Origin: an uncultured Lachnospiraceae bacterium
Lineage (GTDB): Bacteria > Bacillota > Clostridia > Lachnospirales > Lachnospiraceae
Direction of reading: 5' to 3'
DNA length: 64,000 nt
NCBI GenBank assembly: GCA_900316395.1
Contig: ONCT01000010.1
Coordinates: 1 to 64,000 of the forward strand
The translations under genes and the position numbers were made by a program. The notes under the pieces were generated by a model. It was not told where the DNA came from, ran no database searches, and was given only the letters and a program-made list of their open reading frames with translations. The number at the start of each line of letters is the position of its first letter. Within the stretch, counting starts at the first letter, position 1. Shown here one piece after another: positions 1 through 64,000 of this stretch.

Positions 1-315
1 AACTTCCTTCTCAATCAATCTCTTATGCAGTAAATCATCTGCACACACCAGCTTAATATATTTGCCACTGCAAAGCTCTAAGCACCTGTTCCAATTGCCT
101 GCCATACCAAGATTGTCTTTATTTCTATACGCCTTTAGGCGCACATCTTTTACAGATTTCACAACCTTATATGTATCATCAGATGAATTATCATCCACAA
201 CAATCAACTCAATATTCTTATAGCTCTGGGATAATATGCAATTAATCGTCTCTAGTATGTAGTCTTCATTATTATAAGCAGGAATACATACTGACACTAG
301 TGGTTTATTGTTCAT
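1..315 (-). CDS. Family 2 glycosyltransferase, N-terminal part (runs off window)
   Basis: The first 105 codons of a GT-A fold glycosyltransferase are present; the rest lies outside the window. The protein opens MNNKPLVSVCIPAYNNEDYI, the usual GT2 first strand. It continues to IELIVVDDNSSDDT, where the VDD/SSDDT aspartates bind the sugar nucleotide, and then to a NLGMAGNWNRCLE segment typical of polysaccharide GT2 enzymes. GT2 enzymes transfer sugars from nucleotide donors at the inner face of the membrane. The neighbour is rmlD, so a role in rhamnose-containing cell-surface polysaccharide is a reasonable inference. The acceptor cannot be told from this fragment. Confidence 0.88.
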   Translation of the reverse strand, partial: MNNKPLVSVCIPAYNNEDYILETINCILSQSYKNIELIVVDDNSSDDTYKVVKSVKDVRLKAYRNKDNLGMAGNWNRCLELCSGKYIKLVCADDLLHKRLIEKEV

Positions 316-340
316 AATATTCCTCACTAATACTACGTAT

Positions 341-408
341 ATGTCTAATTAGCCGAAGTCGGCCAAGCGATTTTCTTATGAGCGTGCCGACTTTCGGTAA
401 TTAGACAT
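341..408. repeat. Family-1 hairpin, copy A (conserved loop, private stem)
   Basis: This is a nearly perfect inverted repeat. ATGTCTAATTA at 341 pairs with TAATTAGACAT ending at 408, with an inner GTCGGC/GCCGAC stem. The apical loop is GATTTTCTTATGA at 369-381. Copies with the same loop but unrelated stems lie at 1352, 45097 and 57686. No T-run follows the stem on either strand, so it does not look like an intrinsic terminator. Confidence 0.75.
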
Positions 409-416
409 CTCATATA

Positions 417-1292
417 TTACTCTGGCATGTTAGCAAGGTAGTAGTCCAGCGCATCCTCCCAGCTTGCCATAGAAAAATCACTAGTTACTTCCTTAAGATG
501 TGCATTCTCTAAGATTGAGTAATGTGGTCTGTTGGCTGCGGCAGGATTAATCTTAGCATATTCCTCGCTTGTAACATGATTAACCTTAGTCTTGATATCA
601 CATTTCTTATAGAAGGCCTCTGTGAACTCAGCCCAGTTAGTATCTCCCTCACATGTAGCGTGGTAGATTCCATACTCCTGCGTACCCTCTAAGAAATGAA
701 TCATCTTAGACAGCTCAACAGCAGAGGTTGGAGTACCTAGCTGGTCGCACACAACTGAAACCTCGTCGTGTGTCTTAGCAGCATTAAGCATTGTCTTAAC
801 GAAATTCTTACCATCTCCATAAAGCCATGCAGTACGAAGAATGAAGTATTTGTCAGCGTTCTCCTGTACAAACTTCTCGCCTGCAAGCTTAGTTCGGCCG
901 TAAGCAGATACAGGGTTAGGCTCGTCTGTCTCAACATAAGGCTTGCTTCCATCACCTGCGAATACATAATCCGTAGAAATGTGAATTAACTTAATGTCGT
1001 TTTCTTTAGCAACGATAGCCAGGTTCTTAGGACCAATTGCGTTAGCCTGATAAGCCACATCTTCCTTCTCCTCGCAGCCATCAACATTAGTAAATGCTGC
1101 GCAGTTAATAATTACATCTGGATGAGTGTCAGCGCACACCTTGCGAACTGCCTCAAGGTCTGAAATGTCAAGCTTAATAACACCTTCCATATCAATCATA
1201 TCAGTCTTGATAAATTCAACGCTGTTACCATATTCATTTCTAATAGCGCGTCCTAACTGACCATTACAACCTGTAACTAGAATCTTCTTCAT
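417..1292 (-). CDS. rmlD: dTDP-4-dehydrorhamnose reductase
   Basis: The 291-residue protein is an extended SDR that reduces dTDP-4-dehydrorhamnose to dTDP-L-rhamnose with NAD(P)H, the last step of nucleotide-rhamnose synthesis in the cytoplasm. It opens with the Rossmann motif ILVTGCNGQLGRAI (residues 4-17). It has the STDYVFAGDG signature (about 105-114), the YGRTK catalytic Tyr/Lys pair (about 131-135) and the RTAWLYG motif. Length is normal for the family. An AGGAGG-like sequence precedes the ATG. It sits between a GT2 gene and leuA, with a family-1 hairpin on each side, so it is probably the end of a polysaccharide gene set. Confidence 0.93.
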   Translation of the reverse strand: MKKILVTGCNGQLGRAIRNEYGNSVEFIKTDMIDMEGVIKLDISDLEAVRKVCADTHPDVIINCAAFTNVDGCEEKEDVAYQANAIGPKNLAIVAKENDIKLIHISTDYVFAGDGSKPYVETDEPNPVSAYGRTKLAGEKFVQENADKYFILRTAWLYGDGKNFVKTMLNAAKTHDEVSVVCDQLGTPTSAVELSKMIHFLEGTQEYGIYHATCEGDTNWAEFTEAFYKKCDIKTKVNHVTSEEYAKINPAAANRPHYSILENAHLKEVTSDFSMASWEDALDYYLANMPE

Positions 1293-1351
1293 AATAACCT
1301 CCTATCCATTCAACATAACGTTAGCAGAGCTGTTCGTAATGTATATACTCT

Positions 1352-1413
1352 AGTGTGGGTGCAAGGTGCAACAAGCGATTTTCTCTATGAGCTTGTGCAC
1401 TTTGCACCACACT
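1352..1413. repeat. Family-1 hairpin, copy B (conserved loop, private stem)
   Basis: The left arm AGTGTGGGTGCAAGGTGCA pairs with the right arm TGCACTTTGCACCACACT. The loop GATTTTCTCTATGA at 1377-1390 is closed by AAGC/GCTT. The stem sequence is unrelated to copy A, although the loop is almost the same. The right arm ends three bases before the leuA stop codon. No terminator-like T-run is visible. Confidence 0.75.
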
Positions 1414-1415
1414 TA

Positions 1416-3077
1416 TTAAAATAACCTATTAAGAGCAGAAAAAATACCTCTTATACCAGCTCTGGTAATGTTAGAGCTAACTCCTACTCCGTAAGTAATC
1501 TTACCAGTTATAGGATTCTTAAGCTTCATATACGCAGCCGCCTTAGCGTGTGAGCCTTGTGAAAGTGAATGCTCTGAGTAATCCTCTACGCTAAAGTCCA
1601 CATCAGGCACGCATTGACGAATTGCTGTCTTAAGTGCGTCAATAGGACCATTGCCTTCTGCCTCTGAGTGAAGCTCTTCTCCTCTGTATTTGAAGTCAAG
1701 TGATACCTTGGTATCATCACTACTTGAGTTATCATATACATCCACGAAAACAAGCTCGAATGGGTCCTTGTTCTCGAAGTACTCTGCCTTAAATGCAGCC
1801 ATAACCTTCTCTGGCTTAACCTCTCCGCCTTCTTCCTCAGAAATCTTCTGAATAACCTTGGCGAATTCCTTCTGCATATCCTTGGGCAGCTTGTAGCCAT
1901 AAACTGTATCCATAACAAATGCAATTCCGCCCTTACCAGACTGAGAATTGATTCTAACTACTGGCTCATATTCTCTTCCTATATCGGCAGGGTCAATTGG
2001 AAGATATGGCACTTCCCAATGCTCTCCGCCTCTTTCCTTAAGCGCCTTAACGCCCTTGTTAATAGCATCCTGATGAGATCCGGAAAATGCAGTAAATACA
2101 AGCTTTCCTGCATAAGGATGTCTCATGTCAACTTCCATCTTACAGCAGCGCTCATATATCTCAACGATTTCTTTAACATTTTCAATATTAAGCTTAGGGT
2201 CAATTCCCTGGCTGAACATATTGTAGGCAACAGTAAGCACATCCACGTTACCTGTTCTCTCACCATTACCAAGAAGTGTTCCCTCAACTCTGTCAGCGCC
2301 AGCGAGCAGAGCCAGCTCTGTAATTGCCACGCCTGTTCCTCTGTCGTTGTGGGGATGAACTGATAATATTACATTATCTCTATCTTCAAAATGTGTACTC
2401 ATCCACTCAATCTGATCAGCATATACATTAGGTGTATTCATCTCAACAGTTGCTGGCAGATTGAAGATTATTGGATTATCATTAGCATTGTTCCATGCCT
2501 TCTGAACTGCTGTACATATCTCTAACGAGAAGTCCAACTCAGTTCCTGTGAAGGACTCAGGCGAATATTCAAGCTGAATATCACCATCAAAATTCTTCAT
2601 TCCATCTGTTACCATATTAGTTCCAGCAACAGCAATATCAATTATCTCTTCGCGAGACTTGTTAAATACCACATCTCTTTGCAGTGTAGATGTTGAATTG
2701 TAAATGTGAAATATTACATTAGGTATTCCCTGAATCGCCTCAAATGTTCTGTCAATCAGCTCCTGTCTACACTGGCATAACACCTGAACCTTAACATCAT
2801 CTGGAATCTTATTCTCTGCAACAAGCTTTCTTAAGAAATCATACTCAATCTGGCTGGCTGCCGGAAATCCTATCTCAATCTCCTTAAAGCCTAATCTTAA
2901 GAGAAGCTCGAACATCTCCATCTTCTCGTCTACATTCATAGGCTCAATTAATGCCTGGTTACCATCTCTAAGGTCGACGCTACACCATATTGGCGCCTTT
3001 TCAATTTCCTTGTCCGGCCATGTTCTTTCTGGGAAGTCCACCACCGGATTTCTCTTATATCTCTTAAAATCTAACAT
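1416..3077 (-). CDS. leuA: 2-isopropylmalate synthase, long form
   Basis: This 553-residue enzyme condenses acetyl-CoA with 2-oxoisovalerate, the first committed step of leucine synthesis. It shows the HMGL-like barrel motifs WCSVDLRDGNQAL (residues 31-43), SVHPHNDRGTG (metal-binding His pair, about 240) and GNGERTGNVD. The C-terminal region from about 425 fits the LeuA allosteric dimer domain that senses leucine. The N-terminus (FKRYKRNPVVDFPERTWPDK) is typical of the longer LeuA2-type enzymes. It starts 12 bases downstream of the HPr gene, with GGAAGGAAG as ribosome binding site, and is the last gene of the cdaA operon. No leucine leader peptide or T-box is visible upstream. Confidence 0.93.
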   Translation of the reverse strand: MLDFKRYKRNPVVDFPERTWPDKEIEKAPIWCSVDLRDGNQALIEPMNVDEKMEMFELLLRLGFKEIEIGFPAASQIEYDFLRKLVAENKIPDDVKVQVLCQCRQELIDRTFEAIQGIPNVIFHIYNSTSTLQRDVVFNKSREEIIDIAVAGTNMVTDGMKNFDGDIQLEYSPESFTGTELDFSLEICTAVQKAWNNANDNPIIFNLPATVEMNTPNVYADQIEWMSTHFEDRDNVILSVHPHNDRGTGVAITELALLAGADRVEGTLLGNGERTGNVDVLTVAYNMFSQGIDPKLNIENVKEIVEIYERCCKMEVDMRHPYAGKLVFTAFSGSHQDAINKGVKALKERGGEHWEVPYLPIDPADIGREYEPVVRINSQSGKGGIAFVMDTVYGYKLPKDMQKEFAKVIQKISEEEGGEVKPEKVMAAFKAEYFENKDPFELVFVDVYDNSSSDDTKVSLDFKYRGEELHSEAEGNGPIDALKTAIRQCVPDVDFSVEDYSEHSLSQGSHAKAAAYMKLKNPITGKITYGVGVSSNITRAGIRGIFSALNRLF

Positions 3078-3089
3078 TGTTCTTCCTTC

Positions 3090-3362
3090 CTAATATTCAT
3101 CAAAATTATTCTCTACTAGTACCACAAGTGCATATAAAGCTTCTTCTTCCTGTGGTCCATCACATACAATTTCTATCTCTTCTCCAGCCGTGACGCTGGC
3201 GCCGAGGACGCTTAGCATTGATTTGGCATTAGCCTCGTGATTGTCGCGATATATGAATTTCGTTGAAGTATCCGAATACTTTATCGCCTCATCACACAGC
3301 TTGCCAGCAGCCCCCATATGTAACCCTGATAGATTAGTAATAGTTACCTTTTTACTTACCAT
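3090..3362 (-). CDS. HPr-family phosphocarrier protein, atypical active site
   Basis: The 90-residue protein has the HPr fold. A histidine sits at position 15 (NLSGLHMGAAG) and a serine at 48 (NAKSMLSVLGA), matching HPr His15 and the HPrK target Ser46. In classical HPr the histidine is followed by ARPA, and Arg17 is needed for phosphotransfer. Here the sequence is HMGAA, so Arg and Pro are missing. It could be a regulatory HPr/Crh-like protein rather than a PTS carrier. It is encoded between cdaR and leuA, not with ptsI. Confidence 0.8.
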   Translation of the reverse strand: MVSKKVTITNLSGLHMGAAGKLCDEAIKYSDTSTKFIYRDNHEANAKSMLSVLGASVTAGEEIEIVCDGPQEEEALYALVVLVENNFDEY

Positions 3363-3373
3363 TTTTATCGCCT

Positions 3374-4600
3374 CTATTCTATTATTAATTCTGTAGTTGT
3401 TGTCTTAGCCTGATACTCGCTGTCTAGCGTTAGGACAACTGATACCGCATGCTTGCCCTTAGACAATCCGCTGGCATCTACGTAACCGCTAATCTTAGTC
3501 TCATCTAGCTTGTCGAGCTGTTCCTTCATGGCAACTATCTCAACATTAACATAGCTATCATCAAACTCGCCCTTTAATCCAGGTGCAAGATTATTAATTG
3601 TTAGATTGTTCGTAGGTATCTTAAATGTCTTAGATACCTTATTGTTAACATCCACCTTAATCTTAACAGTGGCATCGGCTGTATTAAGCACATTTACCCT
3701 GTTAGGCAGGTATTGATTAATATCAACAGTGGTCTCGAAATCAGCAGAAATCAGACTTAAGTTAATAACAGAAGCCGGAACTACTATCTCCGTCACCTTG
3801 TTAAGGTCTCTTGACTCACCCTTAATAACAACTTCCTTCGGCGTGGTTGTTATGGATGCAATCTCAAGTCCATCTTGCAGACTTCCTGATGTCTCCACCT
3901 TAATCGGAACCGTCTTAACCATACAGATATGTGCAGTAACCTTGACCTTGTCTTTGCTAAAGTCAAGCTTAGAAGTATCAACCTGCTTGCCACTGCTATC
4001 AACAGCCTTAAGAGCAACATCCTGAGTAATATCCCTGTCAGTTCCATCAACAGGAAGGGTAGCTTCAACTGATGTGATAGATGCCACAACATCCTCAGGA
4101 CCATATACTGTAACAGTCTTGGTATCAGATACCACATCCTCAACACCATATCCTGCTGCCGGATTACCTGATGTCTTCGGCACTACTGTAAACTGATTAG
4201 ATACCGCCTTGCCGATGTTAACCTCCATAGAATAATTCTTAGAAGGGATTGATACCTTGTCAGCATTCTTAAGAGGAGTAATTGTAATAGGCACATATTG
4301 ATTATTCTCAATATATTCCATGTCAGCTATTGCCTGAAAATCACTTCCTGACATCTGCTCTAGCACAGATCTCTTGGCTGTCACTCTAAATGTTACAGGG
4401 TCTCCCGCTATTACCTCATAGTATTTGCCCTGGTCTAGAATAACCTCCTGATTAATGACATCAACTGAAGTTGTATATGTCTTAGTCTGAGTCGGGTCAT
4501 TAAAATTAATAACCACAAACCATAGACCAAGCGCAAAAAGTACCGCAAGCAATTTCAATCCTATATTGTTAAGAAAGATATTCTTAATTCTATTCATCAT
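3374..4600 (-). CDS. cdaR: CdaA regulatory protein CdaR (YbbR-domain)
   Basis: The 408-residue protein has one N-terminal membrane segment (about 12-32, LKLLAVLFALGLWFVVINF). About four repeated YbbR beta domains follow, each of roughly 80 residues and marked by PITI, VPV or TVYGPEDVVASI-type strands. CdaR binds CdaA at the membrane and modulates c-di-AMP synthesis. The gene overlaps the cdaA 3' end by 11 bases, which suggests translational coupling. The start is one of two adjacent ATG codons. The family call is firm; the number of YbbR repeats is approximate. Confidence 0.9.
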   Translation of the reverse strand: MMNRIKNIFLNNIGLKLLAVLFALGLWFVVINFNDPTQTKTYTTSVDVINQEVILDQGKYYEVIAGDPVTFRVTAKRSVLEQMSGSDFQAIADMEYIENNQYVPITITPLKNADKVSIPSKNYSMEVNIGKAVSNQFTVVPKTSGNPAAGYGVEDVVSDTKTVTVYGPEDVVASITSVEATLPVDGTDRDITQDVALKAVDSSGKQVDTSKLDFSKDKVKVTAHICMVKTVPIKVETSGSLQDGLEIASITTTPKEVVIKGESRDLNKVTEIVVPASVINLSLISADFETTVDINQYLPNRVNVLNTADATVKIKVDVNNKVSKTFKIPTNNLTINNLAPGLKGEFDDSYVNVEIVAMKEQLDKLDETKISGYVDASGLSKGKHAVSVVLTLDSEYQAKTTTTELIIE

Positions 4601-5495
4601 GGCTATCCCTCCTCTTCAAGAAGGTCTTACCCTTGTTGTCTTCCACTACCTCGTCTGGCATCTGAATTGTTCGAAGAAGATTAGTCAAATCTTCATCGGA
4701 AATGTCATGTATAAGTCTGCCTTCATTACATACAGACACCTTACCAGTCTCTTCTGAAACGATAATAGTTGTTGCATCTGTTGCCTCGCTTACACCAAGG
4801 GCAGCTCTGTGACGAGTACCTAAATCCTTGCTTATAGCCCTGCTATCAGATATTGGCAGGTAGCATGTGGCAGCCACAATTCTGTCGCCTCTTACTACTA
4901 CTGCACCATCGTGAAGGGGCGTATTCTTCTCAAATATATTAATTAACAGCTGTCTCGATAACAGGGAATCAAGCTTAATTCCTGTTCTCTCATATTCGCT
5001 GAGGTTAACCTTGTTCTCAATTACGATTAGCGCACCTGTCTTAACGGCACCCATCTCGTAGCATGCTTTGACCATATCATTTAAGGTTCTGTCAGAGAAT
5101 CTCTTCTCTCCTGTCTTACCTAAGCCCATGTTACGAAATACGTTGGACAAGCTTCTACTTCCTAATCCATCAAGAGCCTTACGAAGCTCTGGCTGGAACA
5201 GTACTACAACAGCTACTAATGCCACGCTAAGTAGCTTCTCGCCTAACCAAAGTATGGTACTCATCTGTAGCAATGCAGCAATAACGAAGAACACCACAAT
5301 AACAAGGACACCCTTAAGCAATGTCCATGCTCTTGAATTCTTGCACCATGCTAACAATCGATAAATGAAAAATGCAAGAATTATTACTTCAAGCACATCT
5401 ATCCATGTGATATCTGGAATGTATAATCCAAAATAATCACCAGTCCATGAATCTACACCATCTTTAATTTTGGTAAAAAAATCACTTAGATTCAT
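4590..5495 (-). CDS. cdaA: Diadenylate cyclase CdaA
   Basis: The 301-residue membrane enzyme makes c-di-AMP from two ATP molecules. Three hydrophobic helices lie in residues 27-95. A DAC domain follows with the signature DGAVVVRGDRIVAATCYLPI (about 195-214) and GTRHRAALGVSEATDA (about 225-240). The DGA and RHR motifs bind ATP and metal. In most Bacillota the order is cdaA-cdaR-glmM; here HPr and leuA take the place of glmM. The start overlaps the upstream membrane-protein gene by 14 bases. Confidence 0.95.
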   Translation of the reverse strand: MNLSDFFTKIKDGVDSWTGDYFGLYIPDITWIDVLEVIILAFFIYRLLAWCKNSRAWTLLKGVLVIVVFFVIAALLQMSTILWLGEKLLSVALVAVVVLFQPELRKALDGLGSRSLSNVFRNMGLGKTGEKRFSDRTLNDMVKACYEMGAVKTGALIVIENKVNLSEYERTGIKLDSLLSRQLLINIFEKNTPLHDGAVVVRGDRIVAATCYLPISDSRAISKDLGTRHRAALGVSEATDATTIIVSEETGKVSVCNEGRLIHDISDEDLTNLLRTIQMPDEVVEDNKGKTFLKRRDSHDE

Positions 5496-6474
5496 CTACA
5501 TCCTCCGTCTTAGAATCACTCTCTATCTTGCCCGAATTATAGAATTTGCTTCGGGTATTGGTGGTGATTCGTGTAACTCTCTTCTCTTCCTTGGACAATT
5601 CAATCTTAGGAATCGCAGTTACATAATAGACATAATCATCATCTTCAAATTGCACTCTCTCTACTCTCTCATAGTCGAGGTCTCTAAAAATATACGTAAT
5701 GGCAAAGCCTACGATAAAGGCAACAACATTTGCAAGGATAAGCATAGGCACCTTGCCAAGATTACCTGTTATAACATAGCCTGTAAGCATAAATGCCATT
5801 TCCACGAAAATGCCCGATACAGTCGCCACGAGATAGGAGCGCTTCATCTGTGTATTCTTAAGAAGCATTATTACAACAAACATGGCAACCAGGCTCGCTA
5901 TAAAAATATAAAGCATTGGATTGGCAAGCATCTTCTGAGATATAACATCAATTACTGTTACATCGCTTCCCTCATCAATAAATACTGATGCGTTCTCTCT
6001 TATTGTCTTGAGATAGAAGGAAAGAATGCCGCCGCTTATTACTGCTGCCACTTCATTCATCTCGCCGAGGAGAGCAGAGCATACAGGTATTGGGTATGGC
6101 ATCTGCACCTGAAGGGCAACAGGCAGATAACTGATATTGTACATATGCTTAGCGCCGTAAAAAAGGCTTAATCCGTAGGATATAACCATTAGGGCTAAGG
6201 CAATGAACGCAACCTGTCCCGAGAGTCCAGTTAATTGAACAAAGATATATAACATTACAAGCAATCCTCCTGCACTTAGCGGAATAAATGCACAGGCTAT
6301 TGCTATAATAATTGCAAATATCGGGTTCCTAAGGAAAGAAATATATCCAAAGAAATGATTAATTATCAAAAAACTACAAAGGGATAATAAACCCTTGCCT
6401 ACAATCTTGAGCCATCTACTATTGGAAAAGCAATAGTTCCTTATGGCATCTCTTATCTTAACTGTACTATTCAT
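5482..6474 (-). CDS. Polytopic membrane protein of unknown function
   Basis: The protein has 330 residues. About eight to ten hydrophobic segments lie between residues 25 and 270 (for example NPIFAIIIAIACAFIPLSAG), followed by a charged cytoplasmic tail of about 60 residues. I do not recognise a family. It lies between a small membrane protein gene, overlapped by 8 bases, and cdaA, overlapped by 14 bases. It is therefore probably cotranslated with the c-di-AMP cyclase. A link to cell-envelope or osmotic homeostasis is inference from context only. Confidence 0.75.
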   Translation of the reverse strand: MNSTVKIRDAIRNYCFSNSRWLKIVGKGLLSLCSFLIINHFFGYISFLRNPIFAIIIAIACAFIPLSAGGLLVMLYIFVQLTGLSGQVAFIALALMVISYGLSLFYGAKHMYNISYLPVALQVQMPYPIPVCSALLGEMNEVAAVISGGILSFYLKTIRENASVFIDEGSDVTVIDVISQKMLANPMLYIFIASLVAMFVVIMLLKNTQMKRSYLVATVSGIFVEMAFMLTGYVITGNLGKVPMLILANVVAFIVGFAITYIFRDLDYERVERVQFEDDDYVYYVTAIPKIELSKEEKRVTRITTNTRSKFYNSGKIESDSKTEDVDESK

Positions 6475-6880
6475 ATATCTTCCTAGAAGTCTCGCTAGTC
6501 TTATATAAATCGTCTAATATCTTGTACTGCTCTAAGATTTGTTCATTCTTCTCATTGCTCTCGTCGTATCTCTTGGCAGCCTTCTTCCTACCACTCTTAA
6601 CAAGGTAATACGTGTGAAATACGAATCCGCTTGTGTACACAACTGCAAATATTATCCATGCAATACTTGGAACACCTTTTTCATATACCGCAATCATAAT
6701 AGCTATCCCTATAAATGTGTATAAGAGATATACTAGTACTGCTGCAACAGAATATATCATTGTCCAAAGGGCCAAATAACCCTTCCTGGAATGATTCTTA
6801 ACTATTCTGATATTATCCGATTCTTCTCTCTCGAACATGGCCATCTTCGTCATCTGATGCGCCCGTCTTGTATCAATCAT
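6467..6880 (-). CDS. Small two-helix membrane protein, first gene of cdaA operon
   Basis: This 137-residue protein has a charged N-terminus, two membrane helices (about 34-65 and 72-92) and a C-terminal coiled-coil-like region rich in Glu, Lys and Asp. No family is recognised. AAGGAG precedes the ATG with good spacing, and a divergent promoter region lies upstream. It leads the operon continuing into the unknown polytopic protein, cdaA, cdaR, HPr and leuA. Confidence 0.72.
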   Translation of the reverse strand: MIDTRRAHQMTKMAMFEREESDNIRIVKNHSRKGYLALWTMIYSVAAVLVYLLYTFIGIAIMIAVYEKGVPSIAWIIFAVVYTSGFVFHTYYLVKSGRKKAAKRYDESNEKNEQILEQYKILDDLYKTSETSRKIYE

Positions 6881-6915
6881 AAACTCTCCTTGACAGCTTA
6901 TAAATTAACTCACTT

Positions 6916-6945
6916 ATTATATCATAAAGCCTTGTATAATAACAA
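6916..6945 (-). promoter_or_regulatory. Probable promoter of the cdaA operon
   Basis: On the minus strand, TTGTTA (6945-6940) is followed after 18 bases by TATAAT (6921-6916), 36 bases before the first start codon of the operon. The -35 region overlaps the small imperfect palindrome CTTGTTATTATACAAG, which could be a regulator site. This is read from the sequence only. Confidence 0.55.
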
Positions 6946-6956
6946 GTTATTCAGTT

Positions 6957-6984
6957 TTGATTTTTCAATATAATATGCTATAAT
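6957..6984 (+). promoter_or_regulatory. Probable promoter of plsC
   Basis: TTGATT (6957-6962), a 16-base spacer and TATAAT (6979-6984) precede plsC. They lie back-to-back with the cdaA-operon promoter. A GGAGG ribosome binding site follows just before the ATG at 7007. Confidence 0.6.
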
Positions 6985-7006
6985 TTCTCATTAGATTGGA
7001 GGCATT

Positions 7007-7759
7007 ATGATTAGATTAATTATTACACTACTATTCGTTATCCTTTTCCTTGTTCTAGGACTTCCTGTAATGGGAGTAGAATGGATTGTGACCAAAATAA
7101 ATAAGCATGCAGGAGATATGGCAGCACTTCGTACTGTTCAATGGGCTTTCAAGGTATGCCTTTTCCTAAGTGGAGTTAAAGCCGATATTAGAGGGCTTGA
7201 GAATCTGCCTACAGACCCAGAAAAGCCAGCTCTGTTAGTTGGTAATCATAATGGCTTCTATGATGTTATGCTAATGTACACACTTTTCCCAGAGAGGACT
7301 GGATTCATTGCCAAGAAAGAATTCAAGAAGGTTCCTCTTCTTAATCTGTGGATGATGATGCTATACTGTCTCTTCCTGGACAGGAAAGATACAAAGCAGG
7401 GTCTTAAGACAATACTTACTGCTATAGAGCATATTAAGCAGGGCATATCGATATTCGTATTCCCTGAGGGAACAAGATCTAAAGATGGTAAAATGCAGGA
7501 ATTCAAGGCAGGCGCCTTCAAGATTGCCACTAAGACAGGATGTCCTATTATACCTGTTGTAATGAGTGGAACGGCAGACATCTTCGAGAATCATTTGCCA
7601 TTTATCAAAAGCGGACCTGTTGTAGTTACAATTGGAGAGCCAATTGATGTTAACAGCTTAGATAAAGACGAAAAGAAGCATATCAGTGATTATACCCATA
7701 AGATTATGGAAGATATGCTGGTTATCAATAATGAGGCACTAGAAGATAAGAAAGGTTGA
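7007..7759 (+). CDS. plsC: 1-acyl-sn-glycerol-3-phosphate acyltransferase
   Basis: The 250-residue membrane-associated enzyme acylates lysophosphatidic acid to phosphatidic acid. An N-terminal hydrophobic helix (residues 2-25) is followed by the HX4D catalytic motif NHNGFYD (about 79-85). The glycerol-phosphate binding motif FPEGTRSKDGK lies at about 151-161, and IIPVVMSGT follows. All four acyltransferase blocks are present and the length is normal. The TGA stop codon lies inside the GTTGACA arm of a family-2 palindrome shared with the convergent murF gene. Confidence 0.92.
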   Translation: MIRLIITLLFVILFLVLGLPVMGVEWIVTKINKHAGDMAALRTVQWAFKVCLFLSGVKADIRGLENLPTDPEKPALLVGNHNGFYDVMLMYTLFPERTGFIAKKEFKKVPLLNLWMMMLYCLFLDRKDTKQGLKTILTAIEHIKQGISIFVFPEGTRSKDGKMQEFKAGAFKIATKTGCPIIPVVMSGTADIFENHLPFIKSGPVVVTIGEPIDVNSLDKDEKKHISDYTHKIMEDMLVINNEALEDKKG

Positions 7760-7783
7760 CACGGGGACCGTCCCCCTGTCAAC
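7755..7783. repeat. Family-2 palindrome (GTTGACA/GGGGAC), between plsC and murF
   Basis: GTTGACA and GGGGAC on the left mirror GTCCCC and TGTCAAC on the right. The plsC stop (7757-7759) and the murF stop (complement of 7779-7781) are each the TGA within one GTTGACA arm. It could serve as a bidirectional terminator, with TTTT on the plus-strand side only. Confidence 0.75.
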
Positions 7784-9167
7784 TTTTCAATCCCTCTACA
7801 ATAACCGGGAAGTTCATGAAGTGAGAGGCTTTAACCAGGATTGTGTCACCAGACTTTAATTCTGGCTTAATGTATTCTAGTAATTGCTCCTTACCATCAT
7901 CACCATAGAAGGATTTGGTTATAACATTTTCACCATCAAGAGCCTTGGCAATTGATGATGACAACTCTCCTACTGTCAGAAGAATGTCTATCTTATTATC
8001 TAATACACTCTTGTATAAATCTCTGTGAAGGTTAAGTTCATCTTCACCTAGTTCACCCATATCACCTAAGATAGCGATTTTGCGGCCGTCGGCCATTCCA
8101 AGAACCTGAAGACCTGCGCGAACAGATGCAGGATTGGCGTTGTAGCAATCGTCAATAATTGTCACGCCACCTGCCTTGATGAAATTGCTTCGACCTGCAA
8201 TAGTCGATGCCTTGGCAATTCCTTTCACAATACTATCTACTGATTCACCTAATGTGTGTCCCACTGCCGCAGCGCACATTGCATTACTTACGTTGTGCTC
8301 TCCTGGAAGTGGAATGGTAACATCAGCTTCTATTTCACCAATAATCTTAGCCTTCATTCCCTCTAAACCAAGATTAGAAACATCCGTTGCCTGATACATT
8401 GCAATGTCATTCTTAGCATTTGCAGAAGAAACACTATATGTTACAAGCTTAGCATCCTTAGGCAGCCTATCTGCACCTATTGTAATTAGCTTGTCATCGT
8501 CCTTGTTAATTACAACAGTTGCGTTGCTGTTAAGATGTGACAGCACTTCCGTCTTACCCTTAAGTATGCCGTCTCTCGTACCGAAATTCTCAAGATGACA
8601 CTGACCTATATTGGTAAATGCCACAATATCAGGACGAGCGATTGCTCCTAGGATATCCATTTCACCGAAATCTGATACGCCCATTTCCACAACTGCAGCC
8701 TCATGCTCCTCCTTAATTGAAAGAAGGGTAATAGGAAGCCCCATATCGTTATTATAATTGCCCTTAGTCTTCTGAACATTGAATTCTTCGGATAGGACAG
8801 AAGCCACCATTTCCTTGGTGCTAGTCTTACCAACAGAGCCAATTATTCCCACAATTGGAATTGTAAGCTGACTTCTATAATAAGTTGCCAAATCAATCAA
8901 CGCCTGCTTGGTGGAATCCACAAGAATATAAGGACCATTATAGTCCCCATCCTTTTCTACAATGCATCCTAAGGCGCCATCCTCAAAAGCCTTGTTAACA
9001 AAGCTATGTCCGTCAACTCTCTCTCCAGGAATTGCTATAAATATATAATCCTTCTCGATTAGTCGATTGTCAAAGACCACACCCTGTGCGTTAGTCTTAG
9101 TATCATCACATTTACATGGCTTGCCACCGACTGCACTTGCAATCTTATCAAGGCTCATATTCTTCAT
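7779..9167 (-). CDS. murF: UDP-MurNAc-tripeptide-D-Ala-D-Ala ligase
   Basis: The 462-residue enzyme attaches D-Ala-D-Ala to the UDP-MurNAc tripeptide in the cytoplasm, the last soluble step of the peptidoglycan precursor pathway. Residues 20-85 form the MurF N-terminal domain. The ATP-binding motif GIIGSVGKTSTKEMV is at about 107-121. NYNNDMGLPITLL, the glutamate motif VEMGVSDFGEMD and IDDCYNANPAS, all typical of MurF, follow. The gene is 3 bases downstream of ddl, so substrate synthesis and ligation are coupled. It ends in the family-2 palindrome. Confidence 0.95.
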   Translation of the reverse strand: MKNMSLDKIASAVGGKPCKCDDTKTNAQGVVFDNRLIEKDYIFIAIPGERVDGHSFVNKAFEDGALGCIVEKDGDYNGPYILVDSTKQALIDLATYYRSQLTIPIVGIIGSVGKTSTKEMVASVLSEEFNVQKTKGNYNNDMGLPITLLSIKEEHEAAVVEMGVSDFGEMDILGAIARPDIVAFTNIGQCHLENFGTRDGILKGKTEVLSHLNSNATVVINKDDDKLITIGADRLPKDAKLVTYSVSSANAKNDIAMYQATDVSNLGLEGMKAKIIGEIEADVTIPLPGEHNVSNAMCAAAVGHTLGESVDSIVKGIAKASTIAGRSNFIKAGGVTIIDDCYNANPASVRAGLQVLGMADGRKIAILGDMGELGEDELNLHRDLYKSVLDNKIDILLTVGELSSSIAKALDGENVITKSFYGDDGKEQLLEYIKPELKSGDTILVKASHFMNFPVIVEGLKS

Positions 9168-9170
9168 ATT

Positions 9171-10229
9171 CTATCTCCTCTTGTATCTCTTAAGCGATAT
9201 CTTAATAATCTCTTCGCAAAGCTCCCGATAATCTATGCCTATGCAAGCAGCCTCCTGCGGAAGAAGACTTGTAGGTGTCATACCCGGCAAAGTGTTAGCC
9301 TCAAGGCAGAAGATTCTACCCTCCTTATCAAGAATGAAATCCATTCTTGAATATGTCTCGATTCCTAATCCCGCAGCCACGCGCTCCGCATATAACTGCA
9401 TTTGAGATGAAATCTCATCAGGAATATTCGCAGGACATGTCTCCTCTGCTGCACCCTTGGCATATTTATTCTTGTAGTCGTAGAAGCCTTCCTTAGGCGC
9501 TATCTCAATGACAGGAAGTGCCACTCCCTCAATAACTCCAACAGAGAACTCTCTTCCTTCAATAAAGTCCTCCACAATTACCTCGTCTTCCCAGCGAAAT
9601 GCTTCATCGAGGGCATAGTCGTATTCCATAACATTGTTAACAATAGACACGCCAATTGACGATCCGCCACAGCTTGGCTTAACGACACAAGGAAATCTTG
9701 GCGAATCGTTCATTGCTTCCGAATAGCGCTCATGCTTCTTAATGGAAAATCCTCCTGGGAAAGGCACATCGTATCCCCTAAGGAATTCCTTAGTCATACC
9801 TTTATCCATAGAGATGGCGCTACTAATATATCCATTACCTGTATACTTTACTCCCAGAAGATCAAAAGCCGCCTGAATTCTACCGTCCTCACCGTTCTCG
9901 CCGTGAAGGGCAATAAATACGATATCAGCCATCTGACACATTCTAATTACATTAGGTCCAAAGAAATTATCAGATTTGTCTGCTCTGCTTTTCTTAACTG
10001 CCAGAATATCTGGCGCCTCCTTAGGAATATCTCCTACTTTAACACTTACTTCTCTGCCTCGCTGGAATATTCCATCTAAGTTCTCTTCCTTATCTGAGTA
10101 TCCCATGAAAACATCAAGAAGTATTACATTATGTCCATTTTGTCTTAGCGCTGAAGCAATCATCTCGCCTGATTTGAACGAAACATCTCTCTCAGTGCTT
10201 AATCCTCCGGCCAAAACAATAATATTCAT
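9171..10229 (-). CDS. ddl: D-alanine-D-alanine ligase
   Basis: The 352-residue ATP-grasp enzyme joins two D-alanines. Seen motifs are the N-terminal GGLSTERDVSFKSG, HGENGEDGRIQAAFDLLGV (about 110-128), PCVVKPSCGGSSIGVS, VEDFIEGREFSVGV and the metal-binding end FCLEANTLPGMTPTSLLPQ. It directly precedes murF in the same operon. An upstream AT-rich stretch with TATAAA around 10240 may be the promoter. I do not try to separate D-Ala from D-Lac or D-Ser specificity. Confidence 0.95.
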   Translation of the reverse strand: MNIIVLAGGLSTERDVSFKSGEMIASALRQNGHNVILLDVFMGYSDKEENLDGIFQRGREVSVKVGDIPKEAPDILAVKKSRADKSDNFFGPNVIRMCQMADIVFIALHGENGEDGRIQAAFDLLGVKYTGNGYISSAISMDKGMTKEFLRGYDVPFPGGFSIKKHERYSEAMNDSPRFPCVVKPSCGGSSIGVSIVNNVMEYDYALDEAFRWEDEVIVEDFIEGREFSVGVIEGVALPVIEIAPKEGFYDYKNKYAKGAAEETCPANIPDEISSQMQLYAERVAAGLGIETYSRMDFILDKEGRIFCLEANTLPGMTPTSLLPQEAACIGIDYRELCEEIIKISLKRYKRR

Positions 10230-10285
10230 TCAATTCACTCCTTTTATACACGCGTTTATAGTTTATAACATTTGCGCGAGAGTGT

Positions 10286-11230
10286 CTAGAATATTTGTAT
10301 CAAATATGGGGTTTTAGGAAGCTTTTTTAACATTTCTCCCTTAAGAATATCTTTTTGACAACACGTACCGATGGCTTTAGAAAGGGCCAGATCTTTGTAC
10401 GCTTTGTCCAAGTCTCCTTTTTGACTTAGACAATACATCCTGGTAATTAATATTTTATTGGTGAGGCGAAGCCCTCCTCCCTCAAAGGAGTATCTTAGCC
10501 CCTTATCCACGAAAATCTCGGCTTCGTCGTACAACCCAAGACCACATAGCCCTGCGCTGATATTGCAATACAAGGCCGCCATCTCCTTAGCATAGATTAC
10601 TTCATCCTCGCATCTGCGCCTGTATCCATCAAGAAGCTTCACCCAGACATCAATGGCCTTCCTGTAATCCTTGGAAATGTACAATCCATATCCCATAAGA
10701 TTGACCATGCGAATCTCGATTCTGTCCAGCTTAGAGTCATCATTCTTCGTCGCACCTGACAACTTAAGCAATGACTTAACCTCCTCGTACAGATGATACC
10801 CGTACTGATTAACCTCGATAAATTCAGTCCATACTCCCTTAGGCTTATAGCCTATGCAGGCAGACAAAAGTTCCATGAATTTGCATATACATTTCTCCTT
10901 GGTGCCACAATCCTCTCCGTCACAAATGTACTGAAGCTTCTGAATGCAAATGTTAGCCTTGCCCTTCTCATTTCTCTCAAGATAGCCCATGGCCATGCGA
11001 GTCAGATTATATACCTCATAATCATAATCACCCATGTAATCGTCATATTCAATGTCCTCGCCCATTCTGGAAACAAGCATATTGAAGACACTTCTTGTCG
11101 GATGCTGCTCGCCGTTCTCAATTCGTGACAAAGTGCTGATCGAACAAATTCCTTCACACAAATCCTTCTGCGTAATGCCCTTTTCAACTCTGCATTTACG
11201 CAAAAGCTCACCAACAACTACTTCTTTCAT
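10286..11230 (-). CDS. XRE-family regulator with TPR-like C-terminus
   Basis: The 314-residue protein has an N-terminal helix-turn-helix (residues 6-60: LLRKCRVEKGITQKDLCEGI, then STLSRIENGEQHPTR). A long all-helical region follows with repeated TPR-like units such as DYRKAIDVWVKLLDGY and GLYDEAEIFVDKGLRYS. The architecture resembles Rgg/PlcR-type regulators that bind peptides, but the ligand is unknown. A CxxxxCxxxxxC cluster lies at about 106-120 (CDGEDCGTKEKCIC). It is a separate unit between hpf and ddl. Confidence 0.82.
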   Translation of the reverse strand: MKEVVVGELLRKCRVEKGITQKDLCEGICSISTLSRIENGEQHPTRSVFNMLVSRMGEDIEYDDYMGDYDYEVYNLTRMAMGYLERNEKGKANICIQKLQYICDGEDCGTKEKCICKFMELLSACIGYKPKGVWTEFIEVNQYGYHLYEEVKSLLKLSGATKNDDSKLDRIEIRMVNLMGYGLYISKDYRKAIDVWVKLLDGYRRRCEDEVIYAKEMAALYCNISAGLCGLGLYDEAEIFVDKGLRYSFEGGGLRLTNKILITRMYCLSQKGDLDKAYKDLALSKAIGTCCQKDILKGEMLKKLPKTPYLIQIF

Positions 11231-11295
11231 AACTCTCTCCCATTCATAATTATTCTCAACCTTACTGGATTATTGTATCAATATAAGAACAATAT

Positions 11296-11335
11296 GTAAA
11301 AAAACGGAAACTCATCTTAACAGACGAGTTTCCGT
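11296..11335 (-). terminator. Intrinsic terminator downstream of hpf
   Basis: ACGGAAACTC (11304-11313) and GAGTTTCCGT (11326-11335) form the stem. Read on the minus strand it is followed by seven T residues (11297-11303). A weaker hairpin, ATAATTCT/AGAATTAT, lies at about 11372-11396 between this and the hpf stop. Confidence 0.85.
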
Positions 11336-11458
11336 ATAAATTCTTGTTATTCCAGAATATTTGCCGTGATAATTCTTGCGTTGCGAGAATTATGCCTTAT
11401 TGTATAGACATTTATTACATAATACACAAATGTCTTTTGTTGAATATGTAAGAAAATC

Positions 11459-11989
11459 TTAAAATTCTGGCTCAATTAGTCCGTATGTATTGCCATTTCT
11501 CTTATAAACCACATTAACTTCATCTGTCTCAGCGTTCATAAATACGAAGAAATCGTGACCTAAAAGTTCCATCTGAATGCAGGCATCCTCAGGATACATA
11601 GGCTTGATTCCGAATCTCTTAGTCTTAATAATCTTAATCTCATCTTCGCTGTCGTCACCATCAACATCTGAGAAATTATCATTAAAAAATGCTGCTGTCT
11701 GCTTCTTAGTAACAAGCTTGTTGCGATACTTCTTAAGCTGGCGCTCAATAATCTCTTCTGCAAGGTCAATTGATACATACATATCATTGCTAACCTGCTC
11801 GGCACGGATGACATGTCCCTTCATAGGAACAGTAACCTCAACCTTCTGGCGTTCCTTCTCAACTGACATTGTTACGTGAACCTCTGTATCTTTTACAAAA
11901 TACTTATCAAGCTTAGATAGCTTCTCTTCAACTGCTGCCTTAAGACCATCTGTAAGCTCTATATTTCTTCCTGTAATACTAATATTCAT
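11459..11989 (-). CDS. hpf: Ribosome hibernation promoting factor, long form
   Basis: The 176-residue protein has the S30AE/HPF N-terminal domain (residues 1-95: MNISITGRNIELTDGLKAAV to AEEIIERQLKKYR). An acidic linker (about 112-120) leads to the long-HPF dimerisation domain at about 125-176 (KRFGIKPMYPEDACIQMELL). Long HPF dimerises 70S ribosomes into inactive 100S particles in stationary phase. The gene is monocistronic, with a strong terminator downstream. Confidence 0.93.
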   Translation of the reverse strand: MNISITGRNIELTDGLKAAVEEKLSKLDKYFVKDTEVHVTMSVEKERQKVEVTVPMKGHVIRAEQVSNDMYVSIDLAEEIIERQLKKYRNKLVTKKQTAAFFNDNFSDVDGDDSEDEIKIIKTKRFGIKPMYPEDACIQMELLGHDFFVFMNAETDEVNVVYKRNGNTYGLIEPEF

Positions 11990-12028
11990 AGCTAGCCCTC
12001 CTTGTTAGTTCTTGTTAATAATTATTAT

Positions 12029-12051
12029 AACATAACCAATTTGATTATGTT
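12029..12051. promoter_or_regulatory. Inverted repeat between divergent hpf and SDR genes
   Basis: AACATAA (12029-12035) and TTATGTT (12045-12051) form a 7-base inverted repeat with a 9-base spacer. A minus-strand TATAAT (12029-12024) overlaps its left arm and could be the hpf -10 box. It may be an operator; nothing in the sequence names the regulator. Confidence 0.35.
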
Positions 12052-12087
12052 AAAATAAATACAATGAATTTTGATGGAGGGCAGATG

Positions 12088-12816
12088 ATGAGTAAATGTG
12101 CATTTATTAGCGGAGCATCGAGAGGGATAGGCAAAGGGATTGCCGAGGTTCTGGCAAGTGCTGGATACAACCTGGCGCTATGTTGTGTTAATAATATAGA
12201 TTCTTTAGAGGAATATGCGACTAATCTCCAGAAATCCTTTGGCATTCATGCCAAAGCATATCAGCTTGATGTCTCTTCTATTAAGGATTGGGAAAATGTG
12301 TCTTCCGAGATTATGGCTGACTTCGGCGATATTGATGTAGTAATTAATAATGCAGGAATATCATATATTGGACTCATTACGGATATGTCCTCTGAGGAAT
12401 GGAATAAGATTGTAGCTACTAATCTGGATTCGGTATTCTACTCTACGAAGGTATTCTTACCGAAAATGATTAATAGAAAGTCAGGTCATATTATCAACAT
12501 TTCTTCTATGTGGGGAGAAAGAGGTGCTTCCTGCGAGGTGGCTTATTCTACAACTAAGGGTGGAATTAACGCATTTACAAAAGCTCTGGCGAAGGAGGTG
12601 GCTCCAAGCAATATAGCTGTTAATGCCATTGCTTGTGGAGTGATTGATACTGATATGAATTCCTGCTTTAGTCAGGAAGAAATATCTGAACTTGTGGATG
12701 AAATACCAGCTGGCCGATTAGGTACGCCTACAGAAGTAGGACAATTGGTGCTATCAATTCTTAATTCTCCATCCTACATGACAGGACAGATTATAGGGAT
12801 TGATGGGGGTTTTTGA
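12088..12816 (+). CDS. SDR-family oxidoreductase (FabG-like)
   Basis: A classical short-chain dehydrogenase of 242 residues is encoded from the preferred start. It has the NAD(P) motif ISGASRGIGKG (about 6-16), NNAG (about 88), the catalytic YSTTK Tyr/Lys pair (about 153-157) and the C-terminal YMTGQIIGIDGGF. GGAGGG lies 6 bases before the ATG at 12088; upstream in-frame ATGs at 12064 and 12085 are worse placed. The substrate is unknown. It is not in a fatty-acid operon, so the fabG symbol is not justified. Its first 43 codons have a diverged, inverted copy at 34543-34415 fused to another gene. Confidence 0.88.
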   Translation: MSKCAFISGASRGIGKGIAEVLASAGYNLALCCVNNIDSLEEYATNLQKSFGIHAKAYQLDVSSIKDWENVSSEIMADFGDIDVVINNAGISYIGLITDMSSEEWNKIVATNLDSVFYSTKVFLPKMINRKSGHIINISSMWGERGASCEVAYSTTKGGINAFTKALAKEVAPSNIAVNAIACGVIDTDMNSCFSQEEISELVDEIPAGRLGTPTEVGQLVLSILNSPSYMTGQIIGIDGGF

Positions 12817-12825
12817 TTTTTGGCA

Positions 12826-14214
12826 TCAGCCCTTGCTTGGCGAATAGAATAGAGTAACAATAATTGCAAGTACGCAGAATACTGCAATACACATTAGCAT
12901 CTGCTGATATCCTAAGACACCACTATTATTAGTGATGAAGCCTACGAATATGGCAGGTGCTATAGTTGTACCAATTTGTCTTACTAATGCAACAGATGCA
13001 ATTGCGGATGTAGAGTCATTAGGTGAAGTGTTTTCCAAAATCATATAGTTAGTTGGCGAACCCATAGCGAAGCCTAGTCCTAATCCCACAAGCGCCAGCC
13101 CAATAATAAGCGCCACCACACTAGGAGATGTGGATACATAGAACGCCAGGAATGAATATGACGCAACCATAAGCAGCAAACCTGATATCAGTACAATCTT
13201 AGGTCCGAATTTATCTACCAATTTGCCTCCAAGTGGTGGTCCTATCATAGATGTGATTCCAATAGCCAGCATATAATATCCGCCACTTCCTTCCGGTGCA
13301 TCCATAATATATTCTGCGTATTCAGGTACGAGCATCATGGCAATTATTATACAGCCTATAAAGAAGGATGCAATCATTGTAACCACAATAGGTCGACTAT
13401 GTAAGAATTCTATATGAAATACAGGGTCACTTGCCCTTTTTTCAACAAGCAGAAATACCATCATAAGGACAACAGCAAGCACAAGAGGAAGCCATACAGT
13501 TGGCTGAACAATTGATTCCTTCAGATTAAAGAAATCAAGTCCCTTTAATCCAAGAAGTAGCATAAGGACCTGTACGATAAATAGGACAGAACCTGCAAAG
13601 TCCATTTTACCTGATTCAGCTGTTGTATTACTCTTCAAGAACACCTTAGATAGTATGAATAGAAGAATACATATTGGTGCGGCAACAAAGAACATTACAT
13701 TCCAATTATCTGCACCTACTAAATCTACAATAAAGCTTCCGACCCCTGAACCTAAGACATTAGATATACCTGATACAGCAGCTGCGATACCTAGCGCCAA
13801 ACCTCTCTTTTCCTTTGGAAATGAAGTTCCAATCTCAGCATTGGCAACAGGAATCATTCCACCTGCACCGCAGGCTTGAATCACGCGCCCTACTAATAGA
13901 AGTGGAAAGCCGATAACATACGAAGAAATGGCACAAATAAACGCACCAGTCATAAATATAAGAATACATATGGAAAATATTCTGTTACGCCCAAATTTGT
14001 CAGCCAGCTTACCTATTATAGGTATAAGCGCAGCGTAGAACAGAGTATAGATATTAATCATCCAGATTCCTGTACTGTCATCAAGTCCGAAATCTGTCTG
14101 AATAACAGTTCTAACAGGTGCAACCATTCCCACGAACAGCCCACCAATTAGAAGCCCCAGACAATATATAATTAATATGACCTTGAAATTAGTTTCTTTA
14201 ACCTGTTCTTTCAT
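12826..14214 (-). CDS. MFS transporter, DHA2-like drug exporter family
   Basis: The 462-residue protein has about 14 membrane helices. It shows MFS signatures: GKLADKFGRNRIF after helix 2, LVGRVIQACGAGGMIPVANA in helices 4-5, and a second-half copy GGKLVDKFGPKIVLISG. Fourteen helices with this helix 4-5 motif are typical of the EmrB/QacA (DHA2) group of proton-driven exporters. The substrate cannot be told. It converges with the SDR gene, with 9 bases between the stops. Confidence 0.87.
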   Translation of the reverse strand: MKEQVKETNFKVILIIYCLGLLIGGLFVGMVAPVRTVIQTDFGLDDSTGIWMINIYTLFYAALIPIIGKLADKFGRNRIFSICILIFMTGAFICAISSYVIGFPLLLVGRVIQACGAGGMIPVANAEIGTSFPKEKRGLALGIAAAVSGISNVLGSGVGSFIVDLVGADNWNVMFFVAAPICILLFILSKVFLKSNTTAESGKMDFAGSVLFIVQVLMLLLGLKGLDFFNLKESIVQPTVWLPLVLAVVLMMVFLLVEKRASDPVFHIEFLHSRPIVVTMIASFFIGCIIIAMMLVPEYAEYIMDAPEGSGGYYMLAIGITSMIGPPLGGKLVDKFGPKIVLISGLLLMVASYSFLAFYVSTSPSVVALIIGLALVGLGLGFAMGSPTNYMILENTSPNDSTSAIASVALVRQIGTTIAPAIFVGFITNNSGVLGYQQMLMCIAVFCVLAIIVTLFYSPSKG

Positions 14215-14309
14215 TACTCATCTCTCTAATATATTAATTCTGAGGCTTATTATACCACTTCTCATGGACAAGTGTTAATAAAGGTGTTGTGATTAGCACG
14301 GGCAAAAAA

Positions 14310-14349
14310 GTTGACAAAAGTCCCCTTGTCACACGTCCCCTTGTCACAA
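14310..14349. repeat. Family-2 repeat, irregular copy
   Basis: GTTGACAAAAG is followed by two direct copies of a CGTCCCCTTGTCAC-like unit. This copy shares the words GTTGACA, GTCCCC and TTGTCAC with the other family-2 palindromes, but its hairpin is less regular. It lies about 95 bases upstream of the MFS start codon. Confidence 0.6.
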
Positions 14350-14415
14350 CAACAAACAATCATCTCGGCAAGTCTGAATTTGTATAGCTTTTCCTTTAAA
14401 CAATCAGCTCACCAA

Positions 14416-14636
14416 ATCCCGATTGGGAATGAACCGTTCCCATGTATTGTATAACTCGTTACAATTTGTTATTTCATCATTCGCAAACCATTGTAAATTC
14501 TATATTTGCGGGTGTTGTTATTTCCCTTATGATTTCCCTTGTGTTATATTGTTCCATAGCACTTTGCGAGCACTGATAAGGGAAAAGGGAAAGAATTCAA
14601 AATAACACAATATAACACCTAATGGACAATCGGGAT
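14416..14636. repeat. 221-bp non-coding element with 10-bp terminal inverted repeats
   Basis: ATCCCGATTG at 14416-14425 is the exact reverse complement of CAATCGGGAT at 14627-14636. Inside, GTGTTATATTGTT (about 14541) faces AATAACACAATATAACACC (about 14601), and TTTCCCTTATGATTTCCCTT faces AAGGGAAAAGGGAAA. The interior therefore also folds back on itself. There is no ORF of note. The 511-base gap between the MFS and CHAT genes is otherwise featureless. It may be a MITE or an old attachment region. Confidence 0.4.
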
Positions 14637-14725
14637 GCTGAAATGCTCTTTGTTATAAACATGTTTATGTGAAAGGAGACCGTCACTTACCATTATCCTT
14701 CAATCAATAAATGAATCAACGTAAA

Positions 14726-16798
14726 CTAAGTATTTTCTGTAACCTGTTCAAACAATTCATTATACAAATGAATGTTTTCTGGAAATCCTATCCACTGATA
14801 AAAGAAAGATTCTGGGAAATAATCATCCTGGCTAAGTATGTCATCAAATTTGCCATCCATACCTTCTTCATGAAGCATTTCTTTTACAATCTCAATCGTG
14901 TCCTTGTACATTGACGAACCATGAAGTCTTCCTGGACATCTTTTCATAGAAAAATCCATCAGACGTAATTCACCATTATCATTCTTGCCCATAATCCACT
15001 GAAAAAATTTTTGAGAAGATGCTGCTATCTCATGAATAGCATTTGTTGCAACAACACCTGACCACGCTTCCGATAACGTTTTATACATTTTGCACCCTTT
15101 TTGCGCCTCATTAATGTATGTATATAATCGATTTATCAAAATCATATTCCTCTGAGCGTCTACCAGTACGAACGTTCCTAAAACAGCCTCTGCACCTGCA
15201 CGTATAAACATATCTGCAACATTTACTGCTCCGCTTCCACGAGGACTCACATGACAAGCACTTAGAATAACAACTGGCGGCACCCTATAATCATTATCAT
15301 CTCCCATCCAGAACTCGTGCCCTACCATTAGACCTGCTAAATTGTTTTTCCTGTCATAATAACCATGCCCAGAAATATGCAAAATATCTGCATCCCTGTT
15401 CTTTGATATAAAGTCTTTCAACTCTTGAACTGTAAGTGTCTCTGCATAAGCATATTCCATTTTCTCATTACTCGCACAATAATTCCTTAGAGAATGAATT
15501 ATCGATGCAGAAGTGGATCTAATACACTTGTTTTGATTGTCGTCAGGTACACACTCAGCAAACGCTATTTTACAGCGGGCTCCGTGATATATTTGCTCAT
15601 GCTTAACCATTTCGTTTTGGAAGCATCTTGTCAATGGTGTAAGCGGTCTATATGATACTTCCTTGTAACATTGTAATGAAGTATCAGCATCACCCATTAC
15701 AACTAATCCTATAGGGAAATCAGAAAACACAGTTATATGTTTAGCCCACCTAATTGCCCATAACTGCTCTTTAGTAAGTTTTTCTTCAAATATTTTCCCC
15801 AAATCTCGTAATGTCTTTTTTATGTATTTATTATTTGTTCCTTGCTTGCAATTGATTTCCAATTCATTCAACTTATCAAAAAGTGCATTACCCACTAATG
15901 GTACTTCAATTATTAATGCCTCTTTGGCTATTGCTCGATGAAGAGCCAGTAATCTTATTACCTTCTTTTCATCTACGGGAAGCTCTTGATTCAATCCGCC
16001 CAATTTGGCCTGCCTACGTGATACACCTGGCATTGATATTACAACATTAACCCTAGTTGTCTTTTCTGCTTTTTTCTTTCCTTCACTATACATTTTCCGA
16101 AACAGATTACCATCTGTTCCAGAAAAACTACTACATGACATTAATGCATTATGATGTACTAATTGATTCCAAATGACATCTGCGCATGTTTCGAAGATAT
16201 TTACCGAATTAAACACTTTATTATAAACAATATCTGCATTTCCATATTGACGCGCCGTTGTTAACGCAGGCAAAATTAACTGTTTATCATCTAATAAAAA
16301 GAACTGCTTTTCAATATCTCTTAGTCGTTCAACATCCTTTACTGTTCTTTTAATAAATAGAGATTCCCAATGTTTCTTCAACGATTCATTTGACAAATCA
16401 GAAACCGACATTGCCTCCAATTCAGTTTCACTACATTGTGCTGATTCCTTTACACAATTCAAACAATTATCTTCATATATAATAAATGTAAACTGCGGCA
16501 TCATTTGTTCTATGAATGGTGCTGTATCTGGGATGATGCATATGTTGTGCGGAACATCATACGCATTATCCAATACTCTTGTATCAACGTCATAAGTATC
16601 CATCTCTGTACGTGGCATATGTAAGCAATACTCAACAGCTGGAAGAACTGGAATCAACCTATCATCAAGCAGATGCATCCGTCCCTGATTTTCCAATCTC
16701 AGTTTTTCTAAATCACTCACTCCAATAATAGGTTGAACATCTTCCGTCTCGCCCCTAAAAATAACCATGTAACTATAATATTTGGGTCTTTCTTTCAT
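14726..16798 (-). CDS. CHAT-domain (caspase-like) protease, putative defence effector
   Basis: This 690-residue protein has a C-terminal CHAT domain. The catalytic histidine is in ILHISGHGYYD (His478) and the catalytic cysteine in VVILSACHVSP (Cys515), followed by ADMFIRAGAEAVLGT, a standard CHAT continuation. Residues 1-400 match no family I recognise; they contain a C-x2-C (Cys-Leu-Asn-Cys at about 118). CHAT proteases are caspase relatives used as effectors in several bacterial immune systems. The gene follows herA by 88 bases on the same strand with a GGGGGG ribosome binding site, and is probably the last gene of the SIR2-HAS-HerA operon. Confidence 0.82.
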   Translation of the reverse strand: MKERPKYYSYMVIFRGETEDVQPIIGVSDLEKLRLENQGRMHLLDDRLIPVLPAVEYCLHMPRTEMDTYDVDTRVLDNAYDVPHNICIIPDTAPFIEQMMPQFTFIIYEDNCLNCVKESAQCSETELEAMSVSDLSNESLKKHWESLFIKRTVKDVERLRDIEKQFFLLDDKQLILPALTTARQYGNADIVYNKVFNSVNIFETCADVIWNQLVHHNALMSCSSFSGTDGNLFRKMYSEGKKKAEKTTRVNVVISMPGVSRRQAKLGGLNQELPVDEKKVIRLLALHRAIAKEALIIEVPLVGNALFDKLNELEINCKQGTNNKYIKKTLRDLGKIFEEKLTKEQLWAIRWAKHITVFSDFPIGLVVMGDADTSLQCYKEVSYRPLTPLTRCFQNEMVKHEQIYHGARCKIAFAECVPDDNQNKCIRSTSASIIHSLRNYCASNEKMEYAYAETLTVQELKDFISKNRDADILHISGHGYYDRKNNLAGLMVGHEFWMGDDNDYRVPPVVILSACHVSPRGSGAVNVADMFIRAGAEAVLGTFVLVDAQRNMILINRLYTYINEAQKGCKMYKTLSEAWSGVVATNAIHEIAASSQKFFQWIMGKNDNGELRLMDFSMKRCPGRLHGSSMYKDTIEIVKEMLHEEGMDGKFDDILSQDDYFPESFFYQWIGFPENIHLYNELFEQVTENT

Positions 16799-16886
16799 TT
16801 AATCCGTCCCCCCTACCAGATTCGTCTCAGACTTTTGCCTCTTATTCTCATATATTAGTTTTCTATCTCTAACCTATCCACAATCT

Positions 16887-18227
16887 CTATAACAAAGGTG
16901 TTTCATTATGCTGCCGCCTTTCACTTTTATTGACATGAATAAAAATGTTTTTCAGTAAATTCACACTTGTAAAAATAGCCTCTCCTTGATTCAATTTGCG
17001 AACATGTCTAATTGCATAGTCATCCAAGTGATTTTGTACAGCTCTTATTTCATCATTATGCATCAATCTATGAATCAGTAATGATCCCACTTGTCCTAAT
17101 AAAACCGGAGATACATCCTGAGGATTTTGCGTTGTCAAGAACAAAAAAACCCCTTTCTTTCGTCCTTCCCTAGCCATCAACGTTAATCCACTATGATACT
17201 CAGATTCAGAATATTGCGATTTTGTATAACGATGTACCTCGTCTATAAATAACACAAATGGTTCTATGTTATTTTGCGCAATTACAAAATTACATACTAA
17301 ATCTATTATCATTCCACCAATACCATCGGCAGCGCCTAATTCAGAGGTATCAATATATAAACTTGTCTGTGGTGCATGTAAAAACAAATCTATCTCATCC
17401 AACAAATCTATCATCGTACAATTGTGTTTAAAAAAGTTCAAAAAATGAGTGTTACCTAATTGATATGTTACCTTTTCCACTAAATAATTGTTTAAGTTAG
17501 CCTTAAACGAATCATGTTCATAATTGGTGGCATTACGTGTTGATGGTTCTCTTACTGATTCAGCAGCTATCTGTTGCGGCAATAACGAAATATCATAATC
17601 TGTATCCACATATGTAACAGAAGCCATCATTTGCTGCACCACAGCCATATTTTTTCCTTCCTTAATAAATGGCATAGTTTGACCATGTTTCATTTGATAT
17701 CTTAATGATTGTATAGCCTCTGAAAGAACTGCACCTTGTGTATTACTATTAGTTTCAAAAAGCATCGACCACTGTTGCATTGTAACTTTTCCTGGAGATA
17801 TAGCGGTGTCAACTCCAAGTGTTAATTTTTTTACCTCTTGATTCGAAAAAGAATCTCTATATTCGCCTGTAGGATCAATAATTAGTGCTTTCTTTTTCTG
17901 AGTTACAACCTTATCCAATATCGAAAGGGCTGAAGTAGATTTACCACTATTTGTTGCGCCAACTGTCAGTAAATGATGGCTGAACAACGTACTTGGTTTC
18001 AATTCTACATCTCCAGACACATCATTAAGATATGTTGCGAAAGGAGGCAGCGAATCTTCCTCATTACTTGATATCTCCATCGAATTAAGATAAATTCTTA
18101 TAACACTATCATTAGCAAGATAAACTTTATCTGTTACACCCACTGTGGAAAATTCTGGAAGAACAAACCTCTTAGCATCCTGCGGCATAAGCCCAATTAT
18201 ATCTATACTTATTTCCGGGAAAACCAT
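16887..18227 (-). CDS. HerA/FtsK-like DUF87 ATPase lacking an N-terminal HAS barrel
   Basis: The 446-residue protein has Walker A GATNSGKST (residues 90-98) and Walker B FVLFIDEVHRY with Asp329-Glu330. LTTQNPQDVSPVLLGQVGSL is the usual HerA sensor region. It ends with the LNQGEAIF strand. HerA proteins are hexameric DNA translocases. In defence they assemble with SIR2, DUF4297 or nuclease partners. The HAS-barrel domain normally found at the N-terminus is missing and is encoded by the separate upstream gene, 21 bases away. AAAGGAAA precedes the ATG. Confidence 0.87.
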   Translation of the reverse strand: MVFPEISIDIIGLMPQDAKRFVLPEFSTVGVTDKVYLANDSVIRIYLNSMEISSNEEDSLPPFATYLNDVSGDVELKPSTLFSHHLLTVGATNSGKSTSALSILDKVVTQKKKALIIDPTGEYRDSFSNQEVKKLTLGVDTAISPGKVTMQQWSMLFETNSNTQGAVLSEAIQSLRYQMKHGQTMPFIKEGKNMAVVQQMMASVTYVDTDYDISLLPQQIAAESVREPSTRNATNYEHDSFKANLNNYLVEKVTYQLGNTHFLNFFKHNCTMIDLLDEIDLFLHAPQTSLYIDTSELGAADGIGGMIIDLVCNFVIAQNNIEPFVLFIDEVHRYTKSQYSESEYHSGLTLMAREGRKKGVFLFLTTQNPQDVSPVLLGQVGSLLIHRLMHNDEIRAVQNHLDDYAIRHVRKLNQGEAIFTSVNLLKNIFIHVNKSERRQHNETPLL

Positions 18228-18248
18228 TTCAATTTTTCCTTTATTAAT

Positions 18249-18500
18249 TTATTCATGTAAATTTTCACTCGATAATACCTTATTTTGATAAACCTCTCCC
18301 AAAAAAAGTCCCTGAATAGAATCTATGATTACCATATAATTGATTGTGCTTGGTGTAACTGTCTCAGCCACTAATTTTCTATGTGATAACAAAGTTAAAT
18401 TTTCAACCTGCGCAATGCTATTATCCCTATATACTTGAGAGATTCGGCCTATATAAAAGTAATTTTTATCTATATCACTATACAAAGAATCAATTGTCAT
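18249..18500 (-). CDS. Stand-alone HAS-barrel-like small protein
   Basis: This 83-residue protein is mostly beta in character. Two blocks resemble the HerA-ATP-synthase (HAS) barrel that precedes HerA ATPase domains: YIGRISQVYRDNSIAQVENL (about 17-36) and a final GLFLGEVYQNKVL strand. It overlaps the SIR2 3' end by 11 bases and is followed after 21 bases by the HerA ATPase gene, which lacks this domain. I infer a split HerA whose barrel is a separate subunit. The call rests on position and weak pattern similarity. Confidence 0.6.
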   Translation of the reverse strand: MTIDSLYSDIDKNYFYIGRISQVYRDNSIAQVENLTLLSHRKLVAETVTPSTINYMVIIDSIQGLFLGEVYQNKVLSSENLHE

Positions 18501-19686
18501 AATATTCCCCTAGGTACTCTGATAAATTATCATTCATTGTTGCCCTTAAGAACGCAACCTGATAATTCTGGCTCATAAGATTTTTCATTTTATTCCAGTT
18601 TTCATTGTTCTGATCAATCTCATAATCAGTTATTAAAACGCCCAGACTTTTATTATGTATAACTGCCTGATAAATCATCTGAGAAATATGATTATCTGCA
18701 AAACTAAAACCTGACGTTATAAATAGCGTATTCGGTCTCTTAAGTAATTCCTGAAATTTAGTGAATAGCTCAAAATAAGGTTCTTGATAGCTTTGCATAT
18801 ACTTATCGGAACTAGGAAAAATCATTATAGGCTTATTAACCTCTTTTTTTTCTTTTCGTCTAATTCCTTTGTTATCTCTTTCCCAGGTTAACGATCCATG
18901 TAGTTTTAACAAATTAATTATGTTCTTTTTATATTCAAGTTCGTTTGTTTTTATATTTTCGATATCTTTAACAAGATTCCACTCAAACATGTCACTGTCA
19001 AAATATGGACGATGTGAAAATGTAAATCCGTCCATTACTGTATATCCCATCCCGTCAGCTGCATCTTCAATTAAAGTATCATAATTTGTAGTAACTACCG
19101 TAAGCTTACTTGGACTCTTAACCAAGTGTGACACTGTATTTATAAAAGTCGCATGTTTTAAATAATTCTTGTCATATTCATAGCTAGTGTTATCAATAAT
19201 TAGTTTAAATATCTCATTTTCTGATGCCTCATACTTATCAGCATTTTCTTGTGACACATATTTCTTAAACGCAATCAAATCTGACAAAAAATCCTCAAGA
19301 TTAAACTCTCTATTTAAACCATGCTCACCTTCAAACTCAACTGGCACAGTGTATTTACAAAAGTCAGCTAATTCCTGGAGTGTAAAAAGGCTATCATCTT
19401 GTTTTAATGCTTCATTAATTTTCTCAGCAAGCATAAGTACTGTTTTACCGAACCTGGCATCTATCGCACCATCCTCGCACCTTACAGATGCTCCTGCACC
19501 AATAAGAACAATTATGTTACTATATGCCCGATGGATAAATGCAGAATTAGCCTTTTTTATCGCTGATTTAAACATCACCTCGGTAAATGGCTGATCTTTA
19601 TCATCTTTAAGTTCTTCCTCATTCTTGAAATACTTACCTTCTTCAATATAATAATTTGATTTTGGTGATAGATAATAAGTCGTCAT
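18490..19686 (-). CDS. SIR2-like NAD+-consuming protein, putative defence effector
   Basis: The 398-residue protein has the SIR2_2-type motifs. IIVLIGAGAS (58-67) binds NAD+. TTNYDTLIEDAA (199-210) contains the Asn/Asp pair, and KLHGSLTW (261-268) holds the catalytic His263. The C-terminal TSGFSFADNHI motif is also present. In known antiphage systems such SIR2 domains hydrolyse NAD+ and stop growth of infected cells. AGGAG precedes the ATG. The ATG overlaps, as ATGA, the end of the reading frame that continues beyond the interrupted nucleotidyltransferase. It is encoded with HAS, HerA and CHAT genes. Confidence 0.88.
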   Translation of the reverse strand: MTTYYLSPKSNYYIEEGKYFKNEEELKDDKDQPFTEVMFKSAIKKANSAFIHRAYSNIIVLIGAGASVRCEDGAIDARFGKTVLMLAEKINEALKQDDSLFTLQELADFCKYTVPVEFEGEHGLNREFNLEDFLSDLIAFKKYVSQENADKYEASENEIFKLIIDNTSYEYDKNYLKHATFINTVSHLVKSPSKLTVVTTNYDTLIEDAADGMGYTVMDGFTFSHRPYFDSDMFEWNLVKDIENIKTNELEYKKNIINLLKLHGSLTWERDNKGIRRKEKKEVNKPIMIFPSSDKYMQSYQEPYFELFTKFQELLKRPNTLFITSGFSFADNHISQMIYQAVIHNKSLGVLITDYEIDQNNENWNKMKNLMSQNYQVAFLRATMNDNLSEYLGEYYDN

Positions 19687-20456
19687 AAAATGCTCCTATC
19701 TTTTTTTCTTACATTTGTAATCTGTTCAACCATATATCCGGCATAATCTTTCGCAAGATTTATCTCATATGTTATATCAACTCCATCAGCATACTCTCTC
19801 ATAGCATCCTGCATCAGACCATGATACATTTCAGGGATGTGGTTCATTCCTCATTCGCCGCCCTCTTTCTTGGAAAGAACAAGCTCATCTTTTAAATACG
19901 CAAGCTCTCTAGCAAGATTCAATATCAAATACATTGGATTATCTGTGATTTCTTCTTCTGCATCAGCAATATCATTCAAGATAGAGTCAATGTAATCCTG
20001 TACCGATACGTCAGCAAAAATATCTTTAATAGAAGCGCCATATAGACACTCGCCCCTATGGTTTATGATTGTAAAATGCGCAGCAAGGTCTTTATCTTCG
20101 CCCTTCATTTTGGAAACATAATCATCAGGAACTTTTCGATACCAATCCAGATGAGCAACGGAAAAATGTAGTTCAAAAGGCGTTGGATAAACAAAGGGCT
20201 TACAAACACATCGTTTTACAATACTCATTTCAATTCCTTTTGCGGGTCCCTTTTCGTTTAAATCAATCACCATATCCATAAAGGTACTCTTAACACTATC
20301 CTCTATAAATTCCTTCACCACAACGATTAAATCTATGTCGCTTTTTGCCAGATTATAACATCCCATAACAGCAGAACCATGCAGGTATACTCCTACCAGG
20401 TTATCCTGTAAGATTTCTTTTGATTTTTCTACAAAACTATTTATAACTGTATCCAT
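19683..20456 (-). pseudogene. Aminoglycoside adenylyltransferase-like nucleotidyltransferase, in-frame TGA
   Basis: The frame encodes a nucleotidyltransferase with the GSAVMGCYNLAKSDIDLIVV motif (Gly-Ser and the DxD metal site, about 27-46). A helical C-terminal domain of the AadA/DUF4111 type follows. Translation stops at a TGA (19853-19851) after KKEGGE. The same frame then continues for another 55 codons of plausible protein (GMNHIPEMYHGLMQDAM and on) to a TGA that overlaps the SIR2 start. Related proteins commonly carry EGGEW at this place, so a TGG-to-TGA nonsense mutation of the Trp codon is likely. The truncated 201-residue product may or may not be active. The full frame would give a length normal for the family. 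Confidence 0.75.
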
Positions 20457-21088
20457 TTATCGTCTGTGCAGATTTGTCTCTGTTCTCCGTTCTTGATACT
20501 GTACGCTTCCCCATAAAGAACCTCTGTTCCATTGTCTACAACAATGAAGCTTCCATTATTCAAAGCGATTATCTCGTGTCCCATGCTGTCGGAGTATGTA
20601 ATATCCTCTATCAGCCTCATTCCGTCAAGCATTTCATCCTTTAGTGTCTCGAAATGAGGGAAAATATTAGCTTTCGTTATTCCAAGACCACAGATCCATC
20701 TTTGATAATTCGGATCAATTGCCTCCCCCAGAAGTTCTGGGCCTGCATAAACCATTTCCGCACAGTTCATGGATCCGGCGCTCCAGGCAATCAGCAAACC
20801 ATCCCAAGACTGCAGGCGTTCTTTTAACCCTATAGTCTTCATAAAACTGTTTTGCGTCGGCACATGTCCTCCGGCCAGGAGCAGCACATCTATTTCGGGA
20901 AGTCGTTCTGTGATCTCTTTGTTCCGTTCATCACACATCAACACTTCCGAGGTACCAAGCTCACTTAGGGAAAATGCTCCTTTCAGACAGAATAATACGC
21001 TGTCATTTTTGTCAAAATACTCAGGAGATCCGCTGATGATCATTACCTTGGAATCTATTTTCCTGTCTCCGGGCCGATGGATTCCCAT
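20441..21088 (-). CDS. Peptidase S51 (peptidase E)-like protein, N-terminus probably lost
   Basis: The 215-residue product shows the S51 motifs LLAGGHVPTQNSF (about 78-90), the nucleophile serine in IAWSAGSMNCAE (about 103-114), and AIDPNYQRW with NIFPHFETL. Members usually begin with about 40 more residues holding the first strand. Here the first codons (MGIHRPGDRK) overlap, in another frame, a remnant of a MazG-like gene, so the 5' end looks replaced by recombination. No good ribosome binding site precedes the ATG. It overlaps the nucleotidyltransferase gene by 16 bases. Activity is doubtful. Confidence 0.65.
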   Translation of the reverse strand: MGIHRPGDRKIDSKVMIISGSPEYFDKNDSVLFCLKGAFSLSELGTSEVLMCDERNKEITERLPEIDVLLLAGGHVPTQNSFMKTIGLKERLQSWDGLLIAWSAGSMNCAEMVYAGPELLGEAIDPNYQRWICGLGITKANIFPHFETLKDEMLDGMRLIEDITYSDSMGHEIIALNNGSFIVVDNGTEVLYGEAYSIKNGEQRQICTDDKWIQL

Positions 21089-21156
21089 TTTTCTTTATAC
21101 TTGTCTTATAATTTTCTTTGCATATCCTGCATCTCATTTATTATATAATCTTCCAC
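21060..21156 (-). pseudogene. Remnant of a MazG-like pyrophosphohydrolase gene
   Basis: From GTG at 21156, preceded by AGAGGCG, the frame reads VEDYIINEMQDMQRKL, then TAA (21108-21106), then DKYKEKWESIGPETGK in the same frame. This matches the usual start of MazG-like nucleotide pyrophosphohydrolases (EMQxxQRxLQxKYKxKWExIGPExGK). A Gln/Glu-to-stop change, followed by fusion into the peptidase S51 gene in a different frame, explains it. The recognition is from memory of the family, not from a search. Confidence 0.5.
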
Positions 21157-21173
21157 CTAAATCGCCTCTTTTA

Positions 21174-22556
21174 TTATTTCACAAGCCATGAACCTTTTTT
21201 CTTGGATCCGATTCTTTCAATCGTGCCTTCGTCCAGCAACTCTTTCATTAGCATTTGTACTGTTCTTCTGGACTTATCCATCATTTCTGACAACTCGACC
21301 TGCGTTAATGACGGATTTTCCTTAAGAAGTAGCAATATATACTCACGGTCAGTCATCCGGCTTTTCTGCGCTTTATTTTGCGCTTTATTTTGCGCTTTAT
21401 TTTGCGCTTTATCATAAGCATAGTTCAAATTCCAAAGCGTAAGGAAAAAATTATAACCATCCGTATAAAACACAGGCTTTAGTTCTTCCTTATATCGTTC
21501 CTCTGCCTCATACGCATCAAGAATTTTCTTAAATCCACTTCCCCTTCGCTCCATAAGCCGCATTCTACCAAAAACATCTGCGAGAATCGGATTTCGCAGT
21601 TTTGACGGTACATGTCTTATATCCAGCAACTGAACCTCTGAACCATCAAACATTCCTCCGGGATTAGTGATGACAATCCTGTCATCATAAATATCTACCT
21701 GACTATGAGCTCCTGTCTGAAGATAGCTTCTGTGGATAAGAGCATTAACCAATCCCTCTTCCAATGCTCGTTCCGGATAGTCAGGCAACTCTACGCGTTT
21801 ATCATTGTCTTTGCGCCATCCTTTTTTTGTATTATTTTTAATAAAGGCCATGGTACTGTCATAAAGTTCTATAAGCCCACCTGTATATTCCGCATCATCA
21901 AGTGCGTCCTGTGTAGAATTGGCTTTCTCAAGACCATTCCACCTTGTACAAAAAATTCTCGAATGATGAATATTCCACTGATCCGCAAACAAAATCCCTG
22001 CATTAGTCATTTGACCGTCTTCTTGCATAAGCTTAAAGCTTACAAGGTCATCATCAAGTACCAATGAAAGACGCGTTGCTTTCAGATATCTTTTCCTAAG
22101 TGATTCAAATGTAAGCTTCTCTCTTGGAATATCAGATGTCATTTCATCATATGATGTTCCCGTACTTTTTATAATGAATTCCGTAAGTTCAAACCCAGTA
22201 ATCTCTTTTTTTACACTTCCGGTTCGATAATAATATCTACCGTGCAGATTTAACGGAAGCTTTGATTTCTTTACTTCGATTTGAATATACTTCTTTTTAT
22301 CTTTCGTTCTAAGGTTAACGTCACATGTCATACCAAAGACCGCAGTAATCTTGTTGGGAATATCCTCCAACAACTTTTTTACAATCTTTTCTTCTAATCC
22401 AAGGACGTTACCATTGTCATCAATACCAATATAAAGAGTTCCACCCTGTGCATTGGCATAACCACAGATCCATTCGAGATATTTATCCTGCCATGACTCT
22501 TTCCACTCGACAACCTGACTTTCATTTTCATCTATGATAAGGTCTATTTCTCGCAT
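21174..22556 (-). CDS. AlbA_2 (Schlafen-like) and HATPase-domain regulator with KAQN repeats
   Basis: The protein has about 460 residues. Its N-terminal AlbA_2 domain carries ESQVVEWKES and GYANAQGGTLYIGIDDNGNV (residues 9-50). A middle HATPase-like part has ALEEGLVNALIHRSY and IVITNPGGMFDG. A C-terminal winged helix covers LLKENPSLTQVELSEMMDKS and following residues. Just before the winged helix is a tandem AQNK repeat, coded by a 12-base DNA repeat. ATG at 22556, with GAGG 7 bases upstream, is preferred over GTG at 22562. It is probably a DNA-binding, possibly self-regulating, protein. The promoter carries an inverted repeat of a word also found in its own coding repeats. Confidence 0.8.
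   Translation of the reverse strand: MREIDLIIDENESQVVEWKESWQDKYLEWICGYANAQGGTLYIGIDDNGNVLGLEEKIVKKLLEDIPNKITAVFGMTCDVNLRTKDKKKYIQIEVKKSKLPLNLHGRYYYRTGSVKKEITGFELTEFIIKSTGTSYDEMTSDIPREKLTFESLRKRYLKATRLSLVLDDDLVSFKLMQEDGQMTNAGILFADQWNIHHSRIFCTRWNGLEKANSTQDALDDAEYTGGLIELYDSTMAFIKNNTKKGWRKDNDKRVELPDYPERALEEGLVNALIHRSYLQTGAHSQVDIYDDRIVITNPGGMFDGSEVQLLDIRHVPSKLRNPILADVFGRMRLMERRGSGFKKILDAYEAEERYKEELKPVFYTDGYNFFLTLWNLNYAYDKAQNKAQNKAQNKAQKSRMTDREYILLLLKENPSLTQVELSEMMDKSRRTVQMLMKELLDEGTIERIGSKKKGSWLVK
21367..21412. repeat. Tandem 12-bp repeat inside the AlbA-domain gene
   Basis: Four copies of GCGCTTTA occur at 12-base spacing (21368, 21380, 21392, 21404), separated by TTTT. They code for the KAQN tandem on the minus strand. 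The same 8-base word recurs three times in the promoter region of this gene (22600-22650). Copy number is likely variable by replication slippage; the unit keeps the frame. Confidence 0.85.
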
Positions 22557-22586
22557 AATCACACCTCATTTTCAAACTATTTTATA

Positions 22587-22628
22587 ATATTATCACTTTT
22601 GCGCTTTAAATTCAATTCTAAAGCGCAA
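22587..22628 (-). promoter_or_regulatory. Promoter and inverted-repeat operator of the AlbA-domain gene
   Basis: Minus-strand TTGAAT (22615-22610), a 17-base spacer and TAATAT (22592-22587) form a promoter. The -35 box lies inside the inverted repeat TTGCGCTTTA (22599-22608) and TAAAGCGCAA (22619-22628). A further half-site, TGCGCTTTA, is at 22642-22650. A protein bound here would cover the -35 region and spacer, so repression is the simplest reading. Confidence 0.6.
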
Positions 22629-22655
22629 GAAAATCGTTATATGCGCTTTAATATA

Positions 22656-22733
22656 TGACAAGGGGACGGGGTGAATTATCATTTGAAGTGCAACACTTAA
22701 AAAAATAATAATTCACCCCCTCCCCCTGTCAAC
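22656..22733. repeat. Family-2 palindrome, long version
   Basis: TGACAAGGGGACGGGG faces CCCCCTCCCCCTGTCA. The stem continues inward as GTGAATTAT/ATAATTCAC with a loop of about 35 bases. The TGA in the right-hand GTTGACA arm (22731-22729) is the stop codon of the surface-protein C-terminal frame. Confidence 0.7.
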
Positions 22734-22945
22734 TATAACTATCTTTATTTATAAATCTTGTATAGTTATCTTTAACTTCTCCTGTTAAATCTTCTTCTGA
22801 TTTAACTTTGTTAATATATAACATAATTTGTGTTTTTGTAATATGTCCTACACTATCAGTAGCTTGAATAGTTACTAATATACCACCAGTCATACCTGTT
22901 TCGATTTCTCGCATAGCGTCAAGGTCTAAATCAACTACTCTATTC
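22729..22945 (-). pseudogene. Displaced C-terminus of the giant subtilase (frameshifted and truncated)
   Basis: Immediately after the last codons of the large subtilase, another frame continues with NRVVDLDLDAMREIETG, then TGGILVTIQATDSVGHITKT, and ends RFINKDSYS. Loss of one A in the GGAATAG at 22946-22940 would explain the switch, since GGAAATAG would restore VGNRVVDL. The frame ends at a TGA supplied by the family-2 palindrome, so the natural end is also missing. No anchor motif such as LPXTG is seen. Confidence 0.7.
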
Positions 22946-25900
22946 CGACTTTACCCTTATCTTTACCTACATTATGTGGTAATTCTCCATAAGGTAATCG
23001 ACGTTGTTTAGTTTCGTATTCTTTATCTGTTACTACAACATCTCTCATAATACGAGTTTCTATCCAATCTTTACCTTTAGATAAATCAGAACTTAATATA
23101 GATACATCATCTACTTGGGTAAATGCTGGGAATTCATCCCATGTAGCATACATATTAACTAATCCATTTCCTTCTAATGAAGGGTCATAGTATAATTTTG
23201 AAGTTGTTAATTTCTCAAACCAATCACCTATTTCACTTAATTTAGGTGTAGCTTTCCATTTACTAATGTTATTATTTCTATGTGTTACTATTTGATTTGC
23301 TCTAGTTATAACATTATTTATTGTATATGGATTAGGTGCATTAGCAATCTTTAACTTATTTACCGCAGTAACATCATAATAAATATTCATAAATTTAGAT
23401 ACATATCCATTATATAATATATTTGGTGTGTCATGCCTTGCATAATTTATGGATGACCAACCTTGGAATGTACTTAATTTATCTTTTGTGCCTAATGTAT
23501 TTATTATATCCCCATCATTTATTATATATTTATTTGTTATGGTTGTACCAACTTTATTTTTGGTTGTTTCATTCTTGATAAATCCATCCTCTGTCACTTC
23601 TTTTCCAAAAATATCTCCGTCTTTTGTTGTATAACTTCCATTAAGCATTGTATATGAATTATCTGTTACTGGACTATATTGTTGATTATAATCATTAACA
23701 GCTCCATTTGGATTATATACTACTTTACCTTGATTTCTTCTCCATACTGCTACAAATTTTACATCATTATCATCTTCACCTACAGTATATTGCTCTCCTG
23801 CTCTATATATCTTTCCAGTTCCATTGATTTGCCATCCTAAGAAATCATATCCTGGTTTTGATACACTTGGTAAAGTTTCAGGCAATCTTGTCCAATGTGC
23901 CCTTAATGTTGTTTCTGTACAGCAATTGAATAAATCTCGGAATTTACCATTTGGCTTCCAAGGATTATCTGCTCTATAATACTTAGATGTAGAACGCTCG
24001 TTTTCTCTACTAGTATAACTATCACTCCATCCCTCTCCTGAATAATATGAATGATAATAATAGTTTGTTGAACCAGCATAAGAATGGAAATATTCACTCC
24101 AACCATTACCACTTCTATCATAATCTCTTGATTTATCTGGATTCAATGTTGTACTCTTCACTTTCTGCCATTCATCAAATCTCTTCTTTGTTTTTATTGG
24201 TGCAGATATATTTGAGGTATTTCCATGAGCATTAGGGTCATCAAAGTATAATGTAGCCGTTCTTGGTGTATCAGGTGTTTCATATGTCGCTAAAGTACCT
24301 TGGGTATCATAATCACCTGAGTCACTATCATGGTCAGAATGCCAACCCTCATCATCTTTCCATCTTGATGTACTAGACCAAGACCAAGTTGTATTAGTAG
24401 GATGGTCATATGTTTTCAATTCAGTATCATTTCTTCCATCTTGCCAATTACCATTACTGTCCCAAATAATATTATAATCAAATGAGCCTGAAGTTTTTGT
24501 CCTTTTTGTCTTATTCCATTGGGCAGTTAATACTAAATCTCCATAATCTTTCTTAGTCCACGAATAACTAGGATTTTTTGCAGAATTGACATTTCCTGGA
24601 GGATTTTTATCACATTTCCAACCTGCAAATGTGTAGTCATAATCATTATCGTGCCATGCAGCAAGTGAATATATTGTTACATTATCCTCTTTTGTATAAG
24701 AAGTTGGGTTTCTGTAATCATTTCTTGCTCCAGCTCCATTTAGATTATATGTGATAGTTCTCTTACCGTCATCTTCTCCCCATATAGCATACGCTCTTAA
24801 TTTATAATTTTTAAGGTCATAACTTCCCTCTACATATGTATTACAAAAACATTGACCCGGTTTTAATAATTGGTTGCCATAATCATAATCTGAATCTTTA
24901 TTATCTATATCATTTAATGTTCTGGCTCTTTCTGCTATTTGTCTGTGTTCACCTTTTCCAAAATCGTTCCAATGTCTCCATAGAGCATTCATATTTATCA
25001 TTCCAAACCCGGTACATATTCCCTCTGGCTGTAAGTCTGAATTTCGGTTATAATAGTCTATCATATCAGTAACTAGTGGGACTTTTCGTTGAGTACCATC
25101 ATCATAGGTAAAATACCAACCTTTAAGTACTTTTCCATCTTTTGTCGGTGATGCATTTGCATCTATACCTACATAATAGTTAGGTAATAATTCATTTTGA
25201 CCTGAACAACTATAGGAAAATGTTACATCTTTTGTACTTCCATCTGTCCATTTACCACCATTTGTATCCCAAGTTACTTCAAATCCGGGTACTTTTTCCC
25301 ATACTGCGTGGGCTACAATTTGTTGACCCTCTAATGGATAATTTACCCAACCAAACATTCCATATACGGAGTCTAAACCACATATACCTTTTCCATCACT
25401 TAATAATTGTCGGAAATTATCAAAATTATCATATGGATTTTTACCATATACACCATCTATTGGATTACCATAATCATTGTATGAACGCTTATACTCTGAA
25501 TGGGTTCTTCCTTCATCCTTACCAGCATGATACATATGATAACCAATATCTTTCATATTGTAATCATAGACAGCAAAAGAATTATATAAATCAGAATAGG
25601 TATTGGTATAATCTATATAATCAGTTAGCCAATGTTTAGGAGAGTTTTCCCAACTACTATCATTTCGGTCAGAGAAATACCATCCTTTGAATATATAGCC
25701 ATCTCGTTTAGCGGTAACACCTCTACCTAAACTAGTATTAAAAAATGAAGTGTTTCCATCAGGACTGTATTCAACATCCATCACTACTTCTTTATTTTGG
25801 TCTTGTCCTAAAAACATTACTGTTCCACCATGAGCATGATAGTTTACATGGATGTTTTGTGGTACATACTTATAATGGAATGCAATATCAGTATTATAAA

Positions 25901-27851
25901 AACCAATACCCATATATACATCTACCCATCTCGATAATGTGTCAGCCTGATAATGTACTTCTTGGTCTTGTGGTATAAAATCTTGGTCGGAATTTCCCCA
26001 ATTAGGTACGGGTGCTGTATAATCAAATTCCCAATTCGCCGGCAAATCTAACCACGCCCTAAACCAAGTTGTTGTACTAGATAAATCAAAATTTATCCAA
26101 TGTATTTTTACAGTAGAATTATCTTCACATACTTCCGCAGTAAGCCAACCACCATCAGCACTGTGTGAACCCATTTCAGTATATCTATTTATATGATTTC
26201 CTGCGTGAGCAAATTGTAATTTGTTATCCCACGGATTTGCGCTATCTGCGGTTTCATATACATCAAATTCCCAATTAGTATCTGCGTGGAAACCATATAC
26301 ATAAACCCATCTATCATATACCATTGCACCATTAGCAGTTAGTATAATGTCCTCATTTATATCCATATCTAATATAGAGTCAACTGGATATTGCATATCT
26401 TTATTTCGTTCCTCTATTAAGGTTAATTTATCTTTTATTACAAAACCTTTACCGAAATATATTTTATCAGTCTCGTTTTCTGATTTAATAGAAGACAACT
26501 GTAATGATAAATTTATATCTGTCATACCTAAATCATCATTTGTATCATCTTCATCAGACATAGCCATTTGCTTTAATAATGCAATATAACTTGTAATATA
26601 CGCAGTTGATACTGATGTACCATCTGTCTTTGTTATTACTTCTTTATCGTTAATAACTCTTTTATATTCATAATGACCGATAGTAGCAAAATCTATTCCG
26701 TCACCATAGTTAGAGTATTTTTCTTTCTCTAATTGTTCATTTTCCGCTAATTTAGCCGTAGCAATAGTAAATGCCGATTTAATATTAGCAGGAGTATAAT
26801 CCTTAATATCTTTATCATCGTTACCAGCTGATACTACTACTGGTATTTTGTTATTATACGCTTCGTTAATGGCTGATTTTAACAATTTACTTTCGCCTAT
26901 ACCTGACATTGAAAGGTTAATTACAAAATCAAGTTTAGGATTTTCTTTCTTCTGCTCGATTACATATTTAATACCTTTATATGCGGATAATGTTGTACCT
27001 TTACCCTCGTCATTTAAGACTTTAATTGGCATAACCTTAATTTGATTAGCCTTATTTGTATCATTTACTGTATCTAATACAAGTCTTGCGGTTGTAGTAC
27101 CATGACCATTAACATCATTATAGTCTTTATCATCTTCTACAAAGTTTTGACCCTCGATAATTCTATTATCAAAGATTTCTTCACCATTATTAAGACCAGT
27201 ATCGAGTACAGCCACAATAATACTATCATTTAAGTCTTTTTGTACTTCTTCGTCTTTGTCTTTTAAGTCTATTGTCTTTTTGTCATTATCATTTGTCGAA
27301 GCAATATACTTATCCTTTACATCATTTGATTTATCATCTTTGTTTTCAACATCTTCTGGAGTTTCTTTTACCATATCAATTTCAACAGTAAGACCGAATG
27401 ATGTAAGGTCATTATATGCCTTTTCTGTGGCTTCAGGTGTCTTATATGTAACAAAGTATTTGTTCTCATATTGTTGAACTTCTACTATATCATTCTTGAA
27501 AATTGAACTTTCTTTGAATTCAAGTTTTTCCCTACTTGTTACAATAAGCCTACAAGACTTGAAGAAACTATCATCGTCTTTAATAGTATCATTCTTTGCG
27601 TCAAGTTCTTCCACAGAGTCTTTTTGTAATATAGGTTCAGCTTTAATATCTGACGAAAGTGACTCTATATAATCTTTTGTAGGAGAATTATATTCAGTCT
27701 TACTTGTTGTCGTTTGAACTGTTACATTTCCGTCTTCATCTGTAATCTTTTCCACGGATTGTAAGTCAGAAGCATTAACTATAATACCCGAGGTTAAAAT
27801 CATAACGAAAACTAATGATAAAGCCAAACTTGACTTAACTACTCGCTTCAT
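22935..27851 (-). CDS. Giant secreted subtilisin-like protease with InlB-type repeats
   Basis: About 1,638 residues are encoded from the preferred start at 27851 (AAAGGA upstream). A signal peptide (KSSLALSLVFVMILTSG, cleaved near VNASD) is followed by a pro-region-like segment and a peptidase S8 domain. The catalytic triad is Asp in VAVLDTG, His in NGHGTTTA and Ser in GTSVSTAY, with VVVSAGND as the oxyanion motif. Further on are several InlB/Listeria-Bacteroides repeats with YNLNGAG or WDTNGGKW starts and KGWYF or FAGWK ends. The C-terminus is rich in Tyr, Trp, Asn and Asp. It is a cell-surface or secreted adhesin-protease. The reading frame is broken near 22942. Base composition is more AT-rich than its neighbours, suggesting acquisition. 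Confidence 0.83.
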   Translation of the reverse strand: MKRVVKSSLALSLVFVMILTSGIIVNASDLQSVEKITDEDGNVTVQTTTSKTEYNSPTKDYIESLSSDIKAEPILQKDSVEELDAKNDTIKDDDSFFKSCRLIVTSREKLEFKESSIFKNDIVEVQQYENKYFVTYKTPEATEKAYNDLTSFGLTVEIDMVKETPEDVENKDDKSNDVKDKYIASTNDNDKKTIDLKDKDEEVQKDLNDSIIVAVLDTGLNNGEEIFDNRIIEGQNFVEDDKDYNDVNGHGTTTARLVLDTVNDTNKANQIKVMPIKVLNDEGKGTTLSAYKGIKYVIEQKKENPKLDFVINLSMSGIGESKLLKSAINEAYNNKIPVVVSAGNDDKDIKDYTPANIKSAFTIATAKLAENEQLEKEKYSNYGDGIDFATIGHYEYKRVINDKEVITKTDGTSVSTAYITSYIALLKQMAMSDEDDTNDDLGMTDINLSLQLSSIKSENETDKIYFGKGFVIKDKLTLIEERNKDMQYPVDSILDMDINEDIILTANGAMVYDRWVYVYGFHADTNWEFDVYETADSANPWDNKLQFAHAGNHINRYTEMGSHSADGGWLTAEVCEDNSTVKIHWINFDLSSTTTWFRAWLDLPANWEFDYTAPVPNWGNSDQDFIPQDQEVHYQADTLSRWVDVYMGIGFYNTDIAFHYKYVPQNIHVNYHAHGGTVMFLGQDQNKEVVMDVEYSPDGNTSFFNTSLGRGVTAKRDGYIFKGWYFSDRNDSSWENSPKHWLTDYIDYTNTYSDLYNSFAVYDYNMKDIGYHMYHAGKDEGRTHSEYKRSYNDYGNPIDGVYGKNPYDNFDNFRQLLSDGKGICGLDSVYGMFGWVNYPLEGQQIVAHAVWEKVPGFEVTWDTNGGKWTDGSTKDVTFSYSCSGQNELLPNYYVGIDANASPTKDGKVLKGWYFTYDDGTQRKVPLVTDMIDYYNRNSDLQPEGICTGFGMINMNALWRHWNDFGKGEHRQIAERARTLNDIDNKDSDYDYGNQLLKPGQCFCNTYVEGSYDLKNYKLRAYAIWGEDDGKRTITYNLNGAGARNDYRNPTSYTKEDNVTIYSLAAWHDNDYDYTFAGWKCDKNPPGNVNSAKNPSYSWTKKDYGDLVLTAQWNKTKRTKTSGSFDYNIIWDSNGNWQDGRNDTELKTYDHPTNTTWSWSSTSRWKDDEGWHSDHDSDSGDYDTQGTLATYETPDTPRTATLYFDDPNAHGNTSNISAPIKTKKRFDEWQKVKSTTLNPDKSRDYDRSGNGWSEYFHSYAGSTNYYYHSYYSGEGWSDSYTSRENERSTSKYYRADNPWKPNGKFRDLFNCCTETTLRAHWTRLPETLPSVSKPGYDFLGWQINGTGKIYRAGEQYTVGEDDNDVKFVAVWRRNQGKVVYNPNGAVNDYNQQYSPVTDNSYTMLNGSYTTKDGDIFGKEVTEDGFIKNETTKNKVGTTITNKYIINDGDIINTLGTKDKLSTFQGWSSINYARHDTPNILYNGYVSKFMNIYYDVTAVNKLKIANAPNPYTINNVITRANQIVTHRNNNISKWKATPKLSEIGDWFEKLTTSKLYYDPSLEGNGLVNMYATWDEFPAFTQVDDVSILSSDLSKGKDWIETRIMRDVVVTDKEYETKQRRLPYGELPHNVGKDKGKVGIE

Positions 27852-27887
27852 ATTATTTTTTCCTTTCTTAAAATATTGCATTAAAAT

Positions 27888-27911
27888 AACCCCTAACTAA
27901 TTATAGGGGTT
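27888..27911. other. Short hairpin in the 5' region of the subtilase gene
   Basis: AACCCCTA (27888-27895) pairs with TAGGGGTT (27904-27911). On the minus strand it lies about 40 bases before the subtilase start and is followed by ATTTTA. It could be a weak terminator, an attenuator or a regulator site; the sequence does not decide. Confidence 0.4.
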
Positions 27912-27928
27912 AAGAATATTTCTATATT

Positions 27929-27957
27929 AAAAAGCACCTAGAACTTAATCTAGGTGC
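27929..27957 (-). terminator. Intrinsic terminator of the Ser-rich membrane protein gene
   Basis: GCACCTAGA (27934-27942) and TCTAGGTGC (27949-27957) form a 9-base stem. On the minus strand it is followed by five T residues. It lies 18 bases downstream of the stop at 27975. Confidence 0.85.
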
Positions 27958-27974
27958 AAATAGTTAGTTATTAT

Positions 27975-28688
27975 TTATTCTTTGAATGTTCCAGTATAAG
28001 GGTCATACTTTCCAACTCTTGACTCGCTTCGTTCTCGTGCTTGTGCTACACTTTCTGCGGAACCAATGCGTCCTTGACCATTATCTGCACTACTAGATGA
28101 ACCACCAGAGTTACCACTATCAGAAGAACCACCACTATTAGAAGAACCACCTGATGATAAACTTCTACCACTTGAACTTGAACCACCATTGTTGGCTCTT
28201 GATTTATTATTTGAGTTAGAACTTGATGATTTACTTGCTTCTGCCCTTGCTTGTGCTTCGGCTTGTTGTCTTTGAGCCTCTGCTTCTGCTTGTCTTTGTG
28301 CCTCAGCATTTGCTTCATTTACTGCGTTAATTCTGTTTTGAATTGTAGTAATATGTGTTGCAATTGTTGTCTTTAAGGTGTTTTTCTGTTCTTCTGTGAT
28401 TACTGTATTTTCTGTCACTTCCTTATCGACATTTTGTAACTGTGTAATTGCTGTTTGTAGGGCATTTACATCATTATTATTTTCAATACTTGGGTTTTGC
28501 CCATTTGCATCTGCTACATTTAACGGTGTTACGATTGCGTTAATCTTGTCGTTGTACTCCTTAAATGTGGCTTCCTGTGCTTCCTTCTCTTTCTTGTCGT
28601 TATAAGCATTTACACCTATAACAGTTCCAACTGTACCACCAATTACTACAATTGCTGCAACAATAGCTATTATAATTTTCTTATTCAT
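27975..28688 (-). CDS. Membrane-anchored Ser/Gly/Asn-rich extracellular protein
   Basis: This 237-residue protein has an N-terminal membrane anchor (residues 4-26, IIIAIVAAIVVIGGTVGTVI). A helical region of about 90 residues ends in an Ala-Glu-Gln-Arg coiled coil (AEAQRQAEAEAQRQQ). A Ser/Gly/Asn-rich low-complexity segment (about 150-205) follows, then a short charged tail. No enzyme motif is seen. It has its own promoter and terminator and lies just upstream of the secreted subtilase, so a surface scaffold or stalk role is a guess. Confidence 0.72.
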   Translation of the reverse strand: MNKKIIIAIVAAIVVIGGTVGTVIGVNAYNDKKEKEAQEATFKEYNDKINAIVTPLNVADANGQNPSIENNNDVNALQTAITQLQNVDKEVTENTVITEEQKNTLKTTIATHITTIQNRINAVNEANAEAQRQAEAEAQRQQAEAQARAEASKSSSSNSNNKSRANNGGSSSSGRSLSSGGSSNSGGSSDSGNSGGSSSSADNGQGRIGSAESVAQARERSESRVGKYDPYTGTFKE

Positions 28689-28732
28689 ATACTTTCTCCT
28701 TTTTTCTGTTGTTACTATGAATACTTAGCCAT

Positions 28733-28761
28733 ATTTTATAATGGCTTTAGGGTTATGTCAA
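28733..28761 (-). promoter_or_regulatory. Promoter of the Ser-rich membrane protein gene
   Basis: A consensus TTGACA (28761-28756) is followed after 17 bases by TAAAAT (28738-28733) on the minus strand, 45 bases upstream of the start codon at 28688. It is a strong housekeeping-type promoter by sequence. Confidence 0.65.
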
Positions 28762-28856
28762 CACATATAGACTAATATTAGTTACTATCCGATTATAGTA
28801 TATAAGATTAAACTATCAATTGTAAAGTTTACTTTATTATTTTAGCGAGTATACAA

Positions 28857-29057
28857 ATGATAGTTTATGACAAACTATGGGAAACCATGGATAAAAAGGG
28901 TATAACTAAATATTATCTTGTTAAAAAGTGTGGGTTCAGTCCTTCACTTATAACAAGGCTAAAGCGTAATCAGTCAGTCACCATAGATACCATAGATAGA
29001 TTATGTCGTGTACTAGAATGTAACATCGAAGATATAGCAGAGTATAAAAAAGAATAA
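28857..29057 (+). CDS. Small XRE/Cro-type DNA-binding protein
   Basis: The 66-residue protein is essentially one helix-turn-helix domain (KLWETMDKKGITKYYLVKK, then SPSLITRLKRNQSV and IDRLCRVLECNIEDIAEY). Such short Cro/C1-type proteins are common on integrative elements, and it lies next to an integrase remnant. It is transcribed away from the Ser-rich protein gene and may regulate that divergent promoter. Confidence 0.8.
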   Translation: MIVYDKLWETMDKKGITKYYLVKKCGFSPSLITRLKRNQSVTIDTIDRLCRVLECNIEDIAEYKKE

Positions 29058-29384
29058 CCATATAAATAACGTGTTCTCTAAATAATTATAAACTATTGGT
29101 AGTAAATTAGTAGTAAGTTTTGACATTTACAACTCACAATTCCTTATTTTAAGCCATTCTTCACCCTAAACTTTTAAGTGTCGGGAATACTTTATAGTAC
29201 CTCTTCATCTCTCAGTATTTCGCTTTATATCAAAGGGTTAGAGGAATCGCTTACTCTTCACATCACACCACACCAATTCACGCAAAATTATTATTTTGTT
29301 GTACCATACATTGTACCTCATAGTAATTTGTTGTAGTGGCTAAATCATTCGAAAAATGAACTTTCATTCCAAGTAAATTACATA
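29058..29384. other. Intergenic stretch beside the integrase remnant
   Basis: There is no convincing gene in this 327-base gap. It holds GTAGTAAATTAGTAGTAAG near 29099 and a TTGTACCATACATTGTACC pair near 29308, short repeats of the sort found near recombination sites. An attachment site could lie here, but no matching partner was found in the window. Confidence 0.3.
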
Positions 29385-29800
29385 TTAGAAAAAATCCATC
29401 TTACTAGCTAATTCTTCTAATGATTCCTGCTTCTTATTAAAGTTAACCTCAGTGTAAATATCCAATGTTGTCTCTACGTTTTTATGCCCCATGATTTCTT
29501 GAACGACTTTGATATTTATATCGCTCTCACAAAGACGCGAACAGAATGTGTGCCTGAGTGAGTGACAAGAAGAATGTGGAATGATAATCGGCTTTCTGCT
29601 TTGTCTCTTGGCATCAATAATCTCTTTCGCATTATACGTTTCATATATTCTTTTAATTGCCAGGTTAACGCAATGAGGATTATGCAAGGTTCCTAATTTG
29701 TTTGAAAACACAAACCCCGTATATCCTTCCAGCTCATATGCACAAAAGCCATTTCGCGTATAGTAAGTAGCCGAATGATTAACGCTAATGCTTCTCCAAA
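29385..29800 (-). pseudogene. Tyrosine integrase, C-terminal remnant with internal deletion
   Basis: The C-terminal catalytic half of a Tn916-class tyrosine recombinase is readable. SCHSLRHTFCSRLCE holds the HxxR pair, followed by VQEIMGHKN and the nucleophile Tyr in TLDIYTEV. Upstream, ISVNHSATYYTRNGF is joined directly to LEGYTGFVFSNKLGTLHNP. Related integrases carry about 50 more residues between these blocks, so an internal deletion is likely. The first catalytic Arg region is absent, and the frame begins inside a dnaC fragment. It is inactive. Confidence 0.75.
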
Positions 29801-29901
29801 GGATGAGGGAGAGCCTTATCACAAGGCGTATGACATTTAGCGCAATACAGCAATCCATCTTCGGCAATATACGTTTCATTTTTCAAATCCTGATTTTTCA
29901 T
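29785..29901 (-). pseudogene. 5' fragment of a DnaC-like replication ATPase gene
   Basis: A 38-codon frame starts at 29901 with MKNQDLKNETYIAEDGLLYC and AKCHTPCD, the zinc-finger-like start of the DnaC-type ATPases of integrative elements. It then runs into the integrase remnant. Its ATG overlaps the stop of the rep frame as TGATG, the arrangement of an intact rep-dnaC operon. The ATPase domain is missing. Confidence 0.6.
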
Positions 29902-30230
29902 CAAAAGCTCTCTCCTTCCCGAACAATATATTCTCTATTATTAAATATTTTATTTACTCTCTTATATTTACTAGGGTCCGGTTTTCTGACCTCGGCTGGG
30001 CTTGAATTCTGACCTCTGTAAGTATTGTTTTCTGGCTTATGTAAGTCAGATTTCTGTCCGCTGTGGTCAGAATACTGACCGCTTTCGGATGTCCATGGAA
30101 CCTTAATATAAATATTTGTCATAGTAAGCCCCATCCGTCTTCTCTCAATCAGTCCTGCCAACTCTAATTCCTTCAAGGAGGCCTTTACTGTGGATTTTCC
30201 TTTACTCATACACCTCGCATTCATATTCAT
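29901..30230 (-). pseudogene. Replication initiator protein, C-terminal part
   Basis: The 109 codons contain the winged-helix block SKGKSTVKASLKELELAGLI and ERRRMGLTMTNIYIKVPW, typical of rep initiators of conjugative and mobilisable elements. A hydrophilic tail follows, ending NNREYIVREGESF. The N-terminal DNA-binding wing is missing. The first codons (MNMNARC) overlap the upstream coiled-coil frame by 29 bases, which looks like a recombination joint. Confidence 0.6.
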
Positions 30231-30579
30231 AGCGATTTGGAGTAAATGCTTCCTGAAGCTCTACCTTTGGTGGGTTTAAAAGGCGATTCATGTAATAGAT
30301 TTGCAGGTAACAGTTCTTTAATTCCAAGTCTTTGATCTCGCCCTGCAAAACTTCATTTCTCGATTTCCAATCAGCGATATCCTCTTGGTGCTTTGACTCT
30401 TCCTTTGCTAAATCTTCTCTGGCCCTATCCAACTCCAAAGACAAATCAGCATTTTCTTCAACGCCTTCATAATATGCACCAAAGACTTCCTTAAGCTCAT
30501 TCGCCCGGTCATCATACTCCGAGAAATGCATTCGATTATCCATAGTCCAAAAGAGGTTATTCCACTTGTGCGGATCCAC
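30202..30579 (-). CDS. Coiled-coil protein, possibly a mobilisation gene fragment
   Basis: The 125-codon frame, from GTG at 30579, has a strongly charged coiled coil at about 37-90 (ENADLSLELDRAREDLAKEE and following). The frame is open further upstream to 30663, reading SGFKTARDTIIKISQDGKSV. It is in phase with, and separated by only a TAA from, the 41-residue frame above it. The C-terminal coiled coils of MobV relaxases look like this, but no catalytic motif is visible, so the identity is uncertain. Confidence 0.4.
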   Translation of the reverse strand: MDPHKWNNLFWTMDNRMHFSEYDDRANELKEVFGAYYEGVEENADLSLELDRAREDLAKEESKHQEDIADWKSRNEVLQGEIKDLELKNCYLQIYYMNRLLNPPKVELQEAFTPNRYEYECEVYE

Positions 30580-30663
30580 ACTTACTGACTTGCCATCCTG
30601 CGAAATCTTAATGATGGTATCCCTTGCTGTCTTAAAACCACTAATATTAGCCCTCGCTGAGGA

Positions 30664-30789
30664 TTACGGTTTTTTACATTCATTCATCAGGTATTTCTTA
30701 ATTTCATCAAAGAAGCGCTCCTCACGTCCCAAGTACCGGTAGATATCCCAATAGGTACCGATATGCTTTAATGTTTCTTCTACACTCAT
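30664..30789 (-). CDS. Small protein of 41 residues, unknown
   Basis: ATG at 30789, with GAAAGGA upstream, opens a 41-codon frame (MSVEETLKHIGTYWDIYRYL to NECKKP). It is aromatic and charged, with no recognised family. It lies upstream of and in phase with the coiled-coil frame, so it may be a true small gene of the decayed element or its interrupted 5' end. Confidence 0.4.
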   Translation of the reverse strand: MSVEETLKHIGTYWDIYRYLGREERFFDEIKKYLMNECKKP

Positions 30790-30889
30790 AAGTTAGTATC
30801 CTTTCCCCAATCACCATTGCTGCAGTCAACTAAATTGGCATCAATTGTTATTAGTTATGAGGCACGTCTGCCCCTAATCAGAAAAATGC

Positions 30890-31217
30890 TTTTTTCCTCT
30901 CACAATGCATTTAGGTTCAAAAATGGCTGTTTACTAAATGCCAAAAAAATCAATCCAAAAATCCGGCTTATTTTTCCCTCACTGTACATATGGGGTGGTT
31001 TTAAGCTCATTTCTAAAATTTCCACAATAATTTTTCTCTGCCTCTATATATCATTTGGGTTGAAAATAGGCTCATTACTAAATAACTCCAAAATTTTTCT
31101 TTCACCTTATATATGGGATGAGTAAAAACTGATTACTAAAAATTCGAGAAATAATTCTGCCTTCATCTACTATTGGGAACGAGTTGGAACTGATTACTAA
31201 ATATTTGTACAAAAAAA
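30890..31217. repeat. Five degenerate tandem repeats of about 60 bp
   Basis: Units begin near 30891, 30971, 31031, 31094 and 31153. Each has a pyrimidine-rich head (TTTTTCTCTGCCT-like), a TATATATGGG-like middle and the word ATTACTAAA near its end (GTTTACTAAA, CATTTCTAAA, CATTACTAAA, GATTACTAAA twice). Units have diverged strongly, so the array is old or under loose selection. It sits beside replication and mobilisation remnants. No gene is seen between 30790 and 31378. Confidence 0.6.
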
Positions 31218-31353
31218 GAGCAGCTATCCATTTCTGAATAACTACTCTACAAATGAGTCATCTATTAAACCTTATGAGCCCTTGGTTTTAAGTCATTTCA
31301 CAAGCACCTGCGCAAGAAATCTGCGGTGTGGATCAACCTAAGGTCAATCCATT

Positions 31354-31372
31354 CGTACCAACTGTTGGTACG
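31354..31372. promoter_or_regulatory. Nineteen-base palindrome
   Basis: CGTACCAAC, a single T, then GTTGGTACG form a perfect 9-base dyad. The one-base centre makes it more likely a dimeric protein site than an RNA hairpin. It lies just downstream of a doubtful small ORF, far from a clear promoter. Confidence 0.4.
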
Positions 31373-31378
31373 GGCAAA

Positions 31379-31570
31379 TTATGCATTTTCGGATAAGTCG
31401 GAATAATATACCCTTTTACAACATAGTTGGGCTCCGAAAGCCTTATAAATAAAGGCATCTGCATATCCTCTGTGTTTTACGGCTATTCCGCACCCCTTGA
31501 TACAAGCAAAAATAAAAAATATAACAGGATACGCATAAAGGTACAACCTAAAAGCTTCCTCATTATGCAT
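31379..31570 (-). CDS. Doubtful small Cys-rich ORF
   Basis: A frame of about 63 codons starts at ATG 31570 with GGAAG upstream (MHNEEAFRLYLYAYPV). It has one hydrophobic stretch and three cysteines. No family is recognised. It lies among element remnants and may be non-coding. Nothing else was found between it and the DUF262 gene. Confidence 0.25.
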   Translation of the reverse strand: MHNEEAFRLYLYAYPVIFFIFACIKGCGIAVKHRGYADAFIYKAFGAQLCCKRVYYSDLSENA

Positions 31571-31728
31571 CTTCCGCACTTCCTATGTCGTGCGCGTTAG
31601 GCCAAGCCTATAACCTGATTTACTGCTGATATATTCCAAAATCATTTTTATAAAATCAACTGTGTTACCACAACCATCTTAAAGCCACCGCATATATATC
31701 AAAAACTTTCATATACCTCCGCCAATCA

Positions 31729-33525
31729 TTAGCTTTTCGACTTTATTACTCTCTTCATCATTTCCATGTATCTTGGATCTGTAGATTCAAGCTTAATTAC
31801 GCTACTTGCATTTCTCTCATAATATTCTCCTTCATACGCTTGTGGAGTGCCATTAGACTTTACATCAAATACAAAAATATCTTTCTCATAATATTTGAGC
31901 GCCCGCATGTTTACTAATATTTCTGATTTCATTTCTGCCGAAATAGGTTCTTCCTCAATCTCTTTTCTGATTTTTTCCCAATACTCATCTGCTGATAATT
32001 TAGGTTTTATTATTTCCGAGTTAATTCCTGTAATAAAGAAATCATTATATTTTCTGTAATCATCCCCGTACAATCGAAAATACTTATCGGCATCGTCTTC
32101 ACTATCTGCAACTCCCACTATTACATACCCATGCTCATTTGGTTTAGTATTCACCATCGCTGTTAACGTTTTAACTATCTTTTTTAAACACTTTTTATTA
32201 TAGTTAGCATCTTTTGTTAAATCACAAAATCCAATTTTCAAATCTAACATTTGTTGTTCAATGCAAGTATCCCTCAACATATTCTCTAAATCTGATATAT
32301 TTGACTGTGATATTTCCTTCTTCACTACATTTGAAAAAGTCATAGCTATTATAGATTTTACTGCTACTATTTTTTCCTCCCTAGCTCCAGAATCCCAAGA
32401 CGAATCTCCTACATTATTCAATTCTCTAGCCGCAAGATTATCTAACTTTTTAATTATTTCATTATAATCTGCAACTATTTTACTCTCACTCATTAGTGAA
32501 TATATTGCCAAAAAGATTACTTGAAAAGAGCGAACTTTTGCTGAACCAACATTATGAAAAACCAACTCAGAAAATGTTTTACCAGCAATATCGAAAATTC
32601 TTTCCAGCTCATCCATTACTTCCATAAACTGGCTAATAATCTCATTTTCTCCAATTCTCAATATCTCCGCTTCTGCTTTTTGGTAAACTTCTTGTTCTTT
32701 CCCTTCAGTTCCATATAACACATTCAAACTGTATGCCGTAGGTTCAACCCTATTCCCTAAAAGCATATATGCAAGAATTTGTCCAATCATCTGCTCATCC
32801 ATTGATTGACGCATATTCTTTATTGTAATAATACCTTGTTTTACCCAAAAAACTTCATTAAGTTTTATTCCATAATCCAATTTACTATTTGAAAGACTAA
32901 TAGCTCTCATTTGAGATAACTCCAAAATATCACTTGATGAATAATCTCTCCTCACTTTATTTGCTATTTTGCGAACAACCTCTGAAAACATGCATATTGC
33001 TCCAGCTTGTCTCAAATCTTGTCTAGAAAGCTGACGACCACTTGCATTAATTCTCCGAAATATTTCCTCTACAATACAATCTTCAAAATCTGTAACAGAA
33101 AAAGGCAACGGGTAATTACTTATTTTTGTACAAATATTTCTAGGCAATACAGGCGTCTTTTGTTTCAATTTCCCTTCATCAAGCATCTGTTTGGTCAACG
33201 CCATTGTATTCAAATCGAAATATCCATCAAACTCTTCATTTTTCAACTTAAACTCATTTTGAATAAATGAAAAAATAGCATCTAATCTCTGCATTCCATC
33301 GATTATTTCATATTTAACATCCGATTCTGTCTTTTGTTCAGCCAAAAGAAATAACGGAACTGAATACTGGCGAGAAATAGAATCAACAAAAGCCATTTTT
33401 TCTTCAACTGTCCAAACTAATTTTCTCTGATATTTACGATTAACCATAAATCTTTTAGAAATATACCAATCAAAAACTCGTTGTATATTTTCATTACTTA
33501 TCGATAAATTATTATCCACAATCAC
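31729..33525 (-). CDS. DUF262 and AlbA_2-like (Schlafen) fusion protein, putative defence protein
   Basis: The protein has 598 residues. Its N-terminal DUF262 (ParB/GmrS-type) domain has NRKYQRKLVWTVEEK (29-43), the IIDGMQRLDAIF motif (74-85) and FRRINASGRQLSRQDLR. The middle is helical. At about 415-575 there is an AlbA_2-like domain: LKKIVKTLTAMVNTK, then HGYVIVGVADSEDDA, and near the end YYERNASSV. DUF262 proteins occur in GmrSD-type restriction, usually with a DUF1524 HNH domain, which is absent here. AlbA_2 is a nucleic-acid-binding or nuclease-like domain. A stand-alone defence role is inferred from domain type and location. It is an isolated, AT-rich gene. Confidence 0.75.
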   Translation of the reverse strand: MIVDNNLSISNENIQRVFDWYISKRFMVNRKYQRKLVWTVEEKMAFVDSISRQYSVPLFLLAEQKTESDVKYEIIDGMQRLDAIFSFIQNEFKLKNEEFDGYFDLNTMALTKQMLDEGKLKQKTPVLPRNICTKISNYPLPFSVTDFEDCIVEEIFRRINASGRQLSRQDLRQAGAICMFSEVVRKIANKVRRDYSSSDILELSQMRAISLSNSKLDYGIKLNEVFWVKQGIITIKNMRQSMDEQMIGQILAYMLLGNRVEPTAYSLNVLYGTEGKEQEVYQKAEAEILRIGENEIISQFMEVMDELERIFDIAGKTFSELVFHNVGSAKVRSFQVIFLAIYSLMSESKIVADYNEIIKKLDNLAARELNNVGDSSWDSGAREEKIVAVKSIIAMTFSNVVKKEISQSNISDLENMLRDTCIEQQMLDLKIGFCDLTKDANYNKKCLKKIVKTLTAMVNTKPNEHGYVIVGVADSEDDADKYFRLYGDDYRKYNDFFITGINSEIIKPKLSADEYWEKIRKEIEEEPISAEMKSEILVNMRALKYYEKDIFVFDVKSNGTPQAYEGEYYERNASSVIKLESTDPRYMEMMKRVIKSKS

Positions 33526-33595
33526 ACCTCACTTATTATTAGAAATTATTTTATTTAATTATTATCTGCTATACAAAACAACTAAAATGACATTA

Positions 33596-33748
33596 TCATA
33601 GTCCAATTAATGTCGAATACTCATTTCGAATTCTTTCCATTGGTGTCATATCCCCAAAATCAGGTAATCTTCCCTCACCTACACTAGCAGGATAAGGCAA
33701 ATACTTACACTTAAAATAAATATTCGGATATGTATATACAATGTCCAT
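33596..33748 (-). CDS. Small protein of 50 residues or gene fragment
   Basis: ATG at 33748 opens MDIVYTYPNIYFKCKYLPYP, ending MERIRNEYSTLIGL. The composition is protein-like and the frame is open slightly upstream. No family is recognised. It lies between the IS110 remnant and the DUF262 gene, so a broken C-terminus of a lost gene is as likely as a true small gene. Confidence 0.35.
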   Translation of the reverse strand: MDIVYTYPNIYFKCKYLPYPASVGEGRLPDFGDMTPMERIRNEYSTLIGL

Positions 33749-33780
33749 ACTCTCAAAAAAGCATCTCTATCAAGTACAAG

Positions 33781-34020
33781 TTAACAATATATAATGCTTC
33801 TAAAGCAATCCTTGTCATTCTCAGTCTTAATCGCATCTGCCCGTTGATAAAAAGAGGTAAATCCTTCTATATCGTCATTAAATATGAAAACTCTTTTTGT
33901 GAGTTCTCGGCCCCTGTTATCAAAGGCTCTATCATAGTGCGTTATGCTTCCGATATCAACTCCGATTACTAAAGTTGTATCTGTTACTTGTTCAATTCTC
34001 TCATTCTGTGTATAATTCAT
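33781..34020 (-). mobile_element. IS110-family transposase, N-terminal remnant
   Basis: From ATG 34020, with AGGAGG upstream, the frame reads MNYTQNERIEQVTDTTLVIG and VDIGSITHYDRAFDNRGREL. This is the start of the RuvC-like DEDD domain of IS110 transposases, with the first Asp in VIGVDIGS. It runs on through FIFNDDIEGFTSFYQ and ends after about 80 codons. The rest of the catalytic domain and the transposase C-terminal serine domain are missing, so it is dead. Confidence 0.75.
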
Positions 34021-34153
34021 AGTGAACCTCCTGTGTTTGATTGATATGTTACATCCACCAAGATACATCTCAATCTAACCTTGAGGTTCTATATTATTCA
34101 ATTGGTACTCTTTATGAATTACAGGAATGCTCCTAAATATAACTAGTAAGATA

Positions 34154-34543
34154 CTATCTCAAAGCTCTTCTTAATTCATCTTCGCTATACCCAAACATAT
34201 AATCATCGTCTTCACCATTACTTACCCAAATATCTGCTGCATCATAGACACTTATTCTTTCATCTTCGTAAGCATTACTAGAATTACCCGAGCCACGACA
34301 ACTTCTACACCAAGACCGAGGCATTGTTCCGTCATATCTAAATCCAAACAGCTCTTCAATTTCTTGCTCTCCATGAGCAATCAGACCGCAATGTGGGCAT
34401 TCTGCATAACTACCATATTCCGTTAATGAATCTATATGGTTTACACAACATAGCGCTAAGTTATATCCTGCGCTTGCCAAAACTTCAGCAATTCCCTTGC
34501 CTATGCTTCTCGACGCTCCACTAATAAAAGCGCTTTTACTCAT
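34154..34543 (-). CDS. Chimeric gene: SDR N-terminus fused to a zinc-ribbon-like protein
   Basis: The 129-residue product starts with 43 residues almost identical to the SDR at 12088 (SAFISGASRSIGKGIAEVLA, then LALCCVNHIDSL). It then switches to an unrelated domain with CPHCG (about 49-53) and CRSCR (about 78-82), a likely zinc ribbon, and an acidic tail. The SDR catalytic Tyr/Lys are absent, so it cannot be a reductase. GGAGG precedes the ATG. By hand count, the shared 129 bases match at about 82%, with most changes at third codon positions. It arose by deletion or recombination joining a second SDR gene to a zinc-ribbon gene. Confidence 0.75.
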   Translation of the reverse strand: MSKSAFISGASRSIGKGIAEVLASAGYNLALCCVNHIDSLTEYGSYAECPHCGLIAHGEQEIEELFGFRYDGTMPRSWCRSCRGSGNSSNAYEDERISVYDAADIWVSNGEDDDYMFGYSEDELRRALR

Positions 34544-34560
34544 TATTCATCCTCCATAGA

Positions 34561-34585
34561 GGTTGACAGGGGGCCCCTGTCAACC
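34561..34585. repeat. Family-2 palindrome, short perfect copy
   Basis: GGTTGACAGGGG faces CCCCTGTCAACC around a single central base. The Fe-ADH stop codon (complement of 34580-34582) is the TGA of the right arm. Confidence 0.75.
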
Positions 34586-35776
34586 TTGCAATCTTCTAAG
34601 CAATAGCTTGATGTCCTCTGCATCCCAGATTACTGGTACTGGATATGCAGGGTTGGCCTCTTGGATAGCCCTTGTAACGATTGTATTATAGTCCTCTTCT
34701 CTAAGCTCCTTAACGCGAGTTGGAATTTCCATGTTCTTATTCATTTGCCTAATTGCTTCAATGAATCTCTCTGCCCTGTCCTGTTCAGAGATTCCTCTAA
34801 TTCCAACAACCTCTGCTAACTCTGACAATGGCTTGTATACAGCCGAGCCATATTGCTCTAATACAGCAGGAAGAATTATGGCATTAGCATAGCCGTGAGG
34901 CAGTCCATATAGCGCTCCAAATGTGTGGGCGACAGCGTGAACATATCCTACGAAATTATTCGTAAATGCTACACCTGCATAGTAGGATGCCATTAGCATC
35001 CTTCCCCTTGCTTTAATGTCAGAACCGTTATTATACGCATTTTCCAGATTATCGAATATCATTCTTACAGACTTGCGGGCCAGTTTCTGAACCATAGGGG
35101 ATGCATATAGATTCGTATATGTCTCCACTGCATGGGTTAGAGCATCCATTCCTGTGGCTGCCGTTATGTGCTTAGGAAGGCTAAGTGTAATCTCCGGATA
35201 CATGCAAGCGTACTTTGGGACGAGACCAAAGTCTGTTATTGCGTATTTGTAATGAGTGCCATCCACCTCGTCAGTTATAACTGCTGCAACCGTAGCCTCA
35301 GAGCCTGTTCCTGCTGTGGTCGGCACCACGTACAAATCAGGAATTGGGTTCTTAATCTTGAACATGCCACGCATATCTCTAACCTGCAAAGTCGGATTAG
35401 TTGCTCTTGCGCCAATTATCTTAGAAGCATCCATAACACTACCACCACCAACGGCGATAATGCATTGACAATTGTTGTCATTATATACCTTCAGCGCCTC
35501 TTCGATACAGGTAATTGTAGGGTCCGGCATAATTCCACTATATACACTATATTCGATGCCCTTATCCTTCAGTGCGTCGAATAGTGGCTCTAGCGACCCT
35601 CTCTTAATAAAGCCTGCAGTTGTTACCACAAGCGCCCTGCTATTGCCGTCGCTTTGTACAACATCCGGCAGCTTAAGGATACTTTCCTTACCCTTAATCA
35701 GATTCGGCCTTCTAATCTTGGCTATTCTAATAAATGTGCTTACAAACCTTTGTCTTAATCTAGTAATCTTCTCCAT
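34580..35776 (-). CDS. Iron-containing alcohol dehydrogenase
   Basis: The 398-residue Fe-ADH family enzyme starts at ATG 35776, with GGGGGAG upstream. The cofactor motif GGGSVMDASKIIGA is at about 97-110. PTTAGTGSEAT and the metal-binding set, including GMDALTHAVETY and AVAHTFGALYGLPHGYANAI, follow. The family interconverts aldehydes or ketones and alcohols with NAD(P)H, often in fermentation (for example butanol or 1,2-propanediol metabolism). The substrate is not known. Its stop codon is within a family-2 palindrome. Confidence 0.9.
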   Translation of the reverse strand: MEKITRLRQRFVSTFIRIAKIRRPNLIKGKESILKLPDVVQSDGNSRALVVTTAGFIKRGSLEPLFDALKDKGIEYSVYSGIMPDPTITCIEEALKVYNDNNCQCIIAVGGGSVMDASKIIGARATNPTLQVRDMRGMFKIKNPIPDLYVVPTTAGTGSEATVAAVITDEVDGTHYKYAITDFGLVPKYACMYPEITLSLPKHITAATGMDALTHAVETYTNLYASPMVQKLARKSVRMIFDNLENAYNNGSDIKARGRMLMASYYAGVAFTNNFVGYVHAVAHTFGALYGLPHGYANAIILPAVLEQYGSAVYKPLSELAEVVGIRGISEQDRAERFIEAIRQMNKNMEIPTRVKELREEDYNTIVTRAIQEANPAYPVPVIWDAEDIKLLLRRLQG

Positions 35777-35809
35777 AGTGTTCTCCCCCTTGCTTTTGTT
35801 GTGTGAACG

Positions 35810-35862
35810 GTTGACAAAACATGGTTGACAACAGAATGTTGTCAACAGGACCCCCTGTCAAT
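35810..35862. repeat. Family-2 repeat, compound copy
   Basis: The outer GTTGACA (35810) faces CCCCCTGTCAAT (35851-35862). Inside is a perfect hairpin, GTTGACAACA-GAA-TGTTGTCAAC (35824-35845). The metallophosphoesterase stop (complement of 35858-35860) is the TGA in the outer arm. It separates this gene from Fe-ADH and could act as a terminator or processing site. Confidence 0.7.
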
Positions 35863-37054
35863 GTTTGAAGTTAATCTTCACATCTACTACTTCTGCGTTG
35901 GTTCCAACACGAACTCCTGGTCCGTAGAAGCCAATACCTGAAGTCGTTACATTATACATGTTGCCCCTCTTAATTACGCCTTTGGAATTGTCCCATATAA
36001 GCTTGCTTGTAAGGTTAAGCGGGAAGATTTGTCCGTCATGGGTATGACCAGAGAAATCAACATCTACTCCCGCGTCAGCTAACTCTTGAATCTGTCTTGG
36101 CTGATGGTCAATTACGAGAATTGGAAGCTCCTTATTAAGCCCCTGAGTTACCTCAGCTGGAGTCTTTCTTCCATCAACATCCTTGCCTTCCTTCTGGGCA
36201 TCAGGTCTGCCGTATATGTAGAAGGAATTGTTAACAAGCACATATTCGTCTCTTAAGTTCTTAACGCCTGCTCTCTCAAGGAAATCGTCCATTCTCGGGT
36301 CCGCCACAGGCTTCTCATCACTTGTAAATGTGAATCCCGCAATAATCATCTCTGATACATCATGATTACCATATACCGAATAAACTCCGTATTTTGAATC
36401 AATTGATTTATACAATCTAATAAGCTCTTCCGGATCTTCTAGTGCATCATAATTGTTGTCGAATATATCTCCTGCAAGAACAACAACATCAGGATGGTTG
36501 GCGTTAATCTTATCAACCATATCCTTAATCTGACTGACTCCCACAGAATACCCCATATGCATATCAGCTACAAGAACAACATTAAGGCTGTCTACTCCAT
36601 TACATTTCTTATCAACATCTATCTCATAGCTATTATCATATATTGTCCTTGCCTGTATTCCACCTCCAATGGCAATTCCAGATAGAACAAGAACTACTAC
36701 CGTACCAAGGGCAATAAATTGTTTTCTTGTAATGGTGGTCTCTGACTTAGGAATCTTCTTCCTCTTACGAATGATTACACGAATCAAATCGAGAATTGCT
36801 ATTATTGAAATAATATATATAACAACTCCATACCAGTATGTTCCAACAATATGGAACAATCTCCTAACCGTTCCTTCAGGAACAGGTGCAGCAATGTACA
36901 TTCCCATACAAAGGGTCCAGTACACTATATTAATTGCAATTCTAACGCCCATCTTAAGACGACCATTGCATATTGTATCAAGCCATTTCATAAACCACAT
37001 ACATACGTAATAATTGGCAAGTATGTATACTGGCAGGATCAAAATTGCTAGCAT
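35858..37054 (-). CDS. Membrane-anchored calcineurin-like metallophosphoesterase
   Basis: The 398-residue protein has four N-terminal hydrophobic segments (residues 1-135). A phosphoesterase domain follows with all metal-binding motifs: VLVADMHMG (Asp, His), VVLAGDIFDN, YGNHDVSEM, IDHQP and FSGHTHDGQIFPL. This matches the YkuE-type group, with the catalytic domain at the membrane surface. The substrate is unknown; related enzymes act on lipid or nucleotide phosphoesters. It diverges from the DUF975-CmpB gene. Confidence 0.88.
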   Translation of the reverse strand: MLAILILPVYILANYYVCMWFMKWLDTICNGRLKMGVRIAINIVYWTLCMGMYIAAPVPEGTVRRLFHIVGTYWYGVVIYIISIIAILDLIRVIIRKRKKIPKSETTITRKQFIALGTVVVLVLSGIAIGGGIQARTIYDNSYEIDVDKKCNGVDSLNVVLVADMHMGYSVGVSQIKDMVDKINANHPDVVVLAGDIFDNNYDALEDPEELIRLYKSIDSKYGVYSVYGNHDVSEMIIAGFTFTSDEKPVADPRMDDFLERAGVKNLRDEYVLVNNSFYIYGRPDAQKEGKDVDGRKTPAEVTQGLNKELPILVIDHQPRQIQELADAGVDVDFSGHTHDGQIFPLNLTSKLIWDNSKGVIKRGNMYNVTTSGIGFYGPGVRVGTNAEVVDVKINFKH

Positions 37055-37196
37055 CGTTTATCTAATGTCTCCTATCCTTAAAATTTCATTTCATATTATA
37101 TCATTTTATTGGGTTTTTGTGGTATAATGCTTTGAGTTAGTGCAAAAAAATACTGATTTGTACACAAATCCACAGAATCATATAACGGGAGCAATT

Positions 37197-39167
37197 ATGG
37201 AAATCAACAGAAAAGACTTGAAAAAAAAGGGCAAGGCTTCAATAAAAAGACATTATTTTATATTCGTTATAACCCTTCTATTATGTGCCGTACTAGGTGT
37301 GTTCTATACATCTTCAACATATATCTTTAACTTAATGAAGGGTGGAAATGATGAGACATATTCAGATATATCAGCCAAAATCTCTGAAAACGCATACTAT
37401 AACGAAGATGGCGAGCTGGTTATTAACAACGCAATATACGATTCGAGTAATGATATAGCACAGGCTCTAAGTGACTATATACAGGGCAAGACACAGGAAG
37501 CTCTTAATCTGGAGAATCGCGTTAATACAGTTGAAGAAAATAAGCCTGATGAGAAGGTTGGAATAGTAACACTAGGCTATCGTAATGGTGTTCTTGCATC
37601 AGTTGTTAACAGTGTTAGGTCTGGTTCCCTTCTTCTTACAACATATAAATCCATATCAAAGGTTATAAAGGACCCTTCTTTCGCTTCAATTATTATGCTT
37701 ATTCTTGTAGTACTTATATTCTTAGCATACAGGGCATTTATTAAGAATGCGTTATGGCTTACTGCAAGAAGACAATTTACTGAAGCCCAGACATACGAAA
37801 GAATAACAGGAAGAAGCTTCCTATTCTTATTTATAAGGAAATCATACTTTAGGGCTTGTATGACATTTTTTATAAAAGAAATATATCAGCTCCTGTGGAG
37901 CTTAACTATTGTGGGTGGAGTAATTAAGTTCTATTCTTATAGAATGGTTTCATATATTCTTGCTGAGAATCCTAAGCTTAATTCGAAGCAGGCAATTACT
38001 CTGTCACGCAATATGATGAAAGGTCACAAGTGGGAAATGTTCGTACTGGATATTTCCTTCATTGCCTGGGAGCTTCTTAATATTGTAACAGCAGGATTAC
38101 TTGGACTACTCTTCCTAAATCCATATATGGAAGCTACCAAGGCACAGTATTATATTAAGCTTAGAGAAATTGCAGTAGCTAATAAGATTGAGGGATATGA
38201 GCTTCTTAATGATGAATATTATGTAAAGACTCCTTCTGAAGAAGACCTTAAGGTTGCTTATGCTGATATTATTGAGCTTAAGAAGAAGGCTCCTAAGGAA
38301 ATAGAAAAATTCACAGGAGTTGCTGGCTTCTTTGCAAATGTGTTCGGTATTATCCTTGTTAATAATGATAAAGCAAAACGAATTGCTGCCCAGGAGGAGA
38401 ATGCTACTCAGATAGAGGAATATGAACTTATTAGAAGTGGCAAGCTCTATCCTGACCGACTTAATCCTTTATATACGGCTAATGAAGGAAAGCTTGCATC
38501 TAAGGTAAAATCACTTAACTATAATAGGCGTTACACCATAACTAATCTAATTGCTCTATTCTTCACAGGATGTCTTATTGGATGGTTATGGGAGGTTGGT
38601 ATCCACCTTGTAAATGATGGTGTATTCGTTAACAGAGGCGTACTACATGGACCATGGCTTCCAATATACGGAACCGGTGCCGCGCTAATACTTGTAATAC
38701 TATATAGGTTCAGAAGTAGACCATGGTTAGAATTCCTGCTTACAATTCTTCTATGTGGAGTTGTAGAATACTTTACTTCGTATTTCTTAGAGATATCACA
38801 TAATGGTCAGAAATGGTGGGATTACACAGGATATTTCCTTAACATCAACGGAAGAGTCTGTGCTGAAGGACTGTTAGTATTCGGTGTTGCAGGCGCAGCG
38901 GCAGTATATGTATTGTTCCCTCTACTCGATGATGCATTATCTAAGATACCACTTAAGATACTGCTGCCAATTGTAATTGTTCTTGTTATTGTATTCGTGG
39001 CTGACGTTATCTATTCACATTTCTATCCTAATACAGGTAAGGGTATTACCGATTACAAGGACGGCAAGCAGACAGGCTGTACCAATAATGGTACATCTGA
39101 TAATCTGTATACAGCCAGTGGTATATACAAGCCTTCTGCTAATTCTTATTATCATTATATTTCTTAA
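37197..39167 (+). CDS. DUF975 and CmpB-like fusion membrane protein
   Basis: About 656 residues are encoded from ATG 37197, with GGGAG upstream. The first half is a DUF975 domain: IKRHYFIFVITLLLCAVLG anchor, TYERITGRSFLFLF, and LLNIVTAGLLGLLFLNPYME. The second half has about six helices with FFTGCLIGWLWEVGIHLV, GPWLPIYGTGA and GVVEYFTSYFLE, the putative ABC-transporter type IV (CmpB) domain. The function of both domains is unknown. TATAAT at 37123-37128, with an extended TG, is a likely -10 box. Its last 29 bases overlap the convergent kinase gene. A second DUF975 gene is at 54203. Confidence 0.8.
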   Translation: MEINRKDLKKKGKASIKRHYFIFVITLLLCAVLGVFYTSSTYIFNLMKGGNDETYSDISAKISENAYYNEDGELVINNAIYDSSNDIAQALSDYIQGKTQEALNLENRVNTVEENKPDEKVGIVTLGYRNGVLASVVNSVRSGSLLLTTYKSISKVIKDPSFASIIMLILVVLIFLAYRAFIKNALWLTARRQFTEAQTYERITGRSFLFLFIRKSYFRACMTFFIKEIYQLLWSLTIVGGVIKFYSYRMVSYILAENPKLNSKQAITLSRNMMKGHKWEMFVLDISFIAWELLNIVTAGLLGLLFLNPYMEATKAQYYIKLREIAVANKIEGYELLNDEYYVKTPSEEDLKVAYADIIELKKKAPKEIEKFTGVAGFFANVFGIILVNNDKAKRIAAQEENATQIEEYELIRSGKLYPDRLNPLYTANEGKLASKVKSLNYNRRYTITNLIALFFTGCLIGWLWEVGIHLVNDGVFVNRGVLHGPWLPIYGTGAALILVILYRFRSRPWLEFLLTILLCGVVEYFTSYFLEISHNGQKWWDYTGYFLNINGRVCAEGLLVFGVAGAAAVYVLFPLLDDALSKIPLKILLPIVIVLVIVFVADVIYSHFYPNTGKGITDYKDGKQTGCTNNGTSDNLYTASGIYKPSANSYYHYIS

Positions 39168-41523
39168 AGATATAATCTGGCTGATGAGTATCAAGGTACT
39201 TGTCAGCCGCTTTTTTATTCTTAACATATACGCCCTTGTAGGCGCCTGACAAGACTTCCTTATGCTTCTTCAATTCATCAGGTTCATCGTCAATTACAAG
39301 CACCGTAGGCTTAGCTAAGGCCTTCTCAATCTCCTCACTGCTTAATAGCAACTCATCTGGTAAGAAATCAATTAAGGTTGCTTCACATTTCTCATAGGAA
39401 ATAGGCTTTGTTAGGTATTCATCAAAGCCCTCATCCTGATATATCTTAGCTGCTCCCGATGTGGCATCAGCAGTAAGGGCGATTACTGGCATATCACCCT
39501 TAAGCCCCTCATCTACCATGGCATGAAGTGTCTCAACGCCATTCATATCAGGCATCATAATATCAAGAAGCACACAGTTATATCTACCATTACGACGAAG
39601 CATCTCTAGACATTCTTCACCGCTAACTGCTGTATCCATCTTCATACGGGTTTCCTTCAGAAGATTGGTAATAACCTTAAGATTAAGTTCATTATCATCA
39701 ACAATTAGAATCCGCGCCTCAGGAGCCATTAGAGTTATTCTGCTTTCCTCTAGCTTCACTCTGCTCTCTATGCGCTTGGTAATATCTCCAATTGGCTCTG
39801 TTGATGTAATCTTCTGGCACAGATGCACTGTGAATGTAGTTCCCTTACCATATTCACTTGTCACATCTATATCACCATCCATCATTGTGACAAATGTCTT
39901 GGCAATACTAAGGCCCAAGCCTGTGCCCTCTACCTTCTTATTCCTAATCTCATCAAGCCTTCGGAATGTAACAAAGAGGCTGTCCATATCCTCCTTCTTA
40001 ATTCCGATTCCAGTATCTGCAACTGTGGCAATAAGCTCTATCATCCGAGATTTGTCAGGAATATCTTTATAGGAAATGTTAACATCTATGCTTCCCTGTT
40101 CAGTATATTTTATAGCATTGTTAATTATATTAATTAGAATCTGACGTAGTCTTAACTCATCTCCATAGAGATTCTCAGGAACATTTTCATCAACTACAAG
40201 ATTGAAAGCTAGCTTCTTATCCTTGGCTTTGTTAGCAACCATATTGTTAACATCTAATACCACATTACTTAGCTTATAATCTGCATTATTAAGCGTCATG
40301 GAACCAGCTTCAATCTTGGATATATCAAGAATATCATTTATTATTCCAAGAAGTGTCTGGCTGGCTGACTTAATATCGGATGCGTATTCCTTAATTGCCT
40401 GGTCTGTTGCCTCTCGAAGAATCATTTCGTCCATTCCAATTATGGCATTAATAGGCGTCCTAATCTCATGAGACATATTAGCAAGGAATATACTTTTTGT
40501 CTGGTTAGCTTTATTAGCCACATCAGTCATGCGTTCAAGCTCGTCCATCTTACTATGGAGATCAGTTACGTCGCTAATAACATACTGATATCCGGCTAAA
40601 TCATTAGCCTCCATAATCTTAGTAACATTTACAGAATAGGTATTCTTATCTACGACATAATCGCCACCGCCGTTAGTACGAATCCTGTTAAGCTGTTCAT
40701 CTTCTTCAATAAGGTTTATTTTCTTAAGAGAAGTTATCATTGTAGATGATAAATCATTGTGGAATATTATATTATTATCTGCATCTGTGACTACGAGACC
40801 TAATGGTCCTGTATATACAACATTTTCAATAGCAGCCTGTATAGAGTCGAATATGTCGAACCTAAACAGAAGCACCGCTAAGGTTATTACAATAGGCAGA
40901 ATAAAATAAATTGTAAGGTCAATTCCAATATAATCTGTTGCATAATAAATCATTGTAGATATTAAGAACAGGGCCACAACTACAAGAATACAGATTATCC
41001 TCTTCTTGGCAATACCCTTGTGCTTCCTAAAATTAACTGTGATAATAACCAGGCAGGCAACAAATATAACAAGCAAATCTAATGGGAATATAACATTGAT
41101 TACAATGAATTCAAATGTAGAAAGGGACGCCATCTGAGTAGAGACGCTGCTCCAGTCAGCAAAGGCGTAATTGTCAGAGTCGAGGTATAGAAAGACTGCA
41201 ATTAATGCAGTAGTAACGGACGCCTGGATAATGTAGATGTATTTGGGAAGCTTGGCATTACATAGTTTTTCCACGAGTCTTAGTAGCAGAAGGGATGCCA
41301 TGGCCATACCAATATTCTTAGTCTTGAATGCTATTACAGTCTCAGTTAAGTTATCCGAGTGATGCAGCATCAGAAGACCTACTTCAACGATTAGAAGTGC
41401 AGTAAAGAACATAACAGCAACAGCCTGTACCACAGATGGGTTAGACAATAGAATCTTAACAGTTATAGACGAGGTAATAATCAGTGTGATTGCACAAATT
41501 GCAATATAGAAATAGTAATACAT
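39139..41523 (-). CDS. Hybrid histidine kinase, second receiver domain truncated
   Basis: The 794-residue protein begins with seven hydrophobic segments (residues 1-230, 7TM-histidine-kinase type) and a PAS-like region. HisKA has the phospho-acceptor His352 in ANMSHEIRTPINAI. The ATPase domain has ILINIINNAIKYTEQG, DTGIGIKKEDMD and GTGLGLSIAK. A receiver has the phospho-acceptor Asp654 in CVLLDIMMPDMNG. A second receiver begins at about residue 740 (TVLVIDDEPDELKKH) but stops after QPDYIF, before its phospho-acceptor Asp. The gene ends inside the convergent gene at 39167, so the tail was probably lost. HPt and receiver genes follow upstream. Confidence 0.9.
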   Translation of the reverse strand: MYYYFYIAICAITLIITSSITVKILLSNPSVVQAVAVMFFTALLIVEVGLLMLHHSDNLTETVIAFKTKNIGMAMASLLLLRLVEKLCNAKLPKYIYIIQASVTTALIAVFLYLDSDNYAFADWSSVSTQMASLSTFEFIVINVIFPLDLLVIFVACLVIITVNFRKHKGIAKKRIICILVVVALFLISTMIYYATDYIGIDLTIYFILPIVITLAVLLFRFDIFDSIQAAIENVVYTGPLGLVVTDADNNIIFHNDLSSTMITSLKKINLIEEDEQLNRIRTNGGGDYVVDKNTYSVNVTKIMEANDLAGYQYVISDVTDLHSKMDELERMTDVANKANQTKSIFLANMSHEIRTPINAIIGMDEMILREATDQAIKEYASDIKSASQTLLGIINDILDISKIEAGSMTLNNADYKLSNVVLDVNNMVANKAKDKKLAFNLVVDENVPENLYGDELRLRQILINIINNAIKYTEQGSIDVNISYKDIPDKSRMIELIATVADTGIGIKKEDMDSLFVTFRRLDEIRNKKVEGTGLGLSIAKTFVTMMDGDIDVTSEYGKGTTFTVHLCQKITSTEPIGDITKRIESRVKLEESRITLMAPEARILIVDDNELNLKVITNLLKETRMKMDTAVSGEECLEMLRRNGRYNCVLLDIMMPDMNGVETLHAMVDEGLKGDMPVIALTADATSGAAKIYQDEGFDEYLTKPISYEKCEATLIDFLPDELLLSSEEIEKALAKPTVLVIDDEPDELKKHKEVLSGAYKGVYVKNKKAADKYLDTHQPDYIFKKYNDNKN

Positions 41524-41544
41524 AAAAACCTCCCCACCAATATA

Positions 41545-42177
41545 CTAGAGATTAATATTGTTCTGGGCTTCCTTAGCCTCTGCTGCGGCCTCCTCATAGT
41601 CGAAGCCCTCGATATAATCCTTGGCCATATCGATATGATTCTTAATAATTATATCAACGCTGTATCCATCTAATTCTCCAAGAATATCCTTAGCCTTGTC
41701 ATCATCGAAGTCATCGCAGCTTGATATGAACTCATCAAGAAGCTCATATACCTTCTTGTCATCAGCCACCTTCTCTTCAGGCTCCTTAGCCTTATCATCT
41801 GTCAAATGTTCATTAATGAAGCCTACCACTTCCTTGTACTTCTGTAGGAGTAGAGCATTTGCTTTCTCGAACTCAGCCTTCTCTCTCTCATTAGGCTCAA
41901 CTGCAGTGTATTTCTTCCCTAGCTCTTCACACTTTAAAGCAAGTTCAGCGCCATCTTCAATTCCAATTGTTCTGAAATTACTCTTAAGGGAATGAACAAG
42001 TGTAGTATAATGTACAAGCTGATACATCTCGAAATTAGATACAATCTCGAATTCATTCTTCACATAAGACTGAGCAAAGGTCTTAAGGGCTAACTCATAG
42101 TCCTTACCGCCACCTGTATATCTTGCGCCTAGTCCTAGGTCAAATCCATATTCTCTGAATTCCCTTTCGTTAATCAT
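41545..42177 (-). CDS. Histidine phosphotransfer (HPt) domain protein
   Basis: The 210-residue, highly acidic helical protein carries the HPt motif VHSLKSNFRTIG, with phospho-acceptor His62, between helices of the usual spacing. A helical extension of unknown role follows from about residue 120 (EFISSCDDFDDDKAKDILGE). It lies between the receiver gene (8 bases) and the hybrid kinase (21 bases). It is the expected shuttle of a His-Asp-His-Asp phosphorelay. Confidence 0.85.
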   Translation of the reverse strand: MINEREFREYGFDLGLGARYTGGGKDYELALKTFAQSYVKNEFEIVSNFEMYQLVHYTTLVHSLKSNFRTIGIEDGAELALKCEELGKKYTAVEPNEREKAEFEKANALLLQKYKEVVGFINEHLTDDKAKEPEEKVADDKKVYELLDEFISSCDDFDDDKAKDILGELDGYSVDIIIKNHIDMAKDYIEGFDYEEAAAEAKEAQNNINL

Positions 42178-42185
42178 ACATCCCC

Positions 42186-42560
42186 CTATCCAAGAATATC
42201 CATAATCTTGTTAACTAAATCCTTCTTAGATGCCGGCTTAACAATGTAGCCTGCCGGCTTTAATTCCGTTAAGGTCTTAACTACAACCTTCTTCTCCGTC
42301 ACACCTGTTAGAAATACAACAGGAATATCCTTCGTCTTAGGATTATCTCTCAGCTTATAGAATACCTGCGCTCCCGATTCTTCCGGCATCAAAAAGTCAA
42401 GAAATATCAAGTCGCATTGGTGATTTTCTAAGAACTTAATACATGACTTTCCTGAATTTACTGCAGTAACATCATAGAATTCCTTAAGTATCTTCTTCAT
42501 GTTATTAAGCTGCATAACATCGTCATCAACTACAAGTATTCTCTTTCTATCATCGCTCAT
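42186..42560 (-). CDS. Single-domain response regulator (CheY-like receiver)
   Basis: The 124-residue receiver has the acidic pocket VVDDDVMQ (11-18), phospho-acceptor Asp55 in LIFLDFLMPEESG, Thr in FLTGVTEKK and Lys in GYIVKPASKKDL. There is no output domain. It is the last or intermediate acceptor of the phosphorelay with the adjacent HPt and hybrid kinase. The physiological output is not visible in this window. Confidence 0.92.
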   Translation of the reverse strand: MSDDRKRILVVDDDVMQLNNMKKILKEFYDVTAVNSGKSCIKFLENHQCDLIFLDFLMPEESGAQVFYKLRDNPKTKDIPVVFLTGVTEKKVVVKTLTELKPAGYIVKPASKKDLVNKIMDILG

Positions 42561-42581
42561 ATAGATACCTCTTCTAGTATA

Positions 42582-43316
42582 TTAGATATATCTTATCTCC
42601 ATAAGTGTAAGTCCATGGGCTGGTGCTGTAGGGCCAGCATTTGCTCTGTCCTTAGACTCAATTATTCCTTCTATCTCTTCTGGCTTAATGGCGCCGGCGC
42701 CAACCTTAATTAAGGTTCCTGCAATAATCCTAACCATATTATACAAGAATCCATCCCCTACACATCTTATTATAATCTCGTCATTATCAAGTCGCACACT
42801 AACCTCATGTAATGTCCTTGTAAATGTCTTAACCTGTGCGTTAGCCGAACAAAATGCCGAGAAATCATGTGTTCCTTCAAAATGTGGTGCCGCAAGAATC
42901 ATAGCATCTGTATCTAACTTGTGATGGTAATGATATGTATTAAGCCTTCTTGTAGGATCATTAAATGACCTGTTAAGTATGCGATATTCATAGGTCTTAA
43001 TGGAATCTACAAGATGGGGATGCCAGTCATCATCCACTCTGCAGGAATCTACAACTACAATGTCCTCTGGAATCCTTGTATTAAGGGCATAGCTAATTCT
43101 TGTAGGCTCCATTCTCAACTCCACGTCGAATATAGCCACATTTCCCAGGGAATGAACACCTGAGTCTGTTCGGCTTGCCCCAAGGACGCTTATAGGCTGC
43201 TCAAACAGGTCTGACAATGCCTTATTAAGCACCTCTTCAATTGTTATTCCATTAGGTTGCACCTGCCAGCCATGATAATTAGTACCGTCATAGGCAACCG
43301 TAAGCTTTATTCTCAT
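42582..43316 (-). CDS. truA: tRNA pseudouridine(38-40) synthase
   Basis: The 244-residue enzyme modifies uridines 38-40 of tRNA anticodon arms. It begins IKLTVAYDGTNYHGWQVQPN. The catalytic Asp is in VLGASRTDSGVHSLGNVA (about 46-63), and the DGFLYNMVRIIAGTLIKVG block lies near the C-terminus. Length and motifs are standard. In many Bacillota, truA follows ecfA-ecfA-ecfT in this order, as here. Confidence 0.95.
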   Translation of the reverse strand: MRIKLTVAYDGTNYHGWQVQPNGITIEEVLNKALSDLFEQPISVLGASRTDSGVHSLGNVAIFDVELRMEPTRISYALNTRIPEDIVVVDSCRVDDDWHPHLVDSIKTYEYRILNRSFNDPTRRLNTYHYHHKLDTDAMILAAPHFEGTHDFSAFCSANAQVKTFTRTLHEVSVRLDNDEIIIRCVGDGFLYNMVRIIAGTLIKVGAGAIKPEEIEGIIESKDRANAGPTAPAHGLTLMEIRYI

Positions 43317-43358
43317 AATATCTATCCTAATTGATAAGGTCGATGTGGGAGATGCAAA

Positions 43359-44201
43359 CTACATCCCAAGCATATTAGCAAATAAATCGCTCACATATCT
43401 ATTATATAAGATGTTAGATACAATTGTTGCTGCAAGGAAGAGGCCCTCTATAACATAGGCCCTGTGGTCGTAAGCATTATAGCTTAGGGGCTTCATCTTG
43501 GTTCTGCCCTCTCCTCCATTGTAGCAGCGAGCCTCCATAGCAAGGGCTAAGTCATTGGCCCTACGAAATGCTGATACAAACAGTGGCACAAGTATAGGAA
43601 CCATATTCTTGGCTCTCTTGAAGACACCGCCCGATTCGAAGTCGGCCCCTCTTGCCATCTGCGCCTTCATAATCTTGTCTGTCTCTTCCACAAGAATAGG
43701 TATAAATCTAAGAGCAATAGACATCATCATTGCAATCTCGTGTACTGGTATCTTAACCTTATTCATAAATCCTAAGGACTTCTCTAATCCATCTGTTAAC
43801 TGATTAGGTGTGGTTGTAAGAGTCATAACAGATGTACCTACAATTAAGTATGTCATCCTTATTATCATGAATATACAATTCTTAATACCTACATCAGTAA
43901 TTCGAAAAATCCAAAACTGAACAATAACATTTCCAGGAGTTAGAAATAAATTGAATATTCCTGCAACAACAAGCAGCATAACGATTGCTCTAAGCCCCTT
44001 AAGCATAAATGAAAGTGGCACATGAGATAAAGCAATAAATGTTATTAAAAATGCTGTTACAACAACAATAGAGAACACATTGTTGGCCAGAAATACTGTC
44101 ACAATAAAAACAAGTGCCCCCATCAGCTTCACTCTTGGGTCAAGCTTATGTATTATTGAATCACCTGGATAATATTGTCCTATTGTTAATTCTCTAAACA
44201 T
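43359..44201 (-). CDS. ecfT: ECF transporter transmembrane component EcfT
   Basis: The 280-residue protein has about five to six helices. It has the EcfT start SIIHKLDPRVKLMGALVFI and the two Ala-Arg-Gly-type coupling motifs: AQMARGADFESGG (about 180) and LALAMEARCYNGG (about 227). These bind the EcfA ATPases. It forms the energising module that serves several vitamin-specific S components. It lies 16 bases downstream of ecfA2. Confidence 0.93.
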   Translation of the reverse strand: MFRELTIGQYYPGDSIIHKLDPRVKLMGALVFIVTVFLANNVFSIVVVTAFLITFIALSHVPLSFMLKGLRAIVMLLVVAGIFNLFLTPGNVIVQFWIFRITDVGIKNCIFMIIRMTYLIVGTSVMTLTTTPNQLTDGLEKSLGFMNKVKIPVHEIAMMMSIALRFIPILVEETDKIMKAQMARGADFESGGVFKRAKNMVPILVPLFVSAFRRANDLALAMEARCYNGGEGRTKMKPLSYNAYDHRAYVIEGLFLAATIVSNILYNRYVSDLFANMLGM

Positions 44202-44217
44202 TTATATTATCTTTCCT

Positions 44218-45081
44218 CTAGTTCTTACCGTAAAGGGAAAGTATTTCCTTCTTCGCCTCTTCTACCGTAGTAGCTTCAGTAGAAACATCAAACCCAAAAC
44301 TTCTTAAGTCATTCATAAGATATGTTATCTGAGGGGCTCTAAGTCCCATCTTTTCAAGTTCCTTGTAGTTTTTATATACTTCCTTAGGAGTATCGTCAAA
44401 CTGGACCTGTCCCTCATTCATTACAATTATTCTGTCAACAAGTCTCGCAATATCCTCCATACTATGAGACACAAGAACTACAGTATTACCAGTCTTCTCA
44501 TGCATATCCTTAATCATATCAAGGATATCGTCTCTTCCCTTAGGGTCAAGACCTGCTGTTGGCTCGTCTAGAATAAGTATGTCAGGCTTCATTGCAAGCA
44601 CACCTGCAATTGCTGCCCTTCTCTTCTGCCCACCTGATAAGTCAAATGGAGATGCAGAAATCAAATCCTCTGGGAAACCAACAAGTCTTAAAGCTTCATA
44701 AACCCTGTCATCAATCTCTTCCTTGCTTAAACCAAGATTCTTAGGGCCAAAGCATATATCTTCAAATACTGTTGGCTCAAAAAGCTGATGTTCTGGGTAT
44801 TGGAATACCATTCCCACCTTGCTTCTTAGCTCCTTCTTCGGAAAGTCCTTCTCAGAAGTGTCCTTACCATTAAAATAAATGGTTCCACTTGTAGGGGTAA
44901 GAAGACCGTTCATATGCTGAATCAGAGTCGACTTACCAGAACCCGTATGACCAATAATTCCAAGGAATTCGTTATCTTCAATTTTCAGTGAAACATCCTT
45001 AATTGCATCCTTAATTGCAACTGTCTCGTATGCATTTCCTGGTGAATACACATGTGAGACCTTATCTAATATTAGTGACAT
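44218..45081 (-). CDS. ecfA2: ECF transporter ATPase EcfA2
   Basis: The 287-residue ABC ATPase has Walker A GHTGSGKSTLIQ (about 44-55), Q-loop VFQYPEHQLFE, signature LSGGQKRRAAIAG, Walker B ILILDEPTAGLDP and the switch histidine in VLVSHSMEDI. The YPEHQLF Q-loop variant is characteristic of the second ECF ATPase. It is separated from ecfA1 by 131 bases that hold a family-1 hairpin, which is unusual for this pair. Confidence 0.94.
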   Translation of the reverse strand: MSLILDKVSHVYSPGNAYETVAIKDAIKDVSLKIEDNEFLGIIGHTGSGKSTLIQHMNGLLTPTSGTIYFNGKDTSEKDFPKKELRSKVGMVFQYPEHQLFEPTVFEDICFGPKNLGLSKEEIDDRVYEALRLVGFPEDLISASPFDLSGGQKRRAAIAGVLAMKPDILILDEPTAGLDPKGRDDILDMIKDMHEKTGNTVVLVSHSMEDIARLVDRIIVMNEGQVQFDDTPKEVYKNYKELEKMGLRAPQITYLMNDLRSFGFDVSTEATTVEEAKKEILSLYGKN

Positions 45082-45096
45082 ATCTAATCCTTTATC

Positions 45097-45164
45097 GTGT
45101 AGGGATGTAATGTCCCCACCGGCTCATACAAAAAATCGCCTTGTGGGGCATTACATCCCTACAC
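45097..45164. repeat. Family-1 hairpin, copy C (inverted orientation)
   Basis: GTGTAGGGATGTAATG pairs with CATTACATCCCTACAC, with CCCCAC/GTGGGG inside. The loop, read on the minus strand, is GATTTTTTGTATGA (45137-45124) closed by GGC/GCC. It is the only copy with the loop on the minus strand. It sits between ecfA1 and ecfA2. Confidence 0.75.
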
Positions 45165-45212
45165 TATATAATATTACTTCTACTTGTGGGCATACAAGAA
45201 ATCCATACTTCG

Positions 45213-46067
45213 TCATGATGACAAACTAGCCAGGGCCTGCACTAACTCTTCTCTTGTGAGAATGCCATCGCCAATGTTAAGACCTGACTTCTTAAGTTCG
45301 TGGGCTAAAAGTGTAACCTGTGGCACGTCAAGACTTAATTCGCTAAGTCTTTCCACCTGAGAGAATACTTCCCTAGGCGTACCCTTAAGGGCAACCTTTC
45401 CCTTCTCCATTACAAACACTCTGTCTGCACCTATTACTTCCTCCATGTAATGAGTTATAAGTATAACTGTTACATGCTTTTCTCTATTAAGCTGATGAAG
45501 GGCTTCAATTACCTCTGTTCGTCCAACTGGGTCAAGCATAGCCGTCGGCTCATCAGCAATGATACACATAGGCTCCATTGCCATTACACCTGCTATTGCA
45601 ACCCTCTGCTTCTGACCTCCTGAAAGCTTATTAGGAGAGTGGTCTCTGTATTCCCACATTCCCACAGCCTTAAGGCTTCTAATGACTCTCTCCCATATCT
45701 CATCAGTAGGTACACCTATATTCTCAGGCCCGAATCCAACATCCTCTTCCACCAGACTTGCTATAATCTGGTTGTCAGGGTTCTGGAATACCATTCCAGC
45801 CTTCTGCCTAACCTCCATAACCCGTTCTTCTTCTGAGGTGTCTATTCCATCCACATATATTGTTCCTTCACTTGGGGTAAGAAGTGCATTAAGAAGCTTG
45901 GCAAATGTTGATTTGCCAGAGCCATTATGACCTAAGACACAGATAAATTGCCCCTTCTCAACATCAAGACTTACTTTGTCAAGGGCAACACTTATATCTT
46001 CTATATTATCTTCTTCATCTCTTCTTATATATTGATAAGACACATCCTGTGCTTTAATTATTCCCAT
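45213..46067 (-). CDS. ecfA1: ECF transporter ATPase EcfA1
   Basis: The 284-residue ABC ATPase has Walker A GHNGSGKSTFAK, Q-loop VFQNPDNQIIAS (the EcfA1 form), signature LSGGQKQRVAIAG, Walker B CIIADEPTAMLDP and ILITHYMEEV. It pairs with EcfA2 to drive vitamin uptake through EcfT. It overlaps trmL by 10 bases. The downstream ecfA2 gene is separated by a hairpin, so the two may differ in expression. Confidence 0.94.
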   Translation of the reverse strand: MGIIKAQDVSYQYIRRDEEDNIEDISVALDKVSLDVEKGQFICVLGHNGSGKSTFAKLLNALLTPSEGTIYVDGIDTSEEERVMEVRQKAGMVFQNPDNQIIASLVEEDVGFGPENIGVPTDEIWERVIRSLKAVGMWEYRDHSPNKLSGGQKQRVAIAGVMAMEPMCIIADEPTAMLDPVGRTEVIEALHQLNREKHVTVILITHYMEEVIGADRVFVMEKGKVALKGTPREVFSQVERLSELSLDVPQVTLLAHELKKSGLNIGDGILTREELVQALASLSS

Positions 46068-46555
46068 GACAGTCTATGTAATTCTCCCTTTTTTTGAAGC
46101 TGTGCGAAATCCTGTTGACGCAGGGCCTCGTATAGCACAATTGCAACTGAATTAGCAAGATTAAGGGAGCGAATCTCTTCCTCCATTGGTATTCTGACAC
46201 ATTTGTTAGGATGCTGAATTAGAATCTCCTCAGGAATTCCCGCACCTTCCTTGCCAAACATTATATAATCTCCATCTAAGTAGCTTACATCAGTATAGAC
46301 ATTTCTCGCCTTAGTTGTAGCCATATAGATATTAGCATCCGGATTCTTCTCTAAGAAATCATTCCAATCATCATATATGGTTACATCCAGGTTATTCCAA
46401 TAATCCATTCCTGCCCTCTTAAGATGCTTGTCATTAATGACAAACCCCATAGGCTCAATCAGATGAAGTCTTGTTCCTGTAGCATAACATGTTCGCCCGA
46501 TATTACCTGTATTAGGTGCAATCTCGGGCTCGTGTAAGACAATATTAAGAGCCAC
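46058..46555 (-). CDS. trmL: tRNA (cytidine/uridine-34-2'-O)-methyltransferase
   Basis: The 165-residue SPOUT methyltransferase methylates the wobble ribose of tRNA-Leu. It has LNIVLHEPEIAPNTGNIGRT (3-22), IYMATTKARNVYTDV, MFGKEGAGIPEEIL and the knotted SLNLANSVAIVLYEALRQ end. Length is typical of TrmL. It overlaps the aminotransferase gene upstream by 11 bases and ecfA1 downstream by 10, so it is translationally coupled on both sides. Confidence 0.93.
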   Translation of the reverse strand: MALNIVLHEPEIAPNTGNIGRTCYATGTRLHLIEPMGFVINDKHLKRAGMDYWNNLDVTIYDDWNDFLEKNPDANIYMATTKARNVYTDVSYLDGDYIMFGKEGAGIPEEILIQHPNKCVRIPMEEEIRSLNLANSVAIVLYEALRQQDFAQLQKKGELHRLSWE

Positions 46556-47723
46556 TTTGTTCCGCCCTCAATTCGTTAATGAATTCTTCTATCCTGTCAA
46601 GCGCTTCCTTAAGATTGCTTAGGGAATAAGCATAGGAAATACGTAGGAATCCTTCTCCACAAGCTCCGAAGGCAGTACCTGGAACAACAGCCACCTTCTT
46701 AGTCTTAAGTAGACGTGTAGCGAATTCATCAGAAGTCATACCGAATTCTTTAATTGATGGGAACATATAAAATGCGCCAAAAGGCTCAAAGCATTTTACA
46801 CCCATCTCCTTAAAACGATGCATCAAATATCTGCGCCTGTCATTATATTCCTCTCTCATATCAGAGACCTCTCTGTCGCAGTCTCTAATAGCTGTAACAG
46901 CCGCATACTGGCTTGTTGTAGGAGCGCACATAATAGCATACTGATGGATTTTCAGCATTTGCTCAATAATAATCTTAGGGGCACAGGCATAACCAAGTCT
47001 CCAACCTGTCATGGCGTGAGATTTAGAGAAACCGTTGATCAATACAGTTCTCTCTCTCATACCAGGAATGCTTGCTATACTAACATGCTTATCAAGATAT
47101 GTAAGCTCTGAATATATCTCATCTGAGAGCACGAATAAGTCATGGTCAATTACAACCTTGGCAATTGCCTCTAGCTCCTCCTTCTCTAAGACAGCTCCTG
47201 TTGGGTTATTAGGAAATGGCAATATTATCACCTTAGTCTTGTCAGTAATATGCTCCTCTAACTCCTTAGCTGTGAGACGGAAGTCGTTCTCTTCCTTCAA
47301 GTCAATGGTAACAGGAGTTCCATTTGCCATAATTGTACATGGTACATAGCATACGAAGCTAGGCTGAGGAATTAGCACCTCATCACCAGGCTCAAGCATT
47401 GCACGAAGGGCAATATCAATGGCCTCGGAACCACCAACTGTTATTAACATTTCCTCGTAAGGGTCATATTCTAGTTCAAATCTTCTTACTAAGTACTTCG
47501 CAATCTCTACCTTAAGCTCCTTAAGTCCGGCATTACTTGTGTAAAATGTTCTTCCCTGCTCAAGAGAATAAATTGCCTCATCACGTACTCTCCAAGGAGT
47601 ATCAAAATCAGGCTCTCCAACACCAAGTGAGATGGCATCTGTCATCTCGCTTACAATATCGAAGAACTTCCTTATCCCTGAAGGCTCTATATCAACTATT
47701 CTGCTATTTAATGGATTTCTCAT
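46545..47723 (-). CDS. Class I/II PLP-dependent aminotransferase (PatA-like)
   Basis: The 392-residue enzyme has GVGEPDFDTPWRVRDEA, LPFPNNPTGAVL (about 166), FVLSDEIYSELTY with the PLP Asp/Tyr, and the Schiff-base lysine in NGFSKSHAMTGWRLGYA (about 234-250). FLRISYAYSLSNLKEALDR holds the carboxylate Arg. It belongs to the aspartate/aromatic-type fold I group, often called PatA or AspC. The amino donor is not known. It is coupled to an Lrp-type regulator gene (4-base overlap) that may control it. Confidence 0.88.
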   Translation of the reverse strand: MRNPLNSRIVDIEPSGIRKFFDIVSEMTDAISLGVGEPDFDTPWRVRDEAIYSLEQGRTFYTSNAGLKELKVEIAKYLVRRFELEYDPYEEMLITVGGSEAIDIALRAMLEPGDEVLIPQPSFVCYVPCTIMANGTPVTIDLKEENDFRLTAKELEEHITDKTKVIILPFPNNPTGAVLEKEELEAIAKVVIDHDLFVLSDEIYSELTYLDKHVSIASIPGMRERTVLINGFSKSHAMTGWRLGYACAPKIIIEQMLKIHQYAIMCAPTTSQYAAVTAIRDCDREVSDMREEYNDRRRYLMHRFKEMGVKCFEPFGAFYMFPSIKEFGMTSDEFATRLLKTKKVAVVPGTAFGACGEGFLRISYAYSLSNLKEALDRIEEFINELRAEQSGS

Positions 47724-48205
47724 GGTAAAATCAACGCCCTTTCATCCTTGTGACCTGCCTGCATTACAGTTCCATGGTCTTTGTATTTCTTCAAAATAAA
47801 ATTAGTCTTAGTGCTTAATATTGACTCTAACGGTGACAGCTTGGCTGATACGAATTCTGACACCTCTCTTAATGTCTTACCTTCGATAATAACCATAAAG
47901 TCAAATCCACCTGATATAAGATATAACGCATTTACCTCAGGGTAGTGATAGATGTGCTCTGCCACCTTGTCGAATCCCATACCTCTCTGAGGTGTAACTC
48001 TAACCTCAATTAAGGCTGTTACCTTCTCAACACCTACCTTGTCCCAGTTAATAAGCGTATGATAACCGCAGATTATATTCTTGCTCTCCAATTCCTCTAG
48101 GGCGTTCATAACGCTTGCTTCATCTGCATCCACAAGCACCGCCAGTTCGTGAAGGTCAATTCTACTGTTCTTCTCAATGTAATTAAGTATCTTCTCTTCC
48201 ATCAT
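47720..48205 (-). CDS. Lrp/AsnC-family regulator
   Basis: The 161-residue protein has an N-terminal winged helix (ILNYIEKNSRIDLHELAVLV, then ALEELESKNIICGYHTLINW). A RAM/AsnC ligand-binding domain follows (ALIEVRVTPQRGMGFDKVAE, NALYLISGGFDFMVIIEG). Such proteins respond to amino acids. It overlaps both neighbours by 4 bases (ATGA), so it is cotranslated with the aminotransferase and the AIR-synthase-like protein. Confidence 0.9.
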   Translation of the reverse strand: MMEEKILNYIEKNSRIDLHELAVLVDADEASVMNALEELESKNIICGYHTLINWDKVGVEKVTALIEVRVTPQRGMGFDKVAEHIYHYPEVNALYLISGGFDFMVIIEGKTLREVSEFVSAKLSPLESILSTKTNFILKKYKDHGTVMQAGHKDERALILP

Positions 48206-49194
48206 TCTCGTCCTCCAATAACCTGATATAATTCGTCTTTTGCTGGCGTCTCTAAGAATCTTATCTCGCCACCATTAATTAATCTTCTATCGTTAGAATC
48301 TGTTGCCTTACCAATTATTGTCGCTTCAATTCCTTCTCTATTAATGGCATCTACCACCTTCTCGCCCTCTGACGTGGCAATCAACAGACAGCCTGATGAT
48401 ATTAATTTGTAAGGATTGATTCCGAAGTACTCACATATCTCTACTGTCTCTTGACGAACCTTAATGCTCTTAAGGTCGATGTCAAGACCTACATTAGACG
48501 CCTCTGCCATCTCCCATAAGGCTCCGAATATTCCGCCTTCTGTAACATCATGCATGGATAGTGCCATATCCTTAGCAGCTGCCGCTTCCTTAACAATGAG
48601 TATATCCTCATCGAAGCCGACCGCCTTGTCAACCATGCTAGCTGGGAAATGTGTAATTAATTCCTCGTACTTTTCCTTCGCTAAGATACTTGTACCCTCT
48701 AAGCCAATTGCCTTAGTCATTACAATATCCATTCCTGGCTTAATTCCACCAGTGGATAAGAGCTTATCCTTCTTAACCTTTCCTACACCTGTTACTGATA
48801 TTAATGGCTGGTTAACAACTCTCGTTACTTCAGTATGACCACCGACAACCTGGATATCAAGCTTGTGACATACATCATATACATCAGACATTATCTCTCT
48901 AAGCTCATCTTCTAATGTCTTATCAGGAAGAAGAATCGTTAGCATAATTCCTATTAGCTCTGCTCCTGAGCATGATACATCATTAGCAGTAATATATACT
49001 GACAGCTTACCTATATCCTTAGCCGTACCTGTAATGGGATCCGTTGAGAGAACCATAACCTCATCATCAGCTAGCTTTATTGCCGCGCAGTCTTCTCCAA
49101 CGCCTGCTCCCACAACCACTTCTGGCCTTACTTTATTGACTTTCTTAAGTACTGTTCTCTTTAATACACTCTCTGGTAATTTTCCTACTTTCAT
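48202..49194 (-). CDS. AIR synthase-related (PurM/HypE-like) protein
   Basis: The 330-residue protein has the PurM-superfamily ATP-binding pattern: GAGVGEDCAAIKL (29-41), LSTDPITGTAKDIGKLSVYI, ANDVSCSGAELIGI, QVVGGHTEV, MHDVTEGGIFGALWEMAEAS and NPYKLISSGCLLIA. The family includes HypE, SelD, ThiL and PurM. No HypE C-terminal Cys tail or SelD Cys/Sec loop is present, so the reaction is unknown. It leads the operon with lrp, the aminotransferase, trmL and ecfA1. Confidence 0.85.
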   Translation of the reverse strand: MKVGKLPESVLKRTVLKKVNKVRPEVVVGAGVGEDCAAIKLADDEVMVLSTDPITGTAKDIGKLSVYITANDVSCSGAELIGIMLTILLPDKTLEDELREIMSDVYDVCHKLDIQVVGGHTEVTRVVNQPLISVTGVGKVKKDKLLSTGGIKPGMDIVMTKAIGLEGTSILAKEKYEELITHFPASMVDKAVGFDEDILIVKEAAAAKDMALSMHDVTEGGIFGALWEMAEASNVGLDIDLKSIKVRQETVEICEYFGINPYKLISSGCLLIATSEGEKVVDAINREGIEATIIGKATDSNDRRLINGGEIRFLETPAKDELYQVIGGRE

Positions 49195-49200
49195 ATTATA

Positions 49201-49231
49201 CCAAAAGACTGCTCAAATAACGAGCAGTCTT
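49201..49231. terminator. Hairpin between the vanW-domain gene and the AIR-synthase-like gene
   Basis: AAGACTGCTC (49205-49214) pairs with GAGCAGTCTT (49222-49231). On the minus strand it is followed by TTGG, giving only four T in a row, just 7 bases before the next start codon at 49194. It may end the upstream transcript. Its location over the next gene's leader could also affect ribosome access. Confidence 0.55.
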
Positions 49232-49261
49232 ATCCTTTTCTTAATATTATATTATTATGCC

Positions 49262-50872
49262 CTATTGTGGGGCTGCCTCACCTTCTGCAGGCGCTGCTTC
49301 AGGTGCTGCTGGTTCTGGTGTCGGAGTAGGTGCTGGCGCTCCTGATATTGCTGCCCTTACTGCCCCTTCGTCGTTAGTCGCTATAGCAGCATCTATTCTC
49401 GCCTTAGCATCTGGCGCCAATCCAGCTGAACCTATAGCATAGATTGTATTGCCAGGTTTGTATGTACTGTTGTTAAATACATTTCTGCTCTGTTCCTGAC
49501 CGTTAACTGATACTACCTTCCACAATCTTGCAGTGTAACCAGTGTGTGGTCCCTGTTCCTTGGTCATTGTACCAGCTGGCTTAGTAGAATCATACTTAAA
49601 TGTTATTCCAGGGTCAGTCTTAGAAGTCTCTTCACTTACAAAATCTATTGTACGGTTAGGATCTCTTGTCTCTTTGCCATAGACGCTAAAGTAAATCTTA
49701 CCGCCCTCACAGTAACCCTCAATATAAATTGGAGTTGACTGATTATTCTTGAATTTGAAATCAAGTATACCTTCTGCAATTGCTGCATCTGCTGACTTAG
49801 GAACATATGATACTATCATTGAATGGTTGTTTCTCTGAACAATCTCAAGCTCTGCTCTTATTACAGCATTATATAATGTCGAAGATACCTGACAGATTCC
49901 TCCACCATAAGTCTCAACAGTTGTTCCATTCTCATAAGAGCCTGCTAACTCATATCCGTTCTCTGCTGTAAATGGAGTAACCGCTTCTGTTACTGAGAAT
50001 GTCTCTCCAGGATAAATGATTGAGCCATTAATCTTCTCACATCCATTTCTTACATTCTTAGCTCTTCCTGCTGCAGATGATGAAAAATCAGTGTTATACG
50101 TACCTAGCTTATCATGAACTGACTGTAGCTCTTCCTGGCTTCCAATTGGATCCTTAGTCTCAACTACAAGGTCAATCTGACTATTGTTGCCATCCCATCC
50201 CTTACTGATAAAATCAGCAATCTTATCAGCAGACTGATTAACATCTACGATCTTGCCCTGTGTTCCTGGAACATATTGGAAATTACCATCAACTCTCTTA
50301 AGTCCATTATTAACAACTCTTGTATCAAGACTAGATTTATTCTTCTCAAGATATTTTGCAACTGATGCATTCTTGGCTGTAAGTGATACCTTGAAATCCT
50401 TACCTCTGCCTGACTCTACATCCTTATGTGCCTTAAATCTATATAGTGGGTTACCTTCGTTACCATAGTTAGCTGCTCGCTCGGCAACGTCCTCATTCTT
50501 AATGCACAAATCCAAGTCCTTACCAGTAGCATCAACTGACTTTTCTCCAGCTACAAGCTTGAATACTGTACCCTTAGTATTGCCAAGAGTTGACTCTACA
50601 GTCTTCTGTGCCTTCTCTACAGTCTGGCCTGACACATCCTGACCTTCAATTGTTATTCCTTCTGGAATAGTCTTCTCGTCTGAATCTTCATTTGCAGAAG
50701 AATCCTTCTTGTCTTTGCTGTCGGAAGACGATGCATTCGATGTTGAGTTGAAGGATGTATTGCTAGATGAATTCGTTGATGAATTAGCAGCTATACTATC
50801 TACTCCTACTAATGCAACTGCAAGTGCAACAATTGACAGGATTATTAATATATCTTTTCTTAAAATATTCAT
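49262..50872 (-). CDS. VanW-domain secreted/membrane protein
   Basis: About 536 residues are encoded from ATG 50872, with GAGG upstream. One N-terminal membrane segment (ILIILSIVALAVALVGVDSI) precedes a Ser/Asn/Asp-rich linker. A peptidoglycan-binding-4 region (about 70-240: IEGQDVSGQTVEKAQKTVE) follows. The VanW domain (about 270-400) has NGSIIYPGETFSVTEAV and YGGGICQVSSTLYNAVI. The tail is Pro/Ala/Glu-rich. VanW was first named in vanB vancomycin clusters, but chromosomal copies like this are common cell-wall proteins without a proven enzyme activity. It does not indicate vancomycin resistance here. Confidence 0.87.
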   Translation of the reverse strand: MNILRKDILIILSIVALAVALVGVDSIAANSSTNSSSNTSFNSTSNASSSDSKDKKDSSANEDSDEKTIPEGITIEGQDVSGQTVEKAQKTVESTLGNTKGTVFKLVAGEKSVDATGKDLDLCIKNEDVAERAANYGNEGNPLYRFKAHKDVESGRGKDFKVSLTAKNASVAKYLEKNKSSLDTRVVNNGLKRVDGNFQYVPGTQGKIVDVNQSADKIADFISKGWDGNNSQIDLVVETKDPIGSQEELQSVHDKLGTYNTDFSSSAAGRAKNVRNGCEKINGSIIYPGETFSVTEAVTPFTAENGYELAGSYENGTTVETYGGGICQVSSTLYNAVIRAELEIVQRNNHSMIVSYVPKSADAAIAEGILDFKFKNNQSTPIYIEGYCEGGKIYFSVYGKETRDPNRTIDFVSEETSKTDPGITFKYDSTKPAGTMTKEQGPHTGYTARLWKVVSVNGQEQSRNVFNNSTYKPGNTIYAIGSAGLAPDAKARIDAAIATNDEGAVRAAISGAPAPTPTPEPAAPEAAPAEGEAAPQ

Positions 50873-51022
50873 AAGTGACCTCATTATATTTCTTACTCTT
50901 ATATAAATGTGATATAATATTTTTACCTATTTTCACACTAGACTTATTATAACAGAAAATGTGGGTGTTTTTTTACTTTTTTTGTGTACAAACAATGAAA
51001 CTTTATAGAAAGGATGCACAAA

Positions 51023-51649
51023 ATGTTATTTCCAATTTTGGGCATTGTTCTGGTAGGAATGATTGCCCTTGCACTAAGATACAGATACCTGAATAAAAAA
51101 ATGGATAATGATAATGAAGCCTTCTACGAGAGAGAACGCAAGGCTAATGCAACTCCTAAGAAGGATATTAGCAATCTAACATATATTAAGGTTCCCTTGG
51201 AGAAATTCCCTATTGGGCAAATCGAAGATGATGAGATTAAAGTCATCGAGGATAAGCTTGTAGCACTGTCTGAAAAAGACATTCTCAACTTAGTTGGCAA
51301 GACCAATACCGACCTTAAGGAAGAATATGGTGTTCCTAACTTCGATAAAATGCAGGAGGTAGGTGAGAACTTCAACGAGCTTACTGTTACACTTGTGGAA
51401 TACAGTAATGAGCTTATACTTCGCAATATGCTAGATGAGACAATTAGCGTCTTAGAATATGGGATTGCTATTAAGACTGATGTCAGCAAGAACTATACTT
51501 TGCTTGGGGACTGCTATAAGCAGAAGAACCAGCCAAGGAAGATTAAGGTTCTAAGGGAACAGGCGGAACGGTACGACGGTATTATGCGAGAGAGCATCAT
51601 ACGCCATCTCGATGAACTTCTTGAAGGTGAAGAGAACTTTGAAACATAA
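51023..51649 (+). CDS. Membrane-anchored protein with TPR-like C-terminus
   Basis: About 208 residues are encoded from ATG 51023 (AAAGGA 8 bases upstream; the in-frame ATG at 51014 directly abuts the ribosome binding site). One N-terminal membrane helix (LFPILGIVLVGMIALALRY) is followed by a charged region. A TPR-like end (LDETISVLEYGIAIKTDVSK, TLLGDCYKQKNQPRKIKVL) closes the protein. No family is recognised. It diverges from the vanW-domain gene, and a family-2 palindrome follows its stop. Confidence 0.72.
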   Translation: MLFPILGIVLVGMIALALRYRYLNKKMDNDNEAFYERERKANATPKKDISNLTYIKVPLEKFPIGQIEDDEIKVIEDKLVALSEKDILNLVGKTNTDLKEEYGVPNFDKMQEVGENFNELTVTLVEYSNELILRNMLDETISVLEYGIAIKTDVSKNYTLLGDCYKQKNQPRKIKVLREQAERYDGIMRESIIRHLDELLEGEENFET

Positions 51650-51652
51650 GTT

Positions 51653-51680
51653 AACAGGGGGACGGTCCGTCCCCCTGTCA
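51653..51680. repeat. Family-2 palindrome, perfect copy
   Basis: ACAGGGGGACGG mirrors CCGTCCCCCTGT around one central base. It lies between convergent genes (51649 and 51683) and could serve as a bidirectional terminator without T-runs. The stop codons of both neighbours are TAA and lie just outside the arms, unlike the other copies. Confidence 0.75.
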
Positions 51681-51682
51681 CA

Positions 51683-52663
51683 TTAATAATTCTTAAGAAT
51701 GTCCTTCACGAAGCTGACATATTCGCTTTTAATGTCTTTAGGGCCTTCGATGTAAGCCTTGTTGCCAAGTCCGGATAGCCAGCCGAAGAACTGAGGGCTA
51801 ACCTCTAATTCTATTCTTAACTTAGCTTTATCACCCTTCTGGGTAATATCTATGTCATATCCGAATCTGTCTATGAAAATGCCTACAATAGAGCTGTCAC
51901 AGACGATATTAACAGTTCTTGTCTCACCCTGGTACATGCCAAATGAATTACGGGCGATTGCAGCAATCTTCTTACGATCTATATCTGCAATTCCCTCTCT
52001 TGCCTCATCAATTTCTACTACTGAATCCATCTTGTCGACTCTGTAATATCTGATGCTATCCCGCTTCTCAGAATAAGCTACAAGATAGTAATTCTCATCG
52101 AACCACATAAGGCATGCAGGACTTACAACAATAGACTCGCCGTCATATCTGTATTCCTTCTCCTTCTTGGCATTCCATTTGAAATACTTAAAGGACATCT
52201 TGTGATTCTCATCAATACATCTATAAATTGTATCAATGGCGTAGAATGTCTTCTCGCCACGACCTTGATTTCTGTTAGGAACTACAACCTGTCTTGAAAG
52301 CTCCTGTGCATCATACACATTTCCAAGACCAGCAATCCTGTCCACAAGACTCTTAGCCTTCTTCTCGCTTATAAAACGCGATGAAGAAATGGCATCTACA
52401 AGCATCTTGAGCTCAGCTAACTCAAAGCTCTTATCAGCAATATAATAACCGCCCTTGTAATCCTCTGACTTCTCAATGTCTAGTCCATACTCAAGCAAAG
52501 TAGAGATATCAGCATAAATACTCTTTCTCTCAGCCTCAATTCCTAATTCCTGCAATCTGCCAATAATATCATTAGCATTAAGCGGATGCTCCTCGTCTGT
52601 CTCATTAAGAAGAATATTCATAACATATAGAAGCTTCAGCTTCTGACCTGTCTTGTTAGCCAT
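51683..52663 (-). CDS. WYL-domain transcriptional regulator
   Basis: The 326-residue protein has an N-terminal winged helix (LKLLYVMNILLNETDEEHPL, ELGIEAERKSIYADISTLLE). A WYL domain follows (MSFKYFKWNAKKEKEYR, SPACLMWFDENYYLVAYSEK, IRYYRVDKM) with a C-terminal WCX extension. WYL proteins sense ligands, often nucleic-acid or nucleotide signals. The target is unknown. It stands alone, ahead of a convergent gene. Confidence 0.9.
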   Translation of the reverse strand: MANKTGQKLKLLYVMNILLNETDEEHPLNANDIIGRLQELGIEAERKSIYADISTLLEYGLDIEKSEDYKGGYYIADKSFELAELKMLVDAISSSRFISEKKAKSLVDRIAGLGNVYDAQELSRQVVVPNRNQGRGEKTFYAIDTIYRCIDENHKMSFKYFKWNAKKEKEYRYDGESIVVSPACLMWFDENYYLVAYSEKRDSIRYYRVDKMDSVVEIDEAREGIADIDRKKIAAIARNSFGMYQGETRTVNIVCDSSIVGIFIDRFGYDIDITQKGDKAKLRIELEVSPQFFGWLSGLGNKAYIEGPKDIKSEYVSFVKDILKNY

Positions 52664-52707
52664 TTTCTCTCCCCCTTATCATTATATTATTATCTAAAAT
52701 GTAATTC

Positions 52708-53562
52708 TTACTTGCTATCGTCAATAAACAATACGCCAAGGGTACCATAGCCACAGTGACTGGCTACTGTTCCGCCTGCGTAGGTTATGCATATTTCGTC
52801 GAATTTATTAAGGCTTTCGAGATACTCCCTAACGGAATCCTCTATCTCCTTGGCAACCCCTGTAAATGTAATAAATACTCTTGTAGGGTCAGCCTTCATC
52901 ATAGCTTCCTCCATGTCCTTAACATAATTAAGGACTACAACAGAATACTTGCCACGATACTTCTTGCTTACCTGCATTGCACCATCCACAACTTCAATTC
53001 GTGGATGTAGCTTAAGGGCAGTACCCGCAAATCTTGCAGCGCCCGAACATCTTCCACCTCTGTGAAGATATGTAAGAGTATCTACTACGAAGCTCGCTCT
53101 TACTTTAGGAATAAGCTCGTCTAGCTTAGCAACAATATCGCTTCTTGACATGCCTTCATTAGCCATCTCTGCAGCTTTACATACCAACAGGCCAATTCCT
53201 GTTGAGAGATTCTTAGAATCAACAACAGTTACCTTATCCTCTGCCTCTAATTCTTCTGCGGCAATTCTCATTACATTTCCAGATGTAGACATGGAAAATG
53301 ATATGGAAAATGCTATAATCTCATCCCCAGCTTCAATTATTGGCTTGAACAAATCAACTGCGTCCTCCATTGATGGTGCAGATGTCTTAGGAGTTGTCTT
53401 ATTCTCATCTGACCATGCAAACAACTCATCTAATGTTATATCTACTCCATCCTTGTATTCCTTGTCACCAAGAATTACATGAAGGGGAAGTATTGATATA
53501 TTGAATCTCTTCACAAGCTCAGGTGATAAATCACATGTACTATCAGCCACTATTCTAACCAT
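52708..53562 (-). CDS. DegV-family fatty-acid-binding protein
   Basis: The 284-residue protein has the DegV signature VRIVADSTCDLSPEL (2-16), LPLHVILGDKEYKDGVDI, KTSAPSMEDAVDLF and VDTLTYLHRGGRCSGAARFAG. DegV/FakB proteins carry an acyl chain for the fatty-acid kinase FakA. No fakA gene is in the window. It lies 9 bases downstream of the sce7726-family gene. Confidence 0.93.
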   Translation of the reverse strand: MVRIVADSTCDLSPELVKRFNISILPLHVILGDKEYKDGVDITLDELFAWSDENKTTPKTSAPSMEDAVDLFKPIIEAGDEIIAFSISFSMSTSGNVMRIAAEELEAEDKVTVVDSKNLSTGIGLLVCKAAEMANEGMSRSDIVAKLDELIPKVRASFVVDTLTYLHRGGRCSGAARFAGTALKLHPRIEVVDGAMQVSKKYRGKYSVVVLNYVKDMEEAMMKADPTRVFITFTGVAKEIEDSVREYLESLNKFDEICITYAGGTVASHCGYGTLGVLFIDDSK

Positions 53563-53571
53563 ATTCTACTC

Positions 53572-54201
53572 CTATCTCTTTTTTCTCTTGTATTTTCTCT
53601 TACGGCGAGCATACTGTCCATTGCTGAGTCTGTATTCGTTAATCTTCTCAGCGATTGTGTCATAGTCTCTCTCGAATAGTTCATCGCAGAATTGCTTCTT
53701 AAGAACATCGTGAGGAACAGTGTCGATTATCTTCTCCCCTACGAATTTCTTCGACTTATTCTTATATGCAGGCATATTATTAAGCTCTTGTATATGGGCT
53801 AGTTCCAATCTCCATAGAATCTCAATCTTATGAACCCAGTCTACCTTAGGATTAGCTGATGGCTCCCGAAGTATATAGAAATCCAGGCCATCCTCTTCCT
53901 CTTCAACAGTAATTATGCCCCAATAAGCAGGTACATGCTCACTTATATGATTACCATGACTACTACCGACTACAACATAGTTATAGTCGTAATAGTCATC
54001 ATAATATTTTACCTGTCTTGACAGCCTGGCATAAGTATCGGCATCACTCTTAATCTCAATACCATATACATCTGTCTCTGTAATCATTACAGCATCTGCC
54101 CGGGCTCTGCCAATTTGCTTTTCTTCTAAGATGCGTGTCTTGCCGTATTTCTCTTCTAACAACTCGAAGAGGGGCTCTCTTATATCCTTATCGTATAGCA
54201 T
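53572..54201 (-). CDS. sce7726-family (MmcB-like, PD-(D/E)XK) protein
   Basis: The 209-residue protein has a nuclease-like core: RARADAVMI (27-35), VYGIEIKSDADTYARL (about 44-59, with the ExK pair) and DYNYVVVGSSHGNH. This fits the sce7726/MmcB group of PD-(D/E)XK proteins linked to DNA repair or element biology. The C-terminus is very basic (ARRKRKYKRKKR), which suggests nucleic-acid binding. It is adjacent to DUF975 and degV genes in the same direction. Activity is unproven. Confidence 0.78.
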   Translation of the reverse strand: MLYDKDIREPLFELLEEKYGKTRILEEKQIGRARADAVMITETDVYGIEIKSDADTYARLSRQVKYYDDYYDYNYVVVGSSHGNHISEHVPAYWGIITVEEEEDGLDFYILREPSANPKVDWVHKIEILWRLELAHIQELNNMPAYKNKSKKFVGEKIIDTVPHDVLKKQFCDELFERDYDTIAEKINEYRLSNGQYARRKRKYKRKKR

Positions 54202-54202
54202 C

Positions 54203-55441
54203 TTATGACTCTACGTTATCTGGTGCCTGCTCTTCTGCTGGTGCCTCAGGTGCTGGTGCTTCAGCTTCTGCTGGCGCTTCAGCTTCTGCTGGCGCTTCAG
54301 TTTCTACTGGTGCCTGCTCAGGTGCTGGTGCCTCCTGTGTCTGTACTGGCTGACCTTGCATTGGAGCCTGCTGTTCTGGCATAGGCTGTCCCTGCATTGG
54401 CGCCTGTCCAGGCTGTTGCATCTGCTGACCTGGCATTGGCTGTCCTTGCATTGGCTGTGGATTAGGTGCATATTTGCTTGATACGAATCCTGTGCTTCCA
54501 CCCATCTTAATTGCTCGATACAAGTTAGCATCAGCAGCATAGTAATATGGGTTGACATAGAATAATCCAAGTACTCCACAAGTTAACGCATTAAGTATGA
54601 ACCATCCTAAGAATGATAAATCATATACGAATGCATCCCATTTATTACCCATCATCATCTCTTTACTCTTAGCAAAAGCTTCCTGAGTTGTCATATCAGG
54701 GCTCTCTGCAATTAAGAATGGCATCATACGATACTCGTATGCCTTAATAATTCCTGGTATTACAAAAAGCAGCGACCATAGGAATGTATATAAATCCTTG
54801 AAGAATAAAGTCTTAACATTACTCATATATGCAATTTTGAAACCATTACCCAAATTCTTGAGATCAGCTGGTCTGTCATACGCTTTTAAGAAGAACGACT
54901 TACCACCAAGAATAATAGGATTAATTGCAAATGCCTTAATTACAAATCCGATTACAAGAGAAATAAGTGAAATAATTATACTAAATATTATTACACCCGC
55001 TACTAATCCTCCGACAACAGCTGCATCCGAACCAGAACTAAAGAACTTAGCAAAAGGATTGCTATTTGTTGAACCGTTATCATCATATGTTCCTCGACCA
55101 TATGCATAATATTTGCCATCCTCATAACTACCATTATTAACGTATTTGTTAATATCTTCTTCCATATATTTATCAAGATATTTGTCAATGTCTTCGTCAC
55201 TTATATCAATATCATGACCTTTAGAATCATGGTAGCTATACTCGTAGTGTTCTACTCTCTGATTGTTTTTATTCTTGTTATTATTATTTCCTCCGAGGAA
55301 GCCACTGAATCCTCCAAATGCTCCTCCGATTCCTCCTGATAAAAGGATCAAAATCAGTCCAACAAGAACCATTTTCCAATAATTATCTTTAAATGTGAAT
55401 AATTTTTGAGCTTCTTCTTTAAGGATCTTTCTATTCCACAT
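54203..55441 (-). CDS. DUF975 membrane protein with Pro/Gln/Ala-rich tail
   Basis: About 412 residues are encoded from ATG 55441 (AGAGGTG upstream). An N-terminal helix and glycine-rich segment are followed by a DUF975 domain: LGNGFKIAYMSNVKTLFFKD, VIPGIIKAYEYRMMPFLIAE, LTCGVLGLFYVNPYYY. A long low-complexity tail rich in QGQPMPGQQ and APAEAEAPAEAE repeats closes it. DUF975 function is unknown. The tail repeats are likely to vary in length between strains. It is a paralogue of the DUF975 half of the gene at 37197. Confidence 0.82.
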   Translation of the reverse strand: MWNRKILKEEAQKLFTFKDNYWKMVLVGLILILLSGGIGGAFGGFSGFLGGNNNNKNKNNQRVEHYEYSYHDSKGHDIDISDEDIDKYLDKYMEEDINKYVNNGSYEDGKYYAYGRGTYDDNGSTNSNPFAKFFSSGSDAAVVGGLVAGVIIFSIIISLISLVIGFVIKAFAINPIILGGKSFFLKAYDRPADLKNLGNGFKIAYMSNVKTLFFKDLYTFLWSLLFVIPGIIKAYEYRMMPFLIAESPDMTTQEAFAKSKEMMMGNKWDAFVYDLSFLGWFILNALTCGVLGLFYVNPYYYAADANLYRAIKMGGSTGFVSSKYAPNPQPMQGQPMPGQQMQQPGQAPMQGQPMPEQQAPMQGQPVQTQEAPAPEQAPVETEAPAEAEAPAEAEAPAPEAPAEEQAPDNVES

Positions 55442-55489
55442 TATAATCACCTCTTTATAATTATTATTCTACCATTTGCTGAGCTCTTT

Positions 55490-56728
55490 CTATTGAGCTG
55501 CAACCTCTTCCTTAGAGGAATTATCCTCCCCTCCAGAGTCAGCTCCACCTGCACCCTTCTTGTCCTTAAATACAATCTTAAGAAGCAGTGGGGTAATAAC
55601 CGTCGTAACAATTACCATCACAACAATAGGCGCAAACAAATCATCTGCTATTAATCCTACCTGTTGTCCTTTGGCTGCAACAATAAGGGCAACCTCACCA
55701 CGACTTATCATGCCCACACCAATCTGCATGGACTCCTTCCAGCTGAACTTGCACAATTTCGAGCCAAGTCCACATCCTCCAAGCTTGGATATAATGGCAA
55801 CAAGGGTAAGCACAATTGTAAATATCCACATTGAACCACCCATTCCACTAAAGGTTGCTTTGATACCGATACTTGCGAAGAATATCAGGCTGAAGAAATG
55901 GTTATTAATTGTCTCAACTCTAACATCAAGATAATGACTTATCTTAGAGTTACATAGCATTAATCCTGCGAAATACGCACCTGTAATATCAGCGATTCCG
56001 AATAGCTCTTCTGAACCAAATGCTAATAGGAAGCAAAATGCCATTCCGAAAATTGACGCTCTTCTCTTACCATCTCTCGTAGCAAGAAACGGCTCTGAGA
56101 ATTTGACTACGAAGAATAGCACAACTAGTACAACAGCGTATATTCCAATCTTAATGAATACACCACCAATATCTACATTAGGGTCTGTCATACTTGATAC
56201 GATTGTAAGTACAATAATACCTAAGATATCATCAATAACAGCCGCTCCAAGAATGGTGGTACCCACGGCTCCTTTTAACTTGCCCATCTCTCGCAGGGTC
56301 TGCACCGTAATACTAACTGACGTGGCTGTTAATACAACACCTACAAATAAACATTTAAGAAGCTCGTGATGGTCTGCAATATTCTCATGGAAGAATAATG
56401 CATAGGCACCTGCTCCTAATCCAAGTGGTAATATAACGCCAAGTACTGCAACAACGAAGGATGCAACAGCATTCTTCTTCATCTCAGTAAGGTCAGTCTC
56501 AAGACCTGCACCATACATAAGAAGAACAACACCTACCTCTGCGGCATACTCTAGGAATATTCCACTATCTCCTTCAAAATTAACTAAGCCTAACAAGGAA
56601 GGACCTATAATAATTCCTGCAACCAATGCTCCTACAACTTCTGGCAAATGTATCTTCTTACATAGAATTCCCAGTAGCTTGGTGGCTAAGAATATTAACG
56701 CAATCCCTAATAAAAATGTGTAATCCAT
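55490..56728 (-). CDS. Cation:proton antiporter (CPA2/KefB-like)
   Basis: The 412-residue protein has about 12-13 helices. It has the CPA2 motifs LPEVVGALVAGIIIGPSLLG (28-47), GAGLETDLTEMKKNA, AAVIDDILGIIVLTIVSS with the paired Asp, and GVGMISRGEVALIVAAKGQQ. No TrkA-N domain follows, so it is the membrane part only. Na+/H+ or K+/H+ exchange is expected. It is transcribed alone between murI and the DUF975 gene. Confidence 0.9.
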   Translation of the reverse strand: MDYTFLLGIALIFLATKLLGILCKKIHLPEVVGALVAGIIIGPSLLGLVNFEGDSGIFLEYAAEVGVVLLMYGAGLETDLTEMKKNAVASFVVAVLGVILPLGLGAGAYALFFHENIADHHELLKCLFVGVVLTATSVSITVQTLREMGKLKGAVGTTILGAAVIDDILGIIVLTIVSSMTDPNVDIGGVFIKIGIYAVVLVVLFFVVKFSEPFLATRDGKRRASIFGMAFCFLLAFGSEELFGIADITGAYFAGLMLCNSKISHYLDVRVETINNHFFSLIFFASIGIKATFSGMGGSMWIFTIVLTLVAIISKLGGCGLGSKLCKFSWKESMQIGVGMISRGEVALIVAAKGQQVGLIADDLFAPIVVMVIVTTVITPLLLKIVFKDKKGAGGADSGGEDNSSKEEVAAQ

Positions 56729-56825
56729 AATGATACCCTCTTTCTGTCAAAACATCTCATTTAACTAATAATATATAACAAATGTTTTTATTTTTCAACA
56801 CATTATAAACTATATATGTGTGTCA

Positions 56826-57659
56826 TTATTGGTACATATTTAACAATCTATTACAAAGCTCAATTTTGCTCTTATCTTCGCTACTATTCTCGAAAATAAC
56901 CTCGCCCCTGGTAGTCTTATCTGTAAGTAATCCTGCCACGTCAATTCGTCTTCTCATCTCCCTGGCAGTACCTTCACCGCCGTCGAAGACTCTGACTCCT
57001 GGGCCTAAGACCTGGCTTATCTTATCCTTAACAAAAGGATAATGGGTACAGCCTAATACGACTGCATCGATTACCCCTCCTCTGTATGGAGCTAGTAGCT
57101 CTTCTAAGAAATTGCTCACCTCAGAAGTATCGTACTTTCCTTCTTCAACATATTCCATAAGACCTGGGCAAGGCAAGCCATAAATTGTGGCCTTATCTTC
57201 GTATTTGGCAAGAAGGTTCTTGAACTTCTCTTCCTTAATTGTCATAGGAGTCGCAAGCACAAGAACCCTTGGATCTCTCTTATATAGGGATGCAGGCTTA
57301 AGAGCCGGCTCAATTCCTACGAGAGGAAGCTCAGGATACATCTCTCTAAGGACTCTAACCGCTGCTGATGTAGCCGAATTACAGGCAATCACACAGCCCT
57401 TAATTGGTATCTCAAGGAATCTCTTGACCTGTGCAATTGTCAACTCACGAACAACCTCTGTTGGTTTCGTTCCATAGGGCGCATTCTTAGAGTCTCCATA
57501 ATAGATAAAATCCTCATTAGGCATTATCTTAACGCACTCTCTAAGTACACTAATCCCGCCAACTCCCGAATCGAATACTCCTATGGGTTGGCGCCTTAAC
57601 TCCACTCCCTCATTATCTATTCTATTTTGTTTTTGAATCTTGTAATTAGTATTACCCAT
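56826..57659 (-). CDS. murI: Glutamate racemase
   Basis: The 277-residue enzyme makes D-glutamate for peptidoglycan. It has IGVFDSGVGGISVLREC (27-43), YYGDSKNAPYGTKP, the first catalytic Cys in VIACNSATSAAV and the second in VVLGCTHYPFVKD. An extra N-terminal stretch of about 25 residues (MGNTNYKIQKQNR) precedes the conserved start; no better start with a ribosome binding site is seen nearby. A family-1 hairpin lies just upstream. Confidence 0.93.
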   Translation of the reverse strand: MGNTNYKIQKQNRIDNEGVELRRQPIGVFDSGVGGISVLRECVKIMPNEDFIYYGDSKNAPYGTKPTEVVRELTIAQVKRFLEIPIKGCVIACNSATSAAVRVLREMYPELPLVGIEPALKPASLYKRDPRVLVLATPMTIKEEKFKNLLAKYEDKATIYGLPCPGLMEYVEEGKYDTSEVSNFLEELLAPYRGGVIDAVVLGCTHYPFVKDKISQVLGPGVRVFDGGEGTAREMRRRIDVAGLLTDKTTRGEVIFENSSEDKSKIELCNRLLNMYQ

Positions 57660-57685
57660 ATCTTTCCTTTTTTATACTAGCGCAA

Positions 57686-57752
57686 GGAATTGTTATAAAA
57701 TATCCGCTAAACGATTTCCTTTATGAGTGTGCGGATATTTTATAGCAATTCC
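57686..57752. repeat. Family-1 hairpin, copy D (conserved loop, private stem)
   Basis: GGAATTGTTATAAAATATCC pairs with GGATATTTTATAGCAATTCC. The loop is GATTTCCTTTATGA (57713-57726), closed by AAC/GTG. The only left/right stem difference in the long arm (T against C) keeps a G-U or G-C pair in RNA, which is a sign of selection on structure. It lies between rplQ and murI, after the rplQ terminator. Confidence 0.75.
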
Positions 57753-57766
57753 CCTCTATTATACTA

Positions 57767-57797
57767 CAAAAAAGCAAGACCATAAGGTCTTGCTTTT
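57767..57797 (-). terminator. Intrinsic terminator of the ribosomal protein operon
   Basis: GCAAGACC-ATAA-GGTCTTGC forms a strong stem, followed on the minus strand by six T residues. It lies 6 bases downstream of the rplQ stop and ends the operon that begins upstream of secY. Confidence 0.9.
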
Positions 57798-57802
57798 AAA
57801 TA

Positions 57803-58324
57803 CTATACAAGTTCAAGAACTACTTCTAAAGCACCATCACCCTTACGTTGGCCAATTTTGATAATTCTTGTATATCCGCCTTTACGATCAACATACTTAG
57901 GAGCGATGTCGTCGAATAACTTGTTAGGCATATCTACTTTCTTCATCTTCTTGTTGCTATCCTCTTCCTGTACAGGATAGAGAACCTTAAGCATCTGTCT
58001 ACGTGCATGTAGTCTTGAAGGCTGGTCCTTCTTGATAGTCTTCTCAACAGTATCATATACTGTTACTTTCTTACCATCAACAACTTCCTTAACTCTTCTG
58101 CCTGTCTTATCCTTACGAGCAACCTTTGCTTGAACAGTTACTTCGTCAAAGTTATCCTTTTCCTTAACAGCAAGAGCGATAAGTCCTTCTGCAATCTTAG
58201 CAACTTCCTTAGCCTTAGCTTCTGTAGTAACAATCTTACCATGATGTAGTAGCTGTGTTACCTGTCCACGAAGTAAAGCCTTTCTCTGTGATGATGTTCT
58301 ACTTAGTTTTCTGTACTTTGCCAT
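57803..58324 (-). CDS. rplQ: 50S ribosomal protein L17
   Basis: The 173-residue protein begins with the L17 signature [20 protein letters not shown] and [20 protein letters not shown], and ends [20 protein letters not shown]. Typical L17 is about 115-130 residues. The extra roughly 50 residues are a central insertion (about 80-145) rich in Lys and Val, a pattern I associate with Lachnospiraceae. It is the last gene of the operon. Confidence 0.96.
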
Positions 58325-58486
58325 TGTTTTTCCTCCTTATTGTGGCATTACAATTAGATGCGTCATGCGTCTTACTCTCCTTGCAATATGATTCCTACAA
58401 TTGTGGCTTAGAATGCTACGCCTGTGGTCTTATTAGCATTCCATCATTATTATGCATTAACTTCTTACAAGGTCGCTCGCCCATTA

Positions 58487-58544
58487 TTCGTTCGTACTTC
58501 GTACGAAGGGGCTCGCGGTGCAGTCATTTCTTCGAAATAACTGC
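58487..58544. other. Two hairpins in the rpoA-rplQ spacer
   Basis: TTCGTAC-TTC-GTACGAA (58491-58507) and GCAGTCATTTC-TTC-GAAATAACTGC (58520-58544) are both compact, and the second begins directly after the rpoA stop. The spacer from rpoA to rplQ is 221 bases, long for this operon. A third dyad, AATGCTA/TAGCATT, is near 58411-58440. None is followed by a T-run, so RNA processing or regulation of rplQ is possible. Confidence 0.5.
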
Positions 58545-58545
58545 A

Positions 58546-59499
58546 TTAGTCATTCTCTCTTGCGAGTGAAACTCCTAATTCACGAAGCTTGTCTACGATC
58601 TCATCGAGAGATTTTCTTCCAAGGTTTCTAACCTTAGATAATTCTGAATATGTCTTATTAGTAAGCTCTGCAACAGTATTAATGTTAGCTCTCTTAAGAC
58701 AATTGTATGAACGAACAGTAAGCTCTAAATCGTCAATGCTCTTATCACTTGCAACAGGTGATGGAGCATCTTCCTGAACATTCATAACCTCTGCATTAGC
58801 AGCAACTTCAGATATATCAATGAATAAGTTCAAGTGCTCAGACATAACCTTAGCAGCTAGACTTATTGCATCCTCTGGAGACATTGTTCCATTAGTATAT
58901 ACTTCTATTGTTAGCTTATCGAAATCAGTAACATTTCCTACACGAGTATTCTCAACCTTGATATTAACTCTCTCGATTGGTGTATAGATAGAATCAACAG
59001 CAATTACTCCAAGTGGAGTATCCTCTGATTTATTCTTCTCAGCAGACACGTAACCTCTTCCCTTAGTAACTGTAAGCTCCATATAGAACTTAGCACCAGG
59101 TCCGCAGTTAGCTATTACAAGATCAGGATTGATTACTTCAATATCATTACCGAATTCAATGTCAGAAGCCTTAACTACGCCTTCACCCTGAAAGTCAACG
59201 TAAGCTGTCTTAGGCTCATCGTTATCACTATCATCGCGAAGCTCAAGATTCTTAACATTCATTACTATCTCAGTAACGTCTTCCTTAACACCTTCAATTG
59301 TGCTTAATTCATGAAGTACACCATCAATCTTAATCTGGCTTACTGCTGTACCAGGAAGTGTTGAAAGCATAATCCTTCTAAGAGAATTACCAAGTGTAGT
59401 TCCATAACCTCTCTCGAGTGGTTCTACTACGAACTTTCCATACTTCTTATCTTCTGAAATCTCTGCAATTTCAATGTTAGGTTTGTTAAAATTAAACAT
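58546..59499 (-). CDS. rpoA: RNA polymerase alpha subunit
   Basis: The 317-residue subunit has the N-terminal assembly domain ([40 protein letters not shown]). A linker is followed by an alpha-CTD with the helix-hairpin-helix [20 protein letters not shown] and [18 protein letters not shown]. It nucleates polymerase assembly and contacts UP elements and activators. It is in the standard place between rpsD and rplQ. Confidence 0.97.
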
Positions 59500-59547
59500 T
59501 TAAAATCCTCCATTTCACCGAATTATATTCAACTACAGGCCTCAGTA

Positions 59548-60141
59548 TTATTTAGAATATAACTCGACGATAAGCATCTCATCTACTGGAACGTCAATCT
59601 GATCTCTTGTAGGCATCTCCTTAACAGTTCCCTGTAAGTTATCGATATCTACATCAAGCCAATCTGGAACGATTCTTCCACCAGTAACTTCTGTAATCTC
59701 CTTAAATCTCTGGAGTGACTTGCTCTTCTCGCGAACTTCAATTACATCTCCAGCCTTAACGAGATATGAAGGAATGTTAACAGGCTTACCATTTACCAAG
59801 AACATCTTGTGTCCAACAACCTGTCTAGCCTCTCTACGAGTTCTAGCAAATCCCATACGGAATACTACACTGTCAAGACGAGACTCAAGTAGAATCATAA
59901 GATTCTCACCAGTCATACCCTTCTTCTTATCAGCCTTCTTATAATAATTTCTGAAAGGCTTCTCCATTACGCCATAGATGAATTTAGCTTTCTGCTTTTC
60001 TCTTAATTGAAGACCATATTCAGACTTTTTACGTCCTGATCTGTTTGATTTTCTTCTTGATTTCTTATCATATCCAAGATATGCTGGCTCTAAATCTAAA
60101 GACCTGCATCTCTTAAGGATAGGTGTCTTATTAACTGCCAT
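59548..60141 (-). CDS. rpsD: 30S ribosomal protein S4
   Basis: The 197-residue protein has the N-terminal RNA-binding part ([20 protein letters not shown]) and the S4 domain [20 protein letters not shown], then [21 protein letters not shown]4 is a primary 16S rRNA binder and in many bacteria represses the alpha operon. It lies between rpsK and rpoA. The N-terminal zinc cysteines found in some S4 proteins are absent. Confidence 0.97.
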
Positions 60142-60160
60142 ATTAGATAATCCCTCCTAA

Positions 60161-60553
60161 TTAAACTCTTCTACGCTTTGGTGGACGACATCCGTTATGA
60201 GGAACAGGTGTAACGTCAGTAATTGAAGTAACATCAATACCACATGCATTAAGTGCACGAATTGCTGCTTCTCTTCCTGAACCAGGTCCCTTTACGAATA
60301 CGTCTACTGTCTTTAATCCATGAATGAGCGCTGCGTTAGCTGCTGTCTCAGCCGCCATCTGTGCAGCATATGGAGTAGATTTCTTTGAACCTCTAAATCC
60401 TAGACCACCGGCACTTGCCCATGATAAAGCATTACCCTCTGCATCTGTAAGTGTAACAATTGTATTATTAAAAGATGCCTGGATATGTGCCTGTCCGCGT
60501 TCAACGTTTTTCTTTACACGCTTTTTTGTTGATTTCTTTGCAACTTTAGCCAT
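60161..60553 (-). CDS. rpsK: 30S ribosomal protein S11
   Basis: The 130-residue protein has [20 protein letters not shown] (19-38), [20 protein letters not shown] and the C-terminal [18 protein letters not shown]. It belongs to the platform of the small subunit. The order rpsM-rpsK-rpsD-rpoA-rplQ is conserved. Confidence 0.97.
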
Positions 60554-60606
60554 ATCTAAACTAACCTACTTTCTTATTAAATTCCATTCCGGGTTTACCG
60601 AAACTC

Positions 60607-60975
60607 CTACTTCTTCTTACCAGCAACAGTTCTCTTAGGACCTTTACGTGTTCTTGCATTAGTCTTAGTCTTCTGTCCACGTACAGGAAGTCCCTTTCTA
60701 TGACGGATACCACGATAGCATCCAATCTCCTGAAGTCTCTTGATGTTAAGAGCGATTTCTCTTCTGAGATCACCTTCTACAGTCATTGTCTCATCAACAA
60801 CACCGCTGATTCTCTTAACTTCGTCATCTGTCAAATCTTTTACACGCGTATTAGGGTCAACCTTAGCAGCTTCAAGAATCTTGTTAGAGCTAACTCTACC
60901 GATTCCATAGATGTAAGTTAAGCCTATCTCTATACGCTTTTCTCTTGGTAAATCTACACCTGCAATACGAGCCAT
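60607..60975 (-). CDS. rpsM: 30S ribosomal protein S13
   Basis: The 122-residue protein begins [20 protein letters not shown] with the helix-two-turn-helix [14 protein letters not shown]. It ends in the basic tail [15 protein letters not shown] that contacts tRNA in the P site. About 200 bases separate it from rpmJ upstream. That gap shows no gene and no clear terminator. Confidence 0.97.
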
Positions 60976-61176
60976 GTGTGTTTACACCTCCATTTTCTTC
61001 TACTTTAACTACACTACCATTTTCTTCCTAGATCAATTGGAAGAAGTCTTGCGACCTTACAAGACTAACCGTCCCGGTATGAAGACGATCCCGCCGAATA
61101 TATTATGAAATGCAATTAGCAACGAAAGTCACTTATTGCAGTTGCCGCGCATAAATATACAGCATGAGTTTAATAA

Positions 61177-61290
61177 CTAGCCTTGTCTTTGTTTGTGTTT
61201 AGGGTTTTCGCAGATAATCATTACTCTACCCTTTCTCTTGATAACCTTGCACTTTTCGCACATAGGCTTCACTGATGATCTTACCTTCAT
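61177..61290 (-). CDS. rpmJ: 50S ribosomal protein L36
   Basis: The 37-residue protein reads [20 protein letters not shown] and then [17 protein letters not shown]. The zinc ligands are Cys11, Cys14, Cys27 and His32, so this is the zinc-binding form. GGAGG precedes the ATG. It lies between infA and rpsM in the usual order, but an intrinsic terminator lies between it and infA. Confidence 0.95.
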
Positions 61291-61383
61291 GGGGTTTCCT
61301 CCCTTCTCATCATACTACTTTGTTTCCACAAACTTGCTATAAATGGGCGCACTTTTGCCCATAGACGCATTTAATAGTATAAC

Positions 61384-61415
61384 AAAAAGCCCTTGACTAA
61401 GTCAAGGGCTTTTTT
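61384..61415 (-). terminator. Intrinsic terminator between infA and rpmJ
   Basis: AAGCCCTTGAC and GTCAAGGGCTT form an 11-base stem with a TAA loop. It has T-runs on both strands (TTTTT on the minus strand). It stands inside the ribosomal protein operon, so transcription of rpmJ-rpsM-rpsK-rpsD-rpoA-rplQ must read through or restart. Confidence 0.85.
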
Positions 61416-61445
61416 AACATTTTTAATCCATATTGTAAAACGTAA

Positions 61446-61664
61446 TTACTTATCTCTCCAGATAATCCTTCCTTTAGATAAATCATAAGGACTCATCTCG
61501 ATAGTAACCTTGTCTCCTGGAAGAATTCTAATATAGTTCATACGAAGCTTGCCGCTAATGTGCGCAAGAATCTGATGTCCATTCTCTAATTCAACCTGAA
61601 ACATAGCGTTAGGTAATTTTTCTAGAACTTTTCCTTCGACTTCAATTACGTCTGCTTTTGACAT
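61446..61664 (-). CDS. infA: Translation initiation factor IF-1
   Basis: The 72-residue OB-fold protein reads [20 protein letters not shown] and on through [20 protein letters not shown] and [15 protein letters not shown], all standard for IF-1. It blocks the A site during initiation. AAGGAG precedes the ATG. It follows the KOW-domain gene. Confidence 0.97.
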
Positions 61665-61691
61665 TTTAATCTCCTTTTTGACTAATGTGTA

Positions 61692-61970
61692 CTACTTCTT
61701 AGAATTAATGTAATCATCGTAGCATTCAACAATCTTAGAAACCTTACTATCTACAAGCTCATCTAGAGAATTTATTTCTTCAGTTAAGGCCCTAACCTCT
61801 CCTGGCAAATGTTTAATTATCTGGACGTGCTTTTTATTCTTTTTCTTGGGTGAATCCATGGTCTTCGTACTACCATTTACCAGGAAAAAGAAATCACTCT
61901 CTTCCTTGAATATAACGTAGATATGGTTCTTGTCATGTCCTGCTAATGATTTTCCAAGATAAATATTCAT
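61692..61970 (-). CDS. KOW-domain RNA-binding protein
   Basis: The 92-residue protein starts LGKSLAGHDKNHIYVIFKEE (5-24) and continues FFFLVNGSTKTMDSPKKKNK. This is the KOW/SH3-like fold of the L14e/L27e type, seen next to infA in many clostridia. Its role is unknown but presumably linked to ribosomes. Only one base lies between it and the adk stop. In many relatives map (methionine aminopeptidase) lies here; it is absent. Confidence 0.85.
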   Translation of the reverse strand: MNIYLGKSLAGHDKNHIYVIFKEESDFFFLVNGSTKTMDSPKKKNKKHVQIIKHLPGEVRALTEEINSLDELVDSKVSKIVECYDDYINSKK

Positions 61971-61971
61971 C

Positions 61972-62613
61972 TTAACCTAGAATCTTAACAATCTCAGCGA
62001 ACACATCCTCCATAGGCTGAGTTCCATCAACTGACTTAAGGATTCCTGCCTTCTTATAATAATCAATTAACGGTTGTGTCTGTTCATGATATACATCAAG
62101 TCTCTTCTGAACTGTCTCTGGCTTATCATCATCTCTTAGAACTAATTCGCTTCCACATGCATCGCAGATTCCTTCCTTCTTAGGTGGAATACTTACGACA
62201 TGATATGTGGCACCGCACTCAAGACAAGCACGACGGCCAGACATACGCTTAACAATATTCTCATCAGGAACATCTACATCAATAGCGTAGTCCATCTTCT
62301 GTCCAAGCTCGTTTAGAGCATTAGTTAATGCCTCAGCTTGTGGAATAGTTCTTGGGAATCCGTCGAGAACAAATCCGTTCTTACAATCATCCTGACCAAT
62401 TCTATCTACAACAAGGTCACATGTTAATTCATCAGGAACTAATAATCCCTGGTCCATATATTCCTTGGCTTTCTTACCCAGTTCTGTACCATTCTTAATA
62501 TTTGCACGGAAGATATCTCCTGTGGAAATGTGTGGAATAGAGTACTTTCCTGCGATTTGCTTAGCCTGTGTTCCTTTACCAGCACCAGGTGCTCCTAACA
62601 TAATTATCTTCAT
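61972..62613 (-). CDS. adk: Adenylate kinase
   Basis: The 213-residue enzyme has the P-loop [16 protein letters not shown] (5-20), [29 protein letters not shown] and [10 protein letters not shown]. The LID has four cysteines (CLECG and CDACG), the zinc-stabilised form typical of Gram-positive bacteria. It converts AMP and ATP to two ADP. It lies 20 bases downstream of secY. Confidence 0.97.
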
Positions 62614-62633
62614 ATAAAAACCCTCCTAGTCTT

Positions 62634-63944
62634 CTAGTCTAAGAATCCCTTGTAGTTACGAACCATCATCTGAGATTCAACCTGCTTCAATGTCTCGATT
62701 ACAACACCAACTACGATGATAATTGATGTTCCACCAAATGAAACATTTGCGCCAAATAAGCCATTAAATACAATAGGAATAATTGCAACAATTGATAAAC
62801 CAACTGCTCCTATAAAAATTATATGCTTAAGAACTTCCTGCAGGTAATTACTTGTTGGCTCACCTGGTCTGATACCAGGAATTGAACCACCCTGCTTCTT
62901 CATATTATTAGCAATTTCTAATGGGTTGAATGTAATTGTTGTGTAGAAATATGCAAATGCTATGATAAGCAAAATATAAACTACAGCACCAATTGTATAC
63001 ACAAACTGATCTGGCTTGAACCAGTTAGATTGTGATAATCCCTTTAGAATATGTCCCCAGAAGCCTTCTACATTCTGTTTTCCAAGCAGACTCGCAATAA
63101 TTACTGGTGTCTGCATTAATGATTGCGCGAAGATTACAGGGATAACTCCAGCTGTATTAACCTTAAGTGGGATAAATGTTGAATTACCACCAACTGTTCT
63201 TCTACCTTGCATCTTCTTAGAATACTGAACAGGAATCTTTCTCTCTGCATTTTGTAGATATACTACAAGTACAACAGTACCAATAATAACTGCAGCGATA
63301 ATTAATCCACTAAGTATTCCCTTAGCAACAATCTTACCCTGGATAAACTGCTCATATAGAGAAGTTAAATCACTAGGAATACGAGAGATAATATTGATAA
63401 TAAGTACGATTGAGATACCATTTCCAATACCATGCTCTGTAATCTGCTCACCAATCCACATAAGAACTGTTGAACCACCTGTAAGTACAGCAATTACAAG
63501 AATTACATATAATGCGTTGAACTCTGTAAGATAACCGTTCTGACCGAAACCAATTGCCATAGCTGTTGACTCAAGTACTGCAAGAGCAACAGTTACAATT
63601 CTAGTAATCTGAGTCATCTTCTTACGACCTTGCTCACCATCACGTTGCATCTCTTCTAACTTAGGAATTGCAATTGTTAGAAGCTGCATAATAATTGATG
63701 ATGTAATATAAGGTGTAATACTTAGAGCAAATATTGACATTTTCTCAAAAGAACCACCAGTGATAGCATCGAAGAAGCTCATTGAGTCTCCAGCTGCACT
63801 AAACAGATTCTTGAAAACGTCAGGGTCAACACCTGCAACAGGTATTCCAGAACCTAGTCTTACTACGATAAGCATTAGGAATACGAATAAAATACGTCTT
63901 CTAAGGTCTTTTATCTTAAATACGTTTATAAATGATTGAAACAT
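62634..63944 (-). CDS. secY: Preprotein translocase subunit SecY
   Basis: The 436-residue protein has ten membrane helices and forms the protein-conducting channel. Signatures are LIVVRLGSGIPVAGVDP, SIFALSITPYITSSIIMQLL (plug/helix 2 region), RMPVQY-type loop KIPVQYSKKMQGRR, LPLK-type FIPLKVNTAGVIPVIFAQSL and GGSIPGIRPGEPTSNYL. Its ATG overlaps the rplO stop as TAATG. Confidence 0.97.
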   Translation of the reverse strand: MFQSFINVFKIKDLRRRILFVFLMLIVVRLGSGIPVAGVDPDVFKNLFSAAGDSMSFFDAITGGSFEKMSIFALSITPYITSSIIMQLLTIAIPKLEEMQRDGEQGRKKMTQITRIVTVALAVLESTAMAIGFGQNGYLTEFNALYVILVIAVLTGGSTVLMWIGEQITEHGIGNGISIVLIINIISRIPSDLTSLYEQFIQGKIVAKGILSGLIIAAVIIGTVVLVVYLQNAERKIPVQYSKKMQGRRTVGGNSTFIPLKVNTAGVIPVIFAQSLMQTPVIIASLLGKQNVEGFWGHILKGLSQSNWFKPDQFVYTIGAVVYILLIIAFAYFYTTITFNPLEIANNMKKQGGSIPGIRPGEPTSNYLQEVLKHIIFIGAVGLSIVAIIPIVFNGLFGANVSFGGTSIIIVVGVVIETLKQVESQMMVRNYKGFLD

Positions 63945-64000
63945 TACATCACCTCTGCTTTACCACCTAAAGCTTCAATTTTCTCTTTTGCGCTTGCGCT
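63944..64000 (-). CDS. rplO: 50S ribosomal protein L15, C-terminal end (runs off window)
   Basis: The last 18 codons read SASAKEKIEALGGKAEVM and then TAA. This is the usual L15 C-terminus, and the position directly before secY agrees. The stop overlaps the secY start (TAATG), so translation is coupled. Confidence 0.88.
   Translation of the reverse strand, partial: SASAKEKIEALGGKAEVM

Follow-up and report, generated by a model that had tools for sequence, protein, structure and literature searches.

A DUF262–Schlafen/AlbA_2 fusion gene from an uncultured Lachnospiraceae bacterium belongs to a widespread single-gene family with a probable role in phage defence

The fusion gene and its surroundings

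The window, by which we mean the whole stretch of 64,000 nucleotides of contig ONCT01000010.1 that was analysed, carries on its minus strand (31729..33525) a complete gene in which a DUF262 domain is fused to a Schlafen/AlbA_2 domain. The reading frame is intact and encodes 598 amino acids as listed; that the gene is complete is borne out by its motifs, by inspection of the start and by full-length homologues. The real start is probably the GTG at 33519, two codons after the listed GTG at 33525, because a GAGGTG sequence lies at a normal distance ahead of the former and, judged by eye, is better spaced there than before GTG 33525; the protein would then have 596 residues. The motifs IIDGMQR, RINASGRQLSRQDLR, AMVNTK, GYVIVGVAD and YYERNASS, from which an earlier note had read a fusion of DUF262 with an AlbA_2/Schlafen-like domain, are all present in the translation. 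The GC content of the gene is 31.8%, compared with 38.1% for the window.

The gene lies intact amid element remnants, much as the earlier note had described its setting. A truncated tyrosine recombinase (C-terminal part, 29385-29879, minus strand) is the remnant of an integrated element, and the region 29385-30579 (minus) consists of this recombinase part and two short reading frames without clear family. On the other side of the fusion gene lies an 80-residue fragment (33784-34023, minus), which has no family match and a single relative (83%) in a genome of the same genus, and which by eye resembles the beginning of an IS110-type transposase. The first 45 or so codons of the reading frame at 34.5 kb (34154-34543, minus) belong to a short-chain dehydrogenase, and unrelated cysteine-rich sequence follows; the whole dehydrogenase is found at 12088-12813 (plus), and 34154-34543 is a chimeric fragment, produced by duplication, on the edge of the element. 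Since the dehydrogenase fragment is a partial second copy, comparison with relatives did not establish a clean empty site for the inserted element.

Domain architecture and predicted structure

Pfam, sequence conservation and a structure model agree on the fusion of the two domains. GmrSD_N (DUF262, PF03235) matches residues 27-174 with an E-value of 2.2e-20, and SLFN_AlbA_2 (PF04326) matches residues 445-578 (E 2.8e-7, 31.5 bits against a cut-off of 25.3), while fold comparison extends the start of the Schlafen-like domain back to residue 405. The protein is thus composed of a DUF262/GmrSD_N (ParB/Srx-like) domain (residues 27-174; 33004..33447, minus), supported by Pfam and the structure model, a middle region that is mostly helical in the model (residues 175-404; 32314..33003, minus), and a nuclease-like Schlafen/AlbA_2 domain (residues 405-598; 31732..32313, minus), supported by Pfam and a separate model. 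A profile scan of the window protein and 81 aligned relatives gave no match to DUF1524 or any other HNH family, as the earlier note had claimed for the single protein. No NCBIfam model matches the fusion protein, and the PADLOC models NsnA, PD-T4-2_A and REase_II cover at most the N-terminal residues 12-371. With PD-T4-2 and NsnA matches confined to 12-371 or 21-203 and no recurrent partner gene, the whole protein falls outside both of these systems; the source paper of the NsnA model was not found in our literature search.

The full-length AlphaFold2 model, built from an 82-row alignment, has a pLDDT of 92.8 and a pTM of 0.88, and the C-terminal domain modelled alone reaches a pLDDT of 93.2. 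The N-terminal fold matches BrxU (Z 8.8), SspE (Z 8.4), ParB (Z about 7) and DndI (Z 5.9), and also sulfiredoxin. The BrxU match extends over 296 residues, up to position 395, but its rmsd of 11.2 means that the sub-domains do not superpose as a single rigid unit. For the C-terminus, where a DUF1524 or some other fold would have contradicted the earlier note, structure prediction instead returned a Schlafen/AlbA_2 fold: this part of the full model matches the DNA-binding/tRNase domain of SAMD9 (Z 11.0 and 10.6), and the top 20 matches of the lone domain model are all SAMD9, Schlafen or bacterial AlbA_2 structures (Z 6.0-10.8). Among these, the SAMD9 domain scores Z 10.5-10.8 and SLFN5, 11, 12, 13 and 14 score Z 6.0-7.6, and the bacterial matches are Corynebacterium DIP2311 and a Nitrosomonas AlbA_2 domain; beyond the top 20 the list falls to unrelated folds such as methyltransferases at Z 4.5. 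Foldseek agrees on this fold (E 6.6e-5 to 8.8e-4). Identity to Schlafen and SAMD9 proteins in the fold alignments is only 12-22%. A single unit of the two-unit Schlafen core is matched (residues 405-598, to approximately residues 190-350 of Schlafens), and a second AlbA-like unit could be supplied through dimerisation.

Sequence searches were less revealing. A phmmer search of PDB sequences with the whole protein gave no match, a profile search of the same sequences gave a weak match to BrxU (E 0.0011), and a blue-light photoreceptor that also appeared in the profile search was judged spurious. At the sequence level, no Schlafen was picked up by a profile restricted to the C-terminal domain, and the fold assignment therefore rests on the structure models and Pfam.

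The match of the N-terminal and middle regions to BrxU also speaks for a different reading of the protein as a DNA-cutting, type IV-like restriction enzyme, in which modified phage DNA would be recognised by DUF262 and then cut or nicked by the Schlafen-fold domain in place of the HNH domain of GmrSD. In BrxU, GmrSD and SspE alike, DUF262 is coupled to a domain that cuts or nicks DNA (PMC10952713), and the SAMD9 domain was, according to the title of the structure, crystallised with DNA. However, the nearest enzymes of the same fold with reported activity, the SAMD9 tRNase domain and SLFN13, are tRNA or RNA nucleases, and DUF1524 is missing from all members scanned; we regard this reading as unlikely.

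Conserved residues of the two domains

Conservation was assessed in an alignment of 110 distinct full-length homologues of 550-690 residues, all with the same layout. The putative nucleotide pocket of DUF262 lies in the motif I-D-G-M-Q-R (residues 75-80; 33286..33303, minus), of which D76, G77, Q79 and R80 (D-G-x-Q-R) are invariant in all 110 sequences. In the C-terminal domain, E423, K430, G432, G471, G500 and R571 are invariant. The earlier note had called for a search for a catalytic carboxylate triad, and a predicted triad of the Schlafen type indeed emerges from the alignment: E423 (32257..32259, minus), which is glutamate throughout, D428 (32242..32244, minus), with 85 aspartates and 25 glutamates, and D474 (32104..32106, minus), with 97 aspartates, 12 glutamates and one asparagine. 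The three positions are thus acidic in 110, 110 and 109 of the 110 sequences, and the invariant lysine K430 (32236..32238, minus) follows two residues past the second acid.

The active site of Schlafens is composed of two glutamates and one aspartate, and the corresponding triads are E184/E196/D241 for SAMD9 and E186/E198/D243 for SAMD9L; antiviral action and translation arrest are both lost when the triad is mutated (PMC11221667). The second and third acids are separated by 46 residues in the fusion protein and by 45 in SAMD9 (PMC11221667), so that, as far as the alignment can tell, the order of the acids and this spacing fit the SAMD9 triad. Conserved acids do not tell which nucleic acid is cut, and AlbA_2 domains occur in regulators and DNA-binding proteins too. 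The fusion protein might accordingly be read as a mobile-element regulator or a nucleic-acid-binding immunity or maintenance factor devoid of nuclease activity, a reading encouraged by the abundance of the family on plasmids and prophages and by the frequent annotation of AlbA_2 domains as DNA-binding. Yet without catalysis there would be little reason for an E-[DE]-[DE] triad to persist in 109-110 of 110 sequences, and the family has no conserved target operon or partner gene, which makes a purely regulatory role improbable to us.

Size and spread of the family

A scan of genome contigs with the single sequence yielded no relatives, and the family surfaced only with an alignment as query: among genomes sampled at one per species, this search found 312 confirmed relatives, of which the best 80, matching almost the whole query, were analysed. 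A further 35 relatives were found in viral contigs, and tblastn found 145 plasmid records in which at least 80% of the protein is covered, including homologues from Azotobacter (36% identity), Klebsiella, E. coli IncFII plasmids and Lentilactobacillus. The 110 proteins of the conservation alignment were drawn from these searches. Homologues with the same layout occur in eight phyla, on plasmids and in prophages. Among 82 diverse members, GmrSD_N is detected in all 82 and SLFN_AlbA_2 in 69 (at E 0.001). The tree of the genome set requires 18 changes of phylum label against a minimum of 7, which is suggestive of horizontal transfer across phyla, though no proof of it; in this tree, Cellulosilyticum (52%) and a Treponema bin supply the nearest rows to the window protein. 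The distribution is patchy: full-length copies are absent from 97 relatives of the window genome, and in a class sample of 391 none was found besides that of the window's own genome. The fusion is a real single-gene family that is widespread in bacteria and no local oddity. RefSeq labels its members only as DUF262 or GmrSD-domain proteins.

In E. coli, the relative that directly adjoins pemIK on IncFII plasmids (IncF loci L018, L021 and L157) is near-complete in 105 of the 803 genomes that hold any part of it. Among the records listed, most partial copies stop at base 1284 or begin at base 1276; the resulting overlap of 9 bases is typical of an IS target duplication, and the break parts DUF262 from the Schlafen domain. 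Because most copies there are IS-broken, the gene is dispensable on these plasmids, which is a counterpoint to a defensive function. The broken copies and the position beside pemIK would also suit an addiction or toxin-like module that serves the element instead of phage defence. This we hold to be very improbable: no antitoxin-like neighbour is conserved across 74 non-redundant loci, and the position of some copies in a hotspot of P2-like phages, described below, points to phage exclusion.

Genomic neighbourhoods of the homologues

The earlier note had suggested that this could be a single-gene defence protein and had called for a survey of its homologues' neighbours; such a survey supports both the single-gene and the defence part of the suggestion. 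When the 128 direct neighbours of genome homologues were compared with PADLOC, the matches included defence reverse transcriptases (III-A and XIII), RmrA, a type III restriction enzyme, DarG and several phage-defence candidates, to which Pfam adds Eco47II; this tally is qualitative and stands without a matched background control. On the Lentilactobacillus plasmid the gene comes after a dcm methylase, a PLD restriction enzyme/nuclease and a Z1 protein, and genes of the TIR-domain and Lit families are found no more than 8 kb from the Klebsiella copy. The 93 neighbours at 25 viral loci include 7 P2-type portal proteins and 6 large terminases, and at the P2-like prophage loci L015/L105 a replication protein is followed by the fusion gene, the portal and the terminase (names assigned by eye and from a PHROG tally). 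In P2-like phages, the interval between gpA and gpQ is a hotspot of anti-phage systems (Rousset et al., PMC9122126), and it is this hotspot that the fusion gene occupies at L015/L105. A search of E. coli genomes did not recover the P2-prophage copy.

No neighbour cluster occurs in more than 4 of the 74 non-redundant loci, and the fusion gene therefore works alone or with host factors. The idea of a shared operon was rejected, the largest cluster (4 of 74) being a phage structural gene. We conclude that the fusion gene, with its mobile and defence-rich context, probably serves in phage defence; the hotspot and the defence-island neighbours are no more than an association.

Proposed mechanism and relation to known systems

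We consider it reasonably likely that the fusion protein is a stand-alone, horizontally spreading defence effector which combines a DUF262 NTP switch with a Schlafen/AlbA_2 nuclease acting most likely on RNA or tRNA. The DUF262 part would bind, and probably hydrolyse, an NTP and act as sensor or switch, perhaps upon recognition of a phage-DNA feature, as in GmrSD, BrxU and SspE. The Schlafen/AlbA_2 domain with its E-D-D triad would be a metal-dependent nuclease that is restrained until the switch fires, so that infection would lead to RNA cleavage and translational arrest and could thereby protect from phage. The assignment of DUF262 as switch and Schlafen as effector follows the analogy with BrxU and SspE, both of which bind or hydrolyse NTPs, in SspE with the result that the nuclease domain is triggered (reviewed in PMC10952713). 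RNA, above all tRNA, is favoured as substrate by analogy with the known activity of the nearest folds. More tentatively, the protein may be a one-protein immune switch, widespread and so far undescribed, that joins a type IV sensor of modified DNA and NTP to a SAMD9/Schlafen-like tRNase; the outcome of restriction would in that case be a halt of translation and not cleavage of DNA, and bacteria would possess in this family an equivalent of the Schlafen/SAMD9 factors with which animals counter viruses.

Among the closest known systems are the type IV enzymes GmrSD and BrxU, which share the DUF262 domain with its D-G-x-Q-R pocket, the helical middle, the single chain and the defence-island context. 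Their C-terminal DUF1524 HNH nuclease, found neither in the 82 members nor in the model, is replaced in the fusion by the Schlafen/AlbA_2 domain, and the motif reads D-G-[MLV]-Q-R rather than D-G-Q-Q-R (six sequences). The phosphorothioate-linked effectors SspE and DndI resemble the fusion in their N-terminal fold, whereas the fusion lacks DUF1524 and has no recurring neighbour cluster comparable to an ssp or dnd operon. Multi-gene systems are already known in which the nuclease partner of a DUF262 protein is a separate polypeptide (PD-T4-2, Menshen (PMC10952713) and ptuXYZ). In PD-T4-2, Menshen, Dazbog and PtuXYZ the DUF262 protein likewise lacks DUF1524, several include a nuclease effector, and PD-T4-2 and PtuXYZ employ RNase-type domains; in these systems, however, the nuclease is a separate protein (HEPN, OLD or BECR), while here it is fused and of Schlafen type, and the PADLOC PD-T4-2_A and NsnA models stop by residue 371 of the fusion.

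With the animal Schlafen and SAMD9/SAMD9L tRNases, the fusion protein shares the AlbA_2 nuclease fold and, by prediction, three catalytic carboxylates, but it differs in having a single AlbA_2 unit under DUF262 and in its low identity (12-22%, as above). Bacterial Schlafens in phage defence (PMC12839542) also contain a Schlafen-type RNase domain, proposed to be a suicide effector; these lie near BREX and are fused to a minimal histidine kinase (mHK) and wHTH, not to DUF262. Our literature search found no description of a fusion of DUF262/GmrSD with Schlafen/AlbA_2 and no experimental work on any member of the family; a preprint about Schlafens with which bacteria counter phage (bioRxiv 10.1101/2025.07.24.666596), as cited in PMC12839542, may overlap.

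Known DUF262 proteins are type IV restriction sensors that drive a DNA nuclease, and here, in at least eight phyla, the same domain is wired within a single chain to a nuclease fold that serves animals against viruses. Should the fusion prove active, it would offer a single-gene test bed for how NTP-driven sensing by DUF262 turns on an effector, and for the origins of Schlafen/SAMD9 immunity in bacteria. Because E. coli IncFII plasmids and P2-like prophages carry intact copies, laboratory strains would allow a direct test.

Two other proteins carry related domains. At locus L002 (G093:C146, 166-2106), the C-terminus of a 646-residue protein matches the same Schlafen-like domain with 25% identity, and its N-terminus differs, with no match to the DUF262 domain of the query; judging from the sequence, this is perhaps the same effector on another sensor. 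In the window itself, a second Schlafen/AlbA_2 protein of 462 residues (21174-22562, minus; AlbA_2 E 2.8e-17) shows weak C-terminal HTH matches and the layout of the common AlbA_2–ATPase–wHTH proteins, and it is the only other AlbA_2 match in the window's genome.
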